Source: Streptosporangiaceae bacterium
GTDB taxonomy: Bacteria > Actinomycetota > Actinomycetes > Streptosporangiales > Streptosporangiaceae
Length of the DNA: 32,273 nt
NCBI GenBank assembly: GCA_030038295.1
Contig: JASHPF010000275.1
Coordinates: forward strand, 1-32,273
Reading direction: 5' to 3'
The notes under the pieces: generated by a model
Databases searched by the model: none
Seen by the model: the letters and a program-made list of their open reading frames with translations, nothing else
What the model was told of the DNA's origin: nothing
Position numbers and translations under genes: made by a program
In this document: positions 1-32,273 of the stretch, piece by piece
Position numbering within the stretch: position 1 is the stretch's first letter
Layout of the letters: each line of letters starts with the position of its first letter

Positions 1-18
1 CCGCCGTAGGGTCGGAGC

Positions 19-2631
19 ATGCCGATCACGATTGTTGTCAACGGCACCGGCCGCGAGGTGCCCGGCGACGGGACGCAGACGCTGCTCGACGCGCTGCGTG
101 ACGACCTCGACCTGACCGGGACCAAGCTCGGCTGCGGCGAGGGCGCCTGCGGCGCGTGCACCGTGCTGGTCGGCAGCCGCGCCGTGCAGGCCTGCCAGGT
201 CGACGCCGCCAGCGTGGCCGGCCAGCGGATCACCACGGTCGAGGGCCTGGCCGAGGACGGCATCCTCCATCCGGTGCAGCAAGCCTGGCTGGAGCTCCGG
301 GCCATGCAGTGCGGCTACTGCACCCCCGGCTGGCTCATGGGAGCCGCCGCGCTGCTCGCCAGGGCGCCGCACCCGAGCGACGAGCGGATCGACGCCGAGT
401 TGGCCGGGCACGCCTGTCGCTGCTGCGTCTATCCGCGGATCCGCCGTGCGGTGCACCGCGCAGCCGAGCTGATGGAGCACCCGGAACTGCTGGAACCTGT
501 GCCGGCGCCCGCCGAGCCGGCTGCCACCCCGGCTGACCCCGCCAGCCCGCTCGATCTGAGCCGAGCGCAGCCGGGCTCGTTTGCCGCCGCGATGCCCGAG
601 GGCCTGGTCACTGTCGTGGCCGATCCGGGCGAGCCCGGCTTCGACGGGCCCGACGACGCCTGGGTGCACGTGGGCGCCGACGGCGCGATCACCGCGTTCA
701 CCGGCAAGGTTGAGGCCGGGCAGGGCACGAGGACCGCGCTGTCGCTGCTCGTCGCCGAGGAACTCGCGGTACCCGCAGACGCGGTCCGGCTGGTCATGGC
801 CGACACCGATACTTCTCCGTTCGACCTCGGCACCTTCGGCAGCCGGTCGATGCCGCACGCGGCGCCGCCGCTCCGGGCCGCGGCCGCCGCGGCGCTGCGG
901 GTGCTGCAGCAGGTGGCGGCGGACCGATTCGGGCTCCCGGCCCGCGACCTGACCGCGGCCGATGGCTGGATCGCCGGCCCGGACGGTGCACCGTCCGCCA
1001 GCTACGGCGAGCTCGTAGCCGGAGCGCACCGGGTCGAGCGGGTGCCCGCCGACGCTCCGGTCACCCCGGCCAGCCAGTGGCGCCGGACGGCCGGGCGGCC
1101 CGCCCGCGCAGCGGGCGCGGCCGACGTCGTCACCGGTCGCAAGCTGTACCCGTCTGACCTGCGGCGGCCGGAGATGCTGTACGGCGCCGCCCTGCACCCG
1201 CCCGCCGCTGGGGCGACCCTCCGGCGGGCCGACACCGCGGCCGCGGCGTCGATTCCGGGCGTCACGGTGGTCCACGATGGCGATTTCGTCGGCGTCGCCG
1301 CGCCGCAGCCGCGCCTCGCCCGGGCAGCGCTCGGCGCGATCACGGCCGACTGGGCGGAATCCGCCGGGCCGGGTCCGGCCGAGCTTGACGACTATCTCCG
1401 CGCGCACCCGGTGTCGGGCGAGGGTCGCTTCGGCGGGTTCAGCGACGAGGCCGGCGACCCCGACCGGGCTCTGCGAGACGGGGCCGTCGCTCTGGCGGCG
1501 ACCTATCGGGCCGCGTACGTGGCGCACGTGCCGCTCGAACCACGGGCGGCGCTGGCCCGCTTCGACGGCGGCGAGCTGACCGTGTGGGTGGCCACGTCGA
1601 CCCCGTTCCGTGCTCGCGGCGAGCTGGCCGGCGAGCTTGGCCTGGATCCAGCCCGGGTGCACGTGCTCGTGCCCGACTTCGGCGGCGGGTTCGGCGGCAA
1701 GCACGGCTCGGCGGTGGCGCTGGAGGCGGCCCGGCTGGCCAGGGCCGCCGGGCGGCCGGTCCTGGTGCAGTGGAGCCGTCTGGACGAGTTCACCGCGGGC
1801 TACCTGCGGCCCGCCGCGGTCATCGATATCGCCAGCGCCACGGACGCGGCCGGCCGGCTGACCGGCTGGTCGGTCACGAACATTAACTCCGGCGCCGCGG
1901 GGCTGCTCACCCCGTACCAGGTGCCGCACCGGCGGCACCGCTATCAGCCCGCCCGGTCGCCGCTCAGCCAGGGCTCGTACCGGGCGCTGGCGGCGACCGC
2001 GAACAACTTCGCCCGCGAGTCGCACATCGACGAGATCGCTGCCGCCGTCGGCGCCGACCCGGTGGAGTTCCGGCTGCGGAACCTCGACGACGCGCGGCTG
2101 CGCGCCGTGCTGTCGGCCGCGGCGGCCGAGATCGGCTGGCCAGGCGATCCGGCGCCGGCCGGCCTGCGAGACCGGGTCGGCACGGGTATCGCCCTCGGCC
2201 GGGAGAAGGGCGGGCGGGTCGCGACGGCCGCCACGGTATCGGTGGCCGCCGACGGCACGCTGCGGCTGCTGCGCCTGGTCACGGCCGCCGACTGCGGCGC
2301 CGTCGTGCACCCGGACGGCCTGGTCAATCAGATCGAGGGAGCGGTCGTGATGGGCCTCGGGCCGGCCCTGTTCGAGCAGATCGACTTCGCCGGCGGCCGC
2401 ATCCGCAACTCGTCCATGTCCGGCTACCGGGTGCCGCGCCTCGCGGACGTGCCGGCCGACGTCAGGGTCATCCTCATCGACCGGCCGGATGAGCCGTCGG
2501 CCGGTGGCGGCGAGGCCCCGATCATGGCGGTCGCGCCCGCCATCGCCAACGCCGTCTCCCTGGCCTGCGGAGTGCGGCTGCGATCCATGCCGCTGGTACC
2601 CGCCGGCCGGGTACCTCGCGCGGCGGGGTGA
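19..2631 (+). CDS. Molybdenum hydroxylase, fused [2Fe-2S] and molybdopterin domains (xanthine dehydrogenase/aldehyde oxidase family)
   Basis: An 870-residue oxidoreductase that should hydroxylate an aldehyde, purine or N-heterocycle at a molybdenum centre and pass electrons through two [2Fe-2S] clusters. The N-terminal 150 residues carry both clusters: Cys39, 44, 47 and 59 (plant-ferredoxin type) and Cys98, 101, 133 and 135. From about residue 210 the molybdopterin domains follow, with DFGGGFGGKHG at 553-563, GSYRAL around 652-657 and the GGGE motif ending at Glu832, the place of the catalytic glutamate. No FAD domain lies between the two parts, as in Desulfovibrio aldehyde oxidoreductase; a separate FAD subunit could lie upstream of the window (a TAG sits at 7-9). 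Odd: the second cluster motif reads CRCC instead of the usual CRCG. AGGG at 8-11 supports the ATG at 19. The substrate cannot be read from sequence. Confidence 0.88.
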   Translation: MPITIVVNGTGREVPGDGTQTLLDALRDDLDLTGTKLGCGEGACGACTVLVGSRAVQACQVDAASVAGQRITTVEGLAEDGILHPVQQAWLELRAMQCGYCTPGWLMGAAALLARAPHPSDERIDAELAGHACRCCVYPRIRRAVHRAAELMEHPELLEPVPAPAEPAATPADPASPLDLSRAQPGSFAAAMPEGLVTVVADPGEPGFDGPDDAWVHVGADGAITAFTGKVEAGQGTRTALSLLVAEELAVPADAVRLVMADTDTSPFDLGTFGSRSMPHAAPPLRAAAAAALRVLQQVAADRFGLPARDLTAADGWIAGPDGAPSASYGELVAGAHRVERVPADAPVTPASQWRRTAGRPARAAGAADVVTGRKLYPSDLRRPEMLYGAALHPPAAGATLRRADTAAAASIPGVTVVHDGDFVGVAAPQPRLARAALGAITADWAESAGPGPAELDDYLRAHPVSGEGRFGGFSDEAGDPDRALRDGAVALAATYRAAYVAHVPLEPRAALARFDGGELTVWVATSTPFRARGELAGELGLDPARVHVLVPDFGGGFGGKHGSAVALEAARLARAAGRPVLVQWSRLDEFTAGYLRPAAVIDIASATDAAGRLTGWSVTNINSGAAGLLTPYQVPHRRHRYQPARSPLSQGSYRALAATANNFARESHIDEIAAAVGADPVEFRLRNLDDARLRAVLSAAAAEIGWPGDPAPAGLRDRVGTGIALGREKGGRVATAATVSVAADGTLRLLRLVTAADCGAVVHPDGLVNQIEGAVVMGLGPALFEQIDFAGGRIRNSSMSGYRVPRLADVPADVRVILIDRPDEPSAGGGEAPIMAVAPAIANAVSLACGVRLRSMPLVPAGRVPRAAG

Positions 2632-2647
2632 TCTCGAGCCGTCCGGG

Positions 2648-4015
2648 TCACAGCACCTTGCCGGGGTTCATGATGCCGTCCGGGTCCAGCGCGTTCTTGA
2701 TCGCGTGATGCACCGCCATGGCTTCGGGCCCGAGTTCGGTGCCGAGCCAGCGGCGCTTGATGATCCCGACGCCGTGCTCGCCCGTCAGCGTGCCGCCGAG
2801 CTCGAGCGCGGCGCGGAAGATCTCGTCTGCGGCGGCCCAGACTTGCGGCGGCACATCCGGCAGCCCGCGGTCAAAGACGAACAGCGGGTGGAGGTTGCCG
2901 TCCCCGGCGTGCGCCACGGTGGCGACGAGCACGCCGTGCCGCCGCGCCGCCTGCTCGACCCTCGCCACCATCTCGGGCAGCCGGGTGCGGGGCACGCAGA
3001 CATCCTCGGTCAGCGTCGCACCGAGACGATCGAGCGCCGGGTACGACAGCCGGCGCAGCTCGAGTAGCTGGCGTGATTCGGCCTCCGACCCGGACACCTC
3101 GGCCATGCTCGCGCCCTCGCGGAGACAGACATCGCGCATGCGCGCGACCCCGAGGTCGGGCTGCTCGCCGTCGTCCTGGGCGATGAGCAGCGCCTGCACG
3201 TCGGCGCCGAAGCCCGTGTTCTGCCACTCCTCGATGGCCCGCAGCGTCACCGAGTCCATCAGCTCGAGCAGACTCGGCCGCAGCCGGGCGGCAAGGATCG
3301 CGGCGACGGCGCGGGCTGCCGCGCCGAAGCTCGGGAAGCCGGCCGCCAGGGTGCTCGGGTAACGCGCCGGGCGGGGCCGCAGCCGCAGTGTCGCCGAGGT
3401 GATCACGCCGAGCGTGCCTTCCGAGCCCACGAACAGACCGGTCAGGTCATAGCCGGTCACGCCCTTGACGGTGCGCCGACCGGTGCGCAGGACCCGGCCG
3501 CCGGGCAGCACGACCTCCAGGCCGAGGACGGAGTCGCGGGTAACGCCGTACTTCACGCAGCGCAGGCCGCCGGCGTTCGTCGCCAGGTTGCCGCCGATGG
3601 TGGAGATCTCGAGACTGCTCGGATCCGGGGCGTACATCAGTCCGTGCGCGGCCGCGGCCCGGTCGACGTCGGCGGTGAGCACGCCCGCCTCGGCGACGAC
3701 GGTCTCGTTGGCTGGGTCGAGTTCCCTGATCGCCGTCAGCCGCGCCGTGGACAGCACCAGGCAGCCATCGGTCGCGGTCGCGCCGCCCGCCAGGCTGGTG
3801 CCGCCGCCACGCGGCACGACCGGGACCCGGTGCCGCTGCGCCCAGGCCAGGGCCGCCGCGACGTCGCTGGTGCGGCCCGCCAGCAGCACGCAGCGGGGCT
3901 GGCCGGGGCTGACCGTCGGGGTTTCGTCGCGTCGATAGGCCGCCATCAGATCGGGATCGGTCAGGACGCGACCGTCGGGCACGGCCTTCCGCAGCTCGTC
4001 TACCGCGTCGCTCAT
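2648..4015 (-). CDS. FAD-linked oxidase, GlcD/D-lactate dehydrogenase type
   Basis: A 455-residue flavoprotein of the vanillyl-alcohol-oxidase fold, which oxidises a 2-hydroxy acid such as glycolate or D-lactate to the 2-oxo acid. The FAD pyrophosphate-binding stretch is seen as PRGGGTSLAGG at 68-78, the C-terminal cap domain shows HAGDGN at 369-374, and GEHGVG lies at 412-417, the arrangement typical of GlcD. Length fits the family (about 450-500). It is the last gene of a minus-strand run after the thioesterase and the GNAT gene, 91 bp downstream of the latter, and converges on the molybdenum hydroxylase with only 16 bp between the stops. No GlcE or GlcF partner is visible, so it is either a single-subunit enzyme or works with partners elsewhere. 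Substrate is inferred only. Confidence 0.88.
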   Translation of the reverse strand: MSDAVDELRKAVPDGRVLTDPDLMAAYRRDETPTVSPGQPRCVLLAGRTSDVAAALAWAQRHRVPVVPRGGGTSLAGGATATDGCLVLSTARLTAIRELDPANETVVAEAGVLTADVDRAAAAHGLMYAPDPSSLEISTIGGNLATNAGGLRCVKYGVTRDSVLGLEVVLPGGRVLRTGRRTVKGVTGYDLTGLFVGSEGTLGVITSATLRLRPRPARYPSTLAAGFPSFGAAARAVAAILAARLRPSLLELMDSVTLRAIEEWQNTGFGADVQALLIAQDDGEQPDLGVARMRDVCLREGASMAEVSGSEAESRQLLELRRLSYPALDRLGATLTEDVCVPRTRLPEMVARVEQAARRHGVLVATVAHAGDGNLHPLFVFDRGLPDVPPQVWAAADEIFRAALELGGTLTGEHGVGIIKRRWLGTELGPEAMAVHHAIKNALDPDGIMNPGKVL

Positions 4016-4106
4016 CCCCGCTGGCTGCTCCTTCGCCGACTGCCGCCATTATCGGCAGGCCGCGCGGGCTGGTCGAGCTGGCCGCAAGCCACCCCGAGCG
4101 ATGCGG

Positions 4107-5072
4107 TCACCGCATCGTGCGCGCCGGCCTGATCTCCCAGGTCGTCCACAGCGGCCGGTAGCCCATCCGGCTCCAGAACGGCGCGGACAGCGGATTCAGC
4201 TGGGCGTGGTGCAGCAGCGTGACCGTGACCCCGGTCGCGTCGAGCTCGCGGTGCAGTCCGGTCACCAGCGCGGTGCCGACGCCCGACCCGCGCTCGTCCG
4301 GGCGCACCGCCATCGTGGCCAGATAGGCAGCTGGCTGCCCGCTGGTGGCCGCGGCTATCCAGGCTGCCCGCTCGGGTGGCTGGGCCATCAGCAGCCCGAC
4401 GGTCCGGCCGTCCCGCTCGGCCAGCCAGGTCCACGGTTCTGGCCGGTCCAGGGTCTGCTCGGCCGCCTCCCACTCCGTCTGCTCGGCGTGCGGATGCAGC
4501 CGGACGCTCCCGAAGTGCTGGTCAAAGCGGATTACCTCCATGGTCAGCGCGGTCACCGCGGCGATGTCACCAGGATCGGCCGGTCGGATCACCAGGCCCC
4601 GCGGCGCGGGCGCGCCCGGCACCGCCCGCCCGGCCGGCCTGGCCGCGATGACAGTGAGCGGCTGCAGGCCGTGACGGAGCAGCGCGCGGACGCCCGCGAT
4701 GTCCCGGCTCGGCCACCTGAGCGCTGCCTGGCTGTCCTCGGCTTCCGTCGCCGGCTCCGCTGCGAGGTGCGCGCGCCAGCGGGCCAGCAGCTCATCCAGC
4801 CCGGCCCCGATCCCCGGCTCGCTGCCATCGCCGGCCACGTGCGCGGCCAGCCAGAACTGACTGGCGGCGCCCCAGGCGAGCTCGGGCGCCCCTGGCTCGA
4901 TCCGGTAGTGATGGCACCAGCCGACCGCCGCGCCGCGGCCCGGCGCCGCGGGCACCGTCAGCTCGGCGCCACAGCCCGCATCGGCGGGCAGCCCCGGCTC
5001 GGGTAGCAACGGATCAATGCGCCGACGGCGCTCGCCCGCAGACCTGAGCACGTCCGCCACGACGGCTGGCAT
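4107..5072 (-). CDS. GNAT family N-acetyltransferase with N-terminal extension
   Basis: A 321-residue protein whose C-terminal half (about 165-321) is a GNAT domain. The acetyl-CoA pyrophosphate loop, motif A, is clear: a YLATMAV strand from 250 followed by ERGSGVG at 260-266, then an NPLSAPFWSRMGY segment that is the usual motif B region. The N-terminal 160 residues are rich in Ala, Arg and Pro and contain no motif I recognise; some two-domain GNATs carry a decayed first domain there. GGGAGG lies just upstream of the ATG on the minus strand. It sits 23 bp after the thioesterase stop and is probably co-transcribed with it. The acceptor substrate is unknown. Confidence 0.82.
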   Translation of the reverse strand: MPAVVADVLRSAGERRRRIDPLLPEPGLPADAGCGAELTVPAAPGRGAAVGWCHHYRIEPGAPELAWGAASQFWLAAHVAGDGSEPGIGAGLDELLARWRAHLAAEPATEAEDSQAALRWPSRDIAGVRALLRHGLQPLTVIAARPAGRAVPGAPAPRGLVIRPADPGDIAAVTALTMEVIRFDQHFGSVRLHPHAEQTEWEAAEQTLDRPEPWTWLAERDGRTVGLLMAQPPERAAWIAAATSGQPAAYLATMAVRPDERGSGVGTALVTGLHRELDATGVTVTLLHHAQLNPLSAPFWSRMGYRPLWTTWEIRPARTMR

Positions 5073-5095
5073 CCCGCCTCCCTTTCTGGCCGCGG

Positions 5096-5827
5096 CTAGC
5101 GCTCCAGCCGGGCAGACGCGAGCAGCGATCCCTCATTCACCAGCCAGATCGCCGCTTCCCGGTCACGCCGGTCGGTGACCAGGGTAGGCGCGCAGCCGGG
5201 GGTGATCGCCCGGTGGTACTCCATCTCCGCGACGGCGGGCACCCAGCCGCTGACCGCCAGCTCATCCTCCACCGCGGCCCAGTGCACGGCGTTGTTGACG
5301 TGCCCAGCCAGGTCGAAGTCGGCGGCGCGGAGCGGCCACGGCCGCCGGTCGGCCGCGCTGTCGGGCCGGGGATGCGACAACCGAGCCGTCACCGTCCGGC
5401 CGGCCGCCGAGTCGCCGTAGATGCGCAGGAAGTCGGCCGACAGCGGCACCGGCCGCCCGTCGGCCTGGCTCACCACCGCCCACACGGCCCGGGCCTGGAC
5501 GGCCTCCCCATCCGCACCCGACAGCGTCGTGGTGCGCTCGGCCCAGCGCGGACCGGTACCGGAGCAGTAGGTGGCGACCGACAGCCGTTCGCCCGTGGCC
5601 GGTAGCCAGGAGATCGCCAGCTCGTACCTCCGCAGCACCCACAGGACAGGCTCGGCCAGACCGGCGTCGACCACGTCGTCCTCGGCGGCGGCCTGCAGGT
5701 ACCGGGCCAGCGCGTCGAGCCGGAGTCGCCCGGACGGCGTCACGTCGTTGCTGCGGACGGTGCGCCGGGTCCGGTACACGCGGCCGCTGGCCGGGCCGGG
5801 CACAAACGGCGGCGGGAACGAGTCCAT
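5096..5827 (-). CDS. Acyl-ACP thioesterase-like double hot-dog protein
   Basis: A 243-residue protein resembling the FatA/FatB acyl-ACP thioesterase family, which releases fatty acids from acyl carrier protein. The first hot-dog has the usual SNDVTPSGRLRLDALARYLQ helix region at 26-45; the second has DFDLAGHVNNAVHW at 170-183. In plant FatB the active site is written D-x-N-x-H before VNN; here the series is Asp172, Ala174, His176, so the Asn position appears to be Ala. Glu203 in EMEYHR occupies the place of the later acidic residue. Length matches bacterial members. First gene of a minus-strand run with the GNAT and FAD oxidase genes, divergent from the methyltransferase at 5951. Activity may be reduced or altered given the Ala. 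Confidence 0.75.
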   Translation of the reverse strand: MDSFPPPFVPGPASGRVYRTRRTVRSNDVTPSGRLRLDALARYLQAAAEDDVVDAGLAEPVLWVLRRYELAISWLPATGERLSVATYCSGTGPRWAERTTTLSGADGEAVQARAVWAVVSQADGRPVPLSADFLRIYGDSAAGRTVTARLSHPRPDSAADRRPWPLRAADFDLAGHVNNAVHWAAVEDELAVSGWVPAVAEMEYHRAITPGCAPTLVTDRRDREAAIWLVNEGSLLASARLER

Positions 5828-5950
5828 TCCGGCATTGTCCAGGACGCCGGCCCGGCGCGGCCGTCACGGGTCATCGGATGCAGGCCAGCCTTGCAGGCAA
5901 CCGGGCAACCACGGCAGTGCGGCCGCCTTTCATACGGTAGGAAGGAGGCC

Positions 5951-6646
5951 ATGAAACCGGCCGAGCTGCAGCTCCTCACCGCGCTGGAAGACCGACACTG
6001 GTGGTACAGGGAGCGGCGCGCCATCCTCACCCGCGAGCTGCGCAAGCTGCCTGGCCGCGGCCGGGCGCTGGACATCGGCGCCGCGGGCGGCGGCAACACG
6101 AGGGTGCTGCAGGCACACGGCTGGCAGGCGGTCGCGCTCGAGTACTCCGACTCGGTGGCGGAGGTTGCGCGCGCTCGCGGCATCAGCGCCATCCGGGCGG
6201 ACGCCAGGGACCTGCCGCTGGCATCGGCGTCCTGCGGCCTCGTCACGGCGTTCGACATTCTCGAGCACATCGACGAGGACTACCTGGCGGCCGCCGAGAT
6301 CGGCCGCGTGCTGCGGCCGGGCGGTACCGCGCTCATCGCGGTGCCGTGCGACATGGCCCTCTGGTCCGCTCACGACGACGAGGTCGGACACGTGCGGCGG
6401 TATGACCGCGCCGGGCTGGTCGCGCTCATTCAGAAGGCCGGCCTGGCGGTCGAGCAGGTCTGGAGCTGGAACGTGCTGCTCCGGCCGGTCGTGGCGGTGC
6501 GCCGCCGGTCGGCTACCGGCAGCGACCTGAGCGAGGTGCCGCCGCTGGTGAACGGCGTCCTGACCTCGATCATCGTGGCGGAGCGCTATCTCCCGGTCCG
6601 ATCGCTGCCGGGCGTGTCACTGTTCCTGCGGGCCCGCCGCCCCTAG
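5951..6646 (+). CDS. Class I SAM-dependent methyltransferase
   Basis: A 231-residue methyltransferase. SAM-binding motif I is LDIGAAGGGN at 40-49, the acidic end of strand 2 falls near Glu64, and DILEHIDED at 102-110 plus LRPGG at 121-125 are the usual UbiE/methyltransferase-11 landmarks. The opening segment, with HWWY at 16-19 followed by ERR, is common in actinobacterial and polysaccharide-associated members of this group, which supports the ATG at 5951 over an upstream in-frame ATG at 5891. AGGAAGGAGG at 5939-5948 provides the ribosome binding site. The methyl acceptor is unknown. It stands alone between a divergent thioesterase and a 365-bp gap before the one-carbon operon. Confidence 0.83.
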   Translation: MKPAELQLLTALEDRHWWYRERRAILTRELRKLPGRGRALDIGAAGGGNTRVLQAHGWQAVALEYSDSVAEVARARGISAIRADARDLPLASASCGLVTAFDILEHIDEDYLAAAEIGRVLRPGGTALIAVPCDMALWSAHDDEVGHVRRYDRAGLVALIQKAGLAVEQVWSWNVLLRPVVAVRRRSATGSDLSEVPPLVNGVLTSIIVAERYLPVRSLPGVSLFLRARRP

Positions 6647-7011
6647 CCCGGCGGCATCCAGCACGCGCGGATGAAGGTGACGAGCTCAACGGGCATAGCG
6701 CCGGGCGGCCGGCGGGCCGGGTCGATGCGATCGGCGCGCTGATCTTTCCCGACTCATACCTGGTCCTTCCCTCGCTTGTGCTCCAGCACAAGCACGCCGT
6801 ACGCGCGGTGACGACCGAGAGGATCTTGCCCCGATTGCGCCGGTAGCGGTGTCGGATAAGGCCGGGCGCTGCCGGGATAGCCGGGCACGCGGGGCACTGT
6901 CGCCAGGCACAAGCCGACGACGGTCAGGGTTGGCCTGCGGCCCGACGACGGCCCTCGCCGTCCCTTGCGAGCATGTGGGCAGGTCGGGCGTAGGCAGCTA
7001 CGGGAGGTGGC
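6647..7011 (+). other. Intergenic region upstream of the one-carbon operon
   Basis: A 365-bp gap with no convincing gene. It holds a perfect 9-bp inverted repeat at 6774-6793 (listed separately) and a ribosome binding site, GGGAGG at 7002-7007, for the MetV-like gene. The stretch 6840-6960 has several GC-rich hairpins and was examined for a SAM or cobalamin riboswitch; neither core could be matched. The promoter of the operon should lie here but no confident -35/-10 pair was found. Confidence 0.5.
6774..6793. promoter_or_regulatory. Perfect 9-bp inverted repeat, candidate operator
   Basis: GCTTGTGCT and AGCACAAGC are exact reverse complements separated by two bases. The 2-nt spacer is too short for a stable RNA loop and no T-tract follows, so a binding site for a dimeric repressor or activator of the one-carbon operon is more likely than a terminator. 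It lies 219 bp before the first operon ATG and 127 bp after the methyltransferase stop. Confidence 0.4.
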
Positions 7012-7551
7012 ATGAGCGACAGCGCGGCGTCCGGGTGGCCGCGGCCCGCCCGGCCGCGCCTCGCGGCTCGCTCGGCCTACGCGCTGCACGCCCTGGTCGA
7101 GCCCCGCAAGCCCTACCGCTGGCTGGCCGCCCGGCTCGAGCGGCACGCGCTGCTGCGCCGCTGGTTCACCGCTGGCGAGCGAGTCACCAAGCAGGGTCTC
7201 TTTGGCTGCCAGATGTGCGGCCAGTGCGCGCTGCCCGCGACCGGCTACGCCTGCCCGATGACGTGCCCGAAGCAGCTCAGGAACGGGCCGTGCGGCGGGG
7301 TCTCCCCGACCGGTCAGTGCGAGGTGCACCCGCAGCTGCGCTGCGTGTGGCTGATCGCGGTCGAGCGTGCCGAGCAGGCTGGTCACGGCGCAGACCTGGA
7401 CCTGCTGCAGCGCCCGGTCGATCGCCGGGAGGCCGGCCGCAGCTCCTGGGTGAACTACTGGCAGGGCCGCGACGAGGACCTGTGGGCCGCCGCGACCGAG
7501 AACGATCCTGCTCCGCTGCTGCCGCGGGCACCGGCCGGGGCACCGCGATGA
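7012..7551 (+). CDS. MetV-like protein, methylene-THF reductase C-terminal cysteine-rich domain
   Basis: A 179-residue protein matching the cysteine-rich domain that accompanies MetF in the two-subunit methylenetetrahydrofolate reductases of acetogens (MetV). Eight cysteines at 66, 69, 72, 81, 85, 94, 103 and 111 lie within the signature region VTKQGLFGCQMCGQC (58-72) and NGPCGG (91-96), enough to hold zinc or an iron-sulfur cluster. The N-terminal 50 residues are basic. The stop overlaps the metF start as ATGA, so the two are translationally coupled and very probably form a complex that reduces methylene-THF to methyl-THF. GGGAGG at 7002-7007 is the ribosome binding site. Metal content and electron donor are not visible from sequence. 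Confidence 0.82.
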   Translation: MSDSAASGWPRPARPRLAARSAYALHALVEPRKPYRWLAARLERHALLRRWFTAGERVTKQGLFGCQMCGQCALPATGYACPMTCPKQLRNGPCGGVSPTGQCEVHPQLRCVWLIAVERAEQAGHGADLDLLQRPVDRREAGRSSWVNYWQGRDEDLWAAATENDPAPLLPRAPAGAPR

Positions 7552-8582
7552 GCGTCCCGACCGCCACCGGCCCGGCCTGCCCTGGCACATCCGGTCCCGA
7601 GTTCGCTGGCCCCGAGCCGACCGCACAGGCAGGGCCGGCCAGCGGTCTGCGGGCTGCGATCGCGTCAGGCCGGTTCGTGGTCACGGCCGAGCTCGGGCCG
7701 CCGCGCGACGCGAATGCGGACGCGATCACCCGCAAGGCCGGGTTCCTGCGTGGCTGGGTGGACGCCGCGAATGTGACGGACTGCCAGGGCGCCAAGGTAA
7801 AAATGTCGAGCCTGGCCGGCAGCCTGCTGGCGCGTGCCGCCGGGGTCGAGCCGGTCATGCAGCTGACCTGCCGGGACCGCAACCGCATCGGGCTGCAGTC
7901 CGACCTGCTGGGCGCGGGCGCGCTCGGCATTCCCAACGTGCTGCTGCTGACCGGTGATCACCCGCGATATGGCGACCACCCGGACGCGAAACCCGTCTTC
8001 GACCTCGATGGCGTCCAGCTCACCTGGGCCGCCCGCACGCTGCGGGACGGCACGCTGATGTCCGGCCAGCGGCTCGAGCACCCGCCCGGCTGGCTGATCG
8101 GCACGGTGGAGAACCCGTTCGCCCCGCCGACGTCGTTCCGGGCCCGGCGACTGGCCAAGAAGGTCGCCGCCGGCGCTGAGTTCGTCCAGACCCAGTACGT
8201 GTTCGACGTCGAGCGGTTCGCGGTGTGGATGGCCGAGGTTTGCGCGCTCGGCATCCCGCGGCGCTGCGCCGTCATCGCCGGGGTGGGCCCGATCCGTTCG
8301 CTGCGGGTGCTCGAGATGCTCACCACCGGGGTGCCGGGCATCTATGTCCCCGACGAGATAGCGCGACGGCTCCGCGGCGTGCCGGCCGACAAGGTGGAGG
8401 CCGAGGGCATCAGCCTGTGCGTGGAGACGATCCAGCAGGTCGCGGGCATCCCCGGCGTCCGGGGCGTGCACGTGATGGCCTTCGGCTTCGAGCGCGGCGT
8501 GCCCGACATCCTCGAGCGGGCGGGCGTGGGCCCGCGCGCGAGCATGGCTGGTGTGCCGGAGGGTGGTGGTCATGCTCATTGA
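7548..8582 (+). CDS. metF: Methylenetetrahydrofolate reductase
   Basis: A 344-residue TIM-barrel flavoprotein that reduces 5,10-methylene-THF to 5-methyl-THF. Family landmarks are the early strand VVTAELGPPRD, the DANVTDCQGAK-type segment, GIPNVLLLTGDHP (the NAD(P)H/FAD-side loop), and GAEFVQTQYVFD, which is the highly conserved sheet near the folate site. I take the ATG at 7548, overlapping the MetV-like stop; an open frame extends upstream but lies inside that gene. The first 35 residues are low-complexity Ala/Pro/Gly and precede the fold. Downstream the next gene starts 11 bp inside metF. The pairing with a MetV-like protein suggests the short, non-classical enzyme type rather than the NADPH-regulated eukaryotic form. 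Confidence 0.9.
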   Translation: MSVPTATGPACPGTSGPEFAGPEPTAQAGPASGLRAAIASGRFVVTAELGPPRDANADAITRKAGFLRGWVDAANVTDCQGAKVKMSSLAGSLLARAAGVEPVMQLTCRDRNRIGLQSDLLGAGALGIPNVLLLTGDHPRYGDHPDAKPVFDLDGVQLTWAARTLRDGTLMSGQRLEHPPGWLIGTVENPFAPPTSFRARRLAKKVAAGAEFVQTQYVFDVERFAVWMAEVCALGIPRRCAVIAGVGPIRSLRVLEMLTTGVPGIYVPDEIARRLRGVPADKVEAEGISLCVETIQQVAGIPGVRGVHVMAFGFERGVPDILERAGVGPRASMAGVPEGGGHAH

Positions 8583-10074
8583 CTTCCGGCCGCACGCCCG
8601 GCTGCGCGGGACGAAGCCGGTGGACTTCACCACGTCCGTCACGCCGGTGGTAGCCGCGCTGGCGGAGGCGGCCGACGCGGGCTACGAGGACCTGAGCCGG
8701 GCGAGGGTGACCTGCGACTGGGTGCAGTACAAGGAGAACTTCCGCGACGTCGTCGACGTCCGGCCGCTGCTCGACTACCCGGCGACGCAGGCCGGCGCCG
8801 ACGAGCCGCCGCGGCCCGCCAGCGCGCCGGCCTACCGCTGGGAGATCGCCGTCGACGTACGCCGCAGCGCCGCGGTGCCGCTTCAGGAGCTGACGGCGGC
8901 GCGGCTGCGCGACGGCGGTGCCGGACGGGTCTTCCTGGAGGACTGGGGACCGGGCTCGCAGAGCTGCATCTGGGCCTTCAACACGCTGTACTGGACCGCG
9001 CTCGCGCAGTGGGAGAAGGCGTCGGGCCACGGCTACGAGCAGGCGCTGCCCGGCGGGGAGAGCGACGCCAGGAATCGCGACGCGGCGAGAGACCTCGTCA
9101 CCGAGCTGTTCAGCGTGTGGGACGGGCTGGCGGCGGCCGGAGCGCTGCCCGAGCAGCTCTACGTGGCCGAGCTCGGCGTGGGCAACGGCAGCCAGGCCAA
9201 GGTGTTCCTGGACGAGTTCCGCGACCTGGACGCGACCCACGGCCAGGAGTACTACCAGCGGCTGCACTACCTCATGTGCGACTACTCGCAGCACGTCCTC
9301 GACCTGGCCAGGGAGACGGTGGCGGCGCACGCGGCGCACGTCAGCTCGGTCTCGCTGGACGCGACCCGGCCGCGCCGCTCGCTGGGCTTCCTGCGCGGCC
9401 GGGTATTCCTGCTGTACATCTCCAACGTGTACGACAACCTGCCAACCGATGAGGTAGCTCAGTTCGGGGGCCAGCCATACCTGGTGCAGGCCCGTGCCTG
9501 CTTCCCGCCCGCCGAGGCGGCCGAGCTCGCGGCTTCGGTCGCCGCCACTCCCGCCGAATTGCCCGGGCTGGTGCACAAGCTGCTGCGGCTTGGCCCCGAC
9601 CTCCTCCCCGACGCCGCGCCGGGACACATCGCCGACCCCGACGCCGCGGTCGCTTTCTGGCGGCGGTCCTGGTCGGCGCTGCGGCTGGCGGAGCGCTACG
9701 TCCCGCTGACCGGTCTCGACCTGTACCGGCTGGGCACCTCGCTGACCGGGGAGATGCTCCGCCCGATGCTCGAGTCGGGCGGCGACGTCCGCATGCACGT
9801 CAGCAACGGCGCGCTGGCGAGCTTCGCCGACAGCATCGAGCTGCTGCATCCCTTCGGCAAGCTGGTCTGCCACGACCTGTTCCTGACCGAGGTCCAGGGC
9901 TACCGCACTGCGTTCCGCGGCCCGGGCAAGTACGACGGCTCGGTGGTGAACTGGGTAAACGGGCCGCTGCTCGCCCATGTCGGGCGGCGGCACGGGCTCG
10001 ACGTGCACTACGAGCCCTTCCGGCACCGGAGCGGCGGCAGCATCGTGACCATGACAGCGCAGGCACGGGACTGA
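8572..10074 (+). CDS. MidA-like SAM-fold protein of unknown role, embedded in one-carbon operon
   Basis: A 500-residue protein with a Rossmann methyltransferase core. Motif I reads AELGVGNGSQ, the following strand is YLMCDYSQHVLDLAR, and GRVFLLYISNVYDNLP corresponds to the NE-LDALP region of MidA/NDUFAF7 proteins. A C-terminal section contains CHDLFLTEVQGYRTAFRGPG, not assigned. I choose the ATG at 8572 because GGAGGG at 8558-8563 is correctly spaced; an in-frame ATG at 8551 is possible. It overlaps metF by 11 bp and is followed after 1 bp by the MetE-core gene, so it is translated together with both. Its position suggests a methyl transfer or carrier task between MetF and MetE, or a protein methyltransferase acting on an operon partner; neither is shown by the sequence. 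Confidence 0.7.
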   Translation: MLIDFRPHARLRGTKPVDFTTSVTPVVAALAEAADAGYEDLSRARVTCDWVQYKENFRDVVDVRPLLDYPATQAGADEPPRPASAPAYRWEIAVDVRRSAAVPLQELTAARLRDGGAGRVFLEDWGPGSQSCIWAFNTLYWTALAQWEKASGHGYEQALPGGESDARNRDAARDLVTELFSVWDGLAAAGALPEQLYVAELGVGNGSQAKVFLDEFRDLDATHGQEYYQRLHYLMCDYSQHVLDLARETVAAHAAHVSSVSLDATRPRRSLGFLRGRVFLLYISNVYDNLPTDEVAQFGGQPYLVQARACFPPAEAAELAASVAATPAELPGLVHKLLRLGPDLLPDAAPGHIADPDAAVAFWRRSWSALRLAERYVPLTGLDLYRLGTSLTGEMLRPMLESGGDVRMHVSNGALASFADSIELLHPFGKLVCHDLFLTEVQGYRTAFRGPGKYDGSVVNWVNGPLLAHVGRRHGLDVHYEPFRHRSGGSIVTMTAQARD

Positions 10075-10075
10075 C

Positions 10076-11157
10076 ATGGCGACCGGACCGCTGCTGGCGC
10101 AGGTACCGCAGCTACCCACGACCGTCGTCGGCTCCTATCCGGTCCCGGACTGGATGGAGCGGCTGAAGACTGACTACTTCCGCGGCCGGATGAGCCGGGC
10201 CCAGCTCGCCGACCTGCATGAGATGGCCATCAAGGCCGCGCTGCGCGATCAGGAAGTGGCCGGCATCGACATCGTCTCCGACGGCGAGCTGCGCCGCGAC
10301 AACGACATCGACTACTTCCTCGCCCGGCTGCCGGGCGTGCAGATCACGAATGCAGCGAAAGACTTCTACTTCGACTACTACGAGGCCACGCTGCCGCAGC
10401 CGCTGCCCGAGCCTGCCGGGACACCGCTGCGGCTGGCCGACGACTTCGCCTTCGCGGCCGCGCAGACCCGCGCACCGATCAAGTTCTCCTTCACCGGGCC
10501 GTTCTCCCTATCCCGCCACCTGCGCGGCAGCGCCTACCCAGACAACCGCGAGCTGATTTTGGCGATCGCGCGCATCCTGCACGACGAGGCCCGCGCGCTA
10601 GCCGACCGGGGGGCCAGCCTGCTGCAGATCGACGAGCCGTTCCTGGCCGGGCATCCGGACCAGGTGGCCACCGCGATCGAGGCGATCAACATCGTCGCCG
10701 CGGACGTGCCGGTCACCTGGGCGCTGCACGTCTGCTACGGCAACCGGTACGCCCGGCCGCTGTGGGAGGGCCACTACGATTTCCTCTTCCCCGCGGTGCT
10801 CGATGCCGCCGTAGACCAGCTCGTGCTCGAGTTCGCCCGGAAGGGCTACGAGGACCTGCCGGTGCTCGCCAAGTCCGGCTGGGACCGGGACGTCGGCCTC
10901 GGCGTGATCGACGTCAAGAGCACCGAGGCCGAGACCGCCGGGCAGGTAGCCGACCGCATCCGCCGGGCCCTCGAGTTCGTGCCGGCCAGCCGCCTGGTCA
11001 TCAACCCGGACTGCGGGCTGCGGCATGTGCCCGGCCCGGTGGCGAGGGCGAAGCTTGCCGCTATGGTCGAGGGCACCGCGGTCGTCCGTAAGGAGCTAGC
11101 CGACCGTCAGCAGACATCCCCACCGACGCCGAAACGCACGCGCAAGGAGACAACCCA

Positions 11158-11161
<4 letters not shown>
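10076..11161 (+). CDS. MetE-core cobalamin-independent methionine synthase-like methyltransferase
   Basis: A 361-residue protein corresponding only to the C-terminal catalytic barrel of MetE, which moves a methyl group to homocysteine. All four zinc ligands of that barrel can be placed: His218 and Cys220 (ALHVCYG), Glu252 (LVLEFA) and Cys313 (NPDCGL). QIDEP at 184-188 is the conserved substrate loop and TTVVGSYP at 15-22 the family opening. Classical MetE is about 750 residues and uses an N-terminal barrel to bind methyl-THF polyglutamate; that half is absent, so the methyl donor is uncertain. Short MetE-core proteins are known that take methyl from corrinoid proteins or other donors. It starts 1 bp after the MidA-like gene and overlaps metK as ATGA. 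The tail after residue 345 is basic and polar. Confidence 0.82.
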
Positions 11162-12414
<1,253 letters not shown>

Positions 12415-12416
12415 CG

Positions 12417-13334
12417 ATGACGACGGTCATAGGGCAGCCGGCGGCGGCCGCAGCGCACGGCGCCGCCGCCGGTGCACCCGCCCCGGACATCGCCAGGCTC
12501 GTGATGTGGTGCCAGGACCGGCCGGGGATCATCGCCAGCGTGGCCTCGTTCCTGCACCGCAACGGTGCCAACATCGTGCAGTCGGACCAGTACTCGAGCG
12601 ACCCGACGGGTGGGCGGTTCTTCTTGCGGGTGGAGTTCCACCTGCCGGAGGCGACCGCCCGGCTCGCCGGCCTGGAGCGGGCGTTCGCCACCGAGGTGGC
12701 AGCCGGCCTCGGCGCGCAATTCCGGCTGCGCGACACGGCGCTGCCCTCCCGGGTTGCAATTTTCGTGTCGCGCTACGACCATTGCCTGCTCGACCTGCTG
12801 TGGCGGGAGCGGCGCGGCGAGCTGCCGATCCACACGGCGCAGGTGGTCTCCAACCACGAGACCCTGCGCGCTGACGTGGCCTCGTTCGGGGTGCCGTTCG
12901 AGTGCATCCCGGTGACGAAGGACACCAAGCCGGAGGCAGAGCGCCGCGAGCTGGAGCTGCTGCGCGACCGGGTCGACGTGATCGTGCTGGCCCGCTACAT
13001 GCAAGTGCTGTCCGGAGACTTCCTGGCCCGCTGCGGCGTGCCCGTCATCAACATCCATCACTCATTCCTGCCGGCCTTCGCCGGCGCCGGGCCGTACGAG
13101 CGGGCGAAGGAACGCGGTGTGAAGCTGATCGGCGCCACGGCGCACTACGCCACCGAGGATCTGGACGAGGGACCGATCATCGAGCAGGACGTCACCCGCG
13201 TGTCGCACCGGCAGAGCGTCGCCGACCTGGCCCGGCGTGGCGCTGACATCGAGCGGACCGTGCTCGTTCGCGCGGTCGCCTGGCACTGCCAGGACCGAGT
13301 GCTCCTCGACGGCCGTACCGCCATCGTTTTCTGA
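12417..13334 (+). CDS. purU: Formyltetrahydrofolate deformylase
   Basis: A 305-residue enzyme that hydrolyses 10-formyl-THF to THF and formate. The N-terminal ACT domain (about 24-110) begins ARLVMWCQDRPGI; the formyltransferase-like domain follows with the catalytic set Asn212 and His214 in INIHHS and Asp250 in EDLDEGP. The INIHHSFLPAF stretch is typical of PurU and distinguishes it from GART, which lacks the ACT domain. An Ala-rich lead of about 20 residues precedes the ACT domain. The ATG at 12417 is 2 bp after the metK stop, with no clear ribosome binding site, suggesting coupled translation. It ends the one-carbon operon; the palindrome at 13351-13368 follows. Confidence 0.94.
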   Translation: MTTVIGQPAAAAAHGAAAGAPAPDIARLVMWCQDRPGIIASVASFLHRNGANIVQSDQYSSDPTGGRFFLRVEFHLPEATARLAGLERAFATEVAAGLGAQFRLRDTALPSRVAIFVSRYDHCLLDLLWRERRGELPIHTAQVVSNHETLRADVASFGVPFECIPVTKDTKPEAERRELELLRDRVDVIVLARYMQVLSGDFLARCGVPVINIHHSFLPAFAGAGPYERAKERGVKLIGATAHYATEDLDEGPIIEQDVTRVSHRQSVADLARRGADIERTVLVRAVAWHCQDRVLLDGRTAIVF

Positions 13335-13350
13335 CCGAGCGGCCCAGGCT

Positions 13351-13368
13351 GCCGCTGACGTCAGCGGC
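13351..13368. terminator. 18-bp perfect palindrome after purU, candidate terminator or operator
   Basis: GCCGCTGACGTCAGCGGC is its own reverse complement. Folded as RNA it gives a 7-bp GC-rich stem with an ACGT loop 16 bases after the purU stop, a good place for the operon to end, although no T-tract follows. As DNA it contains TGACGTCA and could equally be a dimeric regulator site upstream of the leuS leader. Confidence 0.45.
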
Positions 13369-13441
13369 GCGTCGGTGCCAGGCTGGGCGCCGCAACGGTG
13401 AAGGCGCGGTAATCGCCTCGCGCAGCGGCGCCCGGTGGCTT

Positions 13442-13447
13442 TACCCT
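13442..13447 (+). promoter_or_regulatory. leuS: Candidate -10 box of the leuS leader transcript
   Basis: TACCCT fits the actinobacterial TAnnnT pattern and stands six bases before the leader-peptide ATG, so transcription would begin at or next to that ATG, making the leader peptide leaderless. No purine-rich ribosome binding site precedes the ATG, in agreement. No convincing -35 element is visible. Confidence 0.4.
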
Positions 13448-13453
13448 GGTCCT

Positions 13454-13495
13454 ATGACCAGCTTCACCAGCCTTCTTCGCTACTGGCCGCGCTGA
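13454..13495 (+). CDS. leuS leader peptide (13 residues)
   Basis: A 14-codon reading frame encoding MTSFTSLLRYWPR and a TGA. Two adjacent CTT leucine codons at 13472-13477 are striking because CTT is rare in this genome, where CTG and CTC dominate. The stop lies inside the 5' arm of a 12-bp hairpin, itself followed at once by an intrinsic terminator and then leuS. Ribosome stalling on CTT when charged leucyl-tRNA is scarce would be the sensor. Attenuators of this sort ahead of leuS have been predicted in some Streptomyces; this frame is too short to be found by ordinary gene calling. Confidence 0.72.
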   Translation: MTSFTSLLRYWPR

Positions 13496-13516
13496 CCCAG
13501 ACCCGTCAGCGTGGCC
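13485..13516 (+). promoter_or_regulatory. leuS: leuS leader hairpin
   Basis: GGCCGCGCTGAC (13485-13496) pairs with GTCAGCGTGGCC (13505-13516) over 12 bp with a single G-U pair and an 8-nt loop. The 5' arm overlaps the last codons and stop of the leader peptide, so a ribosome on the leader controls whether it forms. It abuts the terminator stem at 13517. I could not identify a convincing antiterminator pairing that excludes the terminator. Confidence 0.6.
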
Positions 13517-13542
13517 GCCCCTCGTTTCCCGAGGGGCTTTTT
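13517..13542 (+). terminator. leuS: Intrinsic terminator of the leuS attenuator
   Basis: An 8-bp perfect stem, GCCCCTCG with CGAGGGGC, encloses a TTTCC loop and is followed directly by TTTTT (13538-13542). This is a textbook factor-independent terminator placed 45 bases before the leuS start codon and after the leader peptide, so it would stop transcription before the gene unless overridden. Confidence 0.85.
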
Positions 13543-13586
13543 CATGTCCGGCACAACCAGAGCGATTCGGCGAAGGAGACGCGACC

Positions 13587-16394
13587 ATGGCGACCGAGCA
13601 GGACGAGCCGCCGTTCCGCTATAGCGCCAGGCTGGCCCAGGACATCGAGCTGCGCTGGCAGGACCGGTGGGAGGCGGACGGGACGTTCCAGTGCCCGAGC
13701 CCGGCCGGCCCGCTGTCGGCGGGCTTCGAGCGCATGGCGGGCCGGCCGAAGTTCTTCGTCGCGGACATGTTCCCTTACGCCAGCGGCACCGGCATCCACG
13801 TCGGCCATCCGATCGGCTACATCGCCACCGACGTCTACGCTCGCTACCTGCGGATGACCGGCCACCACGTGCTGCACGCCATGGGCTTCGACGCCTTCGG
13901 GCTGCCCGCCGAGCAGTTCGCGCTGGAGACCGGCCAGCACCCGCGGGTCTCCAGCCGCCGGAACATCGACACCATGCGCGCCCAGCTGCGCCGGATGGGC
14001 ATGGGCTACGACCCCAGGCGCAGCGTGGAAACCTCTGACCCGCGCTTCTATCGCTGGACCCAGTGGATCTTCCTGCAGATCTGGGGCAGCTGGGTCGACG
14101 ACCGAACCGGCCGGGTCCGGCCGGTCGCGGACCTGGTCGCCGAGTACGCCGCCGGCGACCGTCCGGTGCCCGGCGGCGGCGCGTGGGCCGAGCTGACGGC
14201 CGCCCGGCAGGACCAGCTGATCGCCGGTCACCGGCTGGCCTACATCGCGGCCGAACCCGTCAACTGGTGCCCGGGGCTGGGCACCGTGCTGGCCAACGAG
14301 GAGGTAACTGCCGATGGGCGCAGTCAGATCGGTGACTTCCCCGTCTACCGGCGCCCGATGCGGCAGTGGATGCTGCGCATCACCGCGCTGGCACAGCGGC
14401 TGATCGACGGCCTGGACGACCTGGCCTGGCCGGAGAACGTCAAGGAACTGCAGCGCAACTGGATCGGCGCGAGCGACGGCGCCGACATCACGCTGCCGAT
14501 CGCCGGTGACCCGGGCGGCCGGATCGAGGTCTTCACCACCCGTCCGGACACCCTGTCCGGCGCGACCTACGTGCTGCTGGCGCCCGAGCACCCGCTGGTC
14601 GATTGCCTGGTGCGCGACGCCTGGCCGGCGAAGACCCCGGAGCGCTGGCGCGGCCAGCCGCCCGGCCTGGACCCGCGGGCGGCGGTCGCCGCCTACCGGG
14701 CCACCGCCGCCCGGCTGAGCGACCGCCAGCGGACAGCCGGGGACACGGCGAAATCGGGCGTGTTCACCGGCGGTTACGCGGTCAACCCCAGCACTGGTGA
14801 GCCGATCCCGGTCTTCATTGCCGACTACGTGCTGCCGGGCTACGGCACCGGGGCGATCATGGCGGTGCCCGCACACGACCAGCGCGATGCGGACTTCGCC
14901 CGCGAGTTCGGGCTGCCGGTACGGCCGGTGACGGACCCCGACGGCCAGTACGTCGACGCGCCGGGACCCCGGCTGGCCGGCCTGGATCGGGCGGCGGGCA
15001 TCGCGGCCACCGTGTCCTGGCTGGAACAGGGTGGCTTCGGCCGCGCGGTCCGTCGCTACCGGCTGCGGGACTGGCTGTTTTCCCGCCAGCGCTACTGGGG
15101 TGAGCCGATCCCGATCGTGTACGACGACAGCGGCGCGCCCGTCGCGCTGCCCGAGCGCGAACTGCCCGTGCTGGTCCCGGAGCTGACCGACTTCCGGCCC
15201 GCTCCCGGCCTGGACGACGACAGCGAGCCGGTGCCCCCGCTGGCGCGGGCGGGCGACTGGGTGACCGTGGAGCTGGACCTGGGTGACGGCCCGCGCACGT
15301 ACCGGCGCGAGCTGAACACCATGCCGCAGTGGGCCGGGTCGTGCTGGTACTACCTGCGCTACACCGACCCGGACAACGACGGGGCGCTGGCCGATCCCGA
15401 CGTCGAGCGGTACTTCATGGCGCCGGGCGGCGTCGACCTGTACGTGGGCGGCGCCGAGCACGCGGTACTGCACCTGCTGTACGCGCGGTTCTGGCACCTG
15501 GTGCTGTACGACCTGGGGGTGGTGTCGACGCCCGAGCCCTTTGCCCGGCTGGTGAACCAGGGCATGATCACGGCCGATGCGTTCACCGACGAGCGCGGCC
15601 GCTATGTGCCGGCCGCCGAGGTGTCCCAGTCTGCGGACGGCTCGGCGAGCTACCACGGCCGGCCGGTGCGCAGGCGAGCCGGCAAGATGGGCAAGAGCCT
15701 CAAGAACGGCATCAGGCCGGACGAGATGTACCGCCAGTACGGCGCCGACACGCTGCGCCTGTACGAGATGGCGATGGGACCGGTCGAGGCCGACAAGCCG
15801 TGGCAGACCGACGACGTGATCGGCGTGCACAGGTTCCTGCAGCGGCTGTGGCGCAGCATGATCGACGAGCAGACGGGCGAGCTGACCGTGGCCGACGCGC
15901 CAGTGGACCGGGCCGTTCGGCACACGCTGCACGCGACCATCGCCGCGGTGCGGCGCGACTTCGGCCTGCTGCGCTTCAACACCGCGATCGCCCGGCTGAT
16001 GGAGCTGACCACCGCCGCCGCCAGGATCTCTGCCGACGCGGGGGCGCTGCCGCGCGAGCTGGCCGAGCCGCTGGTGCTGATGGTGGCGCCGCTGGCACCG
16101 CACATCGCCGAAGAGCTGTGGGCGCGGCTGGGACATAGCCGGTCGCTGGCCTACTGCGACTTCCCGGAGGCCGACGCCGAGCTGGCCGCCGAGCGTTCCG
16201 TCACCATGCCCGTTCAGGTCAACGGCAGGACCCGGTTCACTATCACGGTGCCGTCCGGCGCGGGCCGGGAGGTGATCGAGTCCGTGCTGGCCGGGCATCC
16301 GGACTTCGCCGCGCACACGGCCGGCCAGCCGATCGAGCAGCTGGTGATCGTGCCGGGCCGGATAGTGAACGTCGTGATCGCGGCGGGCCGCTAG
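13587..16394 (+). CDS. leuS: Leucyl-tRNA synthetase
   Basis: A 935-residue class I aminoacyl-tRNA synthetase that charges tRNA-Leu. The HIGH motif is HVGH at 71-74 after FPYASGTG, the WCPGLGTVLANEEV zinc-side segment starts at 227, and the KMSKS loop is KMGKS at 700-704. The CP1 editing domain is present, with TTRPDT at 317-322 and GTGAIMAVPAHDQRD at 420-434, whose terminal Asp region clears mischarged amino acids. The anticodon-binding helical bundle and the C-terminal domain close the protein; the length suits high-GC actinobacterial forms, which are longer than the E. coli enzyme. AAGGAG at 13573-13578 lies 8 bases before the ATG. Expression is probably set by the upstream attenuator. Confidence 0.96.
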   Translation: MATEQDEPPFRYSARLAQDIELRWQDRWEADGTFQCPSPAGPLSAGFERMAGRPKFFVADMFPYASGTGIHVGHPIGYIATDVYARYLRMTGHHVLHAMGFDAFGLPAEQFALETGQHPRVSSRRNIDTMRAQLRRMGMGYDPRRSVETSDPRFYRWTQWIFLQIWGSWVDDRTGRVRPVADLVAEYAAGDRPVPGGGAWAELTAARQDQLIAGHRLAYIAAEPVNWCPGLGTVLANEEVTADGRSQIGDFPVYRRPMRQWMLRITALAQRLIDGLDDLAWPENVKELQRNWIGASDGADITLPIAGDPGGRIEVFTTRPDTLSGATYVLLAPEHPLVDCLVRDAWPAKTPERWRGQPPGLDPRAAVAAYRATAARLSDRQRTAGDTAKSGVFTGGYAVNPSTGEPIPVFIADYVLPGYGTGAIMAVPAHDQRDADFAREFGLPVRPVTDPDGQYVDAPGPRLAGLDRAAGIAATVSWLEQGGFGRAVRRYRLRDWLFSRQRYWGEPIPIVYDDSGAPVALPERELPVLVPELTDFRPAPGLDDDSEPVPPLARAGDWVTVELDLGDGPRTYRRELNTMPQWAGSCWYYLRYTDPDNDGALADPDVERYFMAPGGVDLYVGGAEHAVLHLLYARFWHLVLYDLGVVSTPEPFARLVNQGMITADAFTDERGRYVPAAEVSQSADGSASYHGRPVRRRAGKMGKSLKNGIRPDEMYRQYGADTLRLYEMAMGPVEADKPWQTDDVIGVHRFLQRLWRSMIDEQTGELTVADAPVDRAVRHTLHATIAAVRRDFGLLRFNTAIARLMELTTAAARISADAGALPRELAEPLVLMVAPLAPHIAEELWARLGHSRSLAYCDFPEADAELAAERSVTMPVQVNGRTRFTITVPSGAGREVIESVLAGHPDFAAHTAGQPIEQLVIVPGRIVNVVIAAGR

Positions 16395-16492
16395 TCGACG
16401 ACGACGTGCGCGCGGCAAGGCGCAGACCGCTTTACGCCGGCGGCACGGTGGCCGACGATGGTGCGGTGACGCAGGCAGGAAGGGGCACCACG

Positions 16493-17251
16493 ATGGGTCG
16501 GCTGGATGGCAAGGTCGCCGTGATCACCGGCGGCGAGAGCGGCATCGGCCTGGCGACCGCACGGCTGTTCGTCGCCGAGGGCGCGCGGGTGCACCTGGCG
16601 GGACTGCGCGAGGACCTGCTGAAAGCGGCCGGCGCCGAGCTGGGCGCCGACAGGGTGAGCTGGAGTGTTACCGATGTCACCGAGGAAGACCAGGTCATCA
16701 GCGCGCTCGCGCAGGTAGCCGACCGGTTCGGCGAGCTGGACGTGCTGTTCAGCAACGCGGGCATCAGCGGACCCATCGTGCCGATCACCGAGTTTCCGAC
16801 CGACGAGTTCCGCCGCGTGCTCGACGTGCACATCCTCGGCGCGTTCCTGATGCTCAAGCACGGCCTGCCGGTCATGCGGGATGGCGGCAGCGTGATCATC
16901 ACCTCCAGCATCGTGGGTCTCACCTCCGCTCCGGGCATCGCGGGCTACGCGACCGCCAAGCATGGCCAGGTCGGCCTCATGCGCACGGTCGCGAGGGAGG
17001 CCGTAGCACGCCGGATCCGGGTGAACACCATCCACCCCGGACCCACGGACACCCTGTTCCAGCAGGACATCGAGGTCCGGGCCACCGGCGCGGCCGCGGC
17101 CGATGCGGCCCGGATCTTCGACGGAATGATCCCGATGGGCCGGCACGCCACGCCGGAGGAGATCGCGCAGTCGGTGCTGTACCTCGCCTCCGGGGACAGC
17201 TCCTTCGTGACGGGCACGACGCTGTCCGTCGACGGCGGGATGATCATCTAG
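16493..17251 (+). CDS. SDR family NAD(P)-dependent oxidoreductase
   Basis: A 252-residue classical short-chain dehydrogenase. The cofactor loop is TGGESGIG at 12-19, Asp61 follows strand 3, NAG is at 88-90, and the catalytic Ser139, Tyr152 and Lys156 (YATAK) are all in place, with HPGPTDT from 181 as the post-catalytic PG motif. The C-terminal SFVTGTTLSVDGG segment is typical of the family. AGGAAGGGG at 16477-16485 sets the ATG at 16493; the frame is open further upstream but has no better start. It converges on an MmyB-like regulator, an arrangement common in actinobacteria in which the regulator controls nearby oxidoreductases. Substrate unknown. Confidence 0.88.
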   Translation: MGRLDGKVAVITGGESGIGLATARLFVAEGARVHLAGLREDLLKAAGAELGADRVSWSVTDVTEEDQVISALAQVADRFGELDVLFSNAGISGPIVPITEFPTDEFRRVLDVHILGAFLMLKHGLPVMRDGGSVIITSSIVGLTSAPGIAGYATAKHGQVGLMRTVAREAVARRIRVNTIHPGPTDTLFQQDIEVRATGAAAADAARIFDGMIPMGRHATPEEIAQSVLYLASGDSSFVTGTTLSVDGGMII

Positions 17252-17255
17252 AGCC

Positions 17256-17275
17256 AGCCGCGCTTGCACGCGGCT
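17256..17275. terminator. Inverted repeat between convergent SDR and regulator genes
   Basis: AGCCGCG and CGCGGCT form a 7-bp GC stem around a 6-nt loop, four bases after the SDR stop and 20 bases from the stop of the opposing gene. No T-tract on either strand. It could act as a two-way terminator. Confidence 0.4.
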
Positions 17276-17295
17276 CGGCCGGCCGCCGCCTTGTC

Positions 17296-18153
17296 TCAGC
17301 CTCCCAGGCCGCGGGCGCTGAGTTCCTGGAGCCCGATGACCTGCACGAGGCGGAGGTGGTCGGCGTCCAGGCTCGATGGTTCCGCGGTGTACACCACCAG
17401 CCGCAGATCCGAGCCGGCGACGGTGAGCACATCGCAATCGAGGGTGATCGGACCGACTTCCGGATGGACGATGGTCTTCGTGTTCGAGCCGGTGGTGTTG
17501 ACCACTCGGTTCGCCCATAGCTTGGCGAATCGCGGACTGGCCTGTCGAAGGTCGTCGACGAGACGGCTCAGCCGGGCATCGTCCGGATAGGTGCCGACGG
17601 CCCGCCGCAGGTCGGCGACCGCGTTGGTCTCGAAGTCGTCCGCCTCGGCGTCGCTCTTGCGCACCCGGCTCGACGTGCCGGTGAAAGTGCGCCAGAGCAG
17701 GTTCCGGTCCCGCCCGCTCAGCTGCGACGAATCGCCCATGAGTCCCGCCCACGCGGTGTTCCAGGTGATCAGTGTCCAGGCCGGGTCGTAGACCGCCACC
17801 GGCAGATCGGCAAGCCGGTCCACCAGGCGCTGCACGCTGGCCGGCACGTGGCTCGTCATGGCGACCTTTCTGGGCGGCGCCTGGCCAGCGACGGTGTAGA
17901 GGTGGTCGCGCTCCTCGACCGTCAGCCGCAGTGCGCGCGACAGGGCCGCGAGCACCTGCGTCGACGGGTTGGTGGCCCGGCCCTGCTCGAGCCGAACCAG
18001 GTAGTCGACCGAGATGCCCGCCAGCGAGGCCAGCTCTTCTCGGCGCAGCCCGCGAGTCCGGCGAGACTGGCCCGCGGGCAGGCCGACGTCAGCAGGCTGG
18101 AGCCGGTGGCGCCAGGCCCGGATGTAGGAGCCAATTCCGTCGCCCGCTTGCAC
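17296..18153 (-). CDS. XRE-family regulator with MmyB-like ligand domain
   Basis: A 285-residue transcription factor. Residues 6-90 are an XRE helix-turn-helix; the segment RRTRGLRREELASLAGIS (31-48) then YLVRLEQGR is a hallmark of the MmyB-like group, in which the HTH is followed by a PAS-like domain (about 100-270) that can bind a fatty acid or other ligand. The segment AWTLITWNTAW in this domain is also typical. The start is GTG at 18153. It is divergent from the LLM oxidoreductase with 92 bp between starts and convergent with the SDR; regulators of this group usually control such a neighbouring oxidoreductase gene, so the LLM gene is the likeliest target. Confidence 0.85.
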   Translation of the reverse strand: MQAGDGIGSYIRAWRHRLQPADVGLPAGQSRRTRGLRREELASLAGISVDYLVRLEQGRATNPSTQVLAALSRALRLTVEERDHLYTVAGQAPPRKVAMTSHVPASVQRLVDRLADLPVAVYDPAWTLITWNTAWAGLMGDSSQLSGRDRNLLWRTFTGTSSRVRKSDAEADDFETNAVADLRRAVGTYPDDARLSRLVDDLRQASPRFAKLWANRVVNTTGSNTKTIVHPEVGPITLDCDVLTVAGSDLRLVVYTAEPSSLDADHLRLVQVIGLQELSARGLGG

Positions 18154-18245
18154 CCCACCAGTGTCGCGCCCGCGGCTGGGTTCTGGGTGGTACTGGCAGT
18201 CCCGGGGTCCAGGGGGCCTGGATGCAGGGAACGGACCGGACCACC

Positions 18246-19193
18246 ATGACCAGCATGAAGCTTGGCATCTCGATGGGCGGCTTTCCGGTGGGCACCGAGG
18301 CGCGGAGCATGGGGCCGCTGCTTTCGCGCCTGGCTCGGCACGCGGACGAGGCCGGCGTCGACAGCTTGTGGACCATGGACCACTTTTTCCAGATCCCGAT
18401 CACGGGCCAGCCACCCGAGGCGCCACTCCTCGAGGCCTACGCCATGCTGGCGTTCCTGGCCGCTGAGACGAAGCGCATCACGCTGGGCACCCTGGCTACC
18501 TGTGTCGTTTACCGCCATCCCGGCGTGCTGGTCAAGGCCGTGACGTCAATCGACGTGCTGAGCGGCGGCCGCGTCATCTTCGGCGTGGGCGCCGGCGCCC
18601 CGTTTAACGAGCTACCGCCAGGGCGCTCGCCGCGCGATTTCGAAGCCTACGGGCTGGGCATACCATTCCCGCCGTTGGCCGAGCGTTTTCAGCGGCTGGA
18701 GGAAACGGTCCAGATCGCCCTGCAGATGTGGCGCGGCGATGAGACGCCGTACGGGGGCACCCATTACCAGCTGCTCCGGCCGCTGAACTCGCCGAACGCG
18801 CTGCAACGCCCGCACCCGCCGATTCTGATCGCCGGCAGTGGCGAGCGAAAGACCTTGCGGCTTGTCGCCCGTCATGGCGACCTGTGCAACCTGTTCGACC
18901 TGCCAGGCACTGGCTTCGCCGACGACCTGAAGCACAAGCTCGCAGTCCTCAGGTCGCACTGCGACGACGCGGGCCGTGATTACGCCGCTATCGAGAAGAC
19001 CGTGTCCACCTTCATCGATCTAGCGGACGACCGGACCCGCGTCCTGGACCACCTAGCCGAGCTGGCCGGCCTGGGCATCGACCATGCCATGGTCAGCCCC
19101 AGACGGCCCTGGGACCTGGCCACCCTCGACCGGGTGGCCGCGCTCGTGCCGGACGTCCACGCCATCCCCACCAGCCGCCCAGGGTCGCGGTGA
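18246..19193 (+). CDS. LLM class flavin/F420-dependent oxidoreductase
   Basis: A 315-residue TIM-barrel enzyme of the luciferase-like monooxygenase group, in actinobacteria usually F420-dependent. Landmarks are the opening strand KLGISMGGF (5-13), SLWTMDHFF (40-48), GTLATCVVYRHPGVLVK (81-97) and SGGRVIFGVGAGAP (106-119). Two ATGs are possible, 18246 and 18255; I use the first. An open frame runs upstream but is antisense to the regulator. It is divergent from the MmyB-like regulator and ends 173 bp before the insertion sequence. Substrate unknown; the choice of F420 over FMN is inference from lineage. Confidence 0.85.
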   Translation: MTSMKLGISMGGFPVGTEARSMGPLLSRLARHADEAGVDSLWTMDHFFQIPITGQPPEAPLLEAYAMLAFLAAETKRITLGTLATCVVYRHPGVLVKAVTSIDVLSGGRVIFGVGAGAPFNELPPGRSPRDFEAYGLGIPFPPLAERFQRLEETVQIALQMWRGDETPYGGTHYQLLRPLNSPNALQRPHPPILIAGSGERKTLRLVARHGDLCNLFDLPGTGFADDLKHKLAVLRSHCDDAGRDYAAIEKTVSTFIDLADDRTRVLDHLAELAGLGIDHAMVSPRRPWDLATLDRVAALVPDVHAIPTSRPGSR

Positions 19194-19362
19194 TGTAGTC
19201 ACCCACAGCGGCCTTTGCAGCTGGCAGCAGAACTCGCTGTCGGGGGGTGGTCGGCCGCAGCGCCAGCGCCACGCACTAGCCGTGCTGATCATTGAGTGCG
19301 GCGGCCAGCGCTTCGGCCAGCAGCTCCGCGCAGCTTTCAGGTCCCTCGAACTCGACCACGGA

Positions 19363-19366
19363 CTAG
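19363..19366. repeat. Target site duplication, left copy (CTAG)
   Basis: CTAG adjoins the outer end of the left terminal repeat and is repeated at 21293-21296. It fits the YTAR four-base duplications known for IS701. Confidence 0.85.
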
Positions 19367-19388
19367 TACTCCAGCCGTAGATCGTGAT
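19367..19388 (+). repeat. Left terminal inverted repeat of the IS701-family element
   Basis: Twenty-two bases beginning TACTCCAGCCGTAG and ending CGTGAT match the reverse complement of 21271-21292 exactly. Confidence 0.92.
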
Positions 19389-19416
19389 CTTGGCGTGTCG
19401 GTGCTGGATGTCAGAC

Positions 19417-19471
19417 GGCCACCAGTTGATCATCGCGGGATGTGTCGACTCTTGATGATCGTCTGGTGGCC
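19417..19471 (+). promoter_or_regulatory. Long hairpin enclosing the transposase start codon
   Basis: GGCCACCAGTTGATCATC (19417-19434) pairs with GATGATCGTCTGGTGGCC (19454-19471): 16 Watson-Crick pairs, one G-U and one mismatch, with a 19-nt loop that contains the GTG start at 19442. Transcripts reading in from outside would carry the whole hairpin and hide the start region, while a transcript beginning inside the left arm would not. Several insertion sequences protect themselves from read-through expression this way. Confidence 0.6.
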
Positions 19472-20761
19472 GATGGCGACAGGGTAGACCCTGACCGGTG
19501 GCGCGCGCTGTTTGATGAGCTGATGGGCCGGATCGCCGGCCGGTTCGGCCGGGTGGAGCCGCGGCGGCGGGCCCGGGCGTTCGTGCTGGGGCTGATCGCC
19601 GGGCTGCCGCGGAAGAACTGCTGGACGATCGCCGAGCACGCCGGGGATGTCACGCCGGACGGGATGCAGCACTTGCTGGAGCGAGCCTGCTGGGACGCTA
19701 ATGCAGTGCGCGATGACGTGCGTGGTTACGTCACCGGGCAGCTGGCTGACCCGCAGGCGGTGCTGGTGGTTGATGAGACTGGTGATGTGAAGAAGGGAAC
19801 CGCGACGGCCGGGGTGCAGCGCCAGTACACCGGCACCGCGGGCCGGGTCGAGAATGCCCAGGTAGCGGTCTACCTCACTTACGCAGGCCAGGGCGGGCAC
19901 GCCCTTATCGACCGGCGGTTGTACCTGCCGAGGTCATGGGCCGGGGATGCGGCACGGCGCGCTGCCGCCGGGATACCCGGCGATATCGAGTTCGCGACCA
20001 AGCCCGCGCTCGCGGCGCAGATGATCGGCGCGGCGCTGGATGCCGGGGTGCCTGCCGCGTGGGTTGCGGGCGATGAAGTGTACGGCGCTGATCCGGGATT
20101 ACGATCCGGGCTGCGTGACCGGCAGATCGGCTACGTGCTGGCGGTGGCCAAAGACCACCACGTCACCACGGCCGCGGGCAGGCTGCGCGCCGACGCGATC
20201 GCCCGGCGGCTGCCGCGCGCGTCCTGGCAGCGCCTGTCGGCCGGGCACGGGCTGAAGGGCCACCGCTATTACGACTGGGCCTGGGTAGCCATCGAGCCGG
20301 GCGCCCTGGGCCGGCACTGGCTGCTGATCCGCCGCAGCCGCCGCACCGGCGAGCTGGCCTGGTACCGCTGCTGGTCACCCCGCCACGTCCCGCTGGCCAC
20401 ATTCGTGCGCGTCGCCGGGCGGCGGTGGACCACCGAGGAGAATTTTCAGGCCGGCAAGGGCCTGGCTGGGCTGGACGAGCACCAGGTCCGCACCTGGACC
20501 GCCTGGCACCGCTGGGTCACCCTGGCCATGCTCGCGCTGGCGTTCCTGACCATCGCCGCTGCGGCCGAGGACAAACTGCACCCGGCAGCCGCCGGGCTGA
20601 TCCCCCTCACCCGCAGCGAGATCGCCTTCCTGTTCGCCAGCCTGATCACCACTCCGGGGCACGGCGACTGGCACCGGCTACGCTGGTCCGCCTGGCGCCG
20701 CCGCCACCAGTACCGGGCCAGGGAATGCCACTACCAGCGGCAAGCAGAACGCAGCCCATAA
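19442..20761 (+). CDS. IS701-family transposase
   Basis: A 439-residue DDE transposase. The catalytic residues fall at Asp111 (VVDETGD), Asp211 (AGDEVYG) and Glu332 or Glu333 (TTEENFQAGK), and the following GLDEHQVRTWTAWHRW segment is diagnostic for IS701-type enzymes. Start is GTG at 19442, inside the loop of the hairpin at 19417-19471, with no clear ribosome binding site; low translation is expected. The frame is complete and undamaged, so the element may still move. It would bind the 22-bp ends and cut at YTAR-type targets. Confidence 0.93.
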   Translation: MSTLDDRLVADGDRVDPDRWRALFDELMGRIAGRFGRVEPRRRARAFVLGLIAGLPRKNCWTIAEHAGDVTPDGMQHLLERACWDANAVRDDVRGYVTGQLADPQAVLVVDETGDVKKGTATAGVQRQYTGTAGRVENAQVAVYLTYAGQGGHALIDRRLYLPRSWAGDAARRAAAGIPGDIEFATKPALAAQMIGAALDAGVPAAWVAGDEVYGADPGLRSGLRDRQIGYVLAVAKDHHVTTAAGRLRADAIARRLPRASWQRLSAGHGLKGHRYYDWAWVAIEPGALGRHWLLIRRSRRTGELAWYRCWSPRHVPLATFVRVAGRRWTTEENFQAGKGLAGLDEHQVRTWTAWHRWVTLAMLALAFLTIAAAAEDKLHPAAAGLIPLTRSEIAFLFASLITTPGHGDWHRLRWSAWRRRHQYRARECHYQRQAERSP

Positions 20762-20790
20762 CACCGCCCCTGGCCGGCGCACACCCGCGC

Positions 20791-20808
20791 AAAAAAGGGC
20801 GAGCGCCC
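20791..20808 (-). terminator. Possible minus-strand terminator between transposase and passenger gene
   Basis: On the minus strand GGGCGCTCGCCC is followed by TTTTTT. The stem is short (4 bp with a 4-nt loop), so strength is doubtful, but its position would shield the transposase gene from antisense transcription entering from the right end of the element. Confidence 0.35.
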
Positions 20809-20836
20809 GCGGCCCCGACGACAGACACTGGCCAGC

Positions 20837-21250
20837 ATGGAAACCAGGGCTACCTTCCGGCTCTTCGGACAAGCCGGGCTGACAGCTGCAGCCGTCACCC
20901 GCCGGCTCAGCATCCAGCCCACCCGCGCCCTCGAGGCAGGCGACCCCATCAGCAGCCGCTCAGCCAAGGTCCGAGACTCATCGGCATGGCTGCTTACCTC
21001 CAGCTCCAGCATCGAAGTGGGCACCGAGCTCAGCGAGCAACTGCACCGGCTGCTAGCCATCCTCGAACCCGTCACCACGCCGATCTGGGACCTGGTGCAC
21101 GAAGGCTACGAGGCGAACTGGTTCTGCTACATCGCCTCGCATGCCGCCGAGCACGCGGCCGAACTCGACCGGACTACCCTGCAGCGATTACTGGCTCTGC
21201 CCGGCGACCTGTGGCTCGACGTCTGCGGTGACGGCACTGACGACGCATAG
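20837..21250 (+). CDS. DUF4279-type protein carried by the insertion sequence
   Basis: A 137-residue protein inside the element, starting 75 bp after the transposase stop and ending 20 bp before the right terminal repeat. Its pattern, an opening ATFRLFG strand, then a VTRRLSIQPTRALEAGD segment, a tryptophan-containing strand (SAWLLTSSS), a SEQLHRLLAILEP helix and a late WFCYIAS strand, agrees with the DUF4279 family, small proteins of unknown function. No signal peptide or membrane segment. There is no good ribosome binding site before the ATG at 20837, so it may depend on coupled transcription with the transposase. It is unlike a transposition helper; it looks like cargo. No function can be assigned. 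Confidence 0.7.
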   Translation: METRATFRLFGQAGLTAAAVTRRLSIQPTRALEAGDPISSRSAKVRDSSAWLLTSSSSIEVGTELSEQLHRLLAILEPVTTPIWDLVHEGYEANWFCYIASHAAEHAAELDRTTLQRLLALPGDLWLDVCGDGTDDA

Positions 21251-21270
21251 CGGCTCCAGTTCCCGGCCAC

Positions 21271-21292
21271 ATCACGATCTACGGCTGGAGTA
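21271..21292 (-). repeat. Right terminal inverted repeat of the IS701-family element
   Basis: Exact inverted copy of 19367-19388, ending CGGCTGGAGTA at the right boundary, immediately followed by CTAG. Confidence 0.92.
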
Positions 21293-21296
21293 CTAG
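21293..21296. repeat. Target site duplication, right copy (CTAG)
   Basis: Direct duplicate of 19363-19366. Because CTAG and the surrounding target are palindromic, the end repeats appear longer (30 bp) than they really are. Confidence 0.85.
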
Positions 21297-21445
21297 TCCG
21301 ACATCACCGATCCGCGCGTCTTCGCTAAGGCTGTCAAGAATGGTGGCGCCGTTGATCACCATCCGGAACGTTGCCCAAGCGCCAGCGCTGCCAGCGGATA
21401 GCCAGTTTGGCTTTAAATCGCGGGGCACGGAGTTACTATCCGGCT

Positions 21446-21955
21446 GTGTCTTATCAGCCCCCGTATGACTGGTCTGCCTGGGACTTCAACTCGGCCCTCG
21501 AGACCGACCATCCGCCGTCATCGGTCCGGATTGCGGTGAGGTTCATCCTGGCGGGGGCGGCCATCGAGGCTCTTGCAATGATCTTGGCGATGCTGGCGCT
21601 CGGCCGCATCCTCCACGAGGTGGTCTACGTCCAGATCGGGCCGAGCCCATTGCACTGGTCTGTGGACATCGGCCTGGCCTATCTCCTCGTGCTCGGACTG
21701 ATTCGCACGGGACTGTGGCTCTGGATGGCCGCTAACAATAATGCCGGGCGAAGATGGGCCCGTGGCCTCTCCACGGCTTTCTTTGGCATCTATTCGCTCG
21801 CGCTCGCTTACGTCATCGTGCGAGGAGTCCATGTCGGCGGCGCGCAGCTGCTATTCACGGTGGCGCTCTGGCTCGTGGGCATCGCGGCAATTATCCTGCT
21901 CTGGCAGCGCGAGTCTAGTGAATTCATCGCGGCTCGGGCCCGGCGATATTACTAG
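21446..21955 (+). CDS. Small four-helix membrane protein of unknown function
   Basis: A 169-residue hydrophobic protein with four predicted membrane spans, about 27-53, 73-96, 106-126 and 132-153, and a short polar N-terminus containing YDWSAWDF. The C-terminal tail is basic (ARARRYY), so both ends are likely cytoplasmic. I choose GTG at 21446 because the sequence before it has no protein character; an ATG at 21371 is in frame and would add 25 residues. The ribosome binding site is weak (GGAG at 21429-21432, 13 bases away). It begins 150 bp right of the insertion sequence. Its TAG stop shares CTAG with the stop of the opposing HAD gene. The family is not recognised. Confidence 0.65.
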   Translation: MSYQPPYDWSAWDFNSALETDHPPSSVRIAVRFILAGAAIEALAMILAMLALGRILHEVVYVQIGPSPLHWSVDIGLAYLLVLGLIRTGLWLWMAANNNAGRRWARGLSTAFFGIYSLALAYVIVRGVHVGGAQLLFTVALWLVGIAAIILLWQRESSEFIAARARRYY

Positions 21956-22638
21956 CCGTGCACTTCTCCTTTAGTTAGGGGAACGAGCTCATCGAGCACG
22001 TCGGCGAGACCCGTGAGATCAGGCAGCTCCCGGGTTGCCGGGGGCTCGGCCCGCTCGCCGAGGCGGTTGATCCAGATTGACCGGATGCCCAGGTCGTGGG
22101 CGGGGGCGATGTCATGGAAGTGGCTCTGAGCGACGTGGATGTGGTGGGACTTCGCCGCGCCAGTCTCCTGATAAAACGCATGCCAGTGCCCGGGAGCGGG
22201 CTTGTACGAGCCGACCTCGGACGCCACGATCGCCCTTTCGAACGGCACCCCGATGGCCCGCAGCGAGGCCTCGATGAGGCCGCGATCGCTGTTGGAAAGC
22301 GCGACCAGCCGCCAGCCCCGCGCGTGCGCCTCGGCCAGCGCTGCCGGCACCTCCGCGAACACCGGCCAGCCGGGTAGCGAGCGACCCAGCGCATCCCCCT
22401 CGTCGGGAGGAAGGACGGTCCCGGCCTCTGACGCGAGCTGTGCGAGCACCGCCGCCATCACGTCCCGGTAGCTCCGCTCCGGGTGCTCACTCTCGACCCT
22501 GGGCTCAATCTCGTGGTAGCGGGCGAGCAGCGGCCCGCCGTTCGCCGCACCGAACAGGCGGCAGAGCTCGGCCCGGATGCCAGCGTTCCAGTCGACCAGC
22601 GTCCCGTAGCAGTCGAACGTCGCCCATCGCGCCACCAT
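21952..22638 (-). CDS. HAD-superfamily hydrolase, haloacid dehalogenase type II-like
   Basis: A 228-residue HAD hydrolase. The nucleophile motif is FDCYGTLVDW with Asp9, motif II is ALSNSD, motif III Lys lies in EVGSYKP, and motif IV falls in the VAQSHFHDI region, where the aspartate follows HFH. The SYKP and HFHD combination is typical of L-2-haloacid dehalogenase-like proteins, which remove halide from 2-haloacids, although many relatives act on phosphorylated substrates. The start is the ATG at 22638; a longer frame to 22797 overlaps the divergent aldo/keto reductase. No strong ribosome binding site. Substrate uncertain. Confidence 0.85.
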   Translation of the reverse strand: MVARWATFDCYGTLVDWNAGIRAELCRLFGAANGGPLLARYHEIEPRVESEHPERSYRDVMAAVLAQLASEAGTVLPPDEGDALGRSLPGWPVFAEVPAALAEAHARGWRLVALSNSDRGLIEASLRAIGVPFERAIVASEVGSYKPAPGHWHAFYQETGAAKSHHIHVAQSHFHDIAPAHDLGIRSIWINRLGERAEPPATRELPDLTGLADVLDELVPLTKGEVHG

Positions 22639-22750
22639 CGGCCGAGGGTAGGCACAACGCTCGCGGCAGCACAAGCTGTTTCTTCCCCGCCGATGGTTGC
22701 TTGCCGGCAGGTACTTCAGCCGCGGGCGGCGGCCCGCTAGCGTGCTGCCT

Positions 22751-23665
22751 ATGACCATCGCGACACGACCGCTCGGGCGCACCGGCGCCGACGTCACGAT
22801 CCTCGGCTACGGAGCGATGGAGCTGCGCGGCCAGCCGCGCGGGCCGGCCGTGGCAGACGACGACGCGGCCAGGCTGCTGAACGCGGTGCTGGACGCGGGC
22901 ATCAACCTCATCGACACCTCGGTCGACTACGGCCGCAGCGAGGAGCTGATCGGCCGGTACATCGGTCATCGCCGCGACGAGTATTTCCTCGCCTCCAAGT
23001 GCGGCTGCCCGCTGGAGCTGCCGGCCGACACCCCGCCGCCGTACCCGCACGACTACTCGCCGGCCAACGTCCGCGCGGACGTCGAGCAGAGCCTGCGACG
23101 GCTCGGCACGGACCGGCTCGACCTCGTCCAGGTGCATATGTCGCCGAGCCGTGCTCAGCTGGAGACCGACGACACGGTGGGCACGCTGCAGGACCTCAAA
23201 GACGAGGGCAAGGTGCGCTTCATCGGCATGTCCGGCACCCTGCCGAACCTGCCCGACCACATCGCCATGGGCGTGTTCGACGTCTTCCAGATCCCGTATT
23301 CGGCGATCCAGCGCGAGCATGAAGAACTCATCACGGCGGCGGCAGCAGCGGGCGCGGGCACACTCATCCGGGGCGGCGTGGCCCGTGGCGCGCCCGCCGA
23401 GGACAAGAACTGGCGCGCCGGGCCGATCGGTCTCGCCGAGGGCGAGGGCCAGCGTCGCTGGGAGAGCTCGGACGTGTCCGACCTGCTGGACGGCATGAGC
23501 CGGATGGAGTTCATGCTCCGCTTCACGCTGAGTCACCCCGACCTGTCGACCACCATCGTCGGGACCGCGAACATCGACCACCTGCGCCGCAACGTGGCCG
23601 ATGCCGAGAAGGGCCCGCTGTCGGCTGACGTGTACGACCAGGCGAAGGAACGCCTCCGCCACTGA
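22751..23665 (+). CDS. Aldo/keto reductase
   Basis: A 304-residue TIM-barrel NADPH-dependent oxidoreductase. The catalytic tetrad can be placed as Asp55 and Tyr60 (LIDTSVDYG), Lys83 (ASKCG) and His129 (VQVHM). The C-terminal segment STTIVGTANIDHL, the cofactor-binding loop, is typical of the family. The ATG at 22751 opens directly into the first strand; the upstream in-frame extension lies in the divergent promoter region shared with the HAD gene. The next gene, a Gfo/Idh protein, follows after 52 bp on the same strand and may be co-transcribed. Substrate unknown. Confidence 0.9.
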   Translation: MTIATRPLGRTGADVTILGYGAMELRGQPRGPAVADDDAARLLNAVLDAGINLIDTSVDYGRSEELIGRYIGHRRDEYFLASKCGCPLELPADTPPPYPHDYSPANVRADVEQSLRRLGTDRLDLVQVHMSPSRAQLETDDTVGTLQDLKDEGKVRFIGMSGTLPNLPDHIAMGVFDVFQIPYSAIQREHEELITAAAAAGAGTLIRGGVARGAPAEDKNWRAGPIGLAEGEGQRRWESSDVSDLLDGMSRMEFMLRFTLSHPDLSTTIVGTANIDHLRRNVADAEKGPLSADVYDQAKERLRH

Positions 23666-23717
23666 CCAGGGAACGCCGGGTACTTTCGGTTCGCCGCACT
23701 CGGGAAGGCTGCTGCCG

Positions 23718-24833
23718 TTGGGGACGAATCCGCCGCTGCGCGTCGGCGTGGTCGGCGCGACACCCGCCCGCGGCTGGGGCACCAGCGCGCACCTGCCCGC
23801 GCTAGCCGCGCTGCCCGAGTTCACCGTGACGGCGGTCTCGACCACCAGAATCGAGACCGCGAGGGCGACCGCGGAGGCGTTCGGGGTTCCGCTGGCGTTC
23901 GACGACGACACCCGCCTCATCGAGCACCCTGACGTGGACGTCGTCGCGGTGACCGTCAAGGTGACCGAGCACGCCGCCCTAGTCCGCGCCGCGCTGGCGG
24001 CGGGCAAGCACGTGTTCTGCGAGTGGCCGCTCGGCACCGATCTGGCGCAGGCCAGCGCGCTGGCCGAGCTGGCGGCGGCCAGCACCGGCCAGCACGTCGT
24101 CGGCCTTCAGGGGCACTACAGCCCCGGCGCGAGGTATGTCGGCGAACTGATCGGCGCGGGCGCCATCGGCCGTCCGCTCGCGGTCAGCGCGGTCGCCGTG
24201 GGCCGCCAGGGCGGCGGGCGCATCCCCGCCGCCAGCGCGTACGCGACCGACCGCGCGGCCGGCGCAACCGTGCTGAGCATCACGGCCGCGCACCTGCTCG
24301 CCACGGTGGGCCAGGCCGTCGGCCTGCCGCGCTCGGTCGCCGCGATCGTGACCGCGATGAACACGACCGCGACCGTCATCGAGACCGGGGAAGTCCGCTC
24401 GGTCACCGCGCCCGACCAGGTGGTGATCGCCGGGCGCCTCGCCGACGACGCGGTGCTGTCGGTCGCTGTCCAGGGCGGAGCAGCGGCCACGGCCCACTTC
24501 GAGCTCCGGATCGTCGGCACCGACGCGACGTTGATCGTGCGGCCCGACGCCAGCGGCGCCAGCATCCACGTGGCGGACTGGGACATCACGGCGCTTCGCG
24601 CCGACGGCAGCGCCCAGCCGCTGCCGGTGCCCGCGCGCTTCGCGCCGCTGCCCGCGGACGTACCGCCGGGCCCGCCGCGCAACGTCGCGCTGGTGTACAG
24701 GGAGCTGGCGCGGGCCGTCGCGGCGCACCGACCGGCCGAGCCCGGCTTCGCGACGGCCGTGGCGTATCACCGGCTCGTCGACGCCATCGAGCGGGCGTCG
24801 CAGACCGGGCTCAGGCAGGACGTGACGAGCTGA
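23718..24833 (+). CDS. Gfo/Idh/MocA family oxidoreductase
   Basis: A 371-residue NAD(P)-dependent enzyme. The Rossmann opening LRVGVVGATP is at 7-16, and the motif usually written EKP appears as CEWPLG at 101-106, the form seen in Gal80/galactose-dehydrogenase-like members. A GHYSPGARYVGELIGAG segment follows in the second domain. The start is probably TTG at 23718: it has GGGAAGG at 23702-23708 with good spacing, while upstream in-frame codons fall inside the aldo/keto reductase and the next downstream GTG would cut the first strand. It overlaps the opposing dehydrogenase tail to tail by 23 bp. Likely acts on a sugar or polyol; substrate not readable. Confidence 0.87.
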   Translation: MGTNPPLRVGVVGATPARGWGTSAHLPALAALPEFTVTAVSTTRIETARATAEAFGVPLAFDDDTRLIEHPDVDVVAVTVKVTEHAALVRAALAAGKHVFCEWPLGTDLAQASALAELAAASTGQHVVGLQGHYSPGARYVGELIGAGAIGRPLAVSAVAVGRQGGGRIPAASAYATDRAAGATVLSITAAHLLATVGQAVGLPRSVAAIVTAMNTTATVIETGEVRSVTAPDQVVIAGRLADDAVLSVAVQGGAAATAHFELRIVGTDATLIVRPDASGASIHVADWDITALRADGSAQPLPVPARFAPLPADVPPGPPRNVALVYRELARAVAAHRPAEPGFATAVAYHRLVDAIERASQTGLRQDVTS

Positions 24834-25824
24834 TGGTCCGGATCGGCGACCCGGCCAGAAACGCCGCGATGTTCTCCACTACCTGTCCGTACATCTGGCG
24901 GAACCCAGCCTCGCTGACGTAGCCGAGATGCGGGAGCAGCACGACGTTGTCGAGCGTCGTGAGCGGATGCCCGGCCGGCAGCGGCTCGGTGTCGTAGACG
25001 TCCAGTCCGGCTCCGCCGATCGTGTGGTCCCGCAGCGCCGCGAAGAGTGCCGCCTCGTCGACGATGGGGCCGCGTGAGGTGTTGACGAGTACCGCGGTCG
25101 GCTTCATCATCGCCAGGTCGGCGGCCTGGAACAGGCCGCGCGTCCGGTCGCTGAGCACCAGGTGGATCGAGAGCACGTCGGCACTGGACAGCAGGTCGCG
25201 CTTGCTGACCAGACGGGCGCCGACCGCGGCCGCGCGCTCTTCGGTGAGGTGCTGGCTCCACGCGATGACGTCCATGCCGAACGCCCGGGCTGGCCCGACC
25301 ATGGCCGCGCCGAGGTGGCCCAGCCCGGCCAGCCCCAGGGTCGCGCCAGCCAGGTTGACCGGCAGGTCGAGCTGCCACTTCCCGACGCGCATGGCCCGGT
25401 CTTCGACCGGCACCCGCTTGCACACGGCGAGGATCAGCGCCCAGGCGACCTCGGCCGTGCTCGGCACGCCCGGCGTCGGCACGCCGTCGGGACGCCCGGT
25501 GCCGCTGTAGACGACGCCTGCCTCCCGCAGGTAGGCGTCATCCACGGCGGCGTTCCACATGCCGGTGGTCACGAGCAACTGCAGGCGCGGCAGCCGTTCG
25601 AGCACGGATCGCCCGAACACGCTCCGTTCCCGCATGAGCACGAGCACGTCGTAATCGGCCAGCGTGTCCGCCAGGGCCAGCTGGTCGATTCGGTCGGGAA
25701 AGAAGACGACCTCGACGCCGGGCCCGAGGGACGCCCAGTCGGCGAACCCGCTGGCCCGGCGCTGATAGTCGTCCAGCACCGCCACCCGGGTAACAGTCGG
25801 CACGGCATGTGACCATACCGGCAT
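24811..25824 (-). CDS. D-2-hydroxyacid dehydrogenase family protein
   Basis: A 337-residue NAD-dependent dehydrogenase related to phosphoglycerate and glycerate dehydrogenases. The nucleotide loop is GLGHLG at 167-172, and the catalytic Arg251 (NTSRG), Glu280 (DTEPL) and His299 (LPHLGY) are present. The segment VPSTAEVAWALILAV is the usual dimer-side helix. Start is the ATG at 25824; a GTG seven codons in is an alternative. Its first 287 bp are overlapped in another frame by the open frame of the upstream gene; codon use and motifs show that this frame is the real one there. Substrate unknown. Confidence 0.9.
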   Translation of the reverse strand: MPVWSHAVPTVTRVAVLDDYQRRASGFADWASLGPGVEVVFFPDRIDQLALADTLADYDVLVLMRERSVFGRSVLERLPRLQLLVTTGMWNAAVDDAYLREAGVVYSGTGRPDGVPTPGVPSTAEVAWALILAVCKRVPVEDRAMRVGKWQLDLPVNLAGATLGLAGLGHLGAAMVGPARAFGMDVIAWSQHLTEERAAAVGARLVSKRDLLSSADVLSIHLVLSDRTRGLFQAADLAMMKPTAVLVNTSRGPIVDEAALFAALRDHTIGGAGLDVYDTEPLPAGHPLTTLDNVVLLPHLGYVSEAGFRQMYGQVVENIAAFLAGSPIRTISSSRPA

Positions 25825-26503
25825 CGGGTGCGGCGTGGCGCGATAAGCCGCGCGCGCCCTGCAGCTGCCGGCCGCCCGCCATCTCGCGCTTGATCCAGTT
25901 GTTGATGACCTGGTCGCTCTCCCACGAGGTGATCAGTGCGTACCGCGGCCTCGGTCCGGGGTGCCAGACGACGTGCCACATCCGCTCGGTGTCGATGACC
26001 AGCTGCAGACCGGGGTGCAGCGGGATGCGCGTCTCGGTGGCCGGGTCTTCCTTGTCCTCGCGCAGGATGAACACGGACTTGCCCGCGGCGTCGTCGAGTT
26101 CGAGCCAGGACCGGATCACCCAGCCGGTGCCGTCCGGGTTGAGCCGGTTGTTGTCGTCGCGGTGCAGCTGGCGGAGTGCCGTCGCCTCGTCGCTGGGGTT
26201 GAGCTTGATCACGCGCACCCGGCCGAAGTTGCCGCCGATGCTCTCGACGTAGCGTGCGAGGCTCGGAGCGAGCTTACGGTTGACGGTCCAGATCCCGTAC
26301 TTGTCCGGCTTGCCGTGGTCCCAGAAGCCGCGGCAGTCCATCTCGCCGGTCGCCGACGCCAGCGGCGCGAAGTTGGTGTCGCCGCCGCTCTTCCAGTCCA
26401 TGTACTCGAGCGATTCCCATTCGTCCGGGGAAATTCGCGGGCCCTTGAAATCGCCGAGGACGACGTAACCCTTTTTTGCCATGATGTCGAGCTTGTGATG
26501 CAT
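25538..26503 (-). CDS. Possible Fe(II)/2-oxoglutarate-type (beta-hydroxylase-like) protein, over-extended at the 3' end
   Basis: An open frame of 321 residues of which about the first 210 look like a real protein. Within them, LHRDDN (His114, Asp116), MWHVVWH (His177/His181) and PRYALI (Arg187) resemble the metal ligands and 2-oxoglutarate arginine of jelly-roll oxygenases such as aspartyl/asparaginyl beta-hydroxylases; the assignment is tentative. After about residue 210 the sequence turns Arg/Gly/Ala-rich and from residue 227 it overlaps the start of the D-2-hydroxyacid dehydrogenase in a different frame, so the natural stop may have been lost or frameshifted just before that gene. A run of G before the ATG at 26503 serves as ribosome binding site. 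Function is not established. Confidence 0.55.
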   Translation of the reverse strand: MHHKLDIMAKKGYVVLGDFKGPRISPDEWESLEYMDWKSGGDTNFAPLASATGEMDCRGFWDHGKPDKYGIWTVNRKLAPSLARYVESIGGNFGRVRVIKLNPSDEATALRQLHRDDNNRLNPDGTGWVIRSWLELDDAAGKSVFILREDKEDPATETRIPLHPGLQLVIDTERMWHVVWHPGPRPRYALITSWESDQVINNWIKREMAGGRQLQGARGLSRHAAPDAGMVTCRADCYPGGGAGRLSAPGQRVRRLGVPRARRRGRLLSRPNRPAGPGGHAGRLRRARAHAGTERVRAIRARTAAAPAVARDHRHVERRRG

Positions 26504-27072
26504 GCTGTACCCCCGTCGTAGCTCGTATTTCAGGTCCGTACGCGCGGGCCCGGATGCGATTTCTATTTCCTGCTCGAAACGAGCTGACGCCGGACGCGAG
26601 CGCAGCGACCCAGGTCATGACGGGGTTTTTGGACGGCGGTTACCTGGCGGCGCACGGCCTGAAAGGGAGGCCAACAACTGCACAAAGCCTTAACCAAGAC
26701 TGAATCCGCTGGCGTGTCGTTGTTCCCGCGGCTGGATAAGGCCGGCCTCCGGTCCATCACCTCATTGACCATGACAAAACCGTCGGGGACGGTTCTGGCA
26801 CGATCCACAACCGGCGCCGGGCAGTTTTGTTCTGCTCTGGGGTGTCTCGGGATGATCCGGGCTGGATGGCCGCGTTAGATACGTTGCAGCGGCAGCGATG
26901 GCTGGCCGGGTGTGGCCGGCCAGAGCTGACCCGCACGCCCCAGATGGGCGTGTTCGTGATCTTCGAAGCGCCCGGCAGCAGCCGGGCGATCAGTCCCGAG
27001 GAAGAGGATGTCCGCACCCAGGTCGGTTCATCCGGGATACCGCAGCCACCAGGGCCGACCGAGGGAACCGGA
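26504..27072. other. Gene-poor region between the 2OG-like gene and the transpeptidase
   Basis: About 570 bp, less GC-rich than its surroundings in its first half. It must contain the divergent promoters of both neighbours. A 7-bp hairpin (AACCGTC, GGG, GACGGTT at 26778-26794) is the only clear structure and lacks a T-tract. From 26827 a frame stays open into the transpeptidase; its first 82 codons have no recognisable domain, and I treat them as upstream sequence, though an earlier start cannot be excluded. Confidence 0.4.
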
Positions 27073-27948
27073 TTGTCTGCTGCGACACAAATCCGTACGC
27101 GGATCATGGCCGTGGGAGGCGCCGTCGTCCTCCTGCTGGTCGCTGGAATCTGGACCGCACTCGCCAACTCCAGTGCCGGGGCGATCCCGCGCTCCGGGCG
27201 TGCCTACTCGACAGCCCGGCTCGACGAATTGCTCGCACAGCTCGGCTACCTGCCGCTGACCTGGACGCCGGCCGCCGGGCAGAAGGTCCCGACCGACAAC
27301 GACGCGGCCGGCCAGCTGGCCGCGGCTTACCACGCGCCGAGGGGCCAGTTCACCTGGAAATCCGGCTATCCGAGCGAACTGCGGCGCTTCTGGCGGGACG
27401 GCACAACCGACGGGCTGATCCTCCAGGGCGCGGTCATGGCGTTTGAGCAGCAGCACGGCCTGAAGGTCGACGGTATCGCCGGGCCTAAGGTCTGGCACGC
27501 CCTGCTGACGGCCGTGGCTGCTCATGACGTGAACAAAAACGGCTATACCTACGCGATCGCGAGCGAGGGCGACCCGGAGACGCTGACGATCTGGCACGAC
27601 GGCCAGCAGGTGCTGCAGACAGACGCCGACACCGGCATCCCGGCCTCGCCGACGACGATCGGCACGTCGCCGGTCTACCTGAGGTACTACTACCAGGACA
27701 TGCAGGGAACGAATCCCAACGGAACCCCGTACTCCAGTCCTGTATACTATATTTCATATTTTCGTGGTAACTTGGCCGTGCACTGGTACCCGCGGGCGTC
27801 GTACGGATTCCCGCAGAGCCTGGGCTGCGTCGAGCTGCCGTGGAGCGCCGCCAAGACGGCCTGGCAGTACCTGTCGTATGGCTCCCTCGTGACGGTGCAG
27901 CCGGGCTCGCAGACCCCCGGCACGAGTCCGGTCGACCCGACCACCTAG
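27073..27948 (+). CDS. L,D-transpeptidase with peptidoglycan-binding domain
   Basis: A 291-residue membrane-anchored cell-wall enzyme that would form 3-3 crosslinks in peptidoglycan outside the membrane. After a short basic N-terminus, residues 11-32 form an anchor or signal helix; a peptidoglycan-binding repeat lies at about 112-145 (LQGAVMAFEQQHGLKVDGIAG); the YkuD-type catalytic domain fills 155-275 with His237 and the Cys motif SLGC at 249-252, Cys252 being the nucleophile. Most relatives read SHGC. I prefer the TTG at 27073: GAGGGA at 27061-27066 is well placed and it gives a normal anchor. An earlier start (26827) would add 82 residues of cytoplasmic tail. An A/T-rich patch at 27741-27763 is unlike the rest of the gene. 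Confidence 0.82.
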   Translation: MSAATQIRTRIMAVGGAVVLLLVAGIWTALANSSAGAIPRSGRAYSTARLDELLAQLGYLPLTWTPAAGQKVPTDNDAAGQLAAAYHAPRGQFTWKSGYPSELRRFWRDGTTDGLILQGAVMAFEQQHGLKVDGIAGPKVWHALLTAVAAHDVNKNGYTYAIASEGDPETLTIWHDGQQVLQTDADTGIPASPTTIGTSPVYLRYYYQDMQGTNPNGTPYSSPVYYISYFRGNLAVHWYPRASYGFPQSLGCVELPWSAAKTAWQYLSYGSLVTVQPGSQTPGTSPVDPTT

Positions 27949-28071
27949 TGGTCATGTCCGTATTCCAAGCCCCTGGGTAAACTGGGCGGAGACGATGGGG
28001 CTCGTCCGCGTAACCGCCAGCGATGGCTGATGGCTCCTGACGACCGCCGCAAGGCGAGGACAGGAGCACCC

Positions 28072-29655
28072 ATGGCCGCACCGGCACAGCGCACCGAGCC
28101 GACAAGCTGCGCACGGCCCGCCTACATGAGCCTGCTGTCCGCCGCGCCGAGCGCTGAGCTGCCCGGCACCGACACGGCGGGGCAGGATTTCGTCGCCGAC
28201 GTCAACCTCGATCAGGTGATCGCGGCGATCGCGGGCGGCCGGGAGCAGCGCGAGCTGATCACTCAGGTGCTGCACCGGCAGGTCCGGGACGTCGGCACAC
28301 TCCAGTACCGGCACGAGGTCTTCCGCGACCTCGCAGATCCGGTGCTGCTCGACGCCCTCGAACGGTTCGGCGGCCACATGCGCGACGTGCGAGTCCACGT
28401 GGGCGGGCTGGCCCGGATGCGCTCGGCAGAGCAGCAGCAGGGCTGGTTCCTGGACGCGGCCGCGATCTACTGCGACGCGGTCCGGGCGCTCGCCACGACC
28501 CTGTCCGCGCGGCCAGTCGGCTCGCGTGGCTTGCGGGCGTTCCGCGACTACCTCACCGAGTACGCGGGCTCACCTGCCTTCGACCGGCTTGCCGCGGACA
28601 CGGCGGCACGCAAGGCCGACCTCAGCGGCGTCAGCTATCTCGTGCGGATCAGGGGCGGCCGCGTCGAGGTGCGCCGGTACGACGGCGAGCCGGACTACAG
28701 CGCCGAGATCGAGGCGACGTTCGCGCGCTTCGCGCAGGCCGAGGCCAAGGACTACCGGGTGCGCTACCGGACGTGGCCGGGCATGACCGGAGTCGGTGCG
28801 CAGATTGTCAGCCTCGTAGCCCGGCTGTTCCCGGCCGAGTTCGGCGCCCTTACGGAGTTCTGCCGGACGCACGCGGGGTTTGTCGACGCGGCCATCGACC
28901 AGTTCGACCGCGAGCTCCAGTTCTACCTGGCCTACCTCGACTACACCCGCCCGATGCAGGGGTCCGGGCTGGCCTTCTGCTACCCGGAGCTGTCCGCGGC
29001 CACGAAGGACATCTTCGCCCGCGACACCTTCGATATCGCGCTCGCGGCGAGACTGACCGCGAGCCACTCCCCCGTCGTGACCAACGACTTCCAGCTCACC
29101 GGGCCAGAGCGCGTCATCGTCGTGTCCGGGCCTAACCAGGGCGGCAAGACCACGTTCGCGCGGACCTTCGGCCAGCTGCACCACCTGGCCGCGGTGGGCT
29201 GCCCGGTGCCCGGCAGCGCGGCGCGGCTGTTTCTGTGCGACCAGATCCTCACCCACTTCGAGCGGGAGGAGGACATCGGCCGCCAGACCGGCAAGCTCGA
29301 GGACGATCTGCTGCGGATCCAGCGCGCCCTGCTGACCGCCACGCCCGCGAGCATTGTGATCATGAACGAGATCTTCGCCTCGACCACGCTGAGCGACGCC
29401 CGTTTCCTCGGCGGCCGGGTGCTCACCAAGATCGTCGAAAGCGACATCGTCGGCGTGTACGTCACCTTCGTCGACGAGCTCGCCGCGTTCGGGCCGAGCG
29501 TGGTGAGCATGGCAAGCACCGTCGTGCCCGGCAACCCGGCCGAGCGAACGTACAAGGTCGTGCGCAGGCCGGCCGACGGGCTGGCGTACGCGCTGGCGAT
29601 CGCCGACAAGCACCGGGTCACCTACCAGCAGCTCACCCGGCGGCTGAGCTCGTGA
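28072..29655 (+). CDS. Orphan MutS-like ATPase, first of a tandem pair
   Basis: A 527-residue protein with a C-terminal MutS-type ATPase: the P-loop is GPNQGGKTT at 353-361 and the Walker B strand VIMNE ends at Glu433, followed by IFASTT. The N-terminal 330 residues fit the MutS lever and core region, and the mismatch-recognition domain I with its Phe-x-Glu motif is absent. It therefore belongs with the short orphan MutS families, not with mismatch repair MutS. AGGAG at 28062-28066 supports the ATG at 28072. Its stop overlaps the start of the second MutS-like gene as GTGA, and the two probably make a heterodimer. Most actinobacteria lack canonical MutS/MutL, so the role is open. Confidence 0.82.
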   Translation: MAAPAQRTEPTSCARPAYMSLLSAAPSAELPGTDTAGQDFVADVNLDQVIAAIAGGREQRELITQVLHRQVRDVGTLQYRHEVFRDLADPVLLDALERFGGHMRDVRVHVGGLARMRSAEQQQGWFLDAAAIYCDAVRALATTLSARPVGSRGLRAFRDYLTEYAGSPAFDRLAADTAARKADLSGVSYLVRIRGGRVEVRRYDGEPDYSAEIEATFARFAQAEAKDYRVRYRTWPGMTGVGAQIVSLVARLFPAEFGALTEFCRTHAGFVDAAIDQFDRELQFYLAYLDYTRPMQGSGLAFCYPELSAATKDIFARDTFDIALAARLTASHSPVVTNDFQLTGPERVIVVSGPNQGGKTTFARTFGQLHHLAAVGCPVPGSAARLFLCDQILTHFEREEDIGRQTGKLEDDLLRIQRALLTATPASIVIMNEIFASTTLSDARFLGGRVLTKIVESDIVGVYVTFVDELAAFGPSVVSMASTVVPGNPAERTYKVVRRPADGLAYALAIADKHRVTYQQLTRRLSS

Positions 29656-31199
29656 AGGCGCACCTGCTGCACCCGGACGCCGACTTCGACTTCGCGGCGC
29701 AGCTGCCGGCGGGCCACGAAGACCTCAGCCAGGACCTCGAGGTCGGCACGCTGCTGACCACGATGGCGGGCAGTGACCTGTTTCTCCGCGACGTGTCCGA
29801 ACGGGTTCTGCTGGCCAGCGTCACCGACCCCGAGGTGATCCGGTACCGTCAGCAGATCCTCGCGGACTGCATCGCGCACCCCGATGTCGTCCGGCAGATG
29901 TACGACATCGCGGTCGGCGCGCTGCGGGACAAGCGCGGGGTCTGGGGCTTCCTGACGTCGGGAAACCCGTCATCCATCCTGTCCGGCGCGGTGAACCAGC
30001 TCGAAGTCCTGATCGCGAGGCTCCGCCAGCTGCGTCGGCTGGCCGACGAGCAGGGCGGCGCGTTCCGTTCCGCGGGCCTGACGGCGCTCGTCGACAGCCT
30101 CCGGCGCGACCTGGACGACGAGTACTTCGACACCGTGGCCCGGCAGCTGAGGCAGCTGCGGTTCCGGGACGGCGTGCCGATTAGCGCGCAGCTCGACCGC
30201 GACAACAGCGGCATCGGCTACGTGCTGCGGTCCGGGAGCACCCGGCGCGGCTGGAAGGAACGCGTGGGCATCGAGCCCCGGTCGGTCTACGCGTTCACGC
30301 TGCACCCACGGGACGAGGCGGGCGCGGAGGCGCTGTCAGACCTGACCAGCCGGGGCATCAACCTCGTAGCCAACGCGGCAGCACGGTCCGCCGACCACGT
30401 CACGAGCTACTTCACCATGCTGCGGGCGGAGCTCGGGTTCTACGTCTGCTGCCTCAGGCTGCACGACGAGCTGATTGCGCGCGATGTACCGGTGACGTTC
30501 CCCGAGCCCGCCGCGGGAGGCCGCGGCCGCGCACCGGAACTGACCTGCGAGGACCTGCGCGACGCCAGCCTCGCGCTGCGCATCGACCGGGTGGTCGGCA
30601 ACGACATCGACGCCGACGGCAAGCCTCTGCTGATCATCACCGGCGCCAGCTCTGGCGGCAAGTCAACGTTCCTGCGCAGCCTGGGTCTGGCCCAGCTCAT
30701 GCTGCAGGCCGGCCTGTTCGTCACCGCCCGGTCACTGCGGTCCAGCGTCTGCCGGCAGGTGTTCACCCACTTCCTCCGCGAAGAGGACGCCTCGATGGTC
30801 AGCGGGCGCCTCGATGAGGAGCTGAGCCGGATGAGCGCCATCGCCGACCACCTGGGCCCGGACTGCCTCGTGCTGTTCAACGAGTCATTCGCGGCGACCA
30901 ACGAGCGGGAGGGATCGGAAATCGGCCGCCAGGTCGTCCGCGCGCTGCTGGCCGCCGGGATCCGGGTCTGCTTCGTCACGCACCAGTTCGACTTCGCCGA
31001 CAGCTTCCACCGCCTGCAGCCGACCGGCACGGTGTTCCTGCGGGCGCCGCGCCAGCCCGACGGGCAGCGCACCTTCCGGCTCGACGTCGCCGAGCCGCTG
31101 CCGACGAGTTTCGGCGCGGACATCTATTACCGGATCGGCGGCTGGCTGGGCGAGCAGACCGCGGACGTGAGCGGCGCCGACCACGCCGATCCTGGCTGA
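29652..31199 (+). CDS. Orphan MutS-like ATPase, second of a tandem pair
   Basis: A 515-residue paralogue of the preceding protein, starting at a GTG that overlaps the previous stop by four bases. The P-loop is GASSGGKST at 331-339 and Walker B is LVLFNE ending at Glu411, then SFAATN. The N-terminal 300 residues contain long helices (for instance the NQLEVLIARLRQLRRLADEQ region), as in the MutS lever, and again domain I is lacking. The two proteins differ clearly in sequence, so the duplication is old. Translational coupling implies equal amounts, fitting a two-subunit ATPase clamp. It ends 90 bp before the opposing HyfB-like gene. Confidence 0.82.
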   Translation: MKAHLLHPDADFDFAAQLPAGHEDLSQDLEVGTLLTTMAGSDLFLRDVSERVLLASVTDPEVIRYRQQILADCIAHPDVVRQMYDIAVGALRDKRGVWGFLTSGNPSSILSGAVNQLEVLIARLRQLRRLADEQGGAFRSAGLTALVDSLRRDLDDEYFDTVARQLRQLRFRDGVPISAQLDRDNSGIGYVLRSGSTRRGWKERVGIEPRSVYAFTLHPRDEAGAEALSDLTSRGINLVANAAARSADHVTSYFTMLRAELGFYVCCLRLHDELIARDVPVTFPEPAAGGRGRAPELTCEDLRDASLALRIDRVVGNDIDADGKPLLIITGASSGGKSTFLRSLGLAQLMLQAGLFVTARSLRSSVCRQVFTHFLREEDASMVSGRLDEELSRMSAIADHLGPDCLVLFNESFAATNEREGSEIGRQVVRALLAAGIRVCFVTHQFDFADSFHRLQPTGTVFLRAPRQPDGQRTFRLDVAEPLPTSFGADIYYRIGGWLGEQTADVSGADHADPG

Positions 31200-31289
31200 C
31201 GGCGGACCGCCAGCACGGCGCCGCAGCCCACGCCGCCAGGCTCGCTTCGCCGGGCACCGAAGGATTCGGGCTACGCCGATCGGGATCAG

Positions 31290-32273
31290 CTACACCGCGG
31301 CGATCAGGTAGGCGACCAGCACCGCCACGAAGACGTAGAGCAAATACAGATTGACGTCGCCGGACTGAAGCGGCCGGACGAAGTCGGCCAGCCACTCGAC
31401 GGCCCGGATCACCGGCCGGTAGAGGTAGCGCTCGAAGACCGGGGTAACCGCCGTCTCGTAGTGCACCGGACCGGACCGGCCCGCCGGGTCGTCGGAGGCT
31501 CGCTGGACAAAGACCGACGGCCGGTACAGCGCGTCGAAGGTGACGCGCGTCGGCGCCGAGAAGGTCATCGCCGAGTACTGCATCCGCGGCCGGAACGCCA
31601 GCATCCCGCCGTCCCAGACCGGCACGACGACGGACGCCCCTCGCGGCCGCCCGGCCAGATAGATCAGCACCGGCACGACGGTCACCGCGAGCAGGAAGAC
31701 GGCCAGGTAGGTGGGCGAGAACCCGGAGAAGTTCAGGTGCGCCGGGATCACGGTCAGCTTGCCCGGCAGCAGCACGGGCCGGAGCACCACCCCGGTCGCG
31801 GTGCGCACCGCCCTGGCCAGGCCGACGAGCAGCACCGGCGCGCCCACCGCCAGCGCGACGCACGCGGTCGCCAGCAGGGCAGGGCCGGCCACCGGCTGGC
31901 CCCGCTCGGTCGCCGCCGCGGCCTGCCTGGTGCGCGGCATGCCGAGGTAGGGAATGCCGTACCCGCGCACGAACGCGTAGATCGCGAGCCCCCCGGTCAG
32001 GCCGAGGGTGGCGGCCGCGAGCACGATCAGGATGGCCACCAGGTGGCTGCCGGTGCGGAACCCCTGGAACAGGCCCTGGAAGATCAGCCACTCGCTGACG
32101 AAGCCGTTGAGCGGCGGCAGCGCGGCGATGCCGAGCGTGCCCACGAACGCGATCACCCCGGATCGCGGCATCAGCCGGGCGAGCCCGCCGAGCCGGTCCA
32201 TGTCCCTGGTACCGGCCGCGTGCTCGGTCACGCCGGCCTCCAGGAACAGCAGGGTCTTGTAGGTGCCGTGATT
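31290..32273 (-). CDS. HyfB/NuoL-like proton-translocating subunit, C-terminal part (5' end outside window)
   Basis: The last 327 residues of a membrane antiporter-like subunit related to hydrogenase-4 component B and NuoL. The visible N-terminal part reads HGTYKTLLFLEAGV, then GTRDMDRLGGL, followed by PPLNGFVSEWLIFQ; these are the conserved lysine-helix and loop landmarks of this family. At least four membrane spans follow, and a final hydrophobic helix ends the protein. The frame is open to the window edge, so the start lies beyond 32273. It would translocate protons in a membrane-bound hydrogenase, formate-linked or NADH-dehydrogenase-like complex; partner genes are expected further right. 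Confidence 0.85.
   Translation of the reverse strand, partial: NHGTYKTLLFLEAGVTEHAAGTRDMDRLGGLARLMPRSGVIAFVGTLGIAALPPLNGFVSEWLIFQGLFQGFRTGSHLVAILIVLAAATLGLTGGLAIYAFVRGYGIPYLGMPRTRQAAAATERGQPVAGPALLATACVALAVGAPVLLVGLARAVRTATGVVLRPVLLPGKLTVIPAHLNFSGFSPTYLAVFLLAVTVVPVLIYLAGRPRGASVVVPVWDGGMLAFRPRMQYSAMTFSAPTRVTFDALYRPSVFVQRASDDPAGRSGPVHYETAVTPVFERYLYRPVIRAVEWLADFVRPLQSGDVNLYLLYVFVAVLVAYLIAAV

Follow-up and report, generated by a model that had tools for sequence, protein, structure and literature searches.

A distant MidA-like protein encoded directly before a catalytic-barrel-only metE in a folate and SAM operon of actinobacteria

The MT locus and its operon

The window, by which we mean the whole stretch of 32,273 nucleotides from a Streptosporangiaceae bacterium, carries an operon in which a metV-like gene, metF, the gene under study (here called MT), a core metE, metK and purU overlap or nearly so (Table 1). 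The MT reading frame is a real gene. It is free of stops over 500 aa with a GC3 of 0.94, a GGAGG stands before its start ATG at 8572, and M1 hardly varies in the homolog alignment. As given in a preliminary description of this DNA, which was made from the sequence alone, MT overlaps metF by 11 bp (8572-8582) and is separated by 1 bp from the MetE-core gene (stop at 10072-10074, metE start at 10076). That description placed MT correctly between metF and metE but omitted the metV-like gene before metF as well as metK and purU after metE. Elsewhere in the window, an IS701-family transposase gene lies downstream of the operon region (19442-20761), and a 541-aa MutS-like ATPase, with weak MutS/MutS2 matches below the cut-offs, is encoded at 28030-29655.

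Table 1. Positions in the window of the operon genes and of two motifs within MT
Feature	Position	Strand	Basis or remark
metV-like gene (MTHFR_C, DUF5981), Cys-rich, expected MetF partner subunit	7012..7551	+	PF12225, 89.8 bits
metF, methylenetetrahydrofolate reductase catalytic subunit	7548..8582	+	PF02219, 120.9 bits; ATGA overlap with metV
MT, MidA-like class-I SAM methyltransferase, 500 aa	8572..10074	+	Profile, fold and homolog evidence
MT motif I, E200-L-G202-V-G204-N-G206, SAM-binding motif	9169..9189	+	E200, G202, G204 and G206 invariant across 69 homologs
MT motif IV, N285-V-Y-D-N-L-P291	9424..9444	+	Asn at the Glu position of MidA relatives
core metE, catalytic barrel only, without N-terminal folate barrel	10076..11161	+	PF01717, 153.5 bits
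metK, methionine adenosyltransferase	11158..12414	+	TIGR01034, 557 bits
purU, formyltetrahydrofolate deformylase	12417..13334	+	TIGR00655, 362 bits; ATG at 12417

Gene content was counted at 45 related loci with full flanks. MT and core metE are present at all 45, metK at 35, and metV and metF at 33 each, the metV-like gene standing beside metF at all 33. Less constant are the genes for a PfkB kinase (26), a PucR-type regulator (21), PurU (19), an HMT-MTHFR fusion (16), FolD (13), AhcY (10) and Fhs (4); judged by context, the PfkB protein may be an adenosine kinase. In Mycobacterium deserti (locus L028), PucR, HMT-MTHFR, metV, metF, MT, metE, metK, ahcY, purU, PfkB and folD lie in one run, an 11-gene operon in which MT is the sole gene without an assigned function. 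This locus has metF, folD and purU together, of which the window has metF and purU only, and no methyl-entry enzyme of the corrinoid or LigM type was found among the assigned operon genes of either. Only MT and metE are left at some Actinomycetospora loci (L035, L036, L038 and L045). Within the Streptosporangiaceae/Trebonia group (L078, L079, L082, L084, L086, L087 and L090), genes for oligopeptide-type and branched-chain-type ABC transporters and for a luciferase-family enzyme flank the module, the transporters suggesting uptake of a substrate.

The module is rare: a sample of 395 genomes of the class contained it once, in the window's own genome; another Streptosporangiaceae bacterium has a locus (L018) 90% identical to that of the window. 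A plasmid-borne module was considered and rejected, as no plasmid record carries MT. MetH was present in all 36 genomes checked, the MetE N-domain (PF08267) was above cut-off in 21 of these 36, and most genomes checked had more than one metK, a second copy in the window's own genome (G000) lying on contig C346. Since MetH is found in all and an extra metK in most, the module duplicates housekeeping functions, and the ubiquity of MetH rules out core MetE as the sole or housekeeping methionine synthase.

MT has a MidA-like fold with an intact SAM site

We predicted the structure of MT alone with AlphaFold (pLDDT 88.6, pTM 0.88) and searched the model against the PDB with Foldseek, where ranks 1-5 were all COG1565/MidA structures (E 2.8e-9 to 3.7e-7; top matches 4f3n, 4g67, 1zkd and 5zu0). 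A sequence search of the PDB returned no direct relatives, and no NCBIfam family matched the protein. The window's MT scores 22.0 bits against Pfam PF02636 (Methyltransf_28), below the cut-off of 23.3, and an hhalign comparison with this family gave an E of 4.6e-4 and a probability of 33. However, PF02636 matches 66 of the 69 MT homologs at E<=0.01 (best 3.8e-7), at least five of them above the gathering cut-off. On the strength of the model, the profile matches and the invariant SAM residues, MT is a distant MidA-like enzyme; assignment to MidA is right at the level of the fold and remote by sequence, and the MidA-like SAM fold proposed in the preliminary description is thereby borne out.

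Both stretches named in that description, AELGVGNGSQ (motif I) and the NVYDNLP region (SNVYDNLP in full), occur in MT with invariant key residues. In the alignment of 69 homologs, class-I SAM motifs I-III are intact, residues E200, G202, G204, G206, D237, A264, N285, D288 and P291 are invariant, and position 263 is D or E throughout. Given that 83 of the 500 positions are invariant, the chance of five out of five SAM residues all being so is about 1e-4. From these sequence features, MT very probably binds SAM. The exception to the MidA pattern lies in motif IV (NE..D in MidA), where N285 is Asn in all 69 homologs while the matching E171 is invariant in five PF02636 relatives; the substrate site of MT therefore differs.

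MidA/NDUFAF7 is an arginine methyltransferase that acts on a complex I subunit, and the statement that this known role does not explain MT is supported, the motif-IV Glu being replaced. A role as complex I assembly factor was rejected because of the motif and the gene context. In another genome (G085, locus L118), a PF02636 relative was seen by eye directly before a NuoD-like gene, which fits the known link between MidA and complex I.

Core MetE retains the homocysteine site and has lost the folate site

Each of the 77 core MetE sequences retains the full set of seven residues for zinc and homocysteine. By contrast, Trp539, Glu583 and Arg493, the C-barrel residues that hold methyl-folate in Thermotoga MetE (PMC539065), are kept in none of the 77, and are also missing from the MesD structure 3RPD. 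Because the first set is retained and the second lost, core MetE should, from its residues, be able to activate homocysteine but is not expected to take a methyl from folate in the manner of MetE. The best NCBIfam model, PRK04326 (NF003317), gives 282 bits against a cut-off of 406; PRK09121 (MesD-like) and PRK00957 (MesA-like) give 170 bits (cut-off 392) and 166 bits (cut-off 258).

MetE-barrel paralogs are numerous in the hosts, with PF01717 matches, counted by search only, amounting to 12 in the window's own genome and 22 in G037. Some of the former lie on contigs C155, C419 and C341 (L099, L100 and L111), with relatives elsewhere; at L100, MetH is the neighbour of a MetE-barrel type of 36-40% identity, a copy of metF is close by and MT is absent. 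In Pseudonocardia sp. MH-G8, another MetE-barrel protein is encoded directly upstream of MT-metE (L034:7657-8967), metV and metF are absent, and peptide-type transport proteins are encoded further upstream.

MT and core metE are strictly linked

Core metE lies directly 3' of MT at all 78 independent loci with readable downstream DNA, in most of them separated from it or overlapping it by a few bases, so the arrangement is not due to chance. Among 60 related genomes, 12 have a core MetE at 58% identity or above, every one of them together with MT, and the next-best full-length MetE-like matches are at 40% identity or lower. Conversely, a single draft genome (G033) has purU-metF-MT and no close core metE, and its MT keeps 80 of the 83 invariant residues. 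In a further genome (G002) the only trace of MT is a fragment ended by a contig edge, from which nothing was inferred.

None of 42 strong splits sets the MT tree in strong conflict with that of metE, but the MT and metF trees and most other pairs agree as well, and the MT distances correlate with those of metK (0.84) and metF (0.82) as they do with those of metE (0.79). Special coevolution of MT with MetE was accordingly discarded, since neither measure singles out metE. To look for a physical complex, we took locus L024, where the two frames are in phase, translated it across the TGA and folded the resulting joined MT-MetE chain; the model had a pTM of 0.67 and no confident interface, with only 8 paired rows.

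Proposed role of MT and its alternatives

Of the three roles offered in the preliminary description (a methyl carrier, a modifier of the MetE core, or the main SAM consumer of the module), the last fits best. MT is the one candidate user of SAM beside metK, ahcY and the PfkB kinase in the L028 operon and the only enzyme there to which no function could be assigned. We hold it about evenly balanced whether MT is in fact an active SAM-dependent methyltransferase that performs the SAM-consuming, non-housekeeping reaction in a dedicated and patchily distributed SAM-cycle/C1 module. Use of SAM in vivo, the direction of flux and the acceptor are what we infer, against an observed background of fold, intact SAM motifs, gene content and loss of the MetE folate site. 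As acceptor, tetrahydrofolate or a folate-linked compound is our leading guess, although a tentative one that could well be wrong. In such a scheme, core MetE or HMT would make methionine, core MetE loading homocysteine with a methyl from a non-folate donor, and MetK would convert the methionine to SAM; MT would then move the SAM methyl to tetrahydrofolate or a folate-linked acceptor, leaving SAH. MetV/MetF, FolD and PurU (or Fhs) would oxidise the methyl-folate to formate, the product released through PurU, and AhcY and the PfkB kinase would recycle SAH, returning it to homocysteine. If MT were a SAM:tetrahydrofolate (or folate-linked) methyltransferase, the module would be a cobalamin-free methyl-oxidation cycle. 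The G033 genome, with MT beside metF and purU and no metE, fits such a SAM-to-folate role.

Several observations weigh against this assignment. SAM motifs in a sequence are no proof that MT turns SAM over, and the pairing with metE at 78 of 78 loci is stricter than shared membership of a pathway needs. With ahcY at 10 and purU at 19 of the 45 loci, many of them do not have the complete cycle in linkage. We know of no SAM:tetrahydrofolate methyltransferase; known demethylases hand the methyl directly to folate, and the proposed route through SAM costs ATP.

The strict pairing is better matched by a MesX-like role than by transfer from SAM to folate, and it is the starting point of the main rival explanation, in which MT is the obligate partner of core MetE, comparable to MesX or to the N-terminal barrel, in a two-part cobalamin-independent methionine synthase. 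MT would here bind the methyl donor, methyl-folate or other, and present the methyl to zinc-bound homocysteine. Both the partnership and this way of working are possible, but we doubt them. A core MetE without its own folate site needs another donor route, and a dedicated partner has a published two-gene precedent in MesD/MesX (PMC7857596). The position directly 5' of metE, the confinement of close core MetE to genomes with MT, the absence of strong tree conflict, the frequent adjacency of metF and the Actinomycetospora loci reduced to the pair all agree with it. However, SAM cannot be the net source of methyl for methionine, and the invariant, intact SAM site is thus left unexplained, as are ahcY, the PfkB kinase and purU. 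The joined model gave no confident interface, the distance correlations are as high with metK and metF as with metE, and G033 keeps MT without a close core metE. The methyl carrier of the preliminary description is in keeping with the strict pairing and the lost folate site, but is opposed by the lack of a detected interface, by the intact SAM site and by G033.

A sub-case of SAM consumption, with the acceptor outside folate metabolism, would have MT methylate an external small molecule (a natural product, an osmolyte or the compound with which a breakdown pathway begins) while the other genes regenerate SAM. SAM-regeneration genes do stand beside a SAM-using methyltransferase in estrogen breakdown (PMC7448270), and the transporters and luciferase-family enzyme around the module in the Streptosporangiaceae/Trebonia group would suit it, but we consider it unlikely: there is no further conserved enzyme of biosynthesis or catabolism that most loci have in common, the effect of purU and folD is to empty the one-carbon pool and not to fill it, and core MetE is without the folate site needed for regenerating SAM in this way. 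Least of all do we expect a protein methyltransferase, like MidA/NDUFAF7, that modifies core MetE or MetF, which we judge very improbable. The fold, the weak sequence relation to MidA and the adjacency of the genes are in keeping with it, but the Glu of the MidA motif is Asn throughout, G033 retains MT in the absence of core metE, and no target site was identified; for the modifier of the MetE core suggested in the preliminary description we obtained no positive evidence.

Whether MT turns out to belong to a two-part methionine synthase of a new kind, to act as a SAM sink or to open a new methyl route from SAM to folate, the module adds one more core MetE family, this one from aerobic soil actinobacteria, with a different partner that is universally linked and has an intact SAM site. 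The gene content of the operon names most of the chemistry around MT, and since the hosts include culturable Pseudonocardia, Nonomuraea and Mycolicibacterium, the question is directly testable.

Comparison with known systems

We found no published description of the MT-core MetE pair, and none of the closest known systems matches the module on all defining features. With MidA/NDUFAF7 (COG1565, PF02636) MT shares the class-I SAM fold, motif I and an x-D-x-L-P motif IV. It is, however, only 10-15% identical to these proteins, falls below the Pfam cut-off in the window, has Asn for the motif-IV Glu and sits in a SAM/folate operon.

To our knowledge, four families of core methionine synthases have been published, among them the aerobic MesD. 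Core MetE resembles these MesA-D enzymes in consisting of the catalytic barrel only, in keeping the zinc and homocysteine residues and in having lost the folate residues. The PRK04326 model was presumably built on archaeal catalytic subunits; the MT operon differs in that it has no N-terminal Meth_synt_1 partner and the C-barrel folate residues of its core MetE are absent. MesD/MesX, a published two-gene system (PMC7857596), likewise combines a core MetE lacking the folate barrel with a dedicated partner gene. However, neither the window's MT nor any of its 69 homologs matches PF08908 (MesX), so MT is not a MesX homolog; core MetE scores under the MesD model cut-off, and metV/metF, metK and purU are linked in the MT operon. 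A search of 27 host genomes did not find MesX, in a search whose positive control gave no signal.

The folate branch of the operon has its counterpart in chloromethane use, where metF, folD and purU serve methyl oxidation (PMC3621897). That system (cmuABC, metF2, folD, purU) has the same kind of duplicated, clustered metF/folD/purU branch, but the MT operon has SAM-cycle genes in place of the corrinoid methyltransferase. Estrogen degraders, in turn, have SAM-regeneration genes adjoining a SAM-using catabolic methyltransferase (PMC7448270), and what the two clusters share near the methyltransferase gene is a gene for SAM synthetase, one for SAH hydrolase and one for adenosine kinase, the last judged by context in the MT module; the estrogen cluster relies on MetH and the corrinoid EmtABCD, whereas the MT module has a core MetE and a MidA-like enzyme.
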